In this document: piece after piece, positions 1 to 64,000 of the stretch
How positions within the stretch are numbered: the first letter of the stretch is position 1
How the letters are laid out: every line of letters starts with the position of its first letter
DNA from: Thermoanaerobaculia bacterium
GTDB taxonomy: Bacteria > Acidobacteriota > Thermoanaerobaculia > Thermoanaerobaculales > Sulfomarinibacteraceae
Assembly: GCA_027061805.1 (NCBI GenBank)
Contig: JAMOWA010000059.1
Coordinates: forward strand, 124,001 to 188,000
Direction: 5' to 3'
Length of the DNA stretch: 64,000 nucleotides
Made by a program: the position numbers and the translations under genes
Notes under the pieces: model-generated
The model's input: only the letters and a program-made list of their open reading frames with translations
What the model was told of the DNA's origin: nothing
Databases searched by the model: none

Positions 1-2029
1 CGAAGACGTGGGGTAGATCGTCCTCGGGAACACCCGGCCCCGCGTCCAGCACCCGGACCATCACCCAGGGGGTTCCCTCGTGGACGATCCTCTGGAGCTG
101 GAGCTCCACCTCCCCGCCCTCGTCGCTGAACTCGATGGCGTTCTTCAGCACGGCCCGCAACGCCACGAACATGGAGGCCGCATCGCACCGGATGGCACCA
201 AGGTCCGAGGGGGCCCGCACGTGGACCTCCACGTGGCGCCCGTCGGCCAGCTCCCGGAGCGGAGTCACCACGTTCCTCATCAGCTCGGGAAGGGTGATCT
301 CGGTGATCTCGAAATCGGGAATGGCTCCCACCAGGACCCCGGCCTGGGCCACGCCCTCCATCATCTCCCCGAGCCGGTCGGCCTCCTCGCGGACGACCTC
401 CACCAGGCGCCGGGCCTTGGGCGAGACGATCTCCCCGGACCCCGCCAGGATGCGGGATGCCGTGACGAGCGAGCTCACCGGTTCCTTGAGCTCGGCGGAG
501 ATCCTGCCGATGAGGTCCCTCTTGAGGCTGTCGGTGGAGGCAAGCGCGGCGTAGGCCTCCTCCAGCAGGGCGTTCTTCTGGGTGAGCTCGGCGGCGAGCT
601 TCCGGACCTCGTCGAGGGTGTCCTCCAGCTCCCCGGTGCGCCGGGCCACCTGGTCCTCCAGGTCCCGGTTCGCCTCGGACAGGCGTTTCCACGCCACCGC
701 GTTGGCGTACACCACCGCCGCCGTGGAGGCGAGGACCGTGGCCAGCTGAAGGTCCTCCTCCTCGAGCTCCGGTCCGGAGGCACCGGCATAGGCCGTCAGC
801 ATCCCCGCCAGCCTCCCCTGCACCGGAAGGGGCACGGCCAGGCCGGAACGGTACCCTGCCCTCTCCAGGACCTCCTCCACCGGTTCCGGGTCTCCCTCTC
901 CGTCGGCCACCGTGACGAGACGCGGCTGCCTGTCCTCCAGGAGCCCCAGCGCCAGCGGCTCACCGGCCTCGTCGGTGGTGGCCAGCCACGGGTCTCTCGC
1001 CATGCCCCGGACGAGGGCCTCCTTGAGCTGGCCCGATCCCGGCACGAGCAGGACAGCCGCCGCCTGGACGTCCAGGAGACCGACCACGTCGTCAAGCAGC
1101 CGGCTGAAGACATCCTGGGGATCCCGCTCCTCTCCGGCGGCCCTGACGAAGTCGGACACTCCGCGGAGGATCCGGACCTTCCGCTCCAGCTGCTTCTGGA
1201 GCGTCTCCAGGCGCACGTTGAGGTCGGTCATGAGCACGTTGGCCCGGACCGCCTCCTCCACCAGGGCATCCCTGGTCAGGGTCTCTCCAGCGGCGGATGT
1301 GAGCTCGGGCTTGAGGATCGTGACGTGCTCCTCCGGAGGCGCGGTATCACGGTCCGTGGAGATCCTGGCCTCCACGAACGGCCGGAGGGCCGCCCGTGTC
1401 TGCTCCCGGAGGCGCTGCAGGACCGGCGTTCCCGTTCCGACCCCGAGCTTGTCGGCCACCGAGACCAGTGCGGCCTCTGTCACGGCGGCGAAGGCCTCCA
1501 TGACACCCTCACCGGTGATGGCCACCGAGGGGAAGGCGGACGCCCCCGTCACGTTGAGGTCCGATTCCATCTCGGCCACCGGGAGCACGTCGGGAAGGTC
1601 ACGCTTGTTGTACTGGAAGACCAGGGGCAGGTGCTCACTCTCGAGCCCGTTGGCGGCAAGATTCTCCCAGAGGTTCGCCAGGGACTTCACGTTGGCCTCC
1701 CGCTGGCTGGCCTGGGAGTCCGCCACGAACACGATGGCATCCGCCCCGGAGAGCACCGCCCGCCGCGTGGCGTTGTACTGCACCTGCCCCGGGACCGTGT
1801 AGAGCTGGAGGGCGAGCCGGAACCCCCGGATCCTCCCGAGCTCCAGCGCCAGGAGATCGAAGAACAGCGTCCTGTCCTGGGCTGTGTTCAGAGAGTACAG
1901 GCGGGTCCTCTGCTGGGGATCCGTCACGCGGTGGATGTGCTGCAGACAGGTGGTCTTCCCCCCGAGGGCAGGCCCGTAGTAGACCACCTTGATCTTGACC
2001 TGGCGGTACTGGTTGTCGAACTGCACCAT
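1..2029 (-). CDS. MglA-type GTPase fused to GAF and a histidine-kinase-like module (C-terminus cut by window edge)
   Basis: The frame stays open to the left edge, so the C-terminus is missing. It opens with a complete MglA-type small GTPase (about residues 10-190): P-loop GPALGGKT at 19-26, LYTVPGQ at 76-82 and NKRD at 141-144. After a linker come a GAF-like sensor (about 275-430), a coiled coil (about 435-500) and a kinase-like module. Its dimerisation helix reads ISAELKEP, placing Ala512 where the phosphoacceptor His normally sits. The ATPase part keeps an N box (LKNAIEFS) and a DAGPG G1 box. MglA GTPases set cell polarity in other bacteria. I infer a cytoplasmic GTPase coupled to a nucleotide-binding output domain rather than a working His kinase. 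GGGAG lies just before the ATG. Domain calls are firm; the role is not. Confidence 0.85.
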   Translation of the reverse strand, partial: MVQFDNQYRQVKIKVVYYGPALGGKTTCLQHIHRVTDPQQRTRLYSLNTAQDRTLFFDLLALELGRIRGFRLALQLYTVPGQVQYNATRRAVLSGADAIVFVADSQASQREANVKSLANLWENLAANGLESEHLPLVFQYNKRDLPDVLPVAEMESDLNVTGASAFPSVAITGEGVMEAFAAVTEAALVSVADKLGVGTGTPVLQRLREQTRAALRPFVEARISTDRDTAPPEEHVTILKPELTSAAGETLTRDALVEEAVRANVLMTDLNVRLETLQKQLERKVRILRGVSDFVRAAGEERDPQDVFSRLLDDVVGLLDVQAAAVLLVPGSGQLKEALVRGMARDPWLATTDEAGEPLALGLLEDRQPRLVTVADGEGDPEPVEEVLERAGYRSGLAVPLPVQGRLAGMLTAYAGASGPELEEEDLQLATVLASTAAVVYANAVAWKRLSEANRDLEDQVARRTGELEDTLDEVRKLAAELTQKNALLEEAYAALASTDSLKRDLIGRISAELKEPVSSLVTASRILAGSGEIVSPKARRLVEVVREEADRLGEMMEGVAQAGVLVGAIPDFEITEITLPELMRNVVTPLRELADGRHVEVHVRAPSDLGAIRCDAASMFVALRAVLKNAIEFSDEGGEVELQLQRIVHEGTPWVMVRVLDAGPGVPEDDLPHVF

Positions 2030-2096
2030 GGATCGCTCCCGTCACCGGACCCCTCGGGTCCGCAGCGGGTACCGGGCCCCTCGGGATCGCAGGGCA

Positions 2097-2102
2097 ATTG
2101 TA
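2097..2102 (-). promoter_or_regulatory. possible -10 element for the GTPase-kinase gene
   Basis: TACAAT on the minus strand, about 70 bases upstream of the ATG of the GTPase fusion gene. The same hexamer precedes pdxS and the tryptophanase gene. No good -35 is visible at 16-18 bases, so this is a weak call. Confidence 0.3.
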
Positions 2103-2173
2103 CCCGGTCCTCCACGGTGGGAGCCGACAGGGCGTGCGTTCGGCTCGTTCCTCCCCGCCGGTCCTGAGGCGTC

Positions 2174-3091
2174 CTATTCGGACCCCATCCGTCGCGGTCG
2201 GGCGATGGCCTCCCGGGAGGGACGGAGCGGCATGCCCTCCACCTCCGGACGGGTCGGCAGGTGGAAGGTCCCACGGGTCGCCTCCGCCACGGTGACACCC
2301 ACCGACGAGATGTACGCCGGCACGTAGGCGGGGTCTCCCGTGACGTTGTTCACCACCGTGGCGTAGGGGAACACCAGCGCATCGTCGGGACCGTCCACCA
2401 GGTAGAACACCACGCTGCCCCCGGTGACGGAGCTCCGGATCCTCCGCTGGAGGTGACCGAAGGGCGGCACCTCGAACTCCTCGGTGTCCACCACGTTGCC
2501 GCGGGAGTCCTGGACGTCCATGCGCACCACGGTCCAGTCCGCCGTCCAGGAGGCCACCCCTGCGTTGGCGCGGAACTCGACACCGTCGTTCATGATGCCG
2601 GCGCCGTAGGCGAAGGAGTCCCAGTCCAGGCCGTTGTACACCGCAGTCCCCGGGAGGGACTGGGCGTACTCCCCGGTCCAGGTGGAGGGATCGAGGGTGT
2701 AGGTCCTCGTGGTCGCCAGGAGGTCGCACGCCTCGGCCGCGGTGCACCCCATCACGTCGATGTCCGCATAGACCAGGAGGGCCCCGCTCCCGTACCGGTC
2801 GAACAGCCCGGGTCCGAGCACGTCCCAGAGATTGACGGTCTCCCAGGGGGCCAGCGTGACCTCCAGCGTTGGAACCGACCAGTTCTCCTGCCGGGTGGGC
2901 AGGTACTGCACCACCACGGGAAGATCGAACTCGTGCGGATTGTGGATCACCAGGTCGGTCATCCAGAACGTCCCCAGTGCGCCGTCGGCGTGGGCGGCCG
3001 CGGGAATCACCCAGGCCGGTGACAGCTGCGCGCCGGCCGTTCCGGCCATGAGGAACATCGCCATGCCTGTCAGGATGAGTGTCCGTTTCAT
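2174..3091 (-). CDS. secreted protein of unknown function
   Basis: A 305-residue protein starting with a clear Sec signal peptide: MKRT, a hydrophobic stretch, then cleavage after AGA (about residue 21). GGAGG lies about 7 bases before this ATG, which decides it over longer in-frame options upstream. The mature part is beta-rich, with many Trp, Tyr and Val residues, and includes WVIPAAAHADGALGTFWMTD followed by alternating hydrophobic strands. This resembles beta-sandwich repeats in secreted proteins of Acidobacteriota, but I cannot name a family. Four cysteine-poor lobes and no membrane anchor suggest a periplasmic or extracellular location. It lies about 145 bases upstream of the GTPase fusion gene on the same strand, so the two could be linked. 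No enzymatic motif is visible. Confidence 0.75.
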   Translation of the reverse strand: MKRTLILTGMAMFLMAGTAGAQLSPAWVIPAAAHADGALGTFWMTDLVIHNPHEFDLPVVVQYLPTRQENWSVPTLEVTLAPWETVNLWDVLGPGLFDRYGSGALLVYADIDVMGCTAAEACDLLATTRTYTLDPSTWTGEYAQSLPGTAVYNGLDWDSFAYGAGIMNDGVEFRANAGVASWTADWTVVRMDVQDSRGNVVDTEEFEVPPFGHLQRRIRSSVTGGSVVFYLVDGPDDALVFPYATVVNNVTGDPAYVPAYISSVGVTVAEATRGTFHLPTRPEVEGMPLRPSREAIARPRRMGSE

Positions 3092-3238
3092 GACAGCAAC
3101 CTCCGAGCATGACCAATGCACGGGGCGTACCAGCCACCAGCCCCTTCCACGCACGAGGTGGTGGGGACCCCCGTGGCGACTCGTGGTCAGGCCCGTCCAC
3201 TTTCGGGGACAGACCCCCGGAGGGACCCGGCGGTTCCG

Positions 3239-3268
3239 TTGAACACCGCCGGTGCTCTCACGTAGAGT
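3239..3268 (+). promoter_or_regulatory. sigma-70-type promoter
   Basis: TTGAAC, an 18-base spacer and TAGAGT lead to a leader of about 60 bases before the ATG of the small membrane-anchored protein. The layout matches the other promoters in this window. Confidence 0.45.
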
Positions 3269-3332
3269 GGGGGCCGGCCGGCAGCGCACCGGAGGCCAGC
3301 GGCACCGGCATGCCGGCCCCGGGGAGGGTGCC

Positions 3333-3872
3333 ATGCGTCTATCGGGGGTGTTCCTGCTGGTGATGCTGCTCGCGGTGGGAGTGGTCCTCTACCTCCAGGG
3401 CCGTTCCACCCGGGAGGATCTCGACGCCGTGCAGCGGGTGGCCACGGATCTCAGGGAACGGGGGGTGGAGGGCCGCTCGCTCGACCGGGCCGCGGCCGAG
3501 GAGGCCATCGCGGCCCTCCAGACCCTCACCGCGGACCGGGAGATGGCGGCCGGGCACCTGGAGGACCTGAAGGCCATCGCCTCCACGGCGGCCTCATGGG
3601 CCCAGGCCGCCCCGTCCCCGAGCTGGGAGCTCACGGCCGCCGTGGCCATCCGCGGTGCCGCCGACGACCTCCGGAGCTGGGCGGTCCGGGGGGACGCGCG
3701 CCACCTCGGCCGCGCCCGGACCCGGCTGGCCGAGGCCCGCGCCGCCCTGACGAACCGGCAGGAGGGAGCACCCATGCCGGGCGGTCCCACGCGGGCCATC
3801 AGGGACCGCTTGGACAACCTCCAGCACTCGGCGGACGAGCAGATGCAGGAGCTGGACGAGGCGCTCAGGTGA
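3333..3872 (+). CDS. small membrane-anchored coiled-coil protein, unknown function
   Basis: A 179-residue protein with one N-terminal membrane segment (about residues 4-21, rich in Leu, Val and Met) followed by an Ala, Arg and Glu-rich helical body that looks largely coiled coil. It is probably anchored in the inner membrane with the helical part outside. GGGGAGGG just before the ATG fixes the start, and an upstream promoter supports it as its own unit. The 3' end overlaps the convergent glycosyltransferase gene by 8 bases. I do not recognise a family. The helical layout loosely resembles the periplasmic sensor region of chemoreceptors or kinases, but no signalling domain follows. Confidence 0.65.
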   Translation: MRLSGVFLLVMLLAVGVVLYLQGRSTREDLDAVQRVATDLRERGVEGRSLDRAAAEEAIAALQTLTADREMAAGHLEDLKAIASTAASWAQAAPSPSWELTAAVAIRGAADDLRSWAVRGDARHLGRARTRLAEARAALTNRQEGAPMPGGPTRAIRDRLDNLQHSADEQMQELDEALR

Positions 3873-5163
3873 CCCGGTACTCGTCGGGACCGGAAGGCGG
3901 AAGGCCCGCCGCCTGCCGGAGGATCTGCGCGGTGGCGGCCGCCGCCGCATCCCACCTGAAGCTCGCCGCCCTCTCCCTCCCCAGCGCCGCGAGGCGTTCC
4001 CTGTGGTCCTCGTCTGCCAGGAGCGACGCCACGGCCGAGGCGATCCCCGCGGGGCTCCCGGGGTCCACGTACACCGCGGCGGGCCCCGCCACCTCCGGCA
4101 TGGCCGAGCGTCCGGAGGTCACCACGGGCGTGCCGCAGGCCATGGCCTCCAGGATCGGCAGCCCGAAGCCCTCGAGCCAGGAGGGGAAGAGCAGGGCGTC
4201 GGCTCGCCGGTAGACCGCCGGCAGCTGCCAGCGCTCGACGGAGTCCAGATGGACGATCCGGTCGCGGACCGGGGAGGCCTCCATCTCCCGCCGCAGGCCC
4301 CCGGTACGCCAGCCCCAGCGCCCCACCAGCACCAGGGAACCCGGGTACTCCCACCGTGCCAGCAGCGCGAAGGCGCGGAGCACGCCCACCACGTTCTTGC
4401 GGGGCTCGAGCGTGGAGAGGAACAGGAGGTACCGCTCGGGAAGTCCCTCCGGGACCTCGCCGTCGTCCCCCCCGGCGAAGGTGGGATCCAGCCCCTCGTG
4501 GACCGTGTGGACTCTCCGGTCCGAGATGTGGAAGGCGTCCACGAGATCGGCCCGGGTGGCGTCGGAGACCACGATGAACCGTTCCGTCCTGTGGAGGGCC
4601 GGTGGCAGGTGGCGATCCAGCTCGCCGAGCGTGGCGGGGGACACCGTCTCCGGCATGATGGCGAAGGCCAGATCGTGGATCGTGGTGACCAGCGCGCTGC
4701 CATGCGGCAGCTGGGTGGCGTGGGGGAAGAAGTTCGGGGCGAAGAGCACCTCGTTGCCGTCCAGGATCCGGAGCAACGGCTCCACCACCGAGCGGAGCAG
4801 CGCGAGCGTGGGACGGACGGGGAGCAGGAAGCCCGCGGGCAGGTGATGGAGCCTGAGGCGCATCGTCCTGTGGCCCGGCATGGGCGGCGGTGCCGGTTCG
4901 TCCGGGGCGAGGAAGGTGCGGGCGTAGAGGTTGTACTCCAGGCCGTCGTCCCTGCGGTCGAGTGCGGCCAGGAGGTTCCACGCGTACCAGCCCACCCCGG
5001 TCATCCTCTCGAAGAAGGGGAAGACGTCCACCGCCACGGCGGCCCTCTCCGAGCCCTCCACGGTGCGGGCGAGGAACCGCCGCCACCGCCGGAGGAGGGT
5101 CCCGGCGAGGTCCCGGGCCAGGTGAAGGAAGAACGTGAAGGTTGCGTACAATGAGCGTCCCAT
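3865..5163 (-). CDS. GT4-type glycosyltransferase
   Basis: A 432-residue GT-B fold glycosyltransferase of the GT4 type. The N-terminal donor-independent half starts with VAVDVFPFFERMTGVGWYAW, the usual first strand and glycine-rich loop of the group. The C-terminal half has STLEPRKNVVGVLRAF and the conserved EGFGLPILEAMACGTPVV with the E-x7-E pair that binds the nucleotide sugar. It is likely cytoplasmic or membrane-peripheral, transferring a sugar in envelope polysaccharide or glycolipid synthesis; the substrate cannot be read. The ATG used lies in a CCATGG palindrome shared with the divergent neighbour. A start closer to the first strand is possible because no strong ribosome site is visible. 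No other polysaccharide genes lie next to it. Confidence 0.85.
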   Translation of the reverse strand: MGRSLYATFTFFLHLARDLAGTLLRRWRRFLARTVEGSERAAVAVDVFPFFERMTGVGWYAWNLLAALDRRDDGLEYNLYARTFLAPDEPAPPPMPGHRTMRLRLHHLPAGFLLPVRPTLALLRSVVEPLLRILDGNEVLFAPNFFPHATQLPHGSALVTTIHDLAFAIMPETVSPATLGELDRHLPPALHRTERFIVVSDATRADLVDAFHISDRRVHTVHEGLDPTFAGGDDGEVPEGLPERYLLFLSTLEPRKNVVGVLRAFALLARWEYPGSLVLVGRWGWRTGGLRREMEASPVRDRIVHLDSVERWQLPAVYRRADALLFPSWLEGFGLPILEAMACGTPVVTSGRSAMPEVAGPAAVYVDPGSPAGIASAVASLLADEDHRERLAALGRERAASFRWDAAAAATAQILRQAAGLPPSGPDEYRVT

Positions 5164-6484
5164 GGGTGGACGCCATGTTACACCACGGATCGGCCGGCTC
5201 GCGGCCGCGGCAGGGGTGCTCCTGCTCCTCCTGGCGCTGGGAGCCGGCGTCTGGTGGAGGAGGGCGCAGGCCCCGCCCCTCGAACGGGCCGGTCGCCTCC
5301 TCACGGACAACCCCGCGCTGGGCCTCCCCTCCCCCCCGGAGGGGCTGGTGGTCCTCGCCCGGCCCGGACGCTGGGCCCGGCTGGTGGGCCGGCACCCCGC
5401 GCGACGCCCCCTCCTCGATCCCGCGTGGTGGCAGGGTCTGTCCTCCGGGAAAGCGGAAAGCCGCCCCTGGACGGTCGCTCCCGGCGTCGTGGCGATCCTC
5501 CTGGACCGCCTTCCCCGCGGCCTCGTGGTGGCATGGTGGGCCGACGGCTGGGTGGTCCAGGGCGCGGTCTCCGGCGGGGCCGCAACCGAGCGACTGGTCC
5601 GGATGCTCCCCCCGGACGTCGCGGCCAACCTCGGGGTCTCGGGAGGTGTTCTCCGTGTGGCCTCCGCCCCCGGCCTGCTCGAGGGTGCCTCGTGGCGTCC
5701 GCCGGTCCCCCCCCTGGATCCCGCACAGGGCGTCGCGTGCTGGATCTGGCGTCCGGACGGGGACTGGACCGGACGGTGGGAGGGTGCCACGCTCGTGCTG
5801 GAACGCGGTGCCGGCGACGCTGCGGCGGCGCCGCCACCGCGGGGGGCCCTCCTCCTGCGGTCCACCGATGCCGGCCGGGCGCTGGCCCGCCTGGGCCTCC
5901 ACCCGTCGCGGTGGCATCCCCCGGGGGAGCGGGGAGGAGGCCTGGAGAGCCTCCTGGAGCGCCCCCTGACCCTCTGGATCCGGCGGGTGACCGGCGGCGG
6001 CACCCTGCCCCGCCCCGAGTTCGTGGCCGAGCTGGTTCTCCGGGAGGGAGAGGCCCCCTCCGGGGTCGCCGGGGCGCTCCGGAAGACCCTCTGCGCCCTC
6101 GGGTGCGTCTCGCAGTCCGCCGAGCTCATGGACGGGACGCCGGTGACCGTCTGGAAGTCCGCCTTCGGGAGCTGGTGGGTCCTGGCCGGGGACGGGGGCG
6201 TCGTGATCGCGGATTCCCGGGACCGCCTGGCCGCCTACCTGGGCATGGATCGGGCCGGACTGCTCCCGGGTGGAACCTGGGCCGTGGCCGCGGCGCCGTC
6301 GCTGGCAGGCTCGCTGGAGGCCGTGGCCGGGGCCGCGGTGCTGGTCGACCTGGGCCTGGTGGAACGGTCCCGGATCCGGCTGGCGAGACGGCTGGCCGGG
6401 CCGTTGCGGGGGTTCGGAGCCATTTCATGGACGCGGTCCGGTGGCTCGGAGCGCGTCGCCGTCGAGTTCACCGACCCGGACTAG
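5162..6484 (+). CDS. membrane-anchored protein of unknown function
   Basis: A 440-residue protein with one N-terminal membrane segment (about residues 12-30, Ala and Leu-rich, ending in WWRRAQ) and a large Gly, Arg and Trp-rich domain outside the membrane. It lacks cleavage-site features, so it is probably an anchored rather than secreted protein. I recognise no family; the pattern of repeated beta-strands (LVVAWWADGWVVQGAV, WWVLAGDGGVVIADS) is reminiscent of DUF3352-like proteins but this is weak. The ATG shares bases with the ATG of the divergent glycosyltransferase. A GTG 27 bases upstream, preceded by AAGGAAG, is the alternative start. TACAAT lies 9 bases before the ATG. Confidence 0.65.
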   Translation: MGGRHVTPRIGRLAAAAGVLLLLLALGAGVWWRRAQAPPLERAGRLLTDNPALGLPSPPEGLVVLARPGRWARLVGRHPARRPLLDPAWWQGLSSGKAESRPWTVAPGVVAILLDRLPRGLVVAWWADGWVVQGAVSGGAATERLVRMLPPDVAANLGVSGGVLRVASAPGLLEGASWRPPVPPLDPAQGVACWIWRPDGDWTGRWEGATLVLERGAGDAAAAPPPRGALLLRSTDAGRALARLGLHPSRWHPPGERGGGLESLLERPLTLWIRRVTGGGTLPRPEFVAELVLREGEAPSGVAGALRKTLCALGCVSQSAELMDGTPVTVWKSAFGSWWVLAGDGGVVIADSRDRLAAYLGMDRAGLLPGGTWAVAAAPSLAGSLEAVAGAAVLVDLGLVERSRIRLARRLAGPLRGFGAISWTRSGGSERVAVEFTDPD

Positions 6485-7290
6485 TCCTTCCGCTCCTCCA
6501 GCCAGTCGGGGGTCTTCCTGGTCTCGAGGAAGGACGCCACACCCCGGCGGCACTCCGGGTGGGCCCGCTGCGCCGCGTTGACCTCGGCCGCGATCCCCAG
6601 GGCCTCGCGCCAGGGCAGCCCCGTGGTCCGGTTGAGCAGGTCCTTGGTGGCAGCCAGCGCCGCGGGGGAGGCCTTCGCACAGATCTCGAGCGCCAGCTCC
6701 CGGGCCCGGTCGAGCGCTCCCCCCTCCGGGGCCAGCTCGTCGGCGAGCCCGATCTCCACGGCCCGGGCGCCCTCGAGCATCTCCGGGTCCAGGAGCAGCC
6801 GCCGCGCCACGTGACCGGGCACCCTCCGGGTGAGGTAGGTGGAGACCAGGGCGGGAACGAACCCGATCTTCACCTCGGTGTAGGCGAAGCGCGAGGAGGG
6901 TTCCGCCACCACCAGGTCGCAGGCGGTGGCCAGCCCGCACCCGCCCGCGACGGCGGCCCCGTGGACCGCGGCAACCGTGAGCTTCGGGTGGTCCAGGAGC
7001 GTGGCGAAGAGACGCTCGAGCCGCCGCGAGTCCTCCAGGTTGGCCTCGGGGTCCCCCCCATCCGCGATGCTGCGGAGCGCCTCGAGATCGGCCCCGGCCG
7101 AGAAGTGCCGCCCGGCTCCCGCGAGCACCACGGCACGGAGCCCGCCGTCGGTGGCGGCACGCTCGAGCTCCAGGGTGAGGGACCGGACCAGGGGGGGCGA
7201 GAGCGGGTTGGCCCGCCGGGGGTCGTTGAGGGTCAGGATCAGCAGGGGTCCGTCACGGTGGCCGAGGAGGAGTTCGTCCATGACTGCCAT
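6481..7290 (-). CDS. enoyl-CoA hydratase/isomerase family protein (crotonase)
   Basis: A 269-residue single-domain crotonase. The CoA-binding and oxyanion-hole segments are clear: HFSAGADLEAL and VHGAAVAGGCGLATACD. The stretch FAYTEVKIGFVPALVS carries the glutamate region and resembles methylglutaconyl-CoA hydratases of leucine breakdown more than classical enoyl-CoA hydratases. The expected reaction is hydration of an enoyl-CoA in the cytoplasm, but the exact substrate cannot be set from sequence. A second ATG (MDELLL) lies three codons in and could be the real start. It is the last gene of a minus-strand run after mpl, fabH and pgpA. Its stop overlaps the end of the convergent membrane-protein gene by 4 bases. 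Confidence 0.85.
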   Translation of the reverse strand: MAVMDELLLGHRDGPLLILTLNDPRRANPLSPPLVRSLTLELERAATDGGLRAVVLAGAGRHFSAGADLEALRSIADGGDPEANLEDSRRLERLFATLLDHPKLTVAAVHGAAVAGGCGLATACDLVVAEPSSRFAYTEVKIGFVPALVSTYLTRRVPGHVARRLLLDPEMLEGARAVEIGLADELAPEGGALDRARELALEICAKASPAALAATKDLLNRTTGLPWREALGIAAEVNAAQRAHPECRRGVASFLETRKTPDWLEERKD

Positions 7291-7378
7291 GGTATCCCGG
7301 AACGGCGCCCTCCCGCCGTCCGGATCCCGAACAACGGCAAAGAACCATGTCCGGGGTGCGGATCCTGCCGGGGCACGA

Positions 7379-7909
7379 TCAGCCGGTCGGTCCGACGAGG
7401 TGGGGCGCCACCAGCGCCAGGACGACCCCCGCCATGAGGCCCGCGACCAGATCGTCCACCATGATGCCCACCCCGAGGGGGATCCCCTCCAGGCGGCGGA
7501 CGGGCCACGGCTTGACCACGTCGAAGATCCTGAAGAGGACGAAGCCCGCCGTCACGAAGACCACGATCCCACGGGGGCCGGCCGCCGGGAGGTTCCACAG
7601 GGCCACGGCGTAGGTGAGCCATTGCCCCACCACCTCGTCGATGACCACGGCCCCCGGATCCCCGGTCCCCCTCCGTTCGGCCTCCACGTGGGCGGCCCAT
7701 GTCCCGAACGCCGTGACCAGGGCCACCAGCACGCCCGTGACCCCCACCAGCAGCACGGGATCGGCGAGCAGCACCGTCAGGCCCAGCCACGTCACCGCCG
7801 CCGGCAGCGATCCCGCGAAGGTCCCCGGTGCCAGGACACGGTCGCCGAGGCCGAAGACCGTCGCGATCCGGTAGGCCCGCCGGTCGGGAGGGAGACTCAG
7901 AGGCGGCAC
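7379..7909 (-). CDS. pgpA: phosphatidylglycerophosphatase A
   Basis: A 176-residue integral membrane protein of the PgpA family, which dephosphorylates phosphatidylglycerophosphate to phosphatidylglycerol. Family signatures are APGTFAGSLPAAV near the N-terminus, GAVVIDEVVGQWLTY, and FRIFDVVKPWPVRRLEGIPL followed by GVGIMVDDLVAG. Four hydrophobic segments are evident. The best start is a GTG inside the end of fabH, giving a 13-base overlap, since no other start codon precedes the conserved core. Translation is therefore probably coupled to fabH, and both genes serve envelope lipid synthesis. Confidence 0.88.
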   Translation of the reverse strand: MPPLSLPPDRRAYRIATVFGLGDRVLAPGTFAGSLPAAVTWLGLTVLLADPVLLVGVTGVLVALVTAFGTWAAHVEAERRGTGDPGAVVIDEVVGQWLTYAVALWNLPAAGPRGIVVFVTAGFVLFRIFDVVKPWPVRRLEGIPLGVGIMVDDLVAGLMAGVVLALVAPHLVGPTG

Positions 7910-8958
7910 AGGAGCGCTCCCCAGTTGAGACCGCTGCCCAGGCCCACGAGGCACACGAGGTCGCCCGGCCTCGCCCGCCCCTGCTCCAGGGCCTCGTGGA
8001 GCGCGATGGGGATGGTCCCCGCCGTGGTGTTGCCGTAGTGCTGGATGTTGTTGAACACCTTCTCGTCCGGCAGACCGAGCCTCTTCTGGACCCCCTCGTT
8101 GATGCGGAGGTTGGCCTGGTGCATGATCACCAGGTCCAGGTCGTCCAGGGTGAGACCGTGCCGGTCGAGGACCTCCAGCGTGACCTCCGGCATGTGGGTC
8201 ACCGCGAGGGCGTAGACCTTGCGCCCCTCCACGATGGGAATGTGGTCGTCCCGTGCGAACATGTCGGGGTGGAAGTAGGGACGGTAGTTGCTGCCCCCAC
8301 CGTTGACCCAGAGCCGTCTGGCCTCGCTGCCCCGCGTGTGGAGCACGTGGCCGAGGATGCCCCGCCCGTCGTCCTCCGAGGCCTCCAGGACCACGGCGCC
8401 GGCGCCGTCCCCGAACAGCACCGTCCTGTCGCGGGTCTCGGTGTTCTTCCGGCGCTCGTCCTCCGACAGGGGCCCCGCATCGGGATCCCGCACCACCTCC
8501 CAGGTCCGCCTCGACCAGGGCATGAACATGACGTGGGCCTCCGCCCCCACCAGCAGCACCCTCCGGTACTGGCCGGAACGGATGAGCGCGTCCCCCAGCT
8601 GCAGGGCATAGACGAAGCCGGCGCACTGCTGCCGGATGTCCAGACACGGGATGTCCCCGAGGCCGAGCTTCTCCTGGAGCGGCGGGGCCGAGCCGGGGAA
8701 GTAGTAGTCCGGCGTCATGGTGGCGAAGATCACGTAGTCCAGGTCTTCGGGGCCGATTCCCGCGGCCTCCAGGGCATCCCGTACCGCCGGGACCGCCAGG
8801 TCGCTGGATGCCATGTCGTCGTCGGCGTAGTGGCGTTCCACGATGCCGGTCCGGACCTGGATCCACTCGTCGGACGTGTCCATGATCCGCGCCAGGGCGT
8901 GGTTGTCCACCGTGGTCGGGGGGATGTACCGTCCCGTTCCCGTGATGACAGCGCGCAT
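7897..8958 (-). CDS. fabH: 3-oxoacyl-ACP synthase III (KAS III)
   Basis: A 353-residue thiolase-fold condensing enzyme that starts fatty-acid synthesis by joining an acyl-CoA to malonyl-ACP in the cytoplasm. The catalytic triad is visible: Cys112 in RQQCAGF, His in MHQANLRI and Asn in HYGNTTAGTIP. It is about 35 residues longer than the E. coli enzyme because of an insertion around WSRRTWEVVRDPDAGPLSED. AGGGAGGAC before the ATG supports the start. It follows mpl by about 20 bases and overlaps pgpA, so lipid and cell-wall genes are probably transcribed together. A FabH-like paralogue with another acyl substrate cannot be excluded. Confidence 0.92.
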   Translation of the reverse strand: MRAVITGTGRYIPPTTVDNHALARIMDTSDEWIQVRTGIVERHYADDDMASSDLAVPAVRDALEAAGIGPEDLDYVIFATMTPDYYFPGSAPPLQEKLGLGDIPCLDIRQQCAGFVYALQLGDALIRSGQYRRVLLVGAEAHVMFMPWSRRTWEVVRDPDAGPLSEDERRKNTETRDRTVLFGDGAGAVVLEASEDDGRGILGHVLHTRGSEARRLWVNGGGSNYRPYFHPDMFARDDHIPIVEGRKVYALAVTHMPEVTLEVLDRHGLTLDDLDLVIMHQANLRINEGVQKRLGLPDEKVFNNIQHYGNTTAGTIPIALHEALEQGRARPGDLVCLVGLGSGLNWGALLCRL

Positions 8959-8979
8959 GTGGTGTCCTCCCTGAGACGA

Positions 8980-10419
8980 CTATACCGGAGAGTGCCCCGC
9001 CTCCCGCGCCGCCAGGATCTCCAGGAGACGCCCGTGGAGGCCGCCGAAATCCCCCGAGGAGCAGGCCACCACGACGTCACCGGGACCCAGACGGCCCACC
9101 AGCACCGCCGCCGGATCGGACCCGGGGGGGGGCATCACGGCCTCCACGCCCCGTCGCTCCAGCTCCGCGGCCAGGCGCTCCCTGTCCAGGGTGTCCTCCG
9201 GCCCGAGACGGTCCCTGTGGTACACCGGCGCCACCAGGACCACGTCCGCCCCCTCCAGGGCCCCGGGATAGGCCTCCTGGAAGAGCCTCCGCCCCGCGGT
9301 CAGGGACCGGGGCTCGAAGGCCACCACCAGGCGCCGTCCGGGCCAGCGCTGGCGGGCCGCCTCCACCGTGGCCGCCAGGGCCGTGGGGTGGTGGGCGAAG
9401 TCGTCCACCACCGTGACCCCGCCGGCCTCACCCACCACCTCCATGCGCCGCCTGACGCCGGGGAAGCGGGCCAGCGCCTCCACGGCACGTTCCGGCTCCA
9501 CGCCGGCCTCCGCGGCCGCGGCCACGGCCAGGGCGGCGTTGGCCAGGTTGTGCTCGCCCCACAGGGGGACCCGGAGCTCCAGCTGCCGTTCCCCCATGAC
9601 CAGACGGGCCCGGACCCCCGTGGAACCGGTGGCCACATCCCGGACCTCCACGGCGCTCCCGGGCTCCGGCCCCACGACCCGGACCGGGGCCGTGGCGTCC
9701 CGGACCGCCTCGCAGGCCAGCTCGCTCCAGCCGGACACGATGATCCGGCCGTGGGGCGGCACCTGCGCCGATCCGGCGCGGAAGGCTGTCAGAACGGCAT
9801 CCAGGGACGGGTAGATGTCGGCATGATCGTACTCCACGGGGCCCAGGACGAGGATCCGTGGACGGTAGTGGAGGAACTTGGGACCCCTGTCGAAGAAGGC
9901 CGTGTTGTACTCGTCCCCCTCCAGCACCATCCACGGCCCCCCGCCGAGCCGGAACGACCGGCCGCTCCACCGGAGCATTCCCCCCACGAGGTAGGAGGGG
10001 TCGGCCCCCGTGGCCTCCAGGATCCACGCCAGCAGCGAGGTGGTGGTGGTCTTCCCGTGGGTCCCCGCCACCACCATGGCCTCCCGCCCCACCCCCAGAA
10101 GGTAGTGGGCAACGGCCTCCGCCTGGGCCAGGAAGGGCACGCGCCGGACCAGGACCTCCCGGACCTCGGGGTTGTCGCGACCCACGGCATTGCCGATGAT
10201 GACGCGGTCCACCTCCCGTGGAATGGCCGGCGGGTCCCAGCCGAGACGGACCGGGATCATCAGCTCCTCGAGGAGGGTGCTCATGGGTGGATAGAGCGTG
10301 GTGTCGACCCCCTCCACCCTGTGGCCGGCCGCCTGCAGGAGGCCTGCCAGGCCGGCCATGGCCGTCCCACCGATGGGGAGGAGGTAGAGGTGCTCGGCCC
10401 TGTGGTACGGCTCTTGCAA
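8980..10419 (-). CDS. mpl: UDP-N-acetylmuramate:L-alanyl-gamma-D-glutamyl-meso-diaminopimelate ligase
   Basis: A 479-residue Mur-ligase-family enzyme that reattaches recycled murein tripeptide to UDP-MurNAc in the cytoplasm. Features in order: the nucleotide-binding start PIGGTAMAGLAGLLQAAGH, the Mpl-type YPPMSTLLEE, the ATP loop AGTHGKTTTTSLL, and VLEGDEYNTAFFD in place of the MurC equivalent. The C-terminal domain holds the conserved DDFAHHPTA. YPPMSTLLE and EGDEYNTAFF favour Mpl over MurC. The start is a TTG with GGAG about 6 bases upstream, the only sensible start ahead of the conserved first strand. It diverges from the DUF1573 gene. Confidence 0.9.
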   Translation of the reverse strand: MQEPYHRAEHLYLLPIGGTAMAGLAGLLQAAGHRVEGVDTTLYPPMSTLLEELMIPVRLGWDPPAIPREVDRVIIGNAVGRDNPEVREVLVRRVPFLAQAEAVAHYLLGVGREAMVVAGTHGKTTTTSLLAWILEATGADPSYLVGGMLRWSGRSFRLGGGPWMVLEGDEYNTAFFDRGPKFLHYRPRILVLGPVEYDHADIYPSLDAVLTAFRAGSAQVPPHGRIIVSGWSELACEAVRDATAPVRVVGPEPGSAVEVRDVATGSTGVRARLVMGERQLELRVPLWGEHNLANAALAVAAAAEAGVEPERAVEALARFPGVRRRMEVVGEAGGVTVVDDFAHHPTALAATVEAARQRWPGRRLVVAFEPRSLTAGRRLFQEAYPGALEGADVVLVAPVYHRDRLGPEDTLDRERLAAELERRGVEAVMPPPGSDPAAVLVGRLGPGDVVVACSSGDFGGLHGRLLEILAAREAGHSPV

Positions 10420-10438
10420 AAGTTTCTCCGCACGGGGG

Positions 10439-10467
10439 TTGCAGCTCCGGCAGGGAACCCCTAAGAT
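10439..10467 (+). promoter_or_regulatory. sigma-70-type promoter for the DUF1573 gene
   Basis: TTGCAG, a 17-base spacer and TAAGAT, with about 40 bases of leader before the ATG and its AGGAGGA ribosome site. It lies in the short gap between the divergent mpl and DUF1573 genes. Confidence 0.4.
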
Positions 10468-10509
10468 TGATGCCGCTCGTGCGCAGGATACCACGAAGGA
10501 GGAAGGCCC

Positions 10510-11526
10510 ATGCTCAGGAGATCCACGCTGCTGCTCGCCGCTGTCATGCTGGTTCTGGCCCCGGACGTTTCCCGGGCCCAGGAGGCTCCGGCCGGACCGA
10601 GGATCAGCGTTCCGGAAAAGGTGAAGGACTTCGGGATCGTCCCCCAGGGGAAGGTCCTCGAGGTGAAGTACCAGCTCGTCAACGAGGGCACCGAGAAGCT
10701 GGTGGTGAAGGCCGTGCGTCCCACCTGCGGGTGCACCGTGGCCGAGTACGACAAGGAGATCGCCCCCGGACGTGCGGGATGGGTCCGGGCCAAGGTGGAC
10801 ACCTCCGCCTTCAACGGCCCCATCACCAAGTCCATCCTCGTGATGACCAACGACCCCGAGACGCCCACGGTCACCCTGGTGGTCAAGGCCAACGTCCGCC
10901 CCTACCTGGAAGTGGTACCCCGGCCGCTCGTCCGGTTCAACACCGTACAGGGTGAGCCCGTGAGCCAGGAGGTCTTCGTGGTCACGGACGACGTCCAGGA
11001 CTTCGAGGTCACCGGGGTGAAGAGCTCGGTGCCCTTCATCACGGGGACCATCCGCAAGCTCGAGGGCGACGAGCTGGTTCCCGGGAAGTACAAGGTGCAG
11101 TACGGCGTGACCCTGACACTGGCGCCCGACGCCCCGGCCGGTCCCCTCAATGCGGACGTGACCATCGAGACCAGCCACCCCAGGGCGAAGGAGGTGAAGG
11201 TCAAGGTCTTCGGCGTGGTGCACTCGCTGCTCCAGGTGACCCCGTCCCAGATCCAGTTCGGGTCCGTGGAGGCCAGGGCCAGGCCCGGGCGCAACGTGGT
11301 CGTGGTGTACAACCGCAAGGGACCGTTCAGCATCGAGGGAGTGTCGGTGGAGGATCCCGCCTTCGAGGCCACCGTGCGGCCCAGGGAGGAGGGCAAGCGC
11401 TACCAGGTGACCGTGACGGTGAAGCCCGACGCCCCGGCCGGCACCCACGACACCGTTCTCGTGATCAACACCTCGGATCCGCAGTTCAAGGAGCTCCGGA
11501 TCCCGGTGCGGGCCAACATCAAGTAG
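10510..11526 (+). CDS. DUF1573 family exported protein
   Basis: A 338-residue protein with an N-terminal signal peptide (hydrophobic residues about 5-17, then SRAQ) and Ig-like beta domains. The first domain carries the DUF1573 hallmark, DFGIVPQGKVLEVKYQL followed by a CGC motif in RPTCGCTVAEY. A second related domain starts near IQFGSVEARARPG, and strand patterns repeat in between, so the protein looks like three stacked beta-sandwich domains. The family is widespread in Bacteroidota, Planctomycetota and Acidobacteriota; its function is unknown. The location is periplasmic or outer surface. GGAGGAAG precedes the ATG and a strong hairpin follows the stop, so it is probably monocistronic. Confidence 0.85.
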   Translation: MLRRSTLLLAAVMLVLAPDVSRAQEAPAGPRISVPEKVKDFGIVPQGKVLEVKYQLVNEGTEKLVVKAVRPTCGCTVAEYDKEIAPGRAGWVRAKVDTSAFNGPITKSILVMTNDPETPTVTLVVKANVRPYLEVVPRPLVRFNTVQGEPVSQEVFVVTDDVQDFEVTGVKSSVPFITGTIRKLEGDELVPGKYKVQYGVTLTLAPDAPAGPLNADVTIETSHPRAKEVKVKVFGVVHSLLQVTPSQIQFGSVEARARPGRNVVVVYNRKGPFSIEGVSVEDPAFEATVRPREEGKRYQVTVTVKPDAPAGTHDTVLVINTSDPQFKELRIPVRANIK

Positions 11527-11544
11527 GGCATCGAGTTTCCCGGG

Positions 11545-11571
11545 CGCGGCGGAGGCCCGGTCTCCGCCGCG
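11545..11571 (+). terminator. GC-rich hairpin after the DUF1573 gene
   Basis: A perfect 10-bp stem (CGCGGCGGAG with CTCCGCCGCG) around a 7-base loop, beginning 19 bases after the stop codon. No T tract follows, only TTCGTG, so termination by this hairpin is probable but not certain. Confidence 0.55.
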
Positions 11572-11620
11572 TTCGTGTCCCGGGACGCCGCGGACACCGG
11601 TGGAGCCGGGAGGAGGCCGC

Positions 11621-12652
11621 ATGACGAACATCCGGGCCCTGGAGTGGGACGGCGAGGCGCTGCTCCTGCTGGACCAGCGCCAGCTGCCGGCACGCACCGC
11701 CTGGATCCGGTGCGCCACGGCGGGGGAGGTCGCCTCCGCCATCGCCTCGCTGGTGGTGCGCGGGGCTCCGGCCATCGGCGCCGCCGCGGCCTGGGGGGCC
11801 GTCCTGGCCTCCCGGACGGCCACGGACGACGCGGAGCTCGGCGAACAGCTGGAGACACTGCGCTCCGCCCGCCCCACGGCCGTGAACCTTCGCCGGGCCG
11901 TGGATCGCGTGGAGGCCGCCATGGCCGCCGCCCCCCGGGACCGGCGTCTCCAGGCGGCCCTGGCCGAGGCCCGCGCCATCGAGTCGGAGGACGCGGACGC
12001 CTGCCGCGCCATGGCCCGGCTCGGGGCCGACCTGCTGGGTGGGGGTCCTCCCGTTGAGGTGCTGACGCACTGCAACACCGGGGCCCTGGCCACCGCGGGT
12101 GTGGGCACCGCCCTGGGCGTGGTGCGGGAGCTGGCCGCGCGGGGCCGCCTGGAGCGCCTGTGGGCCTGCGAGGCCCGTCCCGTCCTCCAGGGAGCCCGGC
12201 TCACCGCGTGGGAGGCGCTGCAGGACGGCCTCCCCATCACGCTGGTGGTGGACTCGGCCGCCGCCACGGTCCTGGCATCCCGGCCCATCGCCGCCGTCCT
12301 GGTGGGGGCCGACCGCATCGCCGCCGACGGGTCGGTGGCCAACAAGATCGGCACCCATCCCCTGGCCGTCCTGGCCGCCCGCCACGGCGTCCCCTTCCAC
12401 GTGGTGGCCCCCACCTCCACGGTGGACCTCTCGGTCCCCGGGGGCGATGCCATCCCCGTGGAGGAACGGGACGGCGACGAGGTGCGCCGGGTCCGTGGCG
12501 TCCTGGTGGCCCCCGAGGACGTGGCGGTGTTCAATCCGGCCTTCGACGTGACCCCGCCCGACCTCGTCACGGCCATCGTCACCGAGCGGGGTGTGGCGCG
12601 TCCCCCGTTCCGGGAGGATCTGGCCCGACTGGCCGGCGGGGAATCTGCGTGA
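11621..12652 (+). CDS. mtnA: S-methyl-5-thioribose-1-phosphate isomerase
   Basis: A 343-residue enzyme of the eIF2B/MtnA superfamily that converts methylthioribose-1-phosphate to methylthioribulose-1-phosphate in methionine salvage. The N-terminal part has VVRGAPAIGAAAAWG, the catalytic Cys lies in THCNTGALAT, and the catalytic Asp in VGADRIAADGSVANKIGT. The C-terminal PTSTVDLSVPGGDAIPVEER is also typical. GGGAGGAGG just upstream fixes the ATG. The stop overlaps the GTG of tsaD, opening a run of four translationally coupled genes. No other methionine-salvage gene is nearby, so the operon context is mixed. Confidence 0.93.
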   Translation: MTNIRALEWDGEALLLLDQRQLPARTAWIRCATAGEVASAIASLVVRGAPAIGAAAAWGAVLASRTATDDAELGEQLETLRSARPTAVNLRRAVDRVEAAMAAAPRDRRLQAALAEARAIESEDADACRAMARLGADLLGGGPPVEVLTHCNTGALATAGVGTALGVVRELAARGRLERLWACEARPVLQGARLTAWEALQDGLPITLVVDSAAATVLASRPIAAVLVGADRIAADGSVANKIGTHPLAVLAARHGVPFHVVAPTSTVDLSVPGGDAIPVEERDGDEVRRVRGVLVAPEDVAVFNPAFDVTPPDLVTAIVTERGVARPPFREDLARLAGGESA

Positions 12653-13710
12653 GCCACCCGAGGACCCTGGGGATCGAGACCTCCTGCGACGAGACCTCCG
12701 TGGCCATCCTGGACGGGGAGGGCCGCGTGGAGGTGAACCTCCTGTCGAGCCAGGTGGCGGCCCACGCCCCCTGGGGCGGCGTGGTCCCCGAGCTGGCCTC
12801 GCGGGAACACCTCAAGGCGCTTCCGCTCCTGGCAGCCCGTGCGCTGGAGCTGGCTCCCGGCCCGCCCGAGCTCGTGGCGGTGACCGCGGGGCCCGGCCTC
12901 GTGGGCGCCCTCCTGGTGGGCGTGCGCTTCGCCGCGGCGTGGGCCTGGGGCCGTGGCCTCCCCCTGGTGGCCGTGGACCATCTGGAGGGCCACCTGGCCT
13001 CGCCCTTTCTCTCCCTGGAGGGCGCGCCGGCGGCCGGGCCGGAGGGCCCCGTGCTGGCCCTCGTGGCCTCCGGGGGGCACTCTGCCTGGTACCTGGTGCG
13101 GCCCGGCGCGGCCCCGGAGCGCCTCGGCCGCACCCGGGACGATGCCGCCGGCGAGACCTTCGACAAGGTGGCCCAGGTCCTGGGCCTGCCCTACCCCGGG
13201 GGTCCCGAGGTGGACCGCCTGGCGCGGAAGGGGAGCCCCACGGCGTGGCGGCTGCCCCGGCCCCGCCTCGAGGACGCGCCCCTCGACTTCTCCTTCTCGG
13301 GCCTCAAGTCGGCCACCATCCGCCTGGTGCGGTCGGAGGGCCTCACGGGGGTGGGCCCCTCGGGGGCCGGGCAGGCCGTGTATGATCTCCTGGCGTCGTT
13401 CGAGGCCGCCGTGGTGGACCAGCTCCTCGGCCCCCTGCCCGAGCTCGTCCGCCATCACCGCCCGGTGGTGGTGACCGCCTCGGGGGGTGTGGCAGCCAAC
13501 ACGCTGCTGCGGCGGGAGCTCGAACGGCGGGGAGGGGCGCTCGGGGTGGAGGTGGTCCTGCCCCCCGTGGCCCTGACGACCGACAACGCCGCCATGATCG
13601 CGCGCGCGGGCCAGCTGGCCTTCGCCCGCGGCGAGAGGCACGACCCCCGGCGCCTGGACGCCCGGCCCAGCGAGAAGTGGCAGCCGCCGGGGATGCGGAA
13701 GGTTCGATGA
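12649..13710 (+). CDS. tsaD: tRNA threonylcarbamoyladenosine biosynthesis protein TsaD
   Basis: A 353-residue ASKHA-fold enzyme that transfers threonylcarbamoyl to A37 of ANN-decoding tRNAs. It opens with [16 protein letters not shown], carries the metal-ligand histidines in VDHLEGH, and has the SGGHS loop, [30 protein letters not shown] and the late Asp in TTDNAAMIA. Its length is normal for the family. The GTG start overlaps the mtnA stop as GTGA, and its stop overlaps the ATG of lepA as ATGA, so coupling on both sides is likely. It puts tRNA modification next to translation factor and export genes. Confidence 0.95.
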
Positions 13711-15509
13711 GCAGCCAGAGGATCCGGAACTTCTCCATCATCGCCCACATCGACCACGGGAAGTCGACGCTGGCGGACCGCATCCTGGAGCTCACGGGTG
13801 CGGTCTCGGAGCGGGAGATGAAGGAGCAGCTCCTGGACGACATGGACCTGGAGCGGGAGCGGGGCATCACCATCAAGGCCCACGCCGTGACGCTCGAGTG
13901 GACGGCCCCGGACGGTGAGGTCTACACCCTGAACCTCATCGACACCCCGGGGCACGTGGACTTCAGCTACGAGGTCTCGCGATCCCTCGCCGCCTGCGAG
14001 GGCGCCGTGCTGGTGGTGGACGCCACCCAGGGGGTGGAGGCCCAGACCCTGGCCAACGCCTACCTGGCGCTCGAGAACGACCTGGAGATCCTCCCCGTCA
14101 TCAACAAGATCGACCTCCCCTCGGCGGAGCCCGACCGCGTGGCCGAGCAGATCGAGCAGGTGGTGGGGCTGCCCGCGGAGGAGGCCCTCCAGGTCTCCGC
14201 CAAGACGGGCTCGGGGGTCCGGGAGCTGCTGGACGCCATCGTGGAGCAGATCCCGCCGCCCCGGGGCCGCGGGGAGGCGCCCCTCAGGGCCCTGCTCTTC
14301 GACGCCTGGTACGACTCGTACCGGGGCGTGTGCTGCCTCGTGCGGGTGGTGGATGGCGAGATCCGGGCCCGCCAGTCCATCCGCTTCATGTCCACCGGGA
14401 ACGCCTTCGACGTGGAGGAGGTGGGCCGCTTCACCCCGTCGGCCGAGCCCGCGGACCGCCTGGGACCCGGCGAGGTGGGCTACGTCTTCGCCGGGATCAA
14501 GGAGCTGCACCAGACCCGCGTGGGCGACACCATCACCCTGGACAGGGAACCCGCCACCGAACCCCTTCCAGGTTTCAAGGAGGCCAAGCCCGTGGTCTTC
14601 GCGGGCCTCTACCCCGTGGACTCCGCGGACTACCAGGACCTCCGGGACGCCCTGGACAGGCTCCGGCTCAACGACGCCTCCTTCACCTTCGAGCCGGACA
14701 CCTCCCAGGCGCTGGGGTTCGGCTTCCGGTGCGGCTACCTGGGCCTGCTGCACATGGAGATCATCCAGGCCCGCCTGGAGAGGGAGTTCGGGCTCGACCT
14801 CATCACCACGGCGCCGGGGGTGCGCTACCGCGTCACCACCACCCGGGGCGAGACCATCTGGGTGGACAACCCCAAGGACCTGCCGGACGCCGGGGCCATC
14901 GAGTCCATCGCGGAGCCCATGATCGACGCCACGATCCTGACGCGGGACGACGCCGTGGGCCCCATCCTCAAGCTCTGCGAGGAGCGGCGGGGTCTCCAGA
15001 AGCGCCTGGAGTACGTGGGTCCGGAGCGGGTGCTCATCGAGTACCGCCTCCCCCTGGCCGAGGTGGTGCTCGACTTCTACGACAGGCTCAAGAGCGTGTC
15101 CCGCGGCTACGCCTCCTTCGACTACCAGCTGGTGGGGTACGAGGACTCGGACCTGGTCAAGCTGGACATCCTGGTCAACGGCGAGCCCGTGGACGCCCTG
15201 TCGGTGATCGTGCACCGGGACAACGCGTACCACCGGGGCCAGGCGGTGGTGACCAAGCTCAAGGCGGTGATCCCCCGGCAGCTCTACGAGGTGGTGATCC
15301 AGGCCTCCATCGGCCGGAGGGTGATCTCCCGCGCCGTGGTGAAGGCACTCCGGAAGAACGTGACCGCCAAGTGCTACGGTGGAGACATCACGCGGAAGAA
15401 GAAGCTGCTCGAGAAGCAGAAGGAAGGCAAGAAACGGATGAAGAAGGTGGGGCGGGTGGAGGTCCCGCAGGAGGCCTTCCTGGCGGTGCTCAAGGTGGAG
15501 GATACATGA
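13707..15509 (+). CDS. lepA: elongation factor 4 (LepA)
   Basis: A 600-residue translational GTPase that back-translocates stalled ribosomes. The G domain has AHIDHGKST, the switch region [18 protein letters not shown] and NKIDLP; downstream domains match EF-G domains II, III and V, and the LepA-specific C-terminal domain ends in [20 protein letters not shown]. Size is typical (E. coli 599). ATGA overlaps link it to tsaD upstream and lepB downstream. The lepA-lepB pairing is common across bacteria. Confidence 0.97.
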
Positions 15510-16198
15510 GAAAGTCGGTGACCCGGGAGTACTACGAGGCCATCCTGGTCGCGGTGATCCTCGCGCTGTTCGCGCGGACCTTCGTCTTCGAGAACTTCAA
15601 GATCCCCTCGGGGTCCATGGAGGACAACCTGCTGGTGGGGGACCACCTGGTGGTGAACAAGTTCATCTACAGCCCCCACTGGAACACCCCCGTCCACGCC
15701 CTCCTCCCCCAGCGGGAGCCCCGCCGGGGCGACGTGGTGGTCTTCAAGTTCCCCGAGGACCCGCGCCGGGACTTCATCAAGCGGTGCATCGCGCTGCCCG
15801 GGGACACTGTGGAGGTCCGCGGCAAGCAGCTCTACCTCAACGGCGTGCTGCAGGAGGAGCCCTACGTGGTCCACAAGGACCCCGTGGTCTACCCCGACTC
15901 CCCCATGGTGCCCCCCAGCCTCCGCCTGCGGGACAACTTCGGTCCCTTCGTGGTCCCCGAGGGCACCATCTTCTGCATGGGCGACAACCGGGACAACTCC
16001 CTGGACTCCAGGTTCTGGGGCCCCGTGCCCCGCAGCTACCTCAAGGGGCGGGCCGTGGTGATCTACTGGTCCTTCGAGGCAAGACGGAACGACTGGCAGT
16101 GGCAGGGGCTCGGCCACCGGCTCAAGCAGCTGGGCGAGGTGGTCCTCCACTTCTTCACCAAGACCCGGTGGGACCGGACCTTCCGGCTGGTGCGCTGA
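15506..16198 (+). CDS. lepB: signal peptidase I
   Basis: A 230-residue membrane protease that removes Sec signal peptides on the outer side of the inner membrane. One N-terminal membrane segment (about residues 11-28) precedes the catalytic Ser37 in IPSGSM; the general base Lys92 is in [14 protein letters not shown]. The later [14 protein letters not shown] box is also present. It is shorter than the E. coli enzyme and has one rather than two membrane spans, as in many bacteria. Its ATG overlaps the lepA stop. A short hairpin follows the stop. Confidence 0.96.
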
Positions 16199-16217
16199 GG
16201 CCGGAGCGGGGCCGGCC
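16199..16217 (+). terminator. possible weak terminator after lepB
   Basis: A 6-bp stem (GGCCGG with CCGGCC) and 7-base loop start at the lepB stop codon, followed by GTTTG. The stem is short and the T run minimal, so it may only attenuate. Confidence 0.3.
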
Positions 16218-16219
16218 GT

Positions 16220-16248
16220 TTGCGGCGCACGCGGGTTGACGGTACCAT
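16220..16248 (+). promoter_or_regulatory. sigma-70-type promoter
   Basis: TTGCGG, a 17-base spacer and TACCAT, 32 bases before the ATG of the small membrane protein. A TTGACG within the spacer offers a second -35 but at poor spacing. Confidence 0.45.
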
Positions 16249-16280
16249 TGGACCCAGGGAAAGGTGTCAAGGAGGCCCCG

Positions 16281-16649
16281 ATGGACCGACTCGCCAGTCA
16301 ACGCGGACAGATCAACGCCGGGTGTTTCATCGCCCTCTTCCTCGTGGTGATCGTGGTGATCATCGCCACCAGGACCGTCCCCGTGGTCATCGAGGTGGGT
16401 GACCTGCAGAAGCAGATCGAGCTCCTGGCGGAGCGCGCGAGCCTCTCCACCTACACCAACAAGAAGATCGAGGCCAGGATCTACCAGAAGGCCGAGGAGC
16501 TCGGCCTTCCCGTGAAGCCGGGGAACATCAAGATCCAGCGGTCGTCCCAGGAGATCCACATCGTGGTGGAGTACGATGTGGACATCAAGTTCCCGGGCTA
16601 CACCTACCACTGGCACAAGGTCCACGACGTCCGGAGACCCCTCTTCTGA
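16281..16649 (+). CDS. small single-span membrane protein, unknown function
   Basis: A 122-residue protein with a short basic N-terminus (MDRLASQRGQINAG), one membrane segment (about residues 16-35) and an alpha/beta domain of about 85 residues outside. The plan RGQ, membrane helix, short beta domain resembles the DUF4845-type proteins found behind lepB in other bacteria, but I cannot confirm membership. AAGGAGG before the ATG decides the start over an in-frame ATG 45 bases upstream. It is followed by a strong hairpin shared with the convergent pyrF gene. Location after lepB hints at an envelope role; nothing more can be said. Confidence 0.7.
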   Translation: MDRLASQRGQINAGCFIALFLVVIVVIIATRTVPVVIEVGDLQKQIELLAERASLSTYTNKKIEARIYQKAEELGLPVKPGNIKIQRSSQEIHIVVEYDVDIKFPGYTYHWHKVHDVRRPLF

Positions 16650-16656
16650 GGCCGGT

Positions 16657-16681
16657 GCGCCGGGGAGCACCGCCCCGGCGC
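16657..16681. terminator. bidirectional hairpin between convergent genes
   Basis: A perfect 9-bp stem (GCGCCGGGG with CCCCGGCGC) and 7-base loop fills the 35-base gap between the small membrane-protein gene and pyrF. No T tract lies on either side. Its placement between converging stops argues for termination in both directions. Confidence 0.55.
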
Positions 16682-16684
16682 CGC

Positions 16685-17398
16685 TCAGTTCCGCCCCGCG
16701 ATCTCCTCGAGCACTCCGGCCGCTGCGGCGGCCGGGTCGTCGGCCCGGGTGATGGGTCGCCCCACCACCAGGATGTCGGCCCCGCGCTCCACGGCCTCCG
16801 CCGGCGTCACGATCCGGCGCTGATCGTCCGTGGCGGCCCAGGCCGGCCGGATTCCCGGGGTCACGATGAGGAAGTCGGGGCCGCAGGCCCTGCGGATGGC
16901 CGCCGCCTCGCGGGCGGACGCCACCACGCCGTCCAGGCCGCAGTCCCGGGCCATCCGGGCCCAGTGCACCACGAGCTCCTCGGGCTGCCAGTCCATGCCC
17001 AGCTCCGCCAGGCCGTCGGCGTCGAGGCTGGTCAGCACGGTGACGGCGATGACCTTCGGTGGGGGGCCCTCCGCCCCCTCCCGGGCCCCCTCCACCGCCG
17101 CCCGGAGCATGGCGGAGCCCCCGGAGGCGTGGACGTTGAACATCTGGGCGCCCAGGGCCGCGCAGTTGGCCGCCGCCCGCCGGACGGTGTTGGGGATGTC
17201 GTGGAGCTTGAGGTCCAGGAAGACCCTGGGGCCCACCTCCACCACCCGCCGCACGAGGTCGGGCCCGTGGGCGGTGAAGGCCTCGAGGCCCACCTTGAGC
17301 CATCCCGCGGAGTGGACCAGCGTGGCCGCCATGGACTCGATCCAGTGGCGGTCCGTGCCGTCCAGGGCCACGCACAGGGGGCTGGTTGCCGGCGTCAT
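16685..17398 (-). CDS. pyrF: orotidine-5'-phosphate decarboxylase
   Basis: A 237-residue TIM-barrel enzyme that decarboxylates OMP to UMP, the last step of UMP synthesis. It has the D-x-K-x-x-D catalytic array in FLDLKLHDIPNTV, the N-terminal LCVALD strand, and the phosphate-binding VTPGIRPA and VVGRPITRA near the C-terminus. Length is normal. The ATG lies one base beyond the pyrD stop, so it is the third gene of the pyrK-pyrD-pyrF operon. It ends at the shared hairpin with the convergent gene. Confidence 0.96.
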   Translation of the reverse strand: MTPATSPLCVALDGTDRHWIESMAATLVHSAGWLKVGLEAFTAHGPDLVRRVVEVGPRVFLDLKLHDIPNTVRRAAANCAALGAQMFNVHASGGSAMLRAAVEGAREGAEGPPPKVIAVTVLTSLDADGLAELGMDWQPEELVVHWARMARDCGLDGVVASAREAAAIRRACGPDFLIVTPGIRPAWAATDDQRRIVTPAEAVERGADILVVGRPITRADDPAAAAAGVLEEIAGRN

Positions 17399-17399
17399 C

Positions 17400-18320
17400 T
17401 CACACCTCCAGGGCACCCACCAGGTCCCGGACCCGCTCCGTGCCCGTCCGGTCGCAGTAGTCGTCGAGCTCCCCGAGGATCTCCAGCATGGCCCGGGGAC
17501 GCCGGAAGGTGGCGGTGCCCACCTGGACGGCCGAGGCCCCCGCGAGCAGGAAGCGCACCACGTCGAGGCCGGTCTCGATGCCGCCCAGGCCCACCAGTGG
17601 CACCTCCGGCAGGGCCCGGTGCACCTCGAAGACCATCCGGAGGGCCACGGGCAGGATCGCCGGGCCCGAAAGGCCGCCGAAGGTCCGCGCCAGCATGGGG
17701 CGCCGGGCCCACGGGTCGATGGCCATGCCCCTGATGGTGTTGATGAGGGCCAGGGCGTCCGCCCCACCGTCCACGGCGGCCCGGGCCGTGCCCGCCAGGT
17801 CGGGCGCGTTGGGCGAGAGCTTCACCCACAGCGGGCGCGCGGTGGCCTCCCGGCAGGACCGGGTCAGGGCCTGGAGGAGGATGGGGTCGTGCCCGAACTC
17901 CATGCCCCCCGAGGAGACGTTGGGGCAGGAGACGTTGAGCTCGTAGCCGTGGATCCCCTCCTCGGCCTCGCACCGCTCGATGACCCGCAGGTAGTCGCCC
18001 GGGGACTCGCCGAACACGTTGACGATCACCACGGCCCCCCTGGCCCGGAGCTCCGGGAGCTTCTCCCGGCAGAAGGCCTCGACCCCGATGTTCTCGAGCC
18101 CGATGGCGTTGAGCATGCCCGAGGCCGTCTCGGCGATGCGCGGCATGGGTGCTCCCGCCCGGGGCCGGGGGCTCAGGCCCTTGGTGACCACGCCGCCGAG
18201 GGACTCCGGGGGGCACAGATCCACGAGGTCGAGGCCGTACCCGAAGGTCCCGGAGGCGGCGAGGACGGGGTTGGACAGCTCCAGCGCGCCCACGGCCGTG
18301 GTGAGGTCGACTCCGCTCAC
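17400..18320 (-). CDS. pyrD: dihydroorotate dehydrogenase, catalytic subunit (class 1B)
   Basis: A 306-residue FMN barrel that oxidises dihydroorotate to orotate. It shows LSNPVLAASGTFGYG at the start, GLENIGVEAF, the active-site Cys in ELNVSCPNVSSGG, the KLSPNAPDLAGTA strand and the FMN-phosphate loop GLGGIETGLDVVRFL. Class 1B is supported by the pyrK gene immediately upstream. The start is a GTG overlapping the pyrK stop as GTGA. The subunits form a cytosolic complex using NAD. Confidence 0.95.
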   Translation of the reverse strand: MSGVDLTTAVGALELSNPVLAASGTFGYGLDLVDLCPPESLGGVVTKGLSPRPRAGAPMPRIAETASGMLNAIGLENIGVEAFCREKLPELRARGAVVIVNVFGESPGDYLRVIERCEAEEGIHGYELNVSCPNVSSGGMEFGHDPILLQALTRSCREATARPLWVKLSPNAPDLAGTARAAVDGGADALALINTIRGMAIDPWARRPMLARTFGGLSGPAILPVALRMVFEVHRALPEVPLVGLGGIETGLDVVRFLLAGASAVQVGTATFRRPRAMLEILGELDDYCDRTGTERVRDLVGALEV

Positions 18321-19129
18321 AGCGCCTCCCAGTCCACGGCGTCGCCCCGGAGCACCGGACCCTCGGTGCACACCCGGAGGTGACCGCCATCGGGGGTGGG
18401 GACCACGCACCCCAGGCAGACCCCCAGGCCGCAGGCCATGCGCTCCTCCATGGCCAGGAGGGCCGGGAGGCCGTACGCCCGGCCGAGCTCCGCCACCGCC
18501 CTGAGCATGGGGTTGGGGCCGCAGGCCCACAACTCCGACCATGCGGCCCCGTCCCGGAGACGTCGTTCCACCGCCCCGGTCACCAGGCCCGCCTCGCCCG
18601 CAGTTCCGTCGTCGGTACAGGGAACGAGGACCCCTCCGGTGTCTGCCGCCACCCGGGCGCACCCCTCCGGGTCGATGAGCTCCTCCGCCGTGGCCGCGCC
18701 CACGAACAGATCGCACCGGGTTCCGGCCCCGGCCAGCTCACGGGCGGCGTACAGGAGCGGTGGCAGGCCGATGCCCCCCGCCACCAGGGCCACCGAGCGG
18801 GGTGGCTCCTCCAGTGGAAACCCGTTGCCGAGCGGGCCCAGGACGCGGGTGCCGGTGCCCTCCGGCACGCCCCTCCAGAACGCGGTACCCGGCCCCACCT
18901 CCCTGATCATCAGGTCCAGCCAGCAGCTCTCCTCCCCGGCCCCGAATCCCGCCACCGAGAAGGCACGGCGCCAGAACGGCAAGCCACCCCCGGCGGACTC
19001 CACCATGACGAACTGGCCGGGAACGGGGCGGGGCATGGGGCCATGGACCTCGAGGCGTACCCCGAAGCAGGTGGGGGTGAGCTCCGTGCGGCCCACGAGG
19101 GAGGCGGGAAGGTCGGCGCGCGGTACCAT
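18317..19129 (-). CDS. pyrK: dihydroorotate dehydrogenase electron-transfer subunit
   Basis: A 270-residue ferredoxin-reductase-like protein passing electrons from PyrD to NAD. It has the FAD motif RRAFSVAG, the NAD-binding VAGGIGLPPLLYAA, and a C-terminal 2Fe-2S site with cysteines in CGLGVCLGC and in RVCTEG. Size and layout match PyrK. It is the first gene of pyrKDF. The ATG is inferred, since no strong ribosome site precedes it; CATAAT lies 9 bases upstream, so a leaderless or nearly leaderless transcript is possible. It diverges from the membrane phosphodiesterase-like gene. Confidence 0.93.
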   Translation of the reverse strand: MVPRADLPASLVGRTELTPTCFGVRLEVHGPMPRPVPGQFVMVESAGGGLPFWRRAFSVAGFGAGEESCWLDLMIREVGPGTAFWRGVPEGTGTRVLGPLGNGFPLEEPPRSVALVAGGIGLPPLLYAARELAGAGTRCDLFVGAATAEELIDPEGCARVAADTGGVLVPCTDDGTAGEAGLVTGAVERRLRDGAAWSELWACGPNPMLRAVAELGRAYGLPALLAMEERMACGLGVCLGCVVPTPDGGHLRVCTEGPVLRGDAVDWEAL

Positions 19130-19141
19130 GGCCTGGTGATT

Positions 19142-20728
19142 ATGCGGGTTCGCGGCGAAATCTTCCAGGTCCTGGTTGCCGGGGCGGGGGGCGGCCTCCT
19201 CTTCCTGGTCCTGCTGCTCCGTCTGAACCCCGAGATCCACGAGGTGCCGTGGCACCTCATGAGGGCGGCGGTCCTGTGGGGCCTGTGGGGGGCCGCGGTG
19301 CTGGGGCTGCCCCTGGCCCTCGTCGTCCGGGGGATCCGCAGGGCGGGGTGGCTCGGACACCTCTCCTGCTTCCTCCCACAGGTCGCGGCCATCCTCTTCC
19401 TCCTGGCGGCGGGGCTCGCCCGGGTGAACGCCGACATCCACTCGGCCTTCCTCACGGGAAGCGCCCACAGGATCCTGGGGCAGGACGCCGTGGCATGGCT
19501 CGCCACCGCGCTGGTGCTCCTGGGGGTGGACCGGTGGCTCCGGCGGCGCGGCGATCGGCGCCGGATCGGCGTGGCGGCGGCGATCCTGCTGGTGCTTCCC
19601 GGCCTCCGCCTCCTGACGGAGCCGACCCCGCCGGTGGAGCCGGCCCCCTCCGTGGCGCGCTCCCTGGGGCGGGCGAGCCGGGGCCTGGTGGTGGTGGGCG
19701 TGGAGGGGCTCGACCTCAACCTGCTCCTCGCCAGCGCCTCGGAGGGCCGCTACCCGACCCTGTCCCGCCTCGTGTCCGAGGGGGCATGGGGAGCGCTCAG
19801 GCCCCACAGGCCATTCCTCAGGCGGTCCCAGTGGACCTCCGTCGCCGTGGGTGCCTACCCGCGCGCCCACGGCGTCAAGTCGCGCTGGGCCTGGAAGATC
19901 CACGGGGGGTTCCCCGAGCCGGTCCGCCTCCTCCCCTGGACCCCGGTGGGCTCGGCGTGGCTGCTCCCGCGCCCCGTGAGCCGGCGGGTACCGCCCCCGC
20001 CGTCGCTGCTGCCCCCCCTCTGGGAGCGGCTGGCGGCCGGGGGCATGACCGCGGTGGCCCTCGACTGGCCCGGGGTGTGGGCGCCGGGAACCACCACGGA
20101 GCCTCCGGCCGGCGACCGGAGCTGGGGCACCCTGGAGGTGAACCTCCGGCACTCCCTCGACCTCGCCCTCGCACCGTTCCCCGAGGAGGGCGAGGCGCTG
20201 CACCACTCCCTGGAGCGAGACATGGCCAACCTGGCCGCGGCCCGGCGGGCCCGTCCCTCGTCCGACGCCACCGTGTGGCTCCACCTGGGCGCGCTCGCCA
20301 CCGCGCGGAAGTTCCTGGAGCCCCTCGAGGTGGGGGACACCGACGAGCGGGCCATCCAGGAGCTGGTGCTGGAGATGCTCGACGAGGAGCTCGAGCAGCT
20401 CCTCCTGTGGCGGGCCGAGGCCCTCATTGCGGTGGTGTCCCCCTACGGGTACGCGCGGCCGGACTCGTGGGAACGGCTCCGCCGCCTCCTCGGTGGGGGC
20501 GGCCGGTGGCGCACCTCGCCCCGGTCCTGCCCCGACGGCGTGCTCGTGCTCGTCGGGCAGAACGTGGTTCCCGGCACCCGTTTCGAGGAGGCCAGCCTGG
20601 TGGACGTGGCCCCGACCCTGTGCTACCTCCTGGGCCTGCCCGTGGCCCACTCCATGGAGGGCAACGTGATCCGCGGGGCCGTGGAGCCGTCCTACCTGGC
20701 CCGCACCCCCCTCCGCGTGGTGGACTAG
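19142..20728 (+). CDS. membrane-anchored alkaline-phosphatase-superfamily protein, apparently degenerate
   Basis: A 528-residue protein with about four N-terminal membrane segments (roughly residues 10-30, 40-60, 75-95 and 110-145) and a large outer domain of the alkaline phosphatase / type I phosphodiesterase superfamily, closest in style to COG3379. Family landmarks are QWTSVAVGAYPRAHGVKS, PLWERLAAGGMTAVALDWPG and the C-terminal DVAPTLCYLLGLPVAHSMEG. Where catalytic members have a GxDG strand it reads GVEG, and the metal-binding SDHG strand reads SPYG, so the metal site looks lost. A paralogue lies at 55717-57390. A GTG two codons upstream is an alternative start; the gene diverges from pyrK. 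The function is unknown. Confidence 0.75.
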   Translation: MRVRGEIFQVLVAGAGGGLLFLVLLLRLNPEIHEVPWHLMRAAVLWGLWGAAVLGLPLALVVRGIRRAGWLGHLSCFLPQVAAILFLLAAGLARVNADIHSAFLTGSAHRILGQDAVAWLATALVLLGVDRWLRRRGDRRRIGVAAAILLVLPGLRLLTEPTPPVEPAPSVARSLGRASRGLVVVGVEGLDLNLLLASASEGRYPTLSRLVSEGAWGALRPHRPFLRRSQWTSVAVGAYPRAHGVKSRWAWKIHGGFPEPVRLLPWTPVGSAWLLPRPVSRRVPPPPSLLPPLWERLAAGGMTAVALDWPGVWAPGTTTEPPAGDRSWGTLEVNLRHSLDLALAPFPEEGEALHHSLERDMANLAAARRARPSSDATVWLHLGALATARKFLEPLEVGDTDERAIQELVLEMLDEELEQLLLWRAEALIAVVSPYGYARPDSWERLRRLLGGGGRWRTSPRSCPDGVLVLVGQNVVPGTRFEEASLVDVAPTLCYLLGLPVAHSMEGNVIRGAVEPSYLARTPLRVVD

Positions 20729-20788
20729 GAGCCCACACAGGCCGGGCATTCGCGCCACCGGCCCCGGGGACGCTCCGAACCCGGGCAC

Positions 20789-20843
20789 CCCATTTCTTCA
20801 CCCCTCACTCTTCACTCTTTACTCTTCTACTCTTCGCCCTCTC
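20789..20843. repeat. short pyrimidine-rich CTCTT-type repeat
   Basis: The spacer before polA is almost entirely C and T on the plus strand, with the word ACTCTT or close variants repeated about six times. It is a simple-sequence tract in a GC-rich setting. It sits just upstream of the polA start and could affect its expression, but nothing shows this. Confidence 0.5.
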
Positions 20844-20852
20844 CGGACCGGC

Positions 20853-20858
20853 TATGAT
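20853..20858 (+). promoter_or_regulatory. possible -10 element for polA
   Basis: TATGAT (five of six consensus bases) lies seven bases before the polA ATG. No -35 match is visible at normal spacing. If used, the polA message would start at or next to its ATG. Confidence 0.3.
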
Positions 20859-20865
20859 CTGGGGC

Positions 20866-23385
20866 ATGGAACGGCTTCTCCTGGTGGACGGGCACTCGAA
20901 CCTCTACCGCGCGCACTTCGCCCTGCGCGACAACCTGACGGCGCCCGACGGCACCCCCACCGGTGCCACCTACGGCTTCCTCCGGATGCTCCACCGCCTC
21001 CTGGAGCAGCTGGAGCCCTCCCACGTGGGCGTGGCGTTCGACGTCAGCCGGGTCACCTTCCGCACCCGGCTGGACGAACGCTACAAGGCCCACAGGAAAC
21101 CCATGCCCGAGGAGCTGGCCGTCCAGATCCCCCAGGTCCGGGAGGCCCTGGTCCACCTGGGGATCCCCATCCTGGAGCTTCCCGACTACGAGGCCGACGA
21201 CGTGATGGGGACCCTGGCCCACCGGGCCATGGCCGTCCCGCTGGAGACCGTGATCGCCACCTCGGACAAGGACATGCTCCAGCTGGTGCGCGACCCCTGG
21301 ATCAGGGTCTGGCACACTCGCCACGAGCGGCTCCTGGACGAGGCGGCCACCGAGGAGCTCTTCGGCGTCCCGCCCCACCAGGTGATCCACGTCCTGGCGC
21401 TGGAGGGTGACAGCTCGGACAACATCCCGGGGTGCCGCGGGATCGGCAAGAAGGGCGCCCGCGAGCTGATCCGGAGGTGGGGCTCCGTGCAGGCGCTGTA
21501 CGAGCACCTGGACGAGGTGACCCCCACCCGGGCCCGGAACGCCCTGGCGGCCCACCGGGAGGAGGTGGAGCTCTCCCTGGAGCTGGTGAGGATCCGCACC
21601 GACCTCGACCTGCCGCTGGACCTGGACGCCCTCGCGCGGTCCGAACCCGACACCGCCGCCCTGGCGGAGCTCTACCGGCGGCTCGGCTTCACCTCCCTCC
21701 TGGCGGAGCTGGACCTGACCGGGGACCGTGCCGGGGCGCTCTCCGTGGAGACCGGGAGCGCCGGAGAGCTCGCCGCGGTCGCGGGCGGCCTCCACGTGGA
21801 GGACGGCCTCGCCGCGGCCACGGACGGCCGGCGCGTGGTGGCGTGCCGCGCCGGGGCCGAGGAGCTGGCCGAGGCCCTTTGCGGCCCGCTGGATGGCCAC
21901 ACGGTCCACGAGAGCAAGGAGCTCCTGAGGTTGCTCCGGGACCACGGCAGGACCTGGGACTCCCCGCCCCGCGACCTGTCGCTGGGGGCCTACCTGCTGA
22001 ACCCCGGCGAGGACATGTCCCTCGCCGCCGTCGCCCGACGCCACCTGGCCGTGCTGCCCGCCACCCCCGAGGCCGCCGACCTGGAGCTCGCGGACGTGGC
22101 CGAGCGGGCGCTGTGGGTCCACCGGGCCGCGGAGACCGTCTTCGCGGAGCTGGAGGAGGAGGGCCTCACCGGGGTCTACGAGCGCCTGGAGGCGCCGCTG
22201 GTTCCCGTGCTGGAGGCCATGGAGCGCTGGGGGATCCGCCTGGACCGCGCCGTGCTCGAGGAGCTCTCCCGGCGGCTGGCCGCCTCCCTGGCGGAGCTGG
22301 AGACCGAGATCCACGCCGAGGCCGGCGAGGAGTTCAACATCAACTCCTCCCAGCAGCTCGGGGTGATCCTCTTCGAGAAGCTGGGCTACCCCGTGCTCAG
22401 GCGGACCGCAAAGACCCGCCGCCCATCCACCGGCGTGGAGGTCCTCACGGAGCTGGCCGGGCGGGGATACCGGCTGCCGGCGCTCATCCTGGAGTACCGG
22501 GAACAGGCCAAGCTCAAGTCCACCTACGTGGACGCGCTGCCCCGGCAGGTGGGCCCGGACGGCCGCATCCACACCCGCTTCCACCAGACGGTCACCGCCA
22601 CGGGCCGGCTCTCCTCCTCGGACCCCAACCTCCAGAACATCCCGGTGAGGACCGAGCTGGGCCGCGAGGTCCGGCGGGCCTTCGTGGCGGACGAGGGGTA
22701 CCTCCTGGTGGCCGCGGACTACTCCCAGATCGAGCTGCGGGTGCTGGCCCACATGTCGGGCGATGCCACCCTGGTGGCGGCCTTCGAGGCGGGCGAGGAC
22801 ATCCACCGCGCCACGGCGGCCGCCGTTCTGGGCAAGCCCGTCACGGAGGTCACGCCCCGCGAGCGCCGGGCCGCCAAGACGGTGAACTTCGGCCTCATCT
22901 ACGGCATGGGCGCCTACTCCCTGGCCCGGGACCTGGGCGTGACGCCCGCCGAGGCGCAGGCCTTCATCGACGCCTACTTCGAGCGCTTCCCCGGCGTGAA
23001 GGCCCACATGGACGCCCTGCGGGAACGCGCCCGTCGGGAGGGACGGGTCTCCACCCTGTTCGGCCGGTTCCGCCGGATCGCCAACCTCGACCACCCCTCG
23101 GCCAACGTCCGGGCCGCCGCCGAGCGCATGGCCATCAACGCACCCATCCAGGGGACCGCCGCGGACATCATCAAGATGGCCATGATCGCCGTCCACGGAG
23201 CTCTCGCGGGTTCGACCACCCGGCTCCTGCTCCAGGTCCACGACGAGCTGATCCTGGAGGCACCCGAGGGCGACGCCCCGGCCGTGGCCTCCCGGGTGAA
23301 GGGAATCATGGAGGGCATCACCGAGCTGCGCGTGCCCCTGGTGGTGGACGTGAACACCGGCCGCTCCTGGTACGACGCGAAGTAG
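20866..23385 (+). CDS. polA: DNA polymerase I
   Basis: An 839-residue family A polymerase for gap filling and Okazaki primer removal. The N-terminal 5' nuclease domain (about 1-290) has LVDGHSNLYRAHFAL, DYEADDVMGTLA, TSDKDMLQLV and GDSSDNIPGCRGIGKK. The polymerase domain has motif A DYSQIELRVLAH, motif B RRAAKTVNFGLIYGMG and motif C QVHDE. The middle domain is short and lacks the DxE and later Asp residues of a 3'-5' exonuclease, so proofreading is probably absent, as in Taq polymerase. The ATG giving MERLLLVDGHSN is preferred; another ATG lies 12 bases upstream. Confidence 0.96.
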   Translation: MERLLLVDGHSNLYRAHFALRDNLTAPDGTPTGATYGFLRMLHRLLEQLEPSHVGVAFDVSRVTFRTRLDERYKAHRKPMPEELAVQIPQVREALVHLGIPILELPDYEADDVMGTLAHRAMAVPLETVIATSDKDMLQLVRDPWIRVWHTRHERLLDEAATEELFGVPPHQVIHVLALEGDSSDNIPGCRGIGKKGARELIRRWGSVQALYEHLDEVTPTRARNALAAHREEVELSLELVRIRTDLDLPLDLDALARSEPDTAALAELYRRLGFTSLLAELDLTGDRAGALSVETGSAGELAAVAGGLHVEDGLAAATDGRRVVACRAGAEELAEALCGPLDGHTVHESKELLRLLRDHGRTWDSPPRDLSLGAYLLNPGEDMSLAAVARRHLAVLPATPEAADLELADVAERALWVHRAAETVFAELEEEGLTGVYERLEAPLVPVLEAMERWGIRLDRAVLEELSRRLAASLAELETEIHAEAGEEFNINSSQQLGVILFEKLGYPVLRRTAKTRRPSTGVEVLTELAGRGYRLPALILEYREQAKLKSTYVDALPRQVGPDGRIHTRFHQTVTATGRLSSSDPNLQNIPVRTELGREVRRAFVADEGYLLVAADYSQIELRVLAHMSGDATLVAAFEAGEDIHRATAAAVLGKPVTEVTPRERRAAKTVNFGLIYGMGAYSLARDLGVTPAEAQAFIDAYFERFPGVKAHMDALRERARREGRVSTLFGRFRRIANLDHPSANVRAAAERMAINAPIQGTAADIIKMAMIAVHGALAGSTTRLLLQVHDELILEAPEGDAPAVASRVKGIMEGITELRVPLVVDVNTGRSWYDAK

Positions 23386-23389
23386 GGCC

Positions 23390-24319
23390 TCAGCCCTCCG
23401 TGCCGAGGCGGACCAGGTCGGAGAAGAGATCGAAGGCGTGACGGGTCCGGAGCGCCGGGTCCAGGAGGCTCCCGGTGGGCTCCGCACCGTGGACGAGACG
23501 CTCCCCCTCCCGCTCCATCCAGATCCGCCGCCACGGTGCCTCCCCGCCGGGAAAGAGCACCTCCCAGCCCTCCCCGCTCTCCCGGAGCGCGCCCCGCAGC
23601 CGGACCTCCCCGGCCACCTCGAGCACCACCTCGCCCCGGTGGACCTCCACCTCCGTCACCCCCTCGCGCCGCTCGAGGACGGCCACGGCGTCGGCCCACG
23701 CTCCGGCCACCAGCGCGAGATCCCGCCGCACCTCGACCCGCTGGGTGGCCTGGGTGGGGGGCGGCTCCAGCCCCTCCAGGCAGGCCGGGTCGAGCCGGCG
23801 CGTCCGCACGAGGAGGCGGTCGAGGTCCGCGGTGCCCACGGGAACCACCGCGCGGCTGAACAGGTCGTCGATCTCCAGGAGCCCACCGCGGAGAAGGAAC
23901 CGCTCCGTGGGGCCGAACCACAGGAGCTCGAACCCCGCACCCATCCCGCTCCCCTCCTCCTCCGGTTCCAGAAGGACCTCCTCCCTGCCCCCGGCCTCCC
24001 GCAGGACCCGTCCACCCTCCAGGCGGTAGGCGCCCCCGGGGCCCTCGGTCTCCCGCGAGGTCGCCACAACGGGTACGCCGCAGCCCGTCAGCGTCTCACC
24101 GTCGGACACGAAGGGCGCGCCGCCGCCGAGGCCCCGGCCCCATCGGACCACGCTCCCGGCGAGGGATCCGAGGACCTCCGCCACCTCCCCGAGGCCACGG
24201 CACCACCCGCGTTCGAGGACCGCCTCCGGCGGATCCGGCGGGCCTCCGGCCACCCCCCGCACCACGAGCCGGGCCATGCCCGCCGCGGCCGCACCCGCCG
24301 GCGAGGGAGATCCCCGCAT
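23390..24319 (-). CDS. hypothetical protein, no recognised family
   Basis: A 309-residue frame with no stop, no signal peptide and no membrane span. It is rich in Glu, Arg, Gly and Leu, with beta-type alternation in the second half (EVEVHRGEVVLEVAGEVRLRG). A CGVPVV and two other scattered cysteines do not form a motif. Coding is supported by tight packing (4 bases from the convergent polA stop), by third-position GC bias, and by a likely promoter upstream. I would guess a cytoplasmic protein from the lack of export signals. An internal ATG (MARLVV, residue 15) is an alternative start. Confidence 0.55.
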   Translation of the reverse strand: MRGSPSPAGAAAAGMARLVVRGVAGGPPDPPEAVLERGWCRGLGEVAEVLGSLAGSVVRWGRGLGGGAPFVSDGETLTGCGVPVVATSRETEGPGGAYRLEGGRVLREAGGREEVLLEPEEEGSGMGAGFELLWFGPTERFLLRGGLLEIDDLFSRAVVPVGTADLDRLLVRTRRLDPACLEGLEPPPTQATQRVEVRRDLALVAGAWADAVAVLERREGVTEVEVHRGEVVLEVAGEVRLRGALRESGEGWEVLFPGGEAPWRRIWMEREGERLVHGAEPTGSLLDPALRTRHAFDLFSDLVRLGTEG

Positions 24320-24322
24320 CCC

Positions 24323-24463
24323 TCAGCCGCCCAGCCATCCCATCACGGGGGTGTACCCGTCGCCCAGCAGGACCGGATCCTCGCTCCTGGCATCGGCGCC
24401 GTGCTGCATCGCCACGGGACGAGGGCCCCTCGTTGCCTCCACCCTCACAGGACCGTCTCCCAT
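24323..24463 (-). CDS. possible 46-residue small protein
   Basis: A short frame starting MGDGPVRVEATRGP and ending VMGWLGG, with no membrane segment or cysteine. GGGGAGG lies upstream of the ATG at workable spacing and a promoter-like element ends about 35 bases before it. The stop is 4 bases from the next gene on the same strand, which suggests a two-gene transcript. It is too short to prove by sequence alone. Confidence 0.4.
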   Translation of the reverse strand: MGDGPVRVEATRGPRPVAMQHGADARSEDPVLLGDGYTPVMGWLGG

Positions 24464-24497
24464 GGGCGCCTCCCCGGTCGTGGATCCCACGACGGAA

Positions 24498-24526
24498 TGT
24501 ACACCTCCACCAGGGATTGAGGTCAA
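24498..24526 (-). promoter_or_regulatory. promoter within the end of pdxT
   Basis: On the minus strand TTGACC overlaps the pdxT stop codon, followed at 17-19 bases by TGTACATT, which offers several -10 registers. It would drive the 46-residue frame and the 309-residue protein downstream. Confidence 0.4.
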
Positions 24527-25104
24527 CCGCCGTTCTGCTCCGACATGCGGAGGAAGAGGCGGTGGACGCGGAGATCGTCGGTCAGCTCGGGGTGGTAGGT
24601 GGCGGCCAGCACCCGGCCGGAGCGCACGAGCACGGGGTCCTCGTCCCGCCACGCCAGGACCTCCATCTCCGGCCCGACCTCCACGATCCGGGGCGCCCTG
24701 ATGAACACCCCCTCCGCGCTGGGCGGCTCGCCCAGGGCCGGGGCCAGCCGGAGGGGCACCACCGCCGAGGCCACCTGCCGGCCGTAGGCGTTGCGCTGCA
24801 CCCGGAGGTCCAGGAGGCCCAGCGACTCCTGTGGCGGCTCCACCCTCCTGGCCAGCAGGACGACCCCGGCGCAGGTGCCCAGCAGCGGCAGCCCCTCCGT
24901 GGCCCTCGCCAGGAGACGCTCGAAGAGCCCGTCCCTGTGGAGAAGGTTGAGCATGGTGGTGGACTCCCCTCCCGGGATCACGAGCGCCTCCACCCCCTCG
25001 AGCTCGGAGGCGGTCCGGACGGGGACCGCGGAAGCACCGGCACGCTCCAGGGCCCGGGCGTGGGCGTCGAAGTCGCCCTGGAGGGCGAGGACACCGACAG
25101 GCAT
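24523..25104 (-). CDS. pdxT: pyridoxal 5'-phosphate synthase glutaminase subunit
   Basis: A 193-residue class I glutaminase that supplies ammonia to PdxS for direct synthesis of pyridoxal phosphate. The triad is Cys78 in LLGTCAG with His171 and Glu173 in TYHPEL; PGGESTT and the RNAYGRQ segment are also typical. The ATG overlaps the pdxS stop as ATGA, so the two subunits are translationally coupled. The host therefore makes PLP by the DXP-independent route, which also supplies the cofactor of the tryptophanase encoded in this window. Confidence 0.95.
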   Translation of the reverse strand: MPVGVLALQGDFDAHARALERAGASAVPVRTASELEGVEALVIPGGESTTMLNLLHRDGLFERLLARATEGLPLLGTCAGVVLLARRVEPPQESLGLLDLRVQRNAYGRQVASAVVPLRLAPALGEPPSAEGVFIRAPRIVEVGPEMEVLAWRDEDPVLVRSGRVLAATYHPELTDDLRVHRLFLRMSEQNGG

Positions 25105-25991
25105 CACCACCCCCGGCGGGACAGCATCTCCTCGGGAGTGAGCTTGCCGATGTCGAGGCCGGACATGGGGTCGCCCAGGCCTCGGGAGAGCTCGGCGAGC
25201 CTCGCGGGGTCCTGCCAGTGGGTGACGGCGCCCACGATGGCCCTGGCGCGGACCTCCGGGTCCGAGGACTTGAAGATCCCCGAGCCCACGAAGACCGACT
25301 CCGCCCCCAGCATCATGCACAGGGCGGCGTCGGCGGGCGTGGCCACGCCCCCCGCTGCGAAGTTGGGCACGGGAAGCCTGCCGTGCTCCGCCACCCAGCA
25401 CACGAGCTCGTAGGGGGCCTGGAGGCGCTTGGCCTCGGCCATGAGCTCGTGCTCGTCCAGGATGGTCAGAGTGCGGATCTCCCGCCCCACCGTCCGGAGG
25501 TGCCGGACGGCCTCCACGATGTTGCCGGATCCGGCCTCGCCCTTGGTGCGGATCATGGCGGCACCCTCGCCGATGCGCCGGAGCGCCTCGCCAAGGTTCC
25601 GGCACCCGCAGACGAAGGGCACCTTGAAGGGATGCTTGTTGACGTGGTTCTCCTCGTCGGCAGGGGTCAGGACCTCGCTCTCGTCGATGAAGTCCACCTC
25701 CAGCGCCTCCAGGATCCTCGCCTCGGCCACGTGCCCGATACGGCACTTGGCCATCACGGGGATGGACACGGTCTCCTGGATCTCCCGGATCTTCTCCACC
25801 GCCGCCATGCGGGCCACGCCGCCCTCGGACCGGATATCCGCGGGAACCCTCTCCAGGGCCATCACGGCCGCCGCTCCCGCGGCCTCGGCGATACGGGCCT
25901 GCTCGGCGGTGGTCACGTCCATGATCACCCCGCCCTTGAGCATCTCGGCGAGACCGACCTTCACACGGAACTGGGGATCGTCAAAGCGCAT
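25104..25991 (-). CDS. pdxS: pyridoxal 5'-phosphate synthase subunit PdxS
   Basis: A 295-residue TIM-barrel synthase that builds PLP from ribose 5-phosphate, glyceraldehyde 3-phosphate and ammonia. The sequence is highly conserved: [48 protein letters not shown] and [18 protein letters not shown]. The two catalytic lysines lie in the first and last of these regions. GGAGGCAACC precedes the ATG. A TACAAT -10 element lies about 40 bases upstream. It heads the pdxS-pdxT pair. Confidence 0.97.
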
Positions 25992-26030
25992 GGTTGCCTC
26001 CTGCCGCCCCGGCCGGGCGGCGCACCGCAC

Positions 26031-26036
26031 ATTGTA
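26031..26036 (-). promoter_or_regulatory. possible -10 element for pdxS
   Basis: TACAAT on the minus strand, 39 bases upstream of the pdxS ATG and just past the stop of the preceding CPBP gene. No clear -35 is visible. Confidence 0.35.
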
Positions 26037-26044
26037 CACACCGG

Positions 26045-26597
26045 TCATGCCTCCGTGGCGGGACGCCGTGTCAGACGGAGGAAACCGATCAGGTTCACGA
26101 GGATGTGGGCCGTGGCCGCAGCCGGGTACCCCCACCGTGCGAAGAGGGCCCCGAGCACCAGGCCGAAGACCAGGGCCGTGACGGGCCACAGCCATGCCCC
26201 GCGGTCCGGGATCACGTGCAGGAGCGCGAAGAGCACCGCCGCGGGAACCAGGCCGATCATGGGCTGGAGCAGGGCCCGCACCAGGGCCTCCTCCGCGAGG
26301 CCCGAGAGCACCGCGATCGCCGCGCCATCCACGCCCGTCCAGGTGCCCAGGAGGCCCCTCTGGATCCCCTCCAGACGGCGGCCGGCTGGAAGCCACGAAA
26401 GGCCGATCCCGGCCAGGGCGAGGAGGAGACCGGCGCCCGAGCCGGCACCGAGGCCCGCAAGAAGCTGGCCCCGTGGCGCCAGGCCGGCCAGGGGCGAACC
26501 GTCGCGGATCCCGAGCCCCACGAGGGCGACGACGGCGAGGATCCCCTCCTGGTGGGCGATCCTTCCGGGGGGGAGCTCCGGCGTGGTGGCGGGGTCC

Positions 26598-26611
<14 letters not shown>
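26045..26611 (-). CDS. CPBP family intramembrane glutamic endopeptidase-like protein
   Basis: A 188-residue multi-span membrane protein with the CPBP (Abi/CAAX-protease-like) motifs in order: [11 protein letters not shown] (EExxxR), FALLHV (FxxxH), and the late AHILVN (HxxxN). At least five hydrophobic segments are visible. Members cleave CAAX-like or other membrane substrates or assist bacteriocin immunity; the target here cannot be read. The ATG overlaps the 3' end of gyrA by 14 bases, so it is probably expressed from the gyrBA message. That pairing is likely positional rather than functional. Confidence 0.85.
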
Positions 26612-29129
<2,518 letters not shown>

Positions 29130-29131
29130 GC

Positions 29132-32673
<3,542 letters not shown>

Positions 32674-32678
32674 CCGTC

Positions 32679-33782
32679 TCAGACCCGCATGGGCATCAGG
32701 ACGTAGATGTACTCCTCGAGCCTCTCATCGTCGTCCACCGGTACCACCACACACTGCGTGGCCGAATCCCTGAGCTGGAGCTCCACCAGCTCACACCCCA
32801 GGATCGACAGCACCTCGATCATGTACTGTGCGTTGAGAGCGATCTCGAGGCTCTCCCCCTGGTAAAGAACCGGGAGGGTCTCCTCGGCGCTCCCTCGCTC
32901 GTGCCCGATGCTCACGAGCGTCAGCTCCCCGGAGCCGTCGAGACGGAACCGCACGCCGCGGGCCTTCTCATGGGCCATGAGGCTGACCCTGCGGAGAGAA
33001 CCCAGGAGCTCCGCACGCTGGATCCGGATACGGCTCGGATTGTCACGGACAATGACCCTCTCGTACTGGGGGAACCTCAACTCCACCACGCGTGAGATGA
33101 TGTGGCGTTCACCGATCTGGAATCCCAGGTGATTCTCGGTGGCGGAAAAGATCACCGCCTCATCATCGAATCGTGAGAACTCGGCCAGCAGCTTCCTCGG
33201 GAAGAGCTGCTGCTCGAAGGGCACCACATCGGTCGACGCCTTGGCACGCACCATGGCCAGGCGATGACCATCCGTGGCCGCGATCTCGATCTCTCCAGGA
33301 ACGATCTTGACCAGGGCACCGTTGAGCTGAAACTTCGGATCATCCCTCGTGATGGCGAATGCCACCCTCTGGAGCAAGAGCTGGAACAGGTCGAGCGAAA
33401 GGGAGTAGTTTCCATCAGTTGGGGGTTCGGGAACGGTGGGGTACCCACTGGGATCCGCCACCGACATGGTGGAATGGAACCTCCCGCTGATGATCTCCAC
33501 GCTGTCCCCATCCCTCCGGACCACGAACTCCTCCTCCGGAAGGTTGCGCACGAGCTCGGTGAAGACACGGCTCTCCAGCGTCAGCCGCCCCTCCCCCTCC
33601 ACCTCGGCGGGGCACGACGTGACGATGGTCATGTCGAGATCCGTTGCAATCATCCGGAGGCGGCCGTCGGAGGCCTCCGCAAGGATGTTCGAGAGGATGG
33701 GGATGGTGCCCCGTCTTTCCACAACTCCCTGCAGCACGGAAAGCTCTTGAAGCACGTGGGTTTTCTGAAGTTTCAACTCCAT
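32679..33782 (-). CDS. dnaN: DNA polymerase III subunit beta (sliding clamp)
   Basis: A 367-residue ring-forming clamp that tethers DNA polymerase III. Three repeated clamp folds are present, with family strands such as GTIPILSNILAEASDGRL, ATDGHRLAMVRA near residue 170 and the terminal YVLMPMRV that lines the client-binding pocket. AGAAGGGG before the ATG supports the start. It follows dnaA across the putative origin, the most common order in bacteria. Confidence 0.97.
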   Translation of the reverse strand: MELKLQKTHVLQELSVLQGVVERRGTIPILSNILAEASDGRLRMIATDLDMTIVTSCPAEVEGEGRLTLESRVFTELVRNLPEEEFVVRRDGDSVEIISGRFHSTMSVADPSGYPTVPEPPTDGNYSLSLDLFQLLLQRVAFAITRDDPKFQLNGALVKIVPGEIEIAATDGHRLAMVRAKASTDVVPFEQQLFPRKLLAEFSRFDDEAVIFSATENHLGFQIGERHIISRVVELRFPQYERVIVRDNPSRIRIQRAELLGSLRRVSLMAHEKARGVRFRLDGSGELTLVSIGHERGSAEETLPVLYQGESLEIALNAQYMIEVLSILGCELVELQLRDSATQCVVVPVDDDERLEEYIYVLMPMRV

Positions 33783-34023
33783 GGACAGCCCCTTCTGATG
33801 ATGACTAAGTCTCTCACATTCTTAGTATTGCATAGATCATCATCACCGTCGAGGGTGTGAAAATGTGGGACCGTCCGGCAAGTACGTGATACAGCAACCA
33901 TTGAAGGATCCGGAGACTGTGGGAGAACCTGTGGAGAGCCTGTTCAGAGCTGTTGAAAACGAGATCTTCCACAGAGTGAAATCAGTCACGTGGAGTCTCT
34001 CCTGTTGAAAGCAGTACAGAAAT
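33783..34023. other. putative chromosome replication origin (oriC)
   Basis: This 241-base gap between dnaA and dnaN is the classical origin position. It is the most AT-rich long stretch around, notably its dnaN-proximal end. Perfect TTATCCACA boxes are absent. Eight-of-nine matches to TTWTNCACA are ATTTTCACA (minus strand, 33856-33864), TTTTCAACA (minus, 33951-33959) and TCTTCCACA (plus, 33965-33973), with weaker ones at 33918-33926 and 33930-33938. Genes on both sides are transcribed away from it. It must also hold the dnaN promoter. Origin identity rests mainly on context. Confidence 0.6.
33797..33844. repeat. nested inverted repeat in the AT-rich end of the origin gap
   Basis: GATGATGA (33797-33804) pairs perfectly with TCATCATC (33837-33844), and inside it ACTAAG (33804-33809) pairs with CTTAGT (33821-33826). 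The DNA between is AT-rich and includes TATTGCATA. It could form a cruciform, act as an unwinding site, or be an operator for dnaN. The pairing is seen directly; the role is a guess. Confidence 0.5.
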
Positions 34024-35316
34024 TCACGAAACAAAGTGGTTCTGGAAGGAGACAAGTGTGGAATCGAAGTCGGGATTGGACTGTCTCATCTTCTGGATGT
34101 TGTCCACCGCATAGATGACCGTGGAGTGGTGCTTGCCGAAGATCTTGCCGATCTCCGGAAAGCTGAGGCCCAGGATCTCGCGGATGAGGTACATGGCAAC
34201 CTGCCGGGGAAGGGCAATGGAACGACGGCTGGAACGGCTCTTGAGGTCGTTGACACGGACACCGTAGTGGTGGGCCACGAAGCGGATGATGTCGCCCGGG
34301 GTGGCCTGGTGCTCCTCGGGGAGGAGCTCCGAGAGCGCGGTGCGGACCAGTGTCGTGGTGATGCGCTGGTTCGTGAGCTGGGAGTAGGCCACGGCACGGT
34401 TGAGGCATCCCTCGAGCTCGCGGACGTTCCGCTGGACCCTGCGCGCGATGAAGAGCACCACGTCCTCGGGGAGCTCGAGACCGGCTGCCCGGGCCTTCTC
34501 CCTGAGGATGGCGCACCGGGTCTCAAGGTCCGGGGGCTGGATGTCGGCCAGGAGCCCCTGGATGAAGCGGGATCGAAGACGGTCCTCGAGACCAGGGATG
34601 TCCGCGGGCCTGCGGTCGGAGGTGAAGACGACCTGGCGTCCGGCGGACTGGAGCGTGTTGAAGGTATGGAAGAACTCCTCCTGGGTCCGTTCCTTGCCGG
34701 CGATGAACTGGATGTCGTCGAGGAGGAGGACGTCGGCGTCCCGAAGTGCAGAACGGAAGTCATCCACCTTCTTGTTCCGGATACAGTTGATGAGCTCGTT
34801 GACGAACTGCTCGGTGGTCATGTAGACGATCGTGTGGTCGTCACCGTGGTTCTCCACAACCCGATGGGCAATGGCATGGAGGAGGTGGGTCTTGCCAAGG
34901 CCTGCACCCCCATAGATGAAGAGAGGGTTGTACGCCTTGCCCGGACGGTCGGCCACGGCCTCGGCGGCTGCCGCGGCGAACTGGTTCGAGGGGCCCACCA
35001 CGAAACGTTCGAAGGTGAAGTTCTCGATGAGTGGCATGCGGGAGGTGTTCGCGGGTTTTTTTTTCCTCTTCGTGGTTCTCGTGTTCGTGCTGGCGAGGTC
35101 GATGCTGAACGTGGCGCCAAACTGACTCCGCGCCACGGTCTGGATGTCGCGAAGGAGGTGATCCCTGACCCAGTCCAGGACGATGGAATTCGGACACTCG
35201 AGAACGATACCGTCCTCGGAGACATCACGTGCCTTCAGAGGCTCGATCCAGGTGGCGTACTCGTCGTCACCGAGCATCTGGCGGAGATGTGGCTGGAGTG
35301 TGTCCCAACGGTCCAT
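34024..35316 (-). CDS. dnaA: chromosomal replication initiator protein DnaA
   Basis: A 430-residue AAA+ initiator that opens oriC and recruits helicase. Domain I spans about residues 1-75; a short basic linker (TKRKKKPANTS) stands for domain II; the AAA+ domain has Walker A GGAGLGKTHLL, Walker B LLLDDIQFI and the arginine finger region GLEDRLRSRF; domain IV ends with the DnaA signature GKHHSTVIYAV. The gene contains a run of nine A in the linker. No ribosome site is visible before the ATG chosen (MDRWDTL); a GTG seven codons upstream is an alternative. It diverges from rpmH. Confidence 0.96.
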   Translation of the reverse strand: MDRWDTLQPHLRQMLGDDEYATWIEPLKARDVSEDGIVLECPNSIVLDWVRDHLLRDIQTVARSQFGATFSIDLASTNTRTTKRKKKPANTSRMPLIENFTFERFVVGPSNQFAAAAAEAVADRPGKAYNPLFIYGGAGLGKTHLLHAIAHRVVENHGDDHTIVYMTTEQFVNELINCIRNKKVDDFRSALRDADVLLLDDIQFIAGKERTQEEFFHTFNTLQSAGRQVVFTSDRRPADIPGLEDRLRSRFIQGLLADIQPPDLETRCAILREKARAAGLELPEDVVLFIARRVQRNVRELEGCLNRAVAYSQLTNQRITTTLVRTALSELLPEEHQATPGDIIRFVAHHYGVRVNDLKSRSSRRSIALPRQVAMYLIREILGLSFPEIGKIFGKHHSTVIYAVDNIQKMRQSNPDFDSTLVSFQNHFVS

Positions 35317-35386
35317 GACAGAACGACAGGATACCACGAAGAGGTCCGTGGCTCTTCATGGAGGTCGTCGTGGGGAAGTGCTCTCC

Positions 35387-35415
35387 TTGACAGCCGGTTG
35401 GCCCTGGGTTATGGT
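35387..35415 (+). promoter_or_regulatory. rpmH-rnpA promoter
   Basis: A consensus TTGACA, a 17-base spacer and TATGGT, followed by a leader of about 24 bases to the first of two closely spaced ATGs. It is the clearest -35 hexamer in the window and would serve the whole rpmH to jag run. Confidence 0.65.
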
Positions 35416-35439
35416 GATGCGCCCGAGTCTTGGAGAGTG

Positions 35440-36087
35440 ATGAATCATGAAAAGGACGTTTCAACCCAACAATCGGCGGCGCAAGAAGAAGCACGGGTTC
35501 CGGGCCCGGATGCGGACGCGCAGTGGACGGAAGATCCTCGCAGCGCGGCGGCGCAAGGGGCGTCGGCGTCTGTCGGCCTGACTCCCAGGCCACCCGGGTA
35601 CCCGGCGCGCCTGCGCCGGAGGGCAGACTTCCAGATGACCTACCGCGATGGAGTTCGGGCCAGCGGGCGCTGGCTCGTGCTCTTTGCGCGTGTTCGTGGA
35701 GAGGGAGACATGGAGGTCTGCCGCTTCGGTATCACGGCGTCGCGGAGGGTCGGCGGGGCAGTGGTCCGGAACCGCTGCAGGCGAAGGATCAGGGAGCTGA
35801 TCCGCCTCCATGGAGCCGGGGCCGATGGAGGCCTCGCCCTCGATGTGGTGATCAACGCCAGGAGGGGATGTGAGAACGCGGCGTGGAGCGATCTGGTGCG
35901 GGAGTTCGAGAGGTGCCTGAGGATCGTTCGCTCCCGGCTCGCCTCGCCATCGGAACGCTCCGCGGGTACAAGAGGTGGATCTCACCACTCCTCCCGCCGG
36001 CCTGTCGCTTCCACCCAACCTGCTCCGAGTACACTGTCGAGGCCATCGGACGGTATGGGCTCCTCCGGGGAGGATGGCTCGGAATGA
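35440..36087 (+). CDS. rnpA: ribonuclease P protein component, long form enclosing rpmH
   Basis: The RnpA core is unmistakable from about residue 57: [15 protein letters not shown], the central beta strands, and the RNA-binding [13 protein letters not shown]. RnpA helps the catalytic RNA process tRNA 5' ends. No ATG, GTG or TTG exists in this frame between the core and the ATG used here, which lies seven bases before the rpmH ATG. The full frame is 215 residues, with an N-terminal extension of about 55 residues read through rpmH and a C-terminal tail overlapping yidD. A CTG overlapping the rpmH stop would give a 169-residue form and is the alternative start. Function is certain, the start is not. 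Confidence 0.8.
35447..35581 (+). CDS. rpmH: 50S ribosomal protein L34
   Basis: A 44-residue, very basic protein, [20 protein letters not shown] and onward, ending RRRLSA, the complete and highly conserved L34. GGAGAG lies 11 bases before this ATG. Another ATG, in the rnpA frame, precedes it with only four bases in between, so both may use one ribosome site. The gene lies fully inside the long rnpA frame in another register. Confidence 0.97.
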
Positions 36088-36143
36088 AGAGGATCCTGCG
36101 CTGTCATCCGTTCCATCCCGGTGGCCACGATCCCGTACCCTAG
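35913..36143 (+). CDS. yidD: membrane protein insertion efficiency factor YidD
   Basis: A 76-residue protein with the YidD signature [21 protein letters not shown] and later [20 protein letters not shown], including the conserved cysteines and the amphipathic first helix. It assists YidC-dependent insertion at the inner membrane. The GTG chosen has GGAG about 8 bases upstream and gives normal length; an earlier GTG would add 10 residues. It overlaps the end of the rnpA frame by 175 bases out of frame, and is followed by yidC. Confidence 0.88.
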
Positions 36144-36183
36144 GAACACCCGTTCGGGGGAAGAGGAAAGAGAGAACCATCTG

Positions 36184-37881
36184 ATGGAAAAGCGACTTCT
36201 CATGGCCTTCCTGCTCTCGGCTGTGATCTTCATGGTGTGGTCCGCGCTGTTTCCCCCCGCCGCCCCCCCCGTGAAGCATCAGGCCACCGAGGTCCCCACG
36301 GCGGAACCCGTACCCGAGGTGGCTCCCGAGAGAACGTTGCCACCGGCCCCGGAGGGGGAGGCAGAAAGCGCGGCCGGGGTCCCCGGGGATGCGCCGCCCG
36401 CCGTCACCGATGCGATCGAGGCCTTTTCCGAGGAGGAGATCGTTCTCGAGAACGGCAACCTCCACGTGGTGCTCACGAACCGCGGCGCCGCGATCACCTC
36501 CCTGATCCTCAAGGGGTACGAGGACGACGAGGGACGGCCCCTCGACCTGATCCAGACGGTGGACGACCCCCGGCGCGCGCTGCCGTTCCAGCTCGTGGGC
36601 AGCGGGAAGGTGGACCGGAGGCTCTACAGCGCGGAGCGCCAGGGGAACTCCGTCACCTTCCGCTGGTCCGACGGCACCTCCGAGGAGGTCGTCACGACGA
36701 TCACCCTGGAGGAGAACAGCTATTTTATTGATATAAAAGTGGTTATAAACGGCAAACCCTCGATGACGGAGATCGCCGTCGGGACCGGGATGCGCGACAT
36801 CGGGGAGACCGAGAAGGCGAACCGTTTCGCCACATGGGGCGACGTGGTGGTACTGGAGGGCGGGGAGCTGGAGAAGTACCACAGGAAGAAGGTCAAGGAG
36901 ATCACGCGGATCGACGGCCCGACGGTGGCGTTCGCAGGGTTCGAGGACACGTACTTCCTCGATGTCCTCCGTCCGTCGGTTCCCCTGGCGGGTGTGACGA
37001 TCGTGCCCCTCGAGCTGGCGGCGCCGGCGGAGGCGGCCGAGGACGGTGCCCGGAAGAAGGAGAAGGAGGAGGACAGGCGGGTGCTCCAGGTGCTCCTCCG
37101 GCCCGAGAGCCCCGGGTTCGAGGGAACCCTCTTTGCCGCGCCCAAGGAGTACGACCTCCTGCAGCAGGTGGATCACGGCGTGGAGGAGACGCTCCACTTT
37201 GGCATCTTCCACCCGATCTCCGTGATCTTCCTCAAGGTGCTCCGCTGGATCCACGGTTTCGTCGGCAACTGGGGCCTCGCGATCATCCTGCTGACCGTCC
37301 TGATCCGCGCCGTTCTCTTCCCCCTGATGCACACGTCCACCGTGTCCATGCGGAAGATGCAGAAGCTCCAGCCCAAGGTGAAGGCGATCCAGGAGAAGTA
37401 CAGGAAGCACAAGGGCGACCCGCAGATGCGGGCGAAGATGAACCAGGAGATGATGGAGCTGTACAAGGTGGAGGGCGTGAACCCCATGGGCGGGTGCCTC
37501 CCCATGCTGGTCCAGCTCCCGATCCTCTGGGCGCTCTACACGCTCTTCGCCTACGCCATCGAGCTCCGCCACGCTCCGTTCGTCTTCTGGATCCACGACC
37601 TGTCGGCCAGGGATCCCTACTACATCACCCCTGTGCTCATGACCGCCACCATGTGGCTGCAGCAGAAGCTCGCGCCCCAGGCCGGCGATCCCCAGCAGCA
37701 GAAGATGTTCCGGATGATGCCACTGATCTTCGGCATCATGTTCCTCGGGTTCCCCTCGGGCCTGGTCCTCTACTGGCTCACGAACAACGTCCTGACCATC
37801 ATCCAGCAGGAGATCACATTCCATCTCATCGGTGAGCGCAAGAAGGGTGGAAGCTCCGCGGGGAAGGGCGGGAAGAGATGA
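36184..37881 (+). CDS. yidC: membrane protein insertase YidC
   Basis: A 565-residue Gram-negative type YidC. It has an N-terminal membrane segment (about 4-20), an Ala, Pro and Glu-rich linker, a large periplasmic beta domain (to about residue 340) and the conserved five-helix insertase core with HFGIFHPISVIFLKVLRWIHG, NWGLAIILLTVLIRAVLFPL and MGGCLPMLVQLPILWALY. The positively charged pore Arg lies in LLTVLIRAVLFP. The C-terminus is basic. Codons 180-189 are only 17% GC in an otherwise GC-rich gene. It lies between yidD and jag, a widespread arrangement, and its stop overlaps the jag ATG. Confidence 0.96.
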   Translation: MEKRLLMAFLLSAVIFMVWSALFPPAAPPVKHQATEVPTAEPVPEVAPERTLPPAPEGEAESAAGVPGDAPPAVTDAIEAFSEEEIVLENGNLHVVLTNRGAAITSLILKGYEDDEGRPLDLIQTVDDPRRALPFQLVGSGKVDRRLYSAERQGNSVTFRWSDGTSEEVVTTITLEENSYFIDIKVVINGKPSMTEIAVGTGMRDIGETEKANRFATWGDVVVLEGGELEKYHRKKVKEITRIDGPTVAFAGFEDTYFLDVLRPSVPLAGVTIVPLELAAPAEAAEDGARKKEKEEDRRVLQVLLRPESPGFEGTLFAAPKEYDLLQQVDHGVEETLHFGIFHPISVIFLKVLRWIHGFVGNWGLAIILLTVLIRAVLFPLMHTSTVSMRKMQKLQPKVKAIQEKYRKHKGDPQMRAKMNQEMMELYKVEGVNPMGGCLPMLVQLPILWALYTLFAYAIELRHAPFVFWIHDLSARDPYYITPVLMTATMWLQQKLAPQAGDPQQQKMFRMMPLIFGIMFLGFPSGLVLYWLTNNVLTIIQQEITFHLIGERKKGGSSAGKGGKR

Positions 37882-38474
37882 CCGACGAGCTGTTTGCGGG
37901 AAGGACCCTCGACGAGGCGCTCTCGGCCGCGTGCGCCGGGCTGGGAGCCCGGATCGGCGAGATCCACTACGAGGTGATCGAGGAGGACCCGGCCGAAAGC
38001 GTGAAGATCGCAGCATCCATCGATCCCGTGGCGGTTCTGGGGCTCTTTCTCTCGGAGGCCTTCGCTGCGGGGGGCCTGGAGATCCGCGCCCGGCTCGAGG
38101 AGGCGGACGAGGCCCTGACAGGCGAGCTCTCCGGGGCGGACACCACGCTGTTGACCGGGAACGGCGGCCAGGCGCTCGACGCGCTCCAGTACCTGTGCAA
38201 CCGGGTCCTCGACAATCGGCTGCGGGAGCACCTCCCGGTGCACCTGGACTGCGGCGGCTTCAAGGAACGGCGAGCCGACGGCCTCCGCCAGAGGGCCCGG
38301 GAGACCGCCGACAGGGTGGCGAGGAAGGGCCGCCCGGTCACGCTGCCATGGATGACCCCGGCGGCCCGTCGTGAGGTCCACGTGGCCCTTCACGATGACG
38401 ACCGGGTCGAGACGGAGTCCGAGGGAAGTGGCTTTCTCAAACGGGTGGTCATCCGTCCTCGCCGGCAGCGCTGA
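37878..38474 (+). CDS. jag: Jag/KhpB-type RNA-binding protein (Jag-N, KH, R3H)
   Basis: A 198-residue protein with an N-terminal Jag domain (FAGRTLDEALSAACAGLGA), a degenerate KH domain around GNGGQALDALQYLCNRVL, and a C-terminal R3H domain with the RxxxH motif in ARREVHVAL. Such proteins bind RNA with KhpA and affect envelope growth and division in Gram-positives. The ATG overlaps the yidC stop as ATGA, the usual yidC-jag linkage. Its 3' end overlaps the start of mnmE by 47 bases. Confidence 0.9.
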   Translation: MTDELFAGRTLDEALSAACAGLGARIGEIHYEVIEEDPAESVKIAASIDPVAVLGLFLSEAFAAGGLEIRARLEEADEALTGELSGADTTLLTGNGGQALDALQYLCNRVLDNRLREHLPVHLDCGGFKERRADGLRQRARETADRVARKGRPVTLPWMTPAARREVHVALHDDDRVETESEGSGFLKRVVIRPRRQR

Positions 38475-39771
38475 TACCATCGCCGCCTGTGCGTCGCCCC
38501 CGGGGAGGGGAGCGCTGGCCGTGATCCGGGTGAGCGGCCCTGGAGCGCTGGCGGTCGGCGCGAGGGTCGCGCCGGGGCTCCGGACGGACCGGCCCTGGCG
38601 GGCCCAGCTGGTGGAGCTCCACGGTCCCGCGGCGGAACCCGTGGACCGGGGGATCGTCATCCCCTACCACGCCCCGTCGAGCTCCACGGGCGAGGACATG
38701 GTGGAGCTGATGGTGCACGCGGCCCCCGCGGTGATCCGGATCGTCCTGGAGTCCTGCGAGGCGGCGGGGGCGCGCCCCGCGCGCCCGGGAGAGTTCACCC
38801 GCCGTGCGGTGGCCAACGGCAAGATGGACCTCCTCCAGGCGGAGGCGGTGGCCGAGCTCGTCCACGCGGAGACGGCGTGGGAGCTCAGGGTGGCCCGCAG
38901 CCAGGTTGACGGCGAGCTCTCCCGGCGGGTGGGCGTGCTGCGCGAGGGCCTCACCGCACTGCTGGCGAGGCTCGAGGCCGCTCTGGACTTCGCGGAGCAG
39001 GGCGTGGCGGTGGATCTGGATGCACTGGAGCGGGAACGTGCCGCCCTGGTCGAGGCGATGGGTCGGCTGCGTTCCTCGGTGCGGAGCTGGGAAAGGCTGC
39101 GTCGGGGGGTTCGCGTGGTCCTCCTCGGGCCGCCCAACTCCGGGAAGAGCACGCTGTTCAACACGCTCGTCGGGATGGAGCGCGCCATCGTCTCGCCACA
39201 CCCCGGGACCACCAGGGACCTGGTGGAGGCCGAGGTGGAGCTCGGCGGTGTCCGGGTGACGCTCGTGGACACCGCCGGGGTCCGTGAGGGTGGCGACGCG
39301 GTGGAGGCGGAGGGCGTGCGGAGGGCCACGGAGGCCGCGGCGGACGCGGACGTCCTGGTGGTCCTGCGTGCGGTGGACGGCGAGACGCGGGAGGCCGGAG
39401 AACCGACGGCGGGTGTTCCCTGGATCGGGGTTGTGACCAAGTCCGACCTGGATCCCGGGGTGGTTCCCCCCGAGGGATGGGTCGCGGTGTCGGCGAGGGA
39501 CGGGACCGGAATGGAGGAGCTCGAGGAGAGGCTGCGGGGGATGGTTTCCGGAGACGTGGAGCCCGACGCCGTGTCGGTGGTCGTGAACCGGCGGCACGCC
39601 GCGGCCCTCGAGAGCGCAGCAGCGAGCGTGGAGGGTGCCCCGCTCGACGAGCCGGAGCTCGCGGCCGAGGACCTCCGGGAGGCGGTGCGCCACCTGGACG
39701 AGCTCATGGGGCGCGTGGCGACGGACGACGTCCTCGACAGCATCTTCGAGACCTTCTGCCTGGGGAAATAG
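38428..39771 (+). CDS. mnmE: tRNA modification GTPase MnmE
   Basis: A 447-residue GTPase acting with MnmG to modify U34 of certain tRNAs. The N-terminal folate-binding domain starts with DTIAACASPPGRGALAVIRV. The inserted G domain has G1 GPPNSGKSTLFNTL, the G2 threonines in GTTRD, G3 DTAGVREG and G4 TKSD. The C-terminus ends in the conserved FCLGK with its functional Cys. The nearest usable start is a GTG with GAGGGAA upstream, inside the end of jag; a start nearer the conserved DTIAA would need a non-standard codon. It is directly followed by mnmG. Confidence 0.95.
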   Translation: MAFSNGWSSVLAGSADTIAACASPPGRGALAVIRVSGPGALAVGARVAPGLRTDRPWRAQLVELHGPAAEPVDRGIVIPYHAPSSSTGEDMVELMVHAAPAVIRIVLESCEAAGARPARPGEFTRRAVANGKMDLLQAEAVAELVHAETAWELRVARSQVDGELSRRVGVLREGLTALLARLEAALDFAEQGVAVDLDALERERAALVEAMGRLRSSVRSWERLRRGVRVVLLGPPNSGKSTLFNTLVGMERAIVSPHPGTTRDLVEAEVELGGVRVTLVDTAGVREGGDAVEAEGVRRATEAAADADVLVVLRAVDGETREAGEPTAGVPWIGVVTKSDLDPGVVPPEGWVAVSARDGTGMEELEERLRGMVSGDVEPDAVSVVVNRRHAAALESAAASVEGAPLDEPELAAEDLREAVRHLDELMGRVATDDVLDSIFETFCLGK

Positions 39772-41643
39772 ATGGGCTCCCCCGAGCACGGGATCGTCGT
39801 CGTCGGAGCCGGACACGCGGGGTGCGAGGCTGCGCTCGCGGCCGCCAGGATGGGCGTGCCGGTGGTGGTGGTGACCCTCCATGCGGGCCGTGTGGCGGAG
39901 ATGCCGTGCAATCCTGCCATGGGAGGTGTCGGCAAGGGGCACATCATGGCGGAGCTCGACGCCCTCGGCGGGGTCCAGCCATGGGCGGCGGACCGCTCCG
40001 GCATCCAGTTCAGGATGCTGAACAGGTCCAGGGGGCCCGCGGTGTGGGGCCCCAGGGCCCAGTGCGACAGGGCGGACTACAGCCGGAGGATGGCGAGGAT
40101 CCTCGGAGGTGTCCCGGGAATCCGGGTCGTGGAGGGTGAGGCCATGGGGCTCCTGGTGAGGGACGATGGCGTCCGCGGCGTGCTGCTCGCCGGCGGGGAA
40201 CGTCTCCGGGCCGCGTGCGTGGTCCTCGGCACCGGGACCTTCCTCGGAGGAATCCTCCACACCGGACCCGAGCGGCGTCCCGGAGGGCGGTTCGGCGAGG
40301 CTCCGAGCGTGGGGCTGGGGCGGGCGCTCGAGGCCCTCGGACTCGAGCTGCGGCGCCACAAGACGGGGACGCCGCCCCGCCTCCACCGGGACAGCCTGGA
40401 CATGGACCGGCTGGAGGTCCAGGCGGGGGATGATGAGCCGCGGCCCTTCTCCTGGAGGACCGCCTCGGTGCGGAACTGCGCCGTCTGCTGGATCACCAGG
40501 ACACCCCCGGTGGTCCAGAGGATCATCGGCGACAACCTGCACCGGTCGCCCCTCTTCGCGGGGGTGATCGAGGGGACCGGACCGCGGTACTGCCCATCCA
40601 TCGAGGACAAGGTGGTGCGGTTTCCCCACCACGACGAGCACACGATCTTCCTGGAGCCGGAGGGGCTGGACACGCCGAGCGTCTATGTCAACGGGCTGTC
40701 CACGAGCCTGCCGCGCGACGTCCAGGAGGCCGTGGTCCACGCGGTGCCCGGCCTGGAGAGGGCGCGGTTCCTTCGGTACGGCTACGCGGTGGAGTACGAC
40801 GTGGTGCCGGCCACGCAGGTGCGGCGGAGCCTCGAGGTCCGCGGGGTGGAGGGCCTGTTCCTCGCGGGACAGCTCCTGGGCACCTCCGGCTACGAGGAGG
40901 CCGCGGCGCTGGGGTTCCTCGCCGGCGTGAACGCCGTTGCGCGCCTCCGGGGGGAGCGGCCCCTGGTGCTCGGACGGGAGGAGGCCTACATGGGGGTTCT
41001 CGTGGACGACCTGGTGGGCCGGGACCAGCGGGAGCCCTACAGGATGCTCACGGGACGGGCGGAGCACCGGCTGATCCTGGGAGTGGACTCCGCGAGGGAG
41101 CGGCTCATGGGGCGTGGCGTGGAGCTGGGGCTCGTCCCGGAGAGGGTGTTTCACGTGGAACGTTCACGATGGGAGCGGCGGGAGGACGCGGTCCGGTGGC
41201 TCGAGGAGAGCACCCTCAACCCGGACCCGGAGACCCGGACCGCCGTCCGGGGGGTGGCAGGGATCGAGCTGGAGCGCCAGACCACGTGGGCGGCGGTGGT
41301 GCGCCGTCAGGACGTGGACCTTGAGCGCCTGATCCGCTCGCTGCCACCGCTCGCCGCGCTCGGGGTCGAGGATGCGCGGGTCGTGGTGTCGCGGGTGCGG
41401 TACGCGGGATACCTGGAGCGGCACCGGCGGGAGGTGGAACGGCTGAAGAGGCTCGGGAGTGTCGTGATTCCCCAGGGATTCCTCGATGAGGACGTTCCGG
41501 GGCTCTCCCTCGAGGTCCGTGAGGTTCTCCGGAGGAGCCGGCCGGAGACGCTCGCCGAGGCGGAGCGGTTGCCGGGCATGACACCGGCCGCCATGGCCAT
41601 CCTGGTGAGCCGGCTGGCCGGGCGTGGGGTGGACCGTGGCTGA
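39772..41643 (+). CDS. mnmG: tRNA uridine-5-carboxymethylaminomethyl modification enzyme MnmG
   Basis: A 623-residue FAD enzyme, the partner of MnmE. It begins with the dinucleotide fold VVVGAGHAGCEAALAAARMG and continues with EMPCNPAMGGVGKGH, the RAQCDRADYSRRM segment with a catalytic cysteine, and a second cysteine in the KTGTPPRL neighbourhood region, ending in the C-terminal tRNA-binding helices (LERHRREVERLK). Start and stop abut mnmE and overlap rsmG. A parS-like site lies within its last third. Confidence 0.97.
   Translation: MGSPEHGIVVVGAGHAGCEAALAAARMGVPVVVVTLHAGRVAEMPCNPAMGGVGKGHIMAELDALGGVQPWAADRSGIQFRMLNRSRGPAVWGPRAQCDRADYSRRMARILGGVPGIRVVEGEAMGLLVRDDGVRGVLLAGGERLRAACVVLGTGTFLGGILHTGPERRPGGRFGEAPSVGLGRALEALGLELRRHKTGTPPRLHRDSLDMDRLEVQAGDDEPRPFSWRTASVRNCAVCWITRTPPVVQRIIGDNLHRSPLFAGVIEGTGPRYCPSIEDKVVRFPHHDEHTIFLEPEGLDTPSVYVNGLSTSLPRDVQEAVVHAVPGLERARFLRYGYAVEYDVVPATQVRRSLEVRGVEGLFLAGQLLGTSGYEEAAALGFLAGVNAVARLRGERPLVLGREEAYMGVLVDDLVGRDQREPYRMLTGRAEHRLILGVDSARERLMGRGVELGLVPERVFHVERSRWERREDAVRWLEESTLNPDPETRTAVRGVAGIELERQTTWAAVVRRQDVDLERLIRSLPPLAALGVEDARVVVSRVRYAGYLERHRREVERLKRLGSVVIPQGFLDEDVPGLSLEVREVLRRSRPETLAEAERLPGMTPAAMAILVSRLAGRGVDRG
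41147..41162. promoter_or_regulatory. parS site inside mnmG
   Basis: TGTTTCACGTGGAACG differs by one base from the B. subtilis parS sequence read in this orientation (TGTTTCACGTGGAACA). It is a near-palindromic 16-mer centred on CACGTG, about 1.9 kb upstream of parB and 7 kb from the putative origin, the usual setting for ParB nucleation. Confidence 0.8.
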
Positions 41644-42244
41644 GGACTTCGTGGCCATCCTGGGCCGCCATGGGGTCGGCGGCGAGATGGCCGAACGGCT
41701 GGGGGTGTACCTGGAGCTGCTGGAGCGGTGGGGCCGGACCCACAACCTCGTCCGGCATGGCGGCCGGGAGGAGCTCGTGGTCCGGCACGTCCTGGAGTCG
41801 CTCCACGGGGCCGGACACCTGGGAGGAGACCGCGGTCTGCTGGTGGACGTGGGCAGCGGGGCCGGGCTTCCCGGGGTTCCGCTCCTGGTGGCCCGGCCGC
41901 GGTGGAGAGGCATCCTGGTGGAGCCGCGGACGAAACGCTGGACCTTTCTCAGGCTGGTGATCCGGGAGCTCGGGCTCGAGGCCGAGGCCCTCGGGTGCCG
42001 GTACGACGACCCGTGTCTGGACGGGGTCCGGCCGGACGCGGTGGTCTCGCGGGCGCTCGGTGGGTACGGGGCCCTCCTCGAGTGGGCGGCGCCACGGCTG
42101 GAGCATGGCGGGCGAGTGGTGCTCTGGATGGGAGAGGCCGAGGCGGAAACACTTCGGTCGATGGCGCAGTGGCGTGTGATACTCTCACCGCTGCCCGACC
42201 TGGAACGGAGCGTGCTGGCGGTACTTCAACCATGTTTCACGTGA
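41636..42244 (+). CDS. rsmG: 16S rRNA (guanine527-N7)-methyltransferase
   Basis: A 202-residue Rossmann-fold methyltransferase that modifies G527 of 16S rRNA using SAM. The N-terminal helices contain LERWGRTHNLVR, and the SAM loop is LVDVGSGAGLPGVPLLVARP; VSRALGGYGALLEWAAP matches the later conserved part. The GTG chosen overlaps the mnmG stop; another GTG 12 bases upstream is possible. Its 3' end overlaps the parA start by 13 bases. Loss of this gene gives low-level streptomycin resistance in other bacteria. Confidence 0.93.
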   Translation: MAEDFVAILGRHGVGGEMAERLGVYLELLERWGRTHNLVRHGGREELVVRHVLESLHGAGHLGGDRGLLVDVGSGAGLPGVPLLVARPRWRGILVEPRTKRWTFLRLVIRELGLEAEALGCRYDDPCLDGVRPDAVVSRALGGYGALLEWAAPRLEHGGRVVLWMGEAEAETLRSMAQWRVILSPLPDLERSVLAVLQPCFT

Positions 42245-43020
42245 AACGTCGCATCGTGGCCGTGGCCAACCAGAAGGGTGGCGTGGGGAAGACGACCACG
42301 GCCATCAACCTGGCGGCGGCCCTGGCCGCCTTCGAGCACCGGACGCTGGTGGTCGACCTCGATCCCCAGTCGAACTGCACCTCGGGCATCGGGCTCGAGG
42401 TGGGACACGGTGACCCCACGAGCTACCGGGTCCTCACGGGGGAGGTTCCCCTTGCCGGGGCCATCCGCCCCACCACCTTCCCCCACCTGGAGATCGTCCC
42501 CTCCACGGCGGAGCTTGCCGGTGCGGAGGTGGAGCTGGTGGGGATGATGGGGCGGGAATTCCGGCTGCGGGATGCCCTGGAGGGCGTGGACGGATACCCC
42601 TTCGTGTTCATCGACTGTCCCCCGTCGCTGGGTCTTCTCACCGTGAACGCCCTGGCCGCCGCCGACGCCCTCATCGTCCCCATCCAGTGCGAGTACTTCG
42701 CGCTGGAGGGGGTCTCGGACCTCACGCGGACCGTGGAGGAGGTACGGCGGTATCTCAACCCGGGCCTGGAGATCGACGGGGTGCTGCTCACCATGTACGA
42801 CGATCGGACGAACCTCGCCCGCCAGGTGGCCGATGAGGTACGGGCCGTCTTTGGTGATCTGGTCTTCGAGTCAGTGGTTCCCCGGAACATCAGGCTGGCG
42901 GAGGCCCCCTCCCACGGGCGCCCCATCCACGCCTACGATCTGCGGAGCCGGGGCTCCCGGGCCTACCTGGCCCTGGGGCGCGAGTACCTCGAACGTCTGG
43001 AGAGGCGGCATGGCGCGTAG
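42232..43020 (+). CDS. parA: chromosome partitioning ATPase ParA (Soj)
   Basis: A 262-residue deviant Walker ATPase that moves ParB-bound origins along the nucleoid. Walker A is KGGVGKTT, Walker A' lies in VVDLDPQSNCTSG, and FIDCPPSLGLLTVNAL is Walker B. The short N-terminus before the P-loop is typical of chromosomal Soj. The start codon lies inside a parS site that encodes MFHVKR. The 3' end overlaps parB by 11 bases. Confidence 0.96.
   Translation: MFHVKRRIVAVANQKGGVGKTTTAINLAAALAAFEHRTLVVDLDPQSNCTSGIGLEVGHGDPTSYRVLTGEVPLAGAIRPTTFPHLEIVPSTAELAGAEVELVGMMGREFRLRDALEGVDGYPFVFIDCPPSLGLLTVNALAAADALIVPIQCEYFALEGVSDLTRTVEEVRRYLNPGLEIDGVLLTMYDDRTNLARQVADEVRAVFGDLVFESVVPRNIRLAEAPSHGRPIHAYDLRSRGSRAYLALGREYLERLERRHGA
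42233..42248. promoter_or_regulatory. parS site over the parA start codon
   Basis: TGTTTCACGTGAAACG matches the palindromic parS TGTTTCACGTGAAACA at 15 of 16 positions. It begins at the second base of the parA ATG and encodes the first residues of ParA. ParB bound here would sit over the translation start region of its own operon. Confidence 0.88.
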
Positions 43021-43885
43021 GCAGGCACTGGGCCGTGGCCTCAAGGCCCTGATCCCCGAGACGCCCCGGGCCCGTTCGGGCCTGGCCGAGATCCCGGTGG
43101 ACCGGATCCGTCCCAACCCCCACCAGCCCCGCCACCATTTTGACGAGGAGGCGTTGCAGGAGCTCGCCGCATCCGTGGCGAGGCACGGCCTTCTCCAGCC
43201 CCTCGTGGTGAGCGAGGACCCCGATGGGGACGGGTACGTCCTGGTCGCCGGAGAGCGCCGCCTGCGGGCGGCCAGGAAGGCGGGCCTCGCCACCGTCCCG
43301 GCGGTGATCCGCGAGCGGGTGGACGGTGCGGGCGAGCTCGAGCTCGCGCTGGTGGAGAACCTCCAGCGGCGGGACCTGACACCCCTGGAGGAGGCCCGGG
43401 CCTTCGAGGACCTCAGGAGCCGCTTCGGCCTCTCGCAGGCCGAGATCGCGTCGCGGGTGGGCCGAGATCGGAGCTCCGTGGCCAACTCATTGCGCCTCTT
43501 GAGGTTACCTGCGGAGATCCAGGTGCTCGTGGAGGAGGGGCGGCTGAGTTCAAGTGCCGCCCGCACGATCCTGGGGTTTCCAGATACCGAGACGCAGGTT
43601 CTCTGGGCCCGGAGGGCGGCGGAGGGTGCCGTGAACGTCCGCGACCTGGAGCGGGAGGCGGCCCGGGCGCAGAAGACCCCCCGGCGGACCCGGAACCGCC
43701 GGCCCGCGGCCGACCCCAACCTGGAGGCGGCGGCGCAGCGCCTGGCCCTGAAACTCGGGGCCCGCGTGGAGATCCGGCCGGCACGCCGAGGGGGCGCCAT
43801 CCGTATCGTGTGCCGGGAGGATGCAGAGCTCATCCGAGTGTTCGACATGCTGATGGGGGAGGACCACCATGGCCCGAAACACTGA
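43010..43885 (+). CDS. parB: chromosome partitioning protein ParB
   Basis: A 291-residue parS-binding CTPase clamp. It starts with the ParA-stimulating basic peptide (MARRQALGRGLKALIP), followed by the IPVDRIRPNPHQPRHHFDEE segment, the CTP-binding GERRLRAARKAG and ENLQRRDLTPLEEA motifs, and a helix-turn-helix around LSQAEIASRVGRDRSSVANSLRLL. A C-terminal dimer domain completes it. It overlaps parA upstream and the bactofilin gene downstream by 17 bases, so all three are probably one unit. Confidence 0.96.
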   Translation: MARRQALGRGLKALIPETPRARSGLAEIPVDRIRPNPHQPRHHFDEEALQELAASVARHGLLQPLVVSEDPDGDGYVLVAGERRLRAARKAGLATVPAVIRERVDGAGELELALVENLQRRDLTPLEEARAFEDLRSRFGLSQAEIASRVGRDRSSVANSLRLLRLPAEIQVLVEEGRLSSSAARTILGFPDTETQVLWARRAAEGAVNVRDLEREAARAQKTPRRTRNRRPAADPNLEAAAQRLALKLGARVEIRPARRGGAIRIVCREDAELIRVFDMLMGEDHHGPKH

Positions 43886-44249
43886 CGCGCTCAACGGTTT
43901 CCTGGACCCCGGATGCACCATCCGCGGCGACCTGGAGTTCGAGAACGTCTTCCGGCTGGACGGGAGGGTGGAGGGGACCGTGCGATCCTCCGCCGAGCTC
44001 CTGATCGGGGAGAAGGGTGTGGTGGAGGGCGAGGTCCATGTGGCGCGCTGTGTGGTGGGGGGTCAGGTCCGGGGCGTCATCAACGCCACCTCCACGGTGC
44101 AGCTGCTGGCCACGGCCAGGGTGTGGGGCGACGTCAAGACCCCATCGCTCGTCATGGAGGATGGGGCGTTCCTGGAGGGGAAGGTGGCCATGGAGGGTGG
44201 AGGTGCACCGTCCGGAGGAACCCCCCGGGCGAAGGGGAAAAAGCCTTGA
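43869..44249 (+). CDS. bactofilin
   Basis: A 126-residue cytoskeletal protein of the bactofilin (DUF583) family. The central right-handed beta-helix shows the repeat pattern around FLDPGCTIRGDLEFENVF, VEGTVRSSAELLIGEKGVVEGEV and VWGDVKTPSLVMEDGAFLEGKV. Short polar tails flank it (GGAPSGGTPRAKGKKP at the end). Bactofilins polymerise without nucleotides and organise poles or cell-wall enzymes; in Myxococcus they scaffold the ParABS machinery. Its overlap with parB suggests such a link here. Confidence 0.93.
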   Translation: MARNTDALNGFLDPGCTIRGDLEFENVFRLDGRVEGTVRSSAELLIGEKGVVEGEVHVARCVVGGQVRGVINATSTVQLLATARVWGDVKTPSLVMEDGAFLEGKVAMEGGGAPSGGTPRAKGKKP

Positions 44250-44274
44250 CCCCCCTGGACGTTTTTGTTAGCTT
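44246..44274 (+). promoter_or_regulatory. ATP synthase operon promoter
   Basis: TTGACC starts four bases before the bactofilin stop, followed by a 17-base spacer and TAGCTT. The b' ATG is 45 bases further on. The -10 matches the one before cutA. Confidence 0.55.
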
Positions 44275-44319
44275 GAGGCGCCCTGCACCAGCAGGCAAGG
44301 TCGACCCTCGGAGCGGTGC

Positions 44320-44751
44320 ATGAGCCCACCAGACTACTCCCTCATCCTCATCATGATCTGCTTCTGGGTCTGTTACTGGCTCGTGAAGCGGTACCTCCTG
44401 GACAGCCTGGGCAGGATCGTGGAGGAGCGGCAGGCCCGCCTGGACTCCGCCGAGGCCGAGTGGTCGGCGAGGCACGAGGCGTTCCTGGAGGCCACCCGGG
44501 AGCTGGAGGCCCGCCTGGAGGAGGCGGCCAGGGCCGGGTCCCGGCGGCGGGCGGAGCTCCGCCAGGAGGCCATCGACGAGAAGCAGAGGAGGCTCGAGTC
44601 GGCCCACGCACAGGCGGAGACGCGCCTGAAGGCAGCGCTCGACGAGCTGGACACCGCGGCAGCGGAGGCTCGCCGCGAGCTCCGGGAGACCGCCAGGAGC
44701 CTCGCGCGGACCCTGGCGTCCCGGCTCCTGGAGCGGGAGGTGGCCTCATGA
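44320..44751 (+). CDS. atpF': ATP synthase F0 subunit b'
   Basis: A 143-residue stalk subunit with one N-terminal membrane helix (about residues 6-24, LILIMICFWVCYWLV) and a long charged coiled coil. It has no signal peptide, unlike the next gene, and together they form the b'b heterodimer found in photosynthetic bacteria and several other phyla. The stop overlaps the next ATG as ATGA. It opens the operon here, with no a or c subunit gene upstream. Confidence 0.9.
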   Translation: MSPPDYSLILIMICFWVCYWLVKRYLLDSLGRIVEERQARLDSAEAEWSARHEAFLEATRELEARLEEAARAGSRRRAELRQEAIDEKQRRLESAHAQAETRLKAALDELDTAAAEARRELRETARSLARTLASRLLEREVAS

Positions 44752-45314
44752 GGGGGCTCGCCGGGCCGGCGCTTGTGAGCATGATCCTCGTCGCCCCGCC
44801 GGCCCTGGCTGCGGAGGGCACCACGCTCGGGATCCCCGACGACATCTGGAAGCTCGTGAACCTGGTGGCCTTCCTGGCCGCACTGGGCTGGTTCATCGGG
44901 AGGCCTCTCACGCGGTTCCTGGAGGATCGCCGGACCGGGATCCGGACGGAGCTGGAGGCGGCCCGCGAGAAGCTCGCCCGTGCCGAGGCCCTCCAGGCCG
45001 AGGTGGAGCAGAGGCTCGCCTCGGTGGAGCGGGAGATCGAGGCGATCCGGGAGCGCGCCGAGCGGGAGGGCCGTGCCGAGGCCGAGCGGATCCTCGCCGA
45101 GGCCGCGGCCGAGGAGGAGCGGTTCCTCAGGCGTGTGGAGGACGAGATCGCCCGCCGGACCACCGAGACGCGGCTCACCCTGGCCCGCGACACCGCGGAC
45201 CTCACCGCGCAGATGGCTCGTGAGCTGCTGGAGCGCGAGGTGACCGAGGGCGACCGCAAGCGGATCCTCGAGAGGAGCCTCGCGGCGCTGAAGAACCTGG
45301 ACGGGAAGGACTGA
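44748..45314 (+). CDS. atpF: ATP synthase F0 subunit b
   Basis: A 188-residue b subunit. It has an extra N-terminal hydrophobic stretch ending in ALAAEG that looks like a cleavable signal, then the membrane helix (LVNLVAFLAALGWFIG), the conserved RPLTRFLEDR turn, and a long Glu, Arg and Ala-rich coiled coil that binds the delta subunit. Such signal-bearing b subunits are known in several phyla. It overlaps b' upstream and ends two bases before atpH. Confidence 0.92.
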   Translation: MRGLAGPALVSMILVAPPALAAEGTTLGIPDDIWKLVNLVAFLAALGWFIGRPLTRFLEDRRTGIRTELEAAREKLARAEALQAEVEQRLASVEREIEAIRERAEREGRAEAERILAEAAAEEERFLRRVEDEIARRTTETRLTLARDTADLTAQMARELLEREVTEGDRKRILERSLAALKNLDGKD

Positions 45315-45316
45315 GC

Positions 45317-45877
45317 ATGTCCCGATTCCGAGCCAACCCCTATGCCCGGGCCCTCCATGAGGTCGTGCTGGATGCCTCTCCGGACCGGGAGGAGGCCGTC
45401 ACCGGTGAGCTCGAGGCCCTGGCACGTGTGGTGGAGGAGGTCCCGGACTTCCTCCGCGCCATGATCGCCCCCACGGTGCCGCAGGAGCAGAAGACCCGGA
45501 TCCTCGACACCGTCCTGGACACGCTCGGTATCCTGGAACCGACCCGGCGCTTTGCCCACGTGCTGCAGAGGAACTATCGCCTGGAGCACGTCGCGGAGAT
45601 CGTGTCGGCCTACCGCGCCAGGGTGGACCGGAGGATGGGACGGGTCCGGGTGTCGGTGGAGGTGGCGGGTGACCTGGACGCCGCCGCGCGCGACAATGTG
45701 GTGGCGGTGCTGGCCCGGCTCACGGGCTCCGAGGTCATCGCGGAGTTCTCCCAGAACCCCGAGCTGCTCGCCGGCTTCCGGGCGCAGCTCGGTTCCAAGG
45801 TCTTCGACGGATCCCTGGTGGGCCAGCTCGACCAGCTGCGCCGCGCCATCGCGTCACAACCCCTTTCCGAGAGGTAG
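45317..45877 (+). CDS. atpH: ATP synthase F1 subunit delta
   Basis: A 186-residue OSCP/delta subunit joining the peripheral stalk to the top of F1. It has the helical N-terminal domain starting with YARALHEVV and the conserved C-terminal segment NPELLAGFRAQLGSKVFDGSLVGQLDQLRR. GGGAAGGACTGAGC provides a ribosome site reaching back into atpF. It lies three bases before atpA. Confidence 0.95.
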   Translation: MSRFRANPYARALHEVVLDASPDREEAVTGELEALARVVEEVPDFLRAMIAPTVPQEQKTRILDTVLDTLGILEPTRRFAHVLQRNYRLEHVAEIVSAYRARVDRRMGRVRVSVEVAGDLDAAARDNVVAVLARLTGSEVIAEFSQNPELLAGFRAQLGSKVFDGSLVGQLDQLRRAIASQPLSER

Positions 45878-45880
45878 CAC

Positions 45881-49726
<3,846 letters not shown>

Positions 49727-49727
49727 G

Positions 49728-50135
49728 GTGGACGGGACCCTCCGGATCGAGGTGGTCACCCAGACCCGCAAGGTCCTCGACGAGGAGGTGGCCGAGGTCC
49801 AGCTCCCCGGCAGCCTCGGCATGCTCGGGATCCTGCCGGGCCACACGCCGCTGCTGACCACCCTCGGGATCGGCGAGCTCATGTACCGGAAGGACCACCG
49901 GGAGTCGTACCTGGCCATCCGGTGGGGCTTCGCCGAGGTCCTGCCCGATCGTGTGACGGTGCTGGCCTCCCTGGCCGAGGCGCCGGAGGAGATCGACGTG
50001 GAGGCCGCCGAGCGGGACCAGCGGGAGGCGGAGGCGGCCCTGGCCACCGTGGACGCGGCGGACCTGGAGCGGATGCGGGCCAAGCTCGAGCTCGCCATCA
50101 CCCGGCTCCAGGTGGCCCGTCGCGGGACGGGGTGA
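49728..50135 (+). CDS. atpC: ATP synthase F1 subunit epsilon
   Basis: A 135-residue subunit with the N-terminal beta-sandwich (VAEVQLPGSLGMLGILPGHTPLLT) and the C-terminal two-helix hairpin (Glu, Ala and Arg-rich) that can inhibit ATP hydrolysis. It starts at GTG, one base beyond the atpD stop; GGCGGAGG in the end of atpD gives the ribosome site. It is the last gene of the operon and a palindromic hairpin follows. Confidence 0.95.
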   Translation: MDGTLRIEVVTQTRKVLDEEVAEVQLPGSLGMLGILPGHTPLLTTLGIGELMYRKDHRESYLAIRWGFAEVLPDRVTVLASLAEAPEEIDVEAAERDQREAEAALATVDAADLERMRAKLELAITRLQVARRGTG

Positions 50136-50160
50136 GGCGAGCCGCAGGGACGTTCCGGGA

Positions 50161-50184
50161 GGCCCCCGCGATCGCGTGGGGGCC
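50161..50184 (+). terminator. hairpin after the ATP synthase operon
   Basis: A near-perfect palindrome, GGCCCCC paired with GGGGGCC around GCGATCGCGT, 25 bases after the atpC stop. No T tract follows. Its position before a new promoter supports termination. Confidence 0.5.
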
Positions 50185-50241
50185 GTACCATGTGGGGCGG
50201 CGGTACTCCGTGGCGCGGTGGTGGGGGGGACGGGGAGGACG

Positions 50242-50270
50242 TTGACACCCCGGGAGCGGGACGGTAGCGT
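50242..50270 (+). promoter_or_regulatory. promoter of the sodium-symporter gene
   Basis: Consensus TTGACA, a 17-base spacer and TAGCGT, with a leader of about 24 bases to the ATG. Confidence 0.6.
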
Positions 50271-50294
50271 GGCAGCAGTGACGGGAACCGATCC

Positions 50295-51668
50295 ATGATG
50301 TACGCCAGCACGGGGGGGACGGCGGGGACGGGGAACGCCCCGGGCCGCGGCCAGTGGAGCTCCGGACTCGGGTTCATCCTGGCGGCCGCGGGCTCGGCGG
50401 TGGGCCTGGGCAACATCTGGCGCTTCCCCTATTCGACCGGCGAGAACGGCGGTGGCGCCTTCATCCTGGTCTACCTGGTGGCGGTGGCGGCCATCGGCCT
50501 TCCGGTGATGCTCCTGGAGATCAGCCTCGGGAGGGCCACCCAGAAGAACCCCGTGGGTGCCATCGCCGCCATCCGCGCGAAGGGCCCCTGGAAGCTCATC
50601 GGATACCTGGCCATCCTGACGGGGCTCGGGATCCTCTCCTTCTACTGCGTCATCGCGGGCGAGGTCCTGGCCTGGTTTGCCGACTACGGGCAGAGGACGG
50701 TCACCGGAACCTCCATGCTCCACGGGTTCGGAGCCGGTCCCTCCATCGTCTCCTTCGTGCTCTTCGTCGGCCTGACGGTCCTTGTGGTGGCCGGCGGCGT
50801 CCAGCGCGGCATCGAGCGGTGGGCCAAGATCCTCATGCCCCTGCTGCTCGTCATGATGATCGCCGTCACCGTCCGGGGCCTGCTCCTGCCCGGGGCCATG
50901 GAGGGCGTCCGCTGGCTCCTGATGCCCGATTTCTCGAAGATCGGGTGGAAGGTGGTGCTCGAGGCCATGTCCCAGGCGTTCTTCTCGCTGTCCCTGGGCA
51001 TGGGGGCCATGCTCACCTACGGGTCCTACCTCTCGAAACACCAGAACATCGTGGCCTGCGGGACCTGGGTGGTGGCCTTCGACACACTCATCGCGGTGCT
51101 GGCGGGGTTCATGATCTTCCCCGCGGTCTTCGCGCTGGGACAGGAACCGGGGGCCGGACCGACGCTCATCTTCGAGGTGCTGCCGAAGGTCTTCGCCGCC
51201 ATGCCCGGTGGAGCGTTCATGGGCATGGCCTTCTTCTTCCTGCTGGGAGTGGCGGCCCTGACCTCCACCGTGTCCCTCCTGGAGGTGGTGACGGCCTACT
51301 TCGTGGACGAGCTCCACTGGTCCCGCCGGAAGTCGGTGGTGGCCATGGGGGCGGCCACCGTGGTGCTGGGGATCCCGTCGGCCCTGGCATGGGCGGGGGT
51401 GGACCCCCTGGCCACGGTCCGGATCCTCGGGCAGGACGGGCTGTTCTCCCTCATGGACTTCCTCTGGGTGAACATCTCGCTCCCCCTCGGCGGCCTGCTG
51501 CTGTGCGTGTTCGCGAGCCTCGTGTGGGGCCTCGACGCCGCGACGCGGGAGATCGTCTCCTCGGCCCCCCGGTTCGCCGCCTTCGCCGGGATCTGGCGGT
51601 TCTTCATCCGGTACGTCTGCCCGGTCTTCATCGCCATCATCCTGCTCACGAGGCTCGTGCCGGTGTGA
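50295..51668 (+). CDS. sodium-dependent transporter of the NSS family
   Basis: A 457-residue LeuT-fold transporter that imports amino acids or amines with sodium. The family signature at the first helix is plain: AAAGSAVGLGNIWRFPYSTGENGGGAF cut across its two halves by the unwound GLGNIWRFPY segment. About eleven to twelve hydrophobic helices follow, including LGMGAMLTYGSYLSK. Bacterial members include LeuT and the tryptophan carrier TnaT. With a tryptophanase gene 8 kb downstream, tryptophan is a possible substrate, but no residue proves it. The first of two adjacent ATGs is used. It has its own promoter and is followed by tRNA-Pro. Confidence 0.92.
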   Translation: MMYASTGGTAGTGNAPGRGQWSSGLGFILAAAGSAVGLGNIWRFPYSTGENGGGAFILVYLVAVAAIGLPVMLLEISLGRATQKNPVGAIAAIRAKGPWKLIGYLAILTGLGILSFYCVIAGEVLAWFADYGQRTVTGTSMLHGFGAGPSIVSFVLFVGLTVLVVAGGVQRGIERWAKILMPLLLVMMIAVTVRGLLLPGAMEGVRWLLMPDFSKIGWKVVLEAMSQAFFSLSLGMGAMLTYGSYLSKHQNIVACGTWVVAFDTLIAVLAGFMIFPAVFALGQEPGAGPTLIFEVLPKVFAAMPGGAFMGMAFFFLLGVAALTSTVSLLEVVTAYFVDELHWSRRKSVVAMGAATVVLGIPSALAWAGVDPLATVRILGQDGLFSLMDFLWVNISLPLGGLLLCVFASLVWGLDAATREIVSSAPRFAAFAGIWRFFIRYVCPVFIAIILLTRLVPV

Positions 51669-51723
51669 CCCCACCCGTCCGAGTTGCCTTCCGCGGATTC
51701 CTGGACTAGAATGTCGCACCCGT

Positions 51724-51800
51724 CGGGGCGTAGCTCAGCCTGGCAGAGCGCACGGTTCGGGACCGTGAGGCCGGTGGTTCAAATCCACTCGCCCCGACCA
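51724..51800 (+). tRNA. tRNA-Pro (anticodon CGG)
   Basis: A 77-base cloverleaf with acceptor stem CGGGGCG/CGCCCCG, D arm GCTCAGCCTGGCAGAGC, anticodon loop TTCGGGA reading CCG, T loop TTCAAAT and encoded CCA. The leading C pairs with G72 as usual for proline tRNA. Confidence 0.97.
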
Positions 51801-51971
51801 TCTTCCTTCTTCCATGGGCTGGACCAGACGGTTCGTCGCCGTGTTCCGTAGAACCCGGTGAAGAAACCGTGGACGTTCTCCTACCGCCACCGCCGCCCCC
51901 ACGGGCGGCGGTCTCGCGTGGACTCCCCATCCCATCCCGCGGCACTGCAGGAACTTGGGGTGTGCGGGCCG

Positions 51972-52000
51972 TTGACGGCCCCCCGGGTCTGCTCTACCGT
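51972..52000 (+). promoter_or_regulatory. lexA promoter
   Basis: TTGACG, a 17-base spacer and TACCGT. Only six bases separate the -10 from the ATG, so transcription should begin at or next to the A of the start codon. No clear LexA operator (CTGT-N8-ACAG or GAAC-N4-GTTC) is visible around it. Confidence 0.6.
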
Positions 52001-52006
52001 TGGACC

Positions 52007-52630
52007 ATGGAGCAGGCGGGCGCCCCCCTGACCCCGAGGCAGCGGGAGGTGCTGGACTTCATCCAGCGCCACCTGGCGGAGCACGGGGTGGCTCCCACCC
52101 TGCGGGAGATCGCGGAGGCCTTCGGGTTCGCGAGCACCGCCTCGGCCCAGAAGCACGTGCTCGAGCTCGAGCGCAAGGGGTGGCTCCTGCGCCACAGGCA
52201 CCGTACGCGGGGCCTGGTCCCCGTTGAGACGCCGGCCCGGGGCGGCGCGGCGGTGGAGCTGCCGCTGCTGGGCCTCGTGGCGGCGGGGGAGCCCATCGAG
52301 TCGCTCGATAGCCCGCACCGTGTGACGGTGCCCCGGGAGCTCGTGGGGCCCGGGTCCCACTACGTCCTGAGGGTCCGGGGCGACTCCATGGTGGAGGACG
52401 GGGTGTTCGACGGGGACCTGGTGGTGGTGCAGGCCCGGCGGGAGGCCGCCACGGGAGAGATGGTGGTGGCGCTCGTGGACGGCGAGGTGACGCTCAAGAG
52501 GTTTCACCCCGAGGGAGACGGCACGGTGAGGTTGCAGCCGGCCAACCCTGCCATGGCACCGCTCAGGTATCCGGCGGCGCGGGTGGAGGTGCAGGGGATC
52601 GTGGTGGGGCTCATGCGGCGTTACACCTGA
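52007..52630 (+). CDS. lexA: LexA repressor
   Basis: A 207-residue SOS repressor. The winged helix (about 1-70) has LTPRQREVLDFIQRHLAEHG and REIAEAFGFASTASAQKHVLEL. The S24 peptidase domain has the cleavage site Ala93-Gly94 (LVAAGEP), Ser127 in RGDSMVEDG and Lys164 in VTLKRF, so self-cleavage should work. No ribosome site precedes the ATG, which fits the very close promoter. The stop codon lies within a 6-base repeat bordering the downstream inverted-repeat element. Confidence 0.95.
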   Translation: MEQAGAPLTPRQREVLDFIQRHLAEHGVAPTLREIAEAFGFASTASAQKHVLELERKGWLLRHRHRTRGLVPVETPARGGAAVELPLLGLVAAGEPIESLDSPHRVTVPRELVGPGSHYVLRVRGDSMVEDGVFDGDLVVVQARREAATGEMVVALVDGEVTLKRFHPEGDGTVRLQPANPAMAPLRYPAARVEVQGIVVGLMRRYT

Positions 52631-52631
52631 G

Positions 52632-52802
52632 CCTGTTGCAAAAGTCCCGGATCACGGAAGATTCCGGCGGCATCGGCCCCAACCCACCCGGGAGAATGAA
52701 CCACGGATTTATTGGATCAAGAAGAAGATAGAAAAATTCTGGATGTACGTTCGATTTCAAGCCAGGCCGAAAGGCATGACCCTCAGAGAGTTTTGCAAGC
52801 GG
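52632..52802. mobile_element. possible MITE or IS remnant between lexA and cutA
   Basis: A 171-base segment bounded by imperfect inverted repeats: CCTGTTGCAAAAGTCCC on the left and, on the opposite strand, CCGCTTGCAAAACTCTC on the right (13 of 17 match). ACCTGA occurs just outside each end (52625-52630 and 52806-52811), as a target duplication would. The right half is far richer in A and T than the surrounding genes. No transposase gene is inside. TGTTGCAAAA-type ends are common among insertion sequences. A chance arrangement cannot be excluded. Confidence 0.45.
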
Positions 52803-52814
52803 CTAACCTGACCC

Positions 52815-52843
52815 TTGACGCGGGGTTTCACCTGGGCTAGCTT
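52815..52843 (+). promoter_or_regulatory. cutA promoter
   Basis: TTGACG, a 17-base spacer and TAGCTT, six bases before the cutA ATG. The predicted start point is the A of ATG, as for lexA. Confidence 0.6.
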
Positions 52844-52849
52844 CGGGGT

Positions 52850-53209
52850 ATGCCGCTGGATCCCATCTCCGTCGTGATCACCTCGGTAGGAACCGAACAG
52901 CAGGCCGTGGAGATCTCCGAGGAGCTCGTGGCCCGTCGGCTCGCGACCTGCGTGAACATCCTGCCCTGTCATCGTTCCATCTACAGGTGGAAGGGCAAGG
53001 TGTGCGAGGACACCGAGTACCTGCTGATGATCAAGGCCCCCGCGGACAGGTTCGACGGGATTGCCGCGACCATCCGCGAGCTCCACTCCTACGAGCTTCC
53101 CGAGATCATGGCCCTTCCCGTGGAGCGGGCCGAGGCCGCCTTCCACGAGTGGGTGATCCGCATGGTGTCCGCGACGGACGACGACGGGCCGCCGGAGGAC
53201 GCACCCTGA
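52850..53209 (+). CDS. cutA: divalent-cation tolerance protein CutA
   Basis: A 119-residue trimeric PII-like protein. Typical segments are TSVGTEQQAVEISEELV, RLATCVNILPCHRSIYRWKG, and ELHSYELPEIMALPVE. The family was linked to copper tolerance and has a broad, unsettled role. The ATG follows the promoter so closely that no ribosome site exists. It converges with the cyclophilin gene across a 115-base gap in which I see no feature. Confidence 0.93.
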   Translation: MPLDPISVVITSVGTEQQAVEISEELVARRLATCVNILPCHRSIYRWKGKVCEDTEYLLMIKAPADRFDGIAATIRELHSYELPEIMALPVERAEAAFHEWVIRMVSATDDDGPPEDAP

Positions 53210-53324
53210 CGGCCGGATCACCGTCTTCACGCGGCTCCGTACGGCTGCGGGCGGAAGCCCCACGGAATTCGAATCCCCCGGGTCGTGCCCACCCCCTGCG
53301 GTGTGCCGCCGCTCCCGATGGTGC

Positions 53325-53954
53325 CTATCCGTCCTCCAGGACCGTGGCCCTCAGGATCACCACCGGCTCCACCGGGACGTCCCTGAAGGGCATGGCCTTC
53401 CCGCTGCGGGGATCGGTGACCCTGCGGACGCCGGTGGGAACCTCGGCGATCGCATCCACCACGTCCATGCCCTCCACCACCCGCCCGAAGACGCAGTAGC
53501 CGTACCCCGAGGGGGAATCGTCCTTGTGGTCGAGGTACGGGTTGTCCACGAGGTTGATGAAGAACTGGGCCGTGGCCGAATCCACCGTGCTGGTCCGGGC
53601 CATGGCCACGGTGCCCCGCAGGTTCTTCAGGCCGTTGGCCGCCTCGTTCCGGATGGGCTTTCCCGTGGGCCTCTGCTCCATGGAGGGGGTGAACCCGCCC
53701 CCCTGGATCATGAAACGGGGGATCACCCTGTGGAAGATGGTGCCGTCGTAGTGCCCCTTCCTCACGTAGTCCAGGAAGTTCTCGACGGTCTTCGGTGCCG
53801 CCTCGGCGTCGAGCTCGAGGACGATGGTCCCCCTGGAGGTCTCCAGCTTCACTCTCGGTCCATTCTGGGCCATGACCTTGTCCCTCCCCTGGGCGGAAGC
53901 GCTGAGGGTGACCGCCAGGGCAACGGTGCAGGCCAGCAGCAGTCTCGTCTTCAT
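53325..53954 (-). CDS. ppiA: exported cyclophilin-type peptidyl-prolyl isomerase
   Basis: A 209-residue cyclophilin with a Sec signal peptide (MKTRLLLACTVALAVTLSAS, cleavage near SAQ), so it should act in the periplasm on folding envelope proteins. Catalytic segments are FHRVIPRFMIQGGG with the key Arg, AQFFINLVDNPYLD, and CVFGRVVEGMDVVDAI. GGAGGATGCG precedes the ATG. A C-terminal extension (VTDPRSGKAMPFRDVPVEPV) replaces the shorter loop of E. coli PpiA, as in several phyla. It diverges from the RsbW-like gene. Confidence 0.93.
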   Translation of the reverse strand: MKTRLLLACTVALAVTLSASAQGRDKVMAQNGPRVKLETSRGTIVLELDAEAAPKTVENFLDYVRKGHYDGTIFHRVIPRFMIQGGGFTPSMEQRPTGKPIRNEAANGLKNLRGTVAMARTSTVDSATAQFFINLVDNPYLDHKDDSPSGYGYCVFGRVVEGMDVVDAIAEVPTGVRRVTDPRSGKAMPFRDVPVEPVVILRATVLEDG

Positions 53955-54002
53955 CGCATCCTCCGGTTGTTCGCGGCCGGCTCGGGCCGACGTGCCGGCT
54001 GC

Positions 54003-54008
54003 TATAAT
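54003..54008 (+). promoter_or_regulatory. perfect -10 hexamer in a divergent gap
   Basis: TATAAT, the only perfect consensus -10 noted here, ten bases before the ATG of the RsbW-like gene. Read on the other strand the same bases give TATTAT, suitably placed for the divergent cyclophilin gene. No matching -35 is evident on either side. Confidence 0.45.
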
Positions 54009-54018
54009 ACCTCCGCCC

Positions 54019-54471
54019 ATGGAATCCGAATGCCCACGCACCGCCGCCCTGGACCTTTCCAGCAGCTTCCAGAACATCGAGGTGGCGGAGAGGGTCCTCG
54101 TCGACCTGTGCAACGGTTCCTGCTGCGGTCAGGACGATCTGGACCGTGTTCTCAGCGCCCTCCGCGAGGGCCTGGCCAACGCCATCCGGCACGGGAATCG
54201 TCTCGTGGAGGAGCGGCGGATCCGGCTGGAGATCGAGGTCACCGGAACGGTCGTGCGGCTGAGGATCACCGACGAGGGGGAGGGTTTCGATCCCGGAACC
54301 GTGCCCGACCCGACTGCGCCCGAGAACTTGCTGCGCCCCAGTGGACGCGGTATCTTCTTCATGAAACAACTGATGGACCGCGTGGAGTTCTCCTCCGCGC
54401 CGGGGGGTGGGACGTGTGTCACCCTGGAGTGCCACATCGGACAACACGACGGGAGTACCCATGAAGAGTGA
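54019..54471 (+). CDS. RsbW/SpoIIAB-like anti-sigma regulatory kinase
   Basis: A 150-residue GHKL ATPase of the HATPase_c_2 type. It has the N box EGLANAIRHGN, G1 DEGEGFDPG and G2 GRGIFFMKQLMD. Such kinases hold a sigma factor or another partner and phosphorylate a Ser on a STAS antagonist. The next gene, overlapping by 11 bases, encodes exactly such a STAS protein. No sigma-F/B-type gene is adjacent, so the final target is open. No ribosome site is visible; a TATAAT lies ten bases upstream. Confidence 0.9.
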   Translation: MESECPRTAALDLSSSFQNIEVAERVLVDLCNGSCCGQDDLDRVLSALREGLANAIRHGNRLVEERRIRLEIEVTGTVVRLRITDEGEGFDPGTVPDPTAPENLLRPSGRGIFFMKQLMDRVEFSSAPGGGTCVTLECHIGQHDGSTHEE

Positions 54472-54799
54472 GATCAAGGATATCGGGGACGTTCGGATCA
54501 TCCGGCTCGCGGGGAAGATCACCATCGGAGCGGGCGACGTGCACATGCGGGAGCTCGTGGACAGGGCCCTGGCCGAGGGGAAGAAGAAGATCCTGCTCGA
54601 CCTGGAAGACGTGAGCACCATCGACTCCTCCGGCATCGGCGAGATGGTGTCGTGCTACACCACCGTGGCCAGGAACGGCGGCCAGCTCAAGCTCCTCCGG
54701 CTCTCCCCGAAGATCAACGACATCCTCCAGGTGACCCAGCTGATCACCGTGTTCGACGTCTTCGACGACCAGCAGGAGGCCATCGCGTCCTTCTCGTGA
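54461..54799 (+). CDS. STAS-domain anti-sigma factor antagonist
   Basis: A 112-residue single STAS domain. The conserved phosphoacceptor segment is DVSTIDSSGIGEMVS, following a typical first strand (VRIIRLAGKITIGAGD). It would be phosphorylated by the overlapping upstream kinase and, when dephosphorylated, release that kinase's partner. A phosphatase for the third role is not seen nearby. ATG chosen for GGGAG upstream. Confidence 0.92.
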   Translation: MKSEIKDIGDVRIIRLAGKITIGAGDVHMRELVDRALAEGKKKILLDLEDVSTIDSSGIGEMVSCYTTVARNGGQLKLLRLSPKINDILQVTQLITVFDVFDDQQEAIASFS

Positions 54800-54860
54800 T
54801 CCGGAACGCCGCCGGGGGATCGTCGGTGTCCCGGGGCCGGACCCGAGGGGTGACTCGGCC

Positions 54861-55727
54861 ATGAAGCAGGTCTTCGAGAGCCTCCGCCGGGCCATCGACA
54901 GCGAACTGAGGGTTCTGTTCGGAGGGGACGGCCCCGAGGGGGGGAGGCTCGCCCGGGCAACCCGGGAGGCGGTGCTGTCCCCGGGCAAGCGGGTCCGGCC
55001 CATCCTCATGCTGCTGGTGGGCCGCCTGCTGGCGGTGCCCCCCGGGCGCCTTCTGCGTCTCGGGACGGTGGTGGAGATGGTCCACGCGGCCTCGCTGGTG
55101 CTGGACGACCTGCCCTCCATGGACGATGCGGACATCCGGCGGGGACGCCCCGCCCTCCACCGGGTCCACGGTGAGGCCGTGGCCATCCTCGCCGCGTTCG
55201 ACCTGCTGAGCCGCGCCCACGGCGAGCTTCCCGGGGCCCTCGCGCTGGCGAAGGTGGCCCGGCGCCGGTGGGCGTTGATCCAGGAGGAGCTGGCTGCCGT
55301 GGTGGGGGAGCTCTGCCGGGGCCAGGATCTGGACCTGGCCGGGGAGGCCGCGTCCGTGGAGGACCTGGAGGAGGTCCACGCGGCGAAGACCGGGGCCCTC
55401 TTCGTCCTGGCGGCGCGCTGGGGAGCCTACGCGGGCAACCCCTCGGCCGCCGAACAGGCGGCCGTGGAGGGCTTCGCCCGGAACCTCGGTCTGGCCTTCC
55501 AGGTTGTGGACGACGTGCTGGACGCCACGGGTGACGCGGGAACCATGGGGAAACCGACGGGCCAGGACGAGGGCCGGACCACCTTCGTGGACCTCCTGGG
55601 GGTGGAGGGCGCACGCCGCCTCGCGGCCGAGCTGGGTGCCACGGCCGTGACCGAGCTGGAGCTCTTCGGGGAGCGGGGGACCGAGCTGCGGGCCCTGGCC
55701 GGGGAGGTGGTGGCCCGTGCCTCCTGA
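54861..55727 (+). CDS. ispA: polyprenyl diphosphate synthase (farnesyl/geranylgeranyl type)
   Basis: A 288-residue all-helical prenyltransferase that condenses isopentenyl diphosphate with allylic diphosphates. The first Asp-rich motif is DDLPSMDDADIRRGRP and the second is VVDDVLDATGD; GKRVRPIL binds diphosphate. Length and the four residues between the first Asp pairs fit the IspA group, but chain length (C15 or C20) cannot be fixed. The 3' end overlaps the next gene by 11 bases. Confidence 0.88.
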   Translation: MKQVFESLRRAIDSELRVLFGGDGPEGGRLARATREAVLSPGKRVRPILMLLVGRLLAVPPGRLLRLGTVVEMVHAASLVLDDLPSMDDADIRRGRPALHRVHGEAVAILAAFDLLSRAHGELPGALALAKVARRRWALIQEELAAVVGELCRGQDLDLAGEAASVEDLEEVHAAKTGALFVLAARWGAYAGNPSAAEQAAVEGFARNLGLAFQVVDDVLDATGDAGTMGKPTGQDEGRTTFVDLLGVEGARRLAAELGATAVTELELFGERGTELRALAGEVVARAS

Positions 55728-57390
55728 GGAGCGCCCGGCCCGGGAGACCTGGGAGGAGACGGTGGCGATCCTCCGCCGCCGGGGGTACCTCGGCGGCCGC
55801 ACCGGATGCCCACCACGACACGCCGTGGCCGGGGCGTGGGCCCTCGTGGCGGCCGGGCTTGTCACGCTGGCCGTCGGGGTGTCGGTGGGGGCCACGGTGC
55901 CGTGGCGCCCCGTGTCGCTGGCGGCCACGCTGGTGCTGCTCCTTCCCCTGGTGCTCGTGGCCCTGGGGGCCGTCTGGTGCGTCGTGCGGCTGGCGGAGCT
56001 CCTCAACCGCCGGGGCGTGGGAGCGGGTGCCGTGGCGGCCGGCGGCGCCGTGGTGGCGGTGGTGGGAGCCGTGGCGGCGGCCGTGGTGGCGGGAACGCCG
56101 TGGGTCCCGGATGCCTCACCGCGCTTCGTGGCGGCGGCGGCCCTGGGGGTGGTGGGCGCGGCCCTTCTGCTCCGCGGCGTGGCGCGGGCCATCGTGCTCC
56201 GCGTTCTCCGTTCGAGCCCGGTCGCCCCCGTGGGCTTTCCGGGCCTGTGGAGGGTGACGGTGGCCACCGTGGTGGCGGTGGCCCTCGTGGCGGTGGCGGC
56301 GGCCGTGGTGGGGCGCGGTGACCACGAGGGGGAGGAGGGAGCGCCGCCCCTCCGGGTGCGGGCCCCCGCGGGACGGCTGGCCGTGGTGGCGGTGGACGGG
56401 GCTGCACGCGAGGAGGTGCTCCTGGCCGGGGAGCGGTTTCCCGCCCTGCGGAGCGTGACCTCCTGGAGGTGGGCGCCGCTTGCAGAGCCCTCCCCCTCGG
56501 CGTCGCTCCCCGTCCGCTGGATCACCCTCGCCACGGGTGCCCCGCCCGCGCGCCACGGGGTGGCCACGCTCCGCCAGGTCCGGGTGATGCCGCTGGACAC
56601 CGTGCTCCTGCTCCCGCCGGTGCTCCGGGAGACCCTGGTGGGCCTCTGGGGTCCCCCGGGGGTGGTGGAGGAGGAGACGGTGCCGGCGGCGCACCGGCGC
56701 GTCCCCACCGTGTGGGAGATGGCCTCGAGGGCCGGCGTGGCGGTCCGGGTGCTGGGCTGGTGGGGCAGCTTCCCCCCCCGGCGTGTCCGTGGGGTGGTGG
56801 CCTCGGAACGGTGGCTGCTCACGGGCGAGGCCGGACCGAGGACGGTCTTCCCCCCGGACGCCCGGCTGGGGAACGTGGCGGGGCATGATCCGCTGGACAT
56901 GGACCGCCGGACGGTGGCCGCTCTGGAGGTGGATCCCCTGGACGACGTCTCGCTGGTGATGGCCTACTTCCCCGGCTGGTGGCTGGAGGAGCGGGACGGC
57001 ATGAGGCCTCCACTGGTGCTGGCGCGGGCCATGGAGCCCCACCTGGACCTCCTGGCCGGGGCCGTGGAACGGCTCGTGGAGGCGGGCTTCCCCGTCTGCC
57101 TGGTGGGCCTGGAGCCGGGGGATGGGGGGTGGGTGGCGTGGTCGGTCCCCGGTCCCCCCGCGGCGCCCGTGGGCCCCCCGGAGCTCGTGAACACCTGGCT
57201 CGACGCCCTCGGCCTGCCCCCCTCGGCAGGGGTGGATGGGGGGGTCCGGAGGGACCTCTCGGGCGTGGAGGGGCCGCCGCCTGCGGAGGCCCTGGCCTAC
57301 GGTCCCCCACCGCCCCTGGCCTCGGCCGCCCCATCCGGCGAGGGCGCGGCCCAGCTGGAGCTGCTCAGGTCCCTCGGCTACCTCCAGTAG
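55717..57390 (+). CDS. membrane-anchored alkaline-phosphatase-superfamily protein, apparently degenerate
   Basis: A 557-residue protein with about five or six N-terminal hydrophobic segments (to about residue 205) and a COG3379-like outer domain. Landmarks are LAVVAVDGAAREE, WITLATGAPPARHGV, VPTVWEMASRAGVAVRVLGWWGSFPPRRVRGVVASERW and the C-terminal QLELLRSLGYL. The DG of the first metal strand is kept, but the SDHG strand expected in the second half reads LVGLEPGD, so the metal site looks broken. It is similar in plan to the 528-residue protein at 19142-20728. The GTG start overlaps the prenyltransferase gene, suggesting a lipid-linked role, which is inference only. Confidence 0.75.
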   Translation: MPPEERPARETWEETVAILRRRGYLGGRTGCPPRHAVAGAWALVAAGLVTLAVGVSVGATVPWRPVSLAATLVLLLPLVLVALGAVWCVVRLAELLNRRGVGAGAVAAGGAVVAVVGAVAAAVVAGTPWVPDASPRFVAAAALGVVGAALLLRGVARAIVLRVLRSSPVAPVGFPGLWRVTVATVVAVALVAVAAAVVGRGDHEGEEGAPPLRVRAPAGRLAVVAVDGAAREEVLLAGERFPALRSVTSWRWAPLAEPSPSASLPVRWITLATGAPPARHGVATLRQVRVMPLDTVLLLPPVLRETLVGLWGPPGVVEEETVPAAHRRVPTVWEMASRAGVAVRVLGWWGSFPPRRVRGVVASERWLLTGEAGPRTVFPPDARLGNVAGHDPLDMDRRTVAALEVDPLDDVSLVMAYFPGWWLEERDGMRPPLVLARAMEPHLDLLAGAVERLVEAGFPVCLVGLEPGDGGWVAWSVPGPPAAPVGPPELVNTWLDALGLPPSAGVDGGVRRDLSGVEGPPPAEALAYGPPPPLASAAPSGEGAAQLELLRSLGYLQ

Positions 57391-57411
57391 GCCACGGTCG
57401 CAGTGCCCGGT

Positions 57412-58311
57412 CTACCACTCCCCCGGTGCGGGCGGGACGGGGACGAGGATGAGCTCGCCGTCGTGGGTGCCCGGCGGGAGGCCCCGGACCTCGAGCCCCA
57501 CGAGGTGACCCCCCAGGTCTGCGAGCGTCCGCGTCGCGTCCACCCCGGCGGTCGTGCGCGGTGCGAGGGCAACGATCCGGCCCCCTTCGTCGACCTCCAC
57601 CCGGACCGGTATGGGTGCCCCGGTACGCTCCTCCACGCCGGGAAGCGTGAAGGACACCGTCCGGCCCGCCACCACCAGCTCCATCCGCGTCGCGGTCTTC
57701 CGGAAGGCGCGGACCGGCGTTCGCGCCGCCCCGGCAGGCCTCTGTGCGCCGGCCTCCGGCAGCCGGGGAACCGGGGTCGCGGCCTCCCCGGGCGGCCGGG
57801 GAAGAGGCCCAACGGGCTGGAGCGCCTCGGGCTCGGGGAGAGGGGGGGGCGAGGGGGGGGTGGCCATCAGGTGCTCCACGGCCCCCACCAGCTCCCGATC
57901 GGCCATGTGGACGGGCCCGTTGGACGGGGCTGCGGCAGGGGCCGGAGAGGCCGCTGGTGGCGTGGGTGCGCTGGCCACCGTGGCCGGTGACGGGACCTCG
58001 CGACGGGCCAGCTGGACCATGACACCGACCCCGATCACCAGCACCGCCGCCGTGGCCAGGAGACGAAGAACCGGCGGGGATGGCCGCTGTGGAGGTCCCA
58101 TGCGGAGTGGGTCGGTGAGACGGTCGAGCCCGGCCGGGGCGGATTCCTCCGCCGTGCTCCGGAGGAGCCGGCGGACGGCCCGGAGGCCGTCGAGCTCGTG
58201 ACGGAGCTCCGGGTCGTGGTCGAGCCGGTCCTCCAGCTCCCGGGTGGCGGCCTCGTCCAGGTCGCCGTCAAGGTACCGGCTGAGCCATTCGGTGGGGTCG
58301 TGCGGGATCAT
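57412..58311 (-). CDS. probable anti-sigma factor with membrane span
   Basis: A 299-residue protein. The N-terminal helical part (EWLSRYLDGDLDEAATRELEDRL and onward) resembles cytoplasmic anti-sigma domains but lacks the His and Cys zinc ligands. One membrane segment follows (about residues 83-101, LLATAAVLVIGVGVMV), then a long Pro and Ala-rich linker and a C-terminal beta-rich domain outside. The ATG overlaps the sigma-factor stop as ATGA. Layout and position suggest it holds that sigma factor at the membrane until an envelope signal arrives. Confidence 0.75.
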   Translation of the reverse strand: MIPHDPTEWLSRYLDGDLDEAATRELEDRLDHDPELRHELDGLRAVRRLLRSTAEESAPAGLDRLTDPLRMGPPQRPSPPVLRLLATAAVLVIGVGVMVQLARREVPSPATVASAPTPPAASPAPAAAPSNGPVHMADRELVGAVEHLMATPPSPPPLPEPEALQPVGPLPRPPGEAATPVPRLPEAGAQRPAGAARTPVRAFRKTATRMELVVAGRTVSFTLPGVEERTGAPIPVRVEVDEGGRIVALAPRTTAGVDATRTLADLGGHLVGLEVRGLPPGTHDGELILVPVPPAPGEW

Positions 58312-58883
58312 GGCTTCAGCTCCTCCCTGAGGGCGGTCCTGGCCCGGGCCAGCCGCGAGCGGACGGTTCCCACGGGTACGGAGAGCACCCGCGCGATCTC
58401 CTCGTAGCTCAGGCCCTCCCCGTCGCGGAGCCACACGACCACCCGCTGGTTCCGGGGAAGGCCGGCCAGCGCACGGTCGACCCGGTCCAGGGCCTCGCGG
58501 GCGGCGGCCCTCCGCTCGGGGCCGGGCCTGGGGTCGGCCACCTCCGCAGGGGGGCCTGTCTCGTCGCCGGCCCGCTGCCCCGCCAGGGGAAGCTCGCGGC
58601 GCTTCCGGCCCCTCCGGCTCCGCAGGTGGTTCCAGGCCACCTGGAAGACCCACGTCTCCACCTTCGCCTCCCCGCGAAACCCCGGCAGCCCCTTCCACAC
58701 GCGCAGGAAGATCTCCTGGCAGGCATCCAGGGCCTCCTCGGGGTCGCCCGTCAGGCGGCGGCAGAGCCGCCAGACGGGGTCCCGCAGCCGCACGTACACC
58801 TCGTCGAAGCTCAGGCCCACGGTACGAGTGTGCCACGGCGCGGCCGGAAGATCCCAGGGTGTGGCCGGAGGGTCCATGTCCAC
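58308..58883 (-). CDS. ECF-type RNA polymerase sigma factor
   Basis: A 191-residue sigma-70-family protein with only regions 2 and 4. Region 2 includes VYVRLRDPVWRLCRRLTGD, the DACQEIFLRVWKGL core and FRGEAKVETWVFQVAWNHLR for -10 recognition; region 4 has LPRNQRVVVWLRDGEGLSYEEIARVLSVPVGTVRSRLARAR across its helix-turn-helix. The start is uncertain: GTG here, an ATG two codons later, or a GTG giving VGLSFDEVY. It is coupled to the anti-sigma gene downstream. A self-regulated promoter is expected but not recognised. Confidence 0.88.
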   Translation of the reverse strand: MDMDPPATPWDLPAAPWHTRTVGLSFDEVYVRLRDPVWRLCRRLTGDPEEALDACQEIFLRVWKGLPGFRGEAKVETWVFQVAWNHLRSRRGRKRRELPLAGQRAGDETGPPAEVADPRPGPERRAAAREALDRVDRALAGLPRNQRVVVWLRDGEGLSYEEIARVLSVPVGTVRSRLARARTALREELKP

Positions 58884-58919
58884 ATGAGACCCCGGAGGGC
58901 GGGAAGAGTTCCGCCGGCG

Positions 58920-59324
58920 TCAGTCGAGGTCGTCGATCAGCCCCTTCACGAGCTTCTCGATCCGGCGGGCCACGGCCAGGTAGGTCTCCTCGTCCTCGCC
59001 CCAGGGGTCGGGGACGTTCCACACCACCGTGTCGGCCCCCACCAGGGAGGGGAGCCACCGGACTCCGGGCGGCCCGATGAGGCTGACCACAACGTCCACC
59101 TCGTCCAGGGGCACCTCCCCGAGCCCCCTGGGAACCAGACCCTCGCCGGAGTAGCCCAGCCGCTCCAGGACCTCCACGGTCTCGGGGGCCACCCGGCGCG
59201 TGGGGGCGAGGCCCGCCGACATCGCACGGACCCTGTCGCCCGCCATGCCCCGGACCATGGCCTCCGCCATGGGGGACCTGCAGGTGTTGCCGATACACAC
59301 GAAGAGCACGGTGGTGGTCGTCAT
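58920..59324 (-). CDS. low-molecular-weight phosphatase, probable protein-arginine phosphatase (YwlE-like)
   Basis: A 134-residue enzyme with the CX5R loop CIGNTCRS at residues 10-17 and the general-acid Asp in VPDPWGEDE. Thr14 in the loop, where tyrosine phosphatases usually have Ile, is the residue tied to phosphoarginine specificity in YwlE. Arsenate reductase is less likely, because the extra C-terminal cysteine pair is absent. Another ATG lies three codons upstream. TGCTACCAT, an extended -10, sits seven bases before the chosen ATG, so the message may be leaderless. It lies behind the sigma/anti-sigma pair's promoter region on the same strand. Confidence 0.85.
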   Translation of the reverse strand: MTTTTVLFVCIGNTCRSPMAEAMVRGMAGDRVRAMSAGLAPTRRVAPETVEVLERLGYSGEGLVPRGLGEVPLDEVDVVVSLIGPPGVRWLPSLVGADTVVWNVPDPWGEDEETYLAVARRIEKLVKGLIDDLD

Positions 59325-59350
59325 CCGCCGCATGGTAGCAGGTGGGTGGA

Positions 59351-59430
59351 GACGTGGGGGCGTCAGGACGTGGGGGCGTCAGGACGTGAGGGCGTCAGGA
59401 CGTGAGGGCGTGGAGACGTGGGAGCAGGGG
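59351..59430. repeat. 16-bp tandem repeat, about five copies
   Basis: GACGTGGGGGCGTCAG occurs twice exactly, then as GACGTGAGGGCGTCAG, GACGTGAGGGCGTGGA and GACGTGGGAGCAGGGG. Decay runs left to right. It occupies the spacer between the YwlE-like gene and tryptophanase, which holds no gene I can support. Confidence 0.85.
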
Positions 59431-59479
59431 TGCAGGGGTGCAGGGGGGGTGACGCCGAACCCGCCCCTGACCATGCTCC

Positions 59480-59535
59480 TGACCGTGACCGTGACCGTGA
59501 CCGTGACCGTGACCGTGGCCGTGGCCGTGGCCGTG
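59480..59535. repeat. hexanucleotide repeat (TGACCG then TGGCCG)
   Basis: Six TGACCG units followed by three TGGCCG units, nearly perfect. Because the unit is six bases, gains or losses would keep any reading frame. The rest of this 394-base spacer (59325-59718) shows only G-rich low-complexity DNA and a -10 element. Confidence 0.9.
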
Positions 59536-59671
59536 CCCCCGACCCCGCGAGGCGGGGCCCCGCGCGGCCCGGCGATGCCACGGGGGCAGGGGGCCGGGGG
59601 AGAGCGGGCTGGATTCACCGGGGGGCCGGGGTTGATCTGGACACGCGGTGGCGGGCACCCCGACGGGACGG

Positions 59672-59677
59672 TACAAT
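59672..59677 (+). promoter_or_regulatory. -10 element of the tryptophanase gene
   Basis: TACAAT, 41 bases upstream of the ATG. No convincing -35 is seen. No short Trp-containing leader ORF of the tnaC type is visible in the leader. Confidence 0.4.
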
Positions 59678-59718
59678 CCCGGCGCACGGCCGGCAGGTCC
59701 GGCCTGGAGGGAGGACCC

Positions 59719-61092
59719 ATGAAGCACGGACCGGAGCCCTGGCGTGTCAAGGTGGTGGAGCCCATTTCCCTGCCCGACCGCGACACGCGGCGCCGCCGCC
59801 TGGAGGAGGCGGGCTACAACGTCTTCGCCATCCCGGCCGCCGACGTCTACATCGATCTCCTCACGGACTCCGGAACCTCGGCCATGTCGCAGGACCAGTG
59901 GGCGGGGCTCATGGTGGGCGACGAGTCCTATGCGGGGGCCCGCAACTTCTTCAACTTCCAGGAGACGGTCCAGGAGATCACGGGCTTCCCCTTCGTGATC
60001 CCGACGCATCAGGGGCGTGTGGCCGAGAACCTGCTGTTCACCACCCTGGTCAGGCCCGGGATGAAGGTCCCCTCCAACAACCACTTCGATACCACCCGAG
60101 CCAACATCGAGGTCCACGGGGGCGAGGCGGTGGACCTGGTCATCGCCGAGGGGCGGGACCCGGACTCCGAGCACCCCTTCAAGGGCGACATCGACCTGGA
60201 CCGGCTGGACGCCTTCCTGGCCGAGCACGGCCGCGAGGCGGTGCCCGTGGCCATGCTGACGGTCACCAACAACTCCGGGGGCGGCCAGCCCGTGAGCCTG
60301 GCCAACATCCGCGGCATGGGCGAGGTGTGCCGCAGGCACGGCGTGCCCTTCTTCCTGGACGCCTGCCGTTTCGCCGAGAACGCCTGGTTCATCAAGCAGC
60401 GGGAGCCCGGGCAGGGGCACCGGTCCGTCCGGGAGATCGTGGGCGACATGTTCGCCGCGGCCGACGGCTGCACCATGAGCGCCAAGAAGGACGGGCTGGC
60501 CAACATCGGCGGCTTCATCGCCATGCGGGACCAGGGGCTCTTCGATCAGCTGAAGAACATGCTGATCCTCATCGAGGGCTTCCCCACCTACGGCGGCCTC
60601 GCGGGGCGGGACCTGGAGGCGGTGGCGCGGGGGCTCCGGGAGGTGCTCGATGAGCGCTATCTGGAGTTCAGGATCGGCCAGGTCCAGGCCTTCTGGGAGC
60701 GCCTGGACAGGGCGGGCGTGCCCATGATCCGTCCCGCCGGGGGACACGCGGTCTACCTGGACGCGAGACGCTTCCTGCCCCACATCCCCCAGGAGGCCTT
60801 CCCCGCCCAGGCGCTCACGGTGGCGCTGTACCTGGAGGGGGCGATCCGGGGGGTGGAGATCGGGGGCGTGATGTTCGGGTCCACGGATCCCGCAACCGGC
60901 GAGGTGCGGTGGCCCGAGCTGGAGCTCGTGCGCCTGGCCATTCCCCGGAGGGTGTACACCAACACCCACCTGGAGTACGTGGCGGAGGTCATCGAGGGAC
61001 TCCACCGGAACACCGCGGCCATCGGAGGTCTCAGGATGGTCTACGCCGCACCGGTGCTGCGCCACTTCACGGCCCGTTTCGAGCCGCTCTGA
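59719..61092 (+). CDS. tnaA: tryptophanase (beta-eliminating lyase)
   Basis: A 457-residue PLP enzyme that splits tryptophan into indole, pyruvate and ammonia. Family segments are YIDLLTDSGTSAMSQDQWAG, IPTHQGRVAENLLF, FFLDACRFAENAWFIKQRE and the PLP lysine Lys257 in MSAKKDG. PAGGHAVYLDARRFLPHIP and the C-terminal VLRHFTARFEPL match tryptophanases better than tyrosine phenol-lyases. GGAGGGAGGACCC precedes the ATG. It stands alone behind a repeat-rich spacer; a sodium symporter that could import tryptophan lies 8 kb upstream. Confidence 0.9.
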   Translation: MKHGPEPWRVKVVEPISLPDRDTRRRRLEEAGYNVFAIPAADVYIDLLTDSGTSAMSQDQWAGLMVGDESYAGARNFFNFQETVQEITGFPFVIPTHQGRVAENLLFTTLVRPGMKVPSNNHFDTTRANIEVHGGEAVDLVIAEGRDPDSEHPFKGDIDLDRLDAFLAEHGREAVPVAMLTVTNNSGGGQPVSLANIRGMGEVCRRHGVPFFLDACRFAENAWFIKQREPGQGHRSVREIVGDMFAAADGCTMSAKKDGLANIGGFIAMRDQGLFDQLKNMLILIEGFPTYGGLAGRDLEAVARGLREVLDERYLEFRIGQVQAFWERLDRAGVPMIRPAGGHAVYLDARRFLPHIPQEAFPAQALTVALYLEGAIRGVEIGGVMFGSTDPATGEVRWPELELVRLAIPRRVYTNTHLEYVAEVIEGLHRNTAAIGGLRMVYAAPVLRHFTARFEPL

Positions 61093-61127
61093 TCCCTGCG
61101 GCGCACGCCCCCGCCAGCCGCGGGTGA

Positions 61128-61156
61128 TTGACCACCGGCGGCAGAGGCGGTAACCT
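61128..61156 (+). promoter_or_regulatory. sigma-70-type promoter
   Basis: TTGACC, a 17-base spacer and TAACCT, with a leader of about 20 bases to the GTG of the next gene. Confidence 0.55.
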
Positions 61157-61183
61157 TTGATTCAGCCGGAGGATGGAGAGCGT

Positions 61184-61870
61184 GTGGTTCTGACGGGTTA
61201 CAACACCGACATCGATTTCGGGGGGATGACGTACCACGTCCAGACGGAGGACAAGGGACGGAACAACCCGGTCATCGAATCACTGGTGTACGCCAACGGC
61301 GAGATCCTGTACTCGCGCAGGACGCCCTACAAGGATCTCCTGGCCGAAGGTGTGGACGCCAAGGCGCTCGCCAACCTCATGGACCGCCAGCACCGGACCA
61401 TCGTCGAGGCGATCCGGCGGGGACGTCTGGAGGTGCTCTCGGCCCAGCCCGAGGTGGACGAGGCCGACGACACCGCCGTCTCCGCCTCCGGGCCTCCGGC
61501 GGGGAGCGCTCCCGAGCGGACCCTGGACGAGGTCATCCTGGAGTACCTCGAGGCACAGAAGGAGCAGGCCCACCTGGTCCTGCGGTCCCAGGGCGACGAG
61601 GACTTCGTGTACGGCACGAGCTCCAGCGTCAGGATCGTCGCCCTCAACTCGAGCACGGGCGAACCCGTCTCCGACGTGCGGGTGGCCGTCCTCTTCAAGT
61701 CCACGGCCGAGCCGCGCCGCCTGGTCCTGGGCGAGGGCACCACGGGGAGCGACGGCACGTTCACCATCGAGATCAACGTGCCCCGCTTCAACGGTGGGAC
61801 GGCGGCGGTGGTGGTCACCGCGGAGAGCTCCCTGGGACAGTCCGAGATGAAGCACCTGGTGCACCGCTAG
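61184..61870 (+). CDS. conserved protein of unknown function with C-terminal Ig-like domain
   Basis: A 228-residue protein. The N-terminal module (YNTDIDFGGMTYHVQTEDKG followed by SLVYANGEILYSRRTPY) looks like a small conserved beta domain seen in proteins of Acidobacteriota and myxobacteria, to my recollection and without a named function. A low-complexity linker (about residues 85-120) and helix lead to a C-terminal transthyretin/Ig-like domain (VRIVALNSSTGEPVSDVRVAV to the end). There is no signal peptide. GGATGGAGAGC before this GTG decides it over a TTG 27 bases upstream that overlaps the promoter. Confidence 0.75.
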   Translation: MVLTGYNTDIDFGGMTYHVQTEDKGRNNPVIESLVYANGEILYSRRTPYKDLLAEGVDAKALANLMDRQHRTIVEAIRRGRLEVLSAQPEVDEADDTAVSASGPPAGSAPERTLDEVILEYLEAQKEQAHLVLRSQGDEDFVYGTSSSVRIVALNSSTGEPVSDVRVAVLFKSTAEPRRLVLGEGTTGSDGTFTIEINVPRFNGGTAAVVVTAESSLGQSEMKHLVHR

Positions 61871-61937
61871 CCCGGAGCATCCAGGGGTTCGCACGGCGTG
61901 GTGGGAAACCCCACAGGTGGTCCGGGCAGGGCGGGTG

Positions 61938-61966
61938 TTGCGCGCCGCCGGGTTTTTCCGTATACT
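61938..61966 (+). promoter_or_regulatory. promoter of the tRNA-Lys, tRNA-Leu and probably tig unit
   Basis: TTGCGC, a 17-base spacer and TATACT, the best -10 among complete promoters here, 13 bases before tRNA-Lys. G plus C in the discriminator suggests growth-rate control, as for many stable RNA promoters. Confidence 0.6.
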
Positions 61967-61979
61967 GGCCGCCGCGGGT

Positions 61980-62055
61980 GGGCCGTTAGCTCAATTGGCA
62001 GAGCAAGGGACTCTTAATCCCTAGGTTGGAGGTTCGATTCCTCCACGGCTCACCA
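61980..62055 (+). tRNA. tRNA-Lys (anticodon CTT)
   Basis: A 76-base cloverleaf: acceptor GGGCCGT/ACGGCTC with one G-T pair, D arm GCTCAATTGGCAGAGC, anticodon loop CTCTTAA, T loop TTCGATT and encoded CCA. Confidence 0.97.
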
Positions 62056-62072
62056 TCACGTTCTCTTTCGCT

Positions 62073-62157
62073 GCGAAAGTGGCGGAACTGGTAGACGCGC
62101 GAGACTTAGGATCTCGTGGGGACACCCGTGGGGGTTCGAGTCCCCCCTTTCGCACCA
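62073..62157 (+). tRNA. tRNA-Leu (anticodon TAG)
   Basis: An 85-base class II tRNA: acceptor GCGAAAG/CTTTCGC, anticodon stem CGAGA/TCTCG around CTTAGGA, a long variable arm (TGGGGACACCCGT), T loop TTCGAGT and encoded CCA. The last ten bases plus G are repeated directly afterwards. Confidence 0.97.
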
Positions 62158-62182
62158 GTTCGCACCAGCCGGAGTGCCATCC

Positions 62183-63460
62183 ATGCCCTACAAGCTCAAC
62201 CGTCGTCCCGACCACACCGTCGAGGTGGAGGCCCATCTGGACCCCGAGGTGGTCGAAGCCGAACGTCAGAAGATCCTGAAGGCCTACCGGAACAGGGCCC
62301 GCATCCCGGGGTTCCGTCCGGGCAAGGCGCCGCTGTCGCTCGTCCGGACCCACTTCGCGGCGGAGGTGGAGGACGACCTCATGGAGGAGCTGTCACGGCG
62401 GGCCTGGGCCGAGGTGATGGAGGGCGAGGAGGCTCTGGAGCCCCTCACGCCCTTCCGGGTGTCGGAGACCCGGGTGGACGAGGACGGGACCTTCCACATC
62501 AGCGGCGACCTGGAGGTCCGGCCGGACTTCGAGCTCAAGGATCCCTCCGAGCTCGACCTCCCGGAGATCCCGGTGGAGGTCACCGAGGAGGACGTGGACG
62601 AGGAGATCGAGAAGATCCTCGCCGAGCATGCCGCCTGGGAGCCCGCCGACGACACGCCGGCGGAGGACGGCATGCTCGTGGAGCTGGACATCCACGGTGA
62701 GCCCGAGGAGGGCGAACCTTTCGACAGCGAGGGCGTCCGGTTCGTCCTGGGCGAGGAGGGGGTCTTCCCGGAGATCCAGGAGGCGCTCCAGGGCGCGAAG
62801 GCGGGGGACGAGCGCACGGCGGAACGCCGCTTTCCCGATGACCACGCCGACGAGGCCATGGCGGGGAAGAAGGTGGTCTACACCCTCAAGGTCGGCGCCA
62901 TCAAGCGCCGGGTGCTCCCCGAGCTCGACGAGGAGTTCGTCAGGGGCCTGGGCTTCGACGACGTGGACGCGCTGAGGGCCCGGGTACGGGAGGTCCTGGA
63001 GCGGACGAAGCACAAGGAACGGCGGGACCGCTGGCGGCGGGCCCTGCTCGACCAGCTGGAGGAGGGCCTGGACGCCAACCAGCTCCCCTCCGCCCTGGTC
63101 CAGGCGGGCCTCAAGGAGGACCTGGAGCGCTACGCCTACATGCTGGCCATGCAGGGGAAGAACCCCACCGAGGAGGAGATCGACTGGCAGGAGGTCTCGG
63201 CCCGCATGGAGCCCGAGGTCCGCAAGCGCGTCCTGGACAGCCTGGTCCTCGAGCAGCTGGCCCGCGAGTGGGAGATCGGCGTGCCCGAGGACGAGGTGGA
63301 GGCCTACGTGGAGGGCGATGCCCGCCAGAAGGGGCTCCCGCCCGCGGAGCACCGGGCCAACCTGGAGAAGGAGGGCCGCCTGGACGAGATCCGGCACGCG
63401 GCCCGTGTCGCCGCCACGGTGGACGAGCTGATCCGCCGGGCCGGCGGGGAGGTGGAGTGA
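62183..63460 (+). CDS. tig: trigger factor
   Basis: A 425-residue ribosome-bound chaperone. The ribosome-docking signature [12 protein letters not shown] lies near residue 45 in the N-terminal domain, an FKBP-like domain occupies about residues 150-245 ([13 protein letters not shown] and onward), and a helical C-terminal chaperone domain completes it. Length is normal (E. coli 432). CCGGAGTGCC supplies the ribosome site. It follows two tRNA genes with no separate promoter seen and overlaps clpP, the common tig-clpP order. Confidence 0.96.
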
Positions 63461-64000
63461 TGCTGGTACCCGTCGTCGTGGAGCAGACCAGCCGCGGTGA
63501 GAGGGCGTACGACATCTTCTCGCGGCTCCTGAAGGACAACGTGATCTTCCTGGGGTCCGCAGTGGACGACCAGGTGGCGTCCCTGGTGATCGCCCAGCTC
63601 CTCTTCCTGGAGGCGGAGAACCCCGAGAAGGACATCTTCCTCTACATCAACTCGCCGGGAGGCTCCATCACGGCGGGTCTGGCCATCTACGACACCATGC
63701 AGTACGTGAAGCCCGACGTGTGCACCATCTGCATGGGGCAGGCCGCCTCCATGGGAGCGGTCCTCCTGGCGGGTGGCGCCGCGGGGAAGCGGTACGCGCT
63801 GCCCCATGCCCGCGTCCTGCTCCACCAGCCGCTGATGTACGGCCTCCAGGGCCAGGCCACCGACATCGACATCCACGCCAAGGACCTCATGCGCCTCAGG
63901 GAGCGGCTCAACGCTATCCTCTCGAAGCACACGGGTCAGCCCGAGGACAAGATCCACGCGGACACCGAGCGGGACTTCATCCTGGAGGCCGAGGCCGCCA
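63460..64000 (+). CDS. clpP: ATP-dependent Clp protease proteolytic subunit (3' end beyond window)
   Basis: The first 180 residues of ClpP, which forms the double-ring chamber used with ClpX or ClpA. Catalytic Ser97 is in [11 protein letters not shown] and His122 in [23 protein letters not shown] is the oxyanion segment. The catalytic Asp lies in the [12 protein letters not shown] stretch near the edge. The ATG shares one base with the tig stop. clpX would be expected next but is outside the window. Confidence 0.96.

Follow-up and report, generated by a model that had tools for sequence, protein, structure and literature searches.

What kind of protein results when a Ras-like GTPase shares one chain with a sensor kinase that has lost its phosphoacceptor histidine, and how did such a protein arise? 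This question is raised by a gene at the left edge of a 64,000-nucleotide stretch of DNA (the window; G000:C59:124001-188000) from a member of the Acidobacteriota, order Thermoanaerobaculales. The gene is encoded on the minus strand and runs from its start at window position 2029 to position 2, and the open reading frame and its extension along the contig place 676 of its 729 codons inside the window (2..2029, -). Its last 162 bp (53 codons and the stop) lie beyond the window at G000:C59:123840-124001, with the end of the gene at C59:123840. The contig sequence completes a 729-aa protein (P0001) in one intact frame, interrupted by neither a stop nor a frameshift that would split the GTPase from the kinase part, a concern voiced in the initial annotation. 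A truncated or frameshifted gene is ruled out by the single open frame found here and in 29 further genomes. Immediately left of the window, and convergent with the fusion, lies a DUF4388 (PATAN-type) gene (L005:6998-8371, +), which is also seen in most members of the window's family.

The joining in one frame of an MglA GTPase to GAF and HisKA/HATPase-like parts, first proposed from the window's letters, is confirmed by Pfam, by the match to MglA and by fold. P0001 is ordered as MglA GTPase, coupling helix, GAF, signalling helix/DHp and HATPase_c. Pfam finds Arf (70-184), GAF (303-439, 1.3e-11) and HATPase_c (618-728, 9.8e-22), and a HisKA match at 503-558 stays below the cut-off (20.9 vs 26.9 bits). 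The MglA GTPase domain (residues 1-195; window 1445..2029, -) is defined by Pfam, sequence match and fold; its first 185 residues align with solved MglA at E 1.7e-51, and its model superposes on solved MglA at TM 0.83-0.89. This domain carries the P-loop GPALGGKT (19-26; 1952-1975, -), R53, TVPGQ with T78, Q82, and NKRD (141-144), of which Arg53 and Gln82 are catalytic residues of MglA (PMC6785124). It is followed by the coupling helix (251-293; LTRDALVEEAVRANVLMTDLNVRLE..., 1151..1279, -), delineated by conservation and profile, and by the GAF domain (303-439; 713..1123, -), delineated by Pfam and model. A continuous signalling helix and DHp hairpin (441-567; 329..709, -), recognised by the sub-cut-off HisKA match and the model, lead into the HATPase_c (CA) domain at residues 575-729, of which 575-676 are in the window (2..307, -) and F679/W680 and the G2 box (692-697) are outside it. 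The AlphaFold model has a mean pLDDT of 80 and a pTM of 0.39, and it also fits histidine kinase cores. At these values the individual domains of the model can be trusted and their relative arrangement cannot, and no GTPase-kinase contact is seen in the model at its low inter-domain confidence.

Having established the architecture, we turn to the site at which phosphotransfer would begin. By alignment, the H-box residue is Ala512 (codon GCC; 494-496, -) in the context ISAELKEP, at the position where HisKA kinases carry their phosphoacceptor His. The CA domain, recognised by Pfam and its conserved boxes, is intact throughout: N630 (140-142, -), the G1 residues D662/G664/G666 (Asp662 at 44-46, -), the F box and G2 (G692/G694/G696). 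The initial description of an Ala at the H box with N and G1 boxes preserved is thus correct, and it extends to the G2 box outside the window. Across 30 full-length homologues the P-loop, R53, T78, Q82, NK.D, N630, D662/G664/G666 and G692/G694/G696 are invariant. A second H box was sought among the conserved His residues of these homologues and none was found; only H33, in the GTPase, and H707, in the CA domain, are invariant, which rules out an alternative H box elsewhere in the fusion. These data bear on the idea that the protein still performs phosphotransfer through an acceptor residue of an unrecognised kind. The intact ATP site is compatible with this idea, but position 512 is A, S, L, N or D depending on the genus and the only conserved His residues are H33 and H707, and we regard it as highly improbable.

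The fusion is present in 33 of 37 genomes of its order, Thermoanaerobaculales, over essentially its full length in 31; of the other two copies, one is ended by a contig edge and one is a shorter form. The partial contig-end copy in G035 was left out of the counts. A full-length fusion was not found in the other searched families of the class, and more diverged fusions occur in other classes of Acidobacteriota. Named relatives come from Thermoanaerobaculales and Candidatus Sulfomarinibacter and, more distantly, from Candidatus Polarisedimenticola, gp22, Holophagae including Geothrix, and Vicinamibacteria. Among 396 sampled Acidobacteriota genomes, 140 have a profile match at E 1e-75 or better; most of the profile is covered at about 24 places in this sample, and many of the other matches are longer MglA proteins with other modules.

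Several of these more distant proteins vary the same theme. The Holophagaceae, including Geothrix, encode MglA-PAS-kinase-REC hybrids of about 790 aa (L080-L116), among which L081, L082 and L089 keep the His and lack the N-box Asn, and five of the REC-fused hybrids have Asn at the His position. In L160, L162 and L167 (Polarisedimenticola and other classes), the gene is part of a cluster of SpoIIE phosphatase, REC, MglA-kinase, a HisKA-like 305-aa protein and, in some, STAS, and in these clusters the MglA kinase is possibly tied to partner switching.

Whether the His-to-Ala change is conserved among homologues, as the initial annotation asked, can be answered from these relatives. It is not a conserved family trait, since H, A, S, L, N and D all occur at the position. 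Of 16 sister-family sequences, 15 keep the His, the exception being L038 (Ser), whereas 12 of the 15 full-length members of the window's family carry A, S, L, N or D. The three that keep it are the early branches L036 and L015, together with L011. Distant relatives carry SHE(M/L) at the H box, indicating that the His is ancestral. The loss is derived, from a real kinase with a linked response regulator, and the window protein is a genuine pseudokinase variant, specific to its clade, of an MglA-sensor-kinase fusion that is otherwise conserved. Retention of His in most lineages had been named at the outset as a point against the pseudokinase reading; such retention is found in part, but it tells when the loss occurred and does not negate it.

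The best tree places L011 among His-less genes, implying more than one His loss in the window's family. A single loss is disfavoured yet not rejected (AU p = 0.077). Separate losses are also favoured by the Leu CTC, Asn AAC and Asp GAC codons found in different genera, each of which is one step from the His codon CAC.

The presence of the His follows that of a response regulator (REC) encoded nearby. In 47 GAF-type fusions, the His is kept in all 26 with a linked REC vs 3 of the 21 that have none (Fisher p 3e-10, with kinship among the sequences disregarded). A tree-corrected test offers only 3-4 independent contrasts, all in the same direction or neutral, a number with which significance is unreachable. 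The PAS-type branch of the Holophagae fits this link in part: the His is absent in 6 of 6 proteins that have no REC and present in 19 of 24 with a fused REC. In the sister family, the locus comprises, on the same strand, a REC-HisKA-HATPase gene, the MglA-GAF-kinase gene, often a GAF-SpoIIE phosphatase gene, and a single-domain REC gene, the last of which is found at or near His-keeping genes. In distant classes, a phosphatase-REC pair lies directly upstream of the fusion, sometimes with a STAS gene downstream. The 4.0 kb upstream and the 9.8 kb downstream of the window fusion contain no REC. L011 and L015 keep the His and have no linked REC, which places the loss of the REC before that of the His; in L038 the REC, the second kinase and the His are all lost.

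These neighbourhoods also inform a reading in which the His-less protein joins another histidine kinase as a heterodimer, in the manner of RetS-GacS, and either blocks that kinase or phosphorylates its His. A subunit that acts in trans would need an intact CA domain without an acceptor, as is seen here, and RetS is among the fold matches. However, the REC-kinase encoded beside the sister-family fusion has no counterpart in any window-family genome or in the genome of the His-less sister L038, and there is no conserved kinase gene beside the His-less genes. We therefore rate a heterodimer as distinctly unlikely.

A REC partner could also act from elsewhere in the genome. The window's own genome keeps a phosphatase-REC pair, relocated to C64, adjoining a pilin-like gene and a T2SSE ATPase, and genus g9 has the same arrangement. 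The REC at C64 retains its Asp, Thr and Lys, as would be expected if the His-less transmitter, like that of DivL, docks a phosphorylated REC and changes the MglA domain, with the signal running from REC to GTPase. DivL is moreover the top-scoring solved kinase-core sequence for the fusion (5e-21) and is also retrieved by fold. With the family profile, however, DivL is no longer the best match, and it binds ATP only weakly (PMC4211667), whereas the ATP motifs of the fusion are strictly conserved. Furthermore, such a reader cannot cover the whole clade, because the His-less members of genera g3, g5 and g6 have no REC above background in their genomes. Taken together, a DivL-like reader of a REC seems an unlikely account.

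If the kinase half were merely a relic that holds the MglA domains as a dimer, its ATP site would be expected to vanish eventually. What appear to be later stages of such decay exist elsewhere. A relative in G006 (L147/L054) is shortened to 534 aa and has lost the GAF domain and the H box, with HATPase_c intact; in the Vicinamibacteria (L059-L073), MglA is joined directly to a transmitter-like part whose ATPase domain is unrecognised, with no REC nearby; and in L057 the CA/transmitter part is likewise unrecognisable. In the Thermoanaerobaculales, however, the ATPase motifs do not vary among His-less members, and dN/dS for the CA domain is far under 1 in His-less pairs (0.06-0.20, vs 0.08-0.20 in His-keeping pairs), which makes a relic improbable in this order. 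The GTPase is similarly constrained in His-less pairs (0.07-0.11). These ratios indicate that the ATP site of the His-less fusion is under purifying selection. Compared with the CA domain, the DHp evolves somewhat more quickly in His-less pairs, a weak sign of relaxed constraint on the phosphotransfer face.

We consider it somewhat probable that, once its phosphorelay was gone, the MglA-fused sensor kinase persisted as a predicted ATP-binding pseudokinase coupled to the GTPase. The initial annotation had suggested that an ATPase with no acceptor His serves a polarity switch or an allosteric output; a non-phosphorelay (allosteric) role remains the best reading, because the fusion is real, the His is gone and the ATP site is under purifying selection, although the His-to-Ala change is not family-wide. 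The ancestor was an MglA Ras-like GTPase mounted on a working, soluble GAF sensor kinase with a linked REC, often beside a phosphatase of the SpoIIE type. Within the window's family, its crown lost first the link to the REC and next the phosphoacceptor His, with the GTPase and ATP-binding sites retained. The present protein would then be a dimeric ATP-binding pseudokinase in which the coiled coil changes with ligand occupancy of the GAF domain and with the ATP state of the CA domains. This change, transmitted via helix 251-293, could alter the GTP/GDP state or partner binding of both MglA domains, and the coupling may also run in reverse, from the MglA domains to the kinase part. ATP could, alternatively, be bound merely for stability. 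The evolutionary account is well supported, and we infer the predicted ATP binding, the dimer, and the coupling to GTP turnover together with its direction.

The coupling helix is a natural candidate for passing movement between GTPase and coiled coil. Its consensus (LVxEAVRANxxMTDLNxRLD) is among the best-conserved stretches outside the domains, and its profile matches the corresponding segment of fusions from several classes of Acidobacteriota, whether their sensor domain is GAF or PAS or they have none, with matches in the more distant fusions that are weak and near noise level. The profile did not find the helix in the three other MglA proteins of the genome.

These other MglA proteins comprise one that is paired with MglB and two with long low-complexity extensions. 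The latter two (L007:4942-6897 (-) and L008:6121-8136 (+), at C53 and C26) have long Pro/Ala/Glu-rich extensions and a short strand-like C-terminal segment, and similar C-termini are seen in long MglA proteins of other classes (L083, L087, L108, L110 and L114). The genome also encodes pilus retraction and assembly ATPases, and pilin-like genes are found close to the sister-family fusion. Together with the pilin-like gene beside the C64 pair, these genes point to pili or surface motility as a likely, putative output, and no further. For the direct polarity switch suggested at the outset, the pointers are limited to the homology with MglA, the pilus ATPases and the pilin genes near the relocated REC/phosphatase pair, and it is no more than a candidate role.

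The main signalling switches are Ras-like GTPases in eukaryotes and histidine kinases in bacteria, and both are found here in one chain. It is tempting to speculate that the fusion is a one-protein integrator, in which an ATP-binding kinase fold, no longer engaged in phosphotransfer, controls the GTP state of the Ras-like switch via the coupling helix, and that this arrangement originated repeatedly upon REC loss in Acidobacteriota. We hold this larger proposal tentatively and think it rather doubtful; if true, the histidine-kinase fold would serve as an inbuilt regulator of the GEF or GAP kind. Proteins that keep the acceptor His and proteins that lack it stand together on the tree, and they offer a natural series: His and REC both present, His present but REC absent, His absent but the ATP site present, and the ATP site absent. 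This series allows testing of whether a kinase fold can control a GTPase without phosphotransfer, and of how a pseudokinase originates.

In the open-access literature we found no description of an MglA-histidine kinase fusion, Acidobacteria included, which is weak evidence of novelty. Wuichet and Sogaard-Andersen (2014) placed 39 of 488 MglA-subclade sequences outside the small (<240 aa) class, and the consulted passages of this Ras-like GTPase survey do not describe a histidine-kinase fusion (PMC4316618). The fusion has the same GTPase fold and motifs (Thr78, Arg53, Gln82) as the Group 1 MglA of Myxococcus xanthus and Thermus thermophilus. That MglA, however, consists of one domain (about 195 aa) and is coupled to MglB, whereas the fusion is a 729-aa protein with a sensor pseudokinase; its own genome has an mglB-type roadblock gene at C18 beside another MglA, and none of its three roadblock matches is at the fusion locus. 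The conservons (CvnA kinase, CvnB roadblock, CvnD GTPase) also link an MglA-like GTPase to a histidine kinase within a single pathway, in which a GAF protein stimulates the kinase and CvnA8 keeps and uses His183 (PMC13343842). They consist of four separate genes, including CvnC, with a GTPase of another group, whereas the fusion combines kinase and GTPase in one chain. DivL of Caulobacter likewise has a kinase core without an acceptor His, which resembles that of the fusion in sequence and fold and has been repurposed as a regulator that reads a phosphorylated REC and binds ATP weakly (PMC4211667). DivL has Tyr in place of the His and no GTPase, whereas the fusion has intact ATP motifs and a GTPase. 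The closest known systems are thus the actinobacterial conservons, as separate proteins, and DivL.

Follow-up and report, generated by a model that had tools for sequence, protein, structure and literature searches.

We report that the gene at positions 55717-57390 of the window (the whole stretch of 64,000 nucleotides that was analysed, from a source genome of 3.10 Mb in 68 contigs) encodes a member of a conserved pseudoenzyme family, here called family A, which according to structure models has the fold of the NPP branch of the alkaline phosphatase superfamily, which is under purifying selection and which has a genuine, long-standing coupling to a prenyl diphosphate synthase. Judged from the alignments, the loss of the catalytic site in this family is ancestral, the residues that replaced it are themselves conserved, and the site has been eroded further in the lineage of the window protein. 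The features discussed below are the following.

54082-54471, + strand: RsbW-like anti-sigma factor kinase, 5' end not fixed (PF13581, 89.8 bits); conserved in the cluster
54407-54799, + strand: STAS-domain anti-sigma factor antagonist (PF01740, 58.9 bits); conserved in the cluster
54861-55727, + strand: IspA2, the genome's second polyprenyl diphosphate synthase (PF00348, 162 bits; motif HAASLVLDDLPSMDDAD)
55717-57390, + strand: family-A pseudo-phosphodiesterase gene, 557 amino acids, GTG start
55717-55727, + strand: 11-nt overlap between the GTG start and the 3' end of the prenyl synthase gene
55771-55791, + strand: LRRRGYL, conserved N-terminal motif (consensus LRxxGYL), cytoplasmic by prediction
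55816-56307, + strand: five predicted transmembrane (TM) helices, residues 34-59, 68-98, 103-124, 135-166 and 175-197 (AlphaFold2 model, charge pattern)
56368-57291, + strand: domain of NPP type (alkaline phosphatase superfamily), residues about 218-525 (model compared by Foldseek and VIA-align 2)
56392-56400, + strand: VDG, with Asp227, the sole catalytic-site residue kept (alignment)
56497-56520, + strand: SASLPVRW, former nucleophile segment, with Leu in the column of the Ser/Thr (alignment)
56965-56982, + strand: YFPGWW, former DxxxH metal strand, with Trp instead of Asp throughout the window's own genome family (alignment)
57100-57123, + strand: LVGLEPGD, former SDHG metal strand, residues 462-469 (alignment)
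57364-57387, + strand: LRSLGYLQ, conserved C-terminus shared with intact relatives (alignment, reading of the sequences)
19142-20728, + strand: family-B degenerate five-TM phosphodiesterase, the comparison protein, from a separate conserved family

The coordinates, reading frame and GTG start given for this gene in the original prediction were correct, and the domain plan that it proposed to be common to this protein and the one at 19142-20728 was recovered in both AlphaFold2 models as five N-terminal helices followed by an NPP-type domain. The model of the window protein, built on a 17-member family alignment, has a mean pLDDT of 77 and a pTM of 0.74, with five long helices before the domain; pLDDT is low to middling in the helices and about 72-96 in the blocks of the domain, mostly above 80. 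The best PDB matches of this model in Foldseek were phosphonoacetate hydrolase and the ENPPs (E about 1e-5), and VIA-align 2 matched it at Z about 20 to several NPPs, among them ENPP3 (Z 20.9; 3.0 A over 252 residues) and Xac NPP (Z 20.1). The 19142-20728 protein gave a model with a pLDDT of 85 and a pTM of 0.84, again with five helices, whose top fold match was Xac NPP (E 2.8e-11). YejM, EptA and LtaS were absent among the fold matches listed by either program, though they may match beyond those listed. Searching the PDB by sequence, with the window protein or the family profile as query, returned nothing significant, and the fold assignment therefore rests on the models. Among Pfam domains PF01663 alone was found in the family, with a match at E<=0.01 in 8 of 17 members; it scores 20.1 bits in the window protein, under the curated cut-off of 23, and 35.6 bits, above that cut-off, in the 19142-20728 protein, and the NCBIfam models gave no match for the 55717-57390 protein. 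The type I phosphodiesterases of PF01663 (ENPP1-7, Xac NPP, phosphonoacetate hydrolase) resemble the window protein in the fold of residues 218-525, the order of motifs, the first Asp of the site and the TG...HG segment, whereas the window protein has no nucleophile, no ligand His, a five-helix anchor and the score under the Pfam cut-off. In both families loops 2-3 and 4-5 have a positive charge count that loops 1-2 and 3-4 do not clearly show, which fits an arrangement with the N-terminus inside and the domain outside, and we predict a protein of five TM helices with an extracytoplasmic domain.

Alignment of the catalytic residues leaves the window protein with one of six metal ligands, Asp227 (D1), and no nucleophile, all the metal-ligand His and two of the three ligand Asp being lost. 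The table of metal ligands covers 51 of the 64 genomes of the class with a family-A match of at least 150 bits (left out were G004 and G030, whose frame is broken or split over contigs, G145, G130, G060, G062, G063, G064, G066, G069, G079, G135 and G140) and 20 of the 31 genomes of the phylum outside the class. T_L015 and T_L027 were left out of the table, and T_L015 also of the tree. In none of the 51 class proteins is the nucleophile Ser present, an aligned Thr being found in eight, in genome family f6; the SDHG His and the C-terminal His are each absent from all 51, and a His aligns with that of DxxxH in one, probably through a slip of the alignment. The ligand Asp residues are retained to different degrees: D1 in 50 of 51 (the sole row without it is a truncated sequence), D2 in 46 and D3 in 30. 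Outside the class, all 20 proteins have Pro in the nucleophile column and none has the SDHG His, which is replaced by Pro in 19; D1 and D2 are present in all 20, D3 in 14, and a His aligns in the DxxxH column in four. As positive controls, 13 TPR-type proteins and six intact five-TM relatives were included in the same alignment. Every one of these 19 retains the nucleophile Ser, the DxxxH pair, the His of SDHG and the first Asp, with the SDHG Asp in 18 (one carries Asp to Ala) and the C-terminal His in 16 by this alignment. In the window's own genome family D2 is Trp in five of five proteins (the motif there reads WW) and D3 is Leu, and the window protein therefore keeps only one ligand. The three carboxylates persist in most family-A proteins outside that genome family, where they may allow cation binding and weak metal-dependent chemistry.

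The former site looks remodelled. Where intact enzymes read S...DxxxH...SDHG, the family-A consensus is P...YLPGxD...DPGR, with P419 in 48 of 51 class members, the Asp of YLPGxD in 46 of 51, and DPG at the former SDHG in many members of the class and most of those in the phylum. The absence of the SDHG strand, claimed in the original prediction, is evident from LVGLEPGD at residues 462-469, where intact relatives have SDHG or ADHG; an intact metal site, the finding that it had named as contrary to its reading, is absent from 71 family-A and 19 family-B proteins. Nei-Gojobori estimates of dN/dS were between 0.14 and 0.23 in five family-A pairs (0.10-0.17 in three pairs of the synthase). Since the site is lost in 51 of 51 class members and in 20 of 20 members from other classes under purifying selection, the loss is most simply placed in their ancestor. 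The family alignment has 16 invariant columns, the open frames are full-length in nearly all members, and orthologues from the same genome family are 43-49% identical to the window protein over the whole length. Each of the 34 newly read class members has the N-terminal LRxxGYL motif, and so, judged by eye, do nearly all members from the phylum. This motif and the C-terminal LRSLGYL are alike, and the predicted topology sets them on opposite sides of the membrane.

Intact five-TM phosphodiesterases also occur in the class (L140-L142, L144, L145 and L147). They resemble the window protein in having N-terminal helices (by eye), the same domain and, in five of the six read, the C-terminal L..xGY[LI] motif; they differ from it in their complete DxxxH and SDHG sites, in showing no LRxxGYL start when read by eye, and in having no synthase, RsbW or STAS match adjoining them. 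Of 148 class genomes, 64 have a family-A match of at least 150 bits and a further 29 only weaker ones, of about 74-115 bits; eight of the weak matches read by eye comprised six intact five-TM enzymes and two degenerate-looking, B-like proteins. Across the phylum 56 of 396 genomes have a match at E<=1e-30; of these, 31, from 13 family codes, lie outside the class. Within the two nearest families, 27 of the 37 genomes lack the gene, and hence family A is not essential to every member.

The claim that the window holds two paralogous pseudoenzymes stood in part. Both proteins are catalytically degenerate, NPP-type and set on a five-TM anchor, but they do not form one family or a recent duplication: BLASTP of one against the other gave no significant match (best E 0.59), and a quick maximum-likelihood tree of 350 columns placed 17 A sequences on one branch and 19 B sequences on another (SH-aLRT 99 and 100). 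We therefore discarded recent paralogy, and the sequence comparisons identify A and B as separate, old, conserved pseudoenzyme families. The joint clade of A and B against 14 TPR-type proteins has a support of 44, so that the two catalytic losses may be independent, or A and B may share one inactive ancestor. Family B is like the window protein in its five helices and degenerate NPP domain and is near-universal in relatives, with a match at E<=1e-6 in 57 of 59, some of which may be other paralogues. It differs in its separate clade, in its neighbourhood, in lacking the LGYL C-terminus and in the replacement of SDHG by Ser/Ala-Pro-Tyr/Phe-Gly (SPYG), with Pro434 and Gly436 invariant in the 19 aligned sequences.

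The coupling to prenyl diphosphate synthesis put forward in the original prediction, including the overlap of the GTG with the prenyltransferase gene, was confirmed and extended. Starting at 55717, the GTG falls inside the polyprenyl synthetase gene 54861-55727 and overlaps its last 11 nt, stop codon included; the four other linked loci of the same genome family also have a GTG at -11. Among 55 class loci with a family-A gene, a synthase gene adjoins it on the same strand in 39 (in two of them, from f17, with an ExbB/TolQ-like gene, named by eye, in between); 14 have no synthase nearby, namely 12 of f6, G046 (f8) and G142 (f4), the upstream region of G142 being judged by eye, and in G009 and G027 the family-A gene is at a contig edge. 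Taking as start the candidate nearest to the synthase stop within 70 amino acids of the motif, a choice by which some overlaps may be shorter than counted, 21 of 38 class pairs overlap (L048 was left out), 15 start within 100 bp and two lie more than 1 kb apart. Of 20 loci outside the class, 13 have the synthase match on the same strand at a distance of at most 50 bp; two have it 1.2-1.6 kb away, two have it about 4 kb away and three lack it. The linkage is therefore not obligatory, as 14 of the 55 class loci and three of the 20 others lack a nearby synthase. Adjacency nevertheless persists in 12 family codes within the class and, beyond it, in most that were sampled from the phylum, even though the genes flanking the pair vary. 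In f6 it is absent from 12 of 12 genomes inspected; both genes are still present, the family-A gene lies between SecA/M50-protease and S9-peptidase genes (names by eye), and the LRxxGYL motif is retained despite the separation. In the 37 genomes of the two nearest families, a synthase match of at least 50% identity occurs in nine of ten genomes with family A and in none of 27 without it (Fisher P = 8e-8, a statistic that ignores relatedness); in the tenth the family-A gene is at the end of a contig.

The linked synthase, IspA2, has the PF00348 match and both Asp-rich motifs, HAASLVLDDLPSMDDAD and FQVVDDVLDATGD. Its genome carries three PF00348 genes, and the copy in the xseA context (xseA was named by eye) has HTYSLVHDDLPALD where the linked copy has HAASLVLDDLPSMDD. 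In FPP synthases the fifth residue before the first DD is aromatic, according to the chain-length rule. At this position all linked copies have Ala, Ser or Cys (37 of 37 and 17 of 17, 54 in total); among 15 unlinked copies five have Tyr or Phe, the FPP-type copy of the source genome included, and ten have Ala, Ser or Cys. By this rule the small residue points to GGPP and not FPP as product, which suggests that the linked synthase is GGPP-synthase-like. IspA2 did not reach the NCBIfam equivalog cut-offs for the GGPP synthase CrtE (163.5 against 460 bits) or for FPPsyn (201.7 against 275). In the synthase tree all class-level linked copies group with those of f6 and f8 (support 88), and all linked copies are separated from the FPP-type set (support 99). 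The source genome also has one squalene/phytoene synthase gene.

Upstream of the synthase, the window contains an RsbW/STAS partner-switch pair, in which the gene for a HATPase_c_2 kinase is next to that for a STAS antagonist. Counting the window and L041 together with 32 of 37 further loci, 34 of the 39 linked class loci carry RsbW, normally accompanied by STAS, against none of 15 unlinked synthase loci. Neither RsbW nor STAS had a match in the 20 family-A loci outside the class, which excludes the pair as part of a core unit for the phylum and makes it a feature of the class only. Among 32 linked loci with RsbW, 22 have an Rce1-like PF02517 gene upstream of it in the same orientation; this gene does not form part of the cluster in the window, as the two PF02517 copies of this genome lie elsewhere.

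YejM/PbgA/LapC of Enterobacteria, a protein with five TM helices, reads LPS and sets LpxC. The window protein is like it in plan, with, by prediction, a five-helix TM anchor and a periplasmic domain of the alkaline phosphatase superfamily whose metal site is degenerate. It differs in that no Pfam or sequence match joining the two was found, in that its closest listed fold is NPP and not sulfatase or EptA, and in adjoining a prenyl synthase gene and not an LPS gene. According to PMC12444477, YejM joins a membrane part to a periplasmic domain that is related to EptA and LtaS by homology but is without their metal ligands, and published abstracts describe YejM/PbgA/LapC as regulating LpxC together with LapB.

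Taking together what was computed (the fold, the loss of catalytic residues, selection, gene coupling and co-inheritance), and by analogy with YejM/PbgA/LapC, we lean, tentatively and somewhat short of even confidence, toward family A being a non-catalytic sensor that binds lipid in the periplasm and regulates or anchors the synthesis of prenyl lipids. A dead enzyme that has persisted over such a time, and whose pocket has been reshaped instead of eroding at random, most likely binds something, and its coupling to a dedicated prenyl synthase makes prenyl-lipid supply the likely process served; the structural or binding role suggested in the original prediction is thus favoured by the family-wide loss of the site under purifying selection. 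An NPP fold would have lost its catalytic site early in the history of Acidobacteriota, the site being remade as another pocket that is itself conserved, and the protein would be made together with a dedicated GGPP-synthase-like enzyme from overlapping or near-touching genes. On the periplasmic side the pocket or the membrane face would bind a ligand that we infer to be a phosphorylated or prenyl lipid, and the anchor with the cytoplasmic LRxxGYL helix would signal to, or recruit, the prenyl synthase or an enzyme using its product, both the contact and the direction of regulation being putative. Even if the sensor reading is true, the pair could serve any process that draws on prenyl lipids.

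The overlap of the genes, the occurrence of the N-terminal motif in practically every member read and the conserved folding core would also suit a membrane scaffold, in which the LRxxGYL helix tethers the soluble GGPP-synthase-like enzyme to the inner membrane, perhaps along with the enzyme that consumes its product, and the NPP domain is a ligand-free cap. The pocket of such a cap would not be expected to stay as it has at P419, the Asp of YLPGxD and the DPG of the old SDHG strand, and f6 keeps LRxxGYL though its genes have parted; we regard a scaffold as somewhat doubtful. That family A is an envelope biogenesis gene lying beside the synthase only through the same need for expression is unlikely, given an adjacency that outlasts changes of outer neighbours across so many family codes and the co-inheritance of nine of ten against none of 27, even though the unlinked f6 copies, among their secretion and peptidase genes, speak for it.

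Residual or new catalysis, with D1, D2 and D3 holding Mg2+ or Ca2+ for a slow phosphatase or transferase, draws on the frequent retention of these Asp residues within the class and elsewhere, and on the Mg2+-dependent phosphatase activity reported for YejM in PMC12444477. It is improbable for a family with the nucleophile Ser and the SDHG His in none of 71 proteins, and in the window's genome family, where Trp at D2 and Leu at D3 leave a single ligand. The loss of most catalytic residues, finally, is what a decaying pseudogene of a former phosphodiesterase would present; low dN/dS, full-length frames, the 16 invariant columns and a loss that spans the phylum make decay scarcely credible, and purifying selection led us to reject it.

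Extending the preferred sensor reading, one can imagine a control unit across Acidobacteriota, in which a dead five-helix NPP receptor detects a prenyl or phospho-lipid on the outer side of the inner membrane and controls the activity of a dedicated GGPP synthase, with the RsbW/STAS partner switch, and often an Rce1-like protease, added in one class. The Rce1-like gene might even point to bacterial protein prenylation and processing. It would be YejM-like, would have evolved independently from another branch of the alkaline phosphatase superfamily, and would serve isoprenoids instead of LPS. We hold this fuller scheme to be rather unlikely as a whole. The openly licensed literature, to which our search extended, yielded no description of the gene pair or of the family. 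Lipid-sensing pseudoenzymes derived from enzymes of the alkaline phosphatase superfamily are already known from YejM and the control of LPS synthesis. If the sensor reading is true, family A would be a second independent case, tied to a GGPP-type synthase, which would suggest dead hydrolases as recurrent sensors of membrane lipids. The two 'phosphodiesterase-like' proteins become testable binding proteins, and the pair would give a handle on the regulation of isoprenoid supply in a large and poorly studied phylum.

Upstream of the gene for the anti-sigma kinase RsbW, and on the same strand, a gene for an Rce1-like CPBP protease (PF02517) was found in 22 of 32 RsbW-carrying loci in which the polyprenyl diphosphate synthase gene is linked to the gene of family A (the degenerate five-TM NPP-fold proteins), for example at:

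L124, 5871-7109
L130, 10637-11761
L055, 13531-14379
L108, 938-1831

In some families an opposite-strand gene sits between the Rce1-like gene and RsbW; a Pfam scan of a single copy of it gave no match. The synthase and family-A genes themselves are parted in one family (f17) by an inserted gene, and in another (f6), where they are unlinked, a few kb separate the family-A gene from a gas-vesicle-like gene set; the inserted gene and the gas-vesicle-like genes were named by eye:

L119, 9397-10556, and L120, 996-2471: ExbB/TolQ-like insertion, f17
L056, 1-6329, and L136, 11910-17604: GvpA- and GvpF/L-like genes, f6

The family-A gene of the window has the RsbW/STAS pair upstream and, on its other side, a further pair on the opposite strand (57412-58883): the gene of an ECF sigma factor (PF04542, PF08281) and, downstream of that, an anti-sigma-like gene with a weak zf-HC2 match, both pointing towards it. 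Two conserved motifs of family A, N-terminal LRRRGYL (55771-55791) and C-terminal LRSLGYL (57364-57387), are predicted to lie on opposite sides of the membrane despite their likeness.

The separate degenerate five-TM phosphodiesterase family B (window member at 19142-20728), in which invariant Pro and Gly replace the metal motif, is near-universal among the relatives, 57 of 59 of which have a match at E<=1e-6, and has been kept more widely than family A. The same class also has intact five-TM type I phosphodiesterases (L140-L142, L144, L145 and L147), which are probably the catalytic counterparts of both degenerate families.
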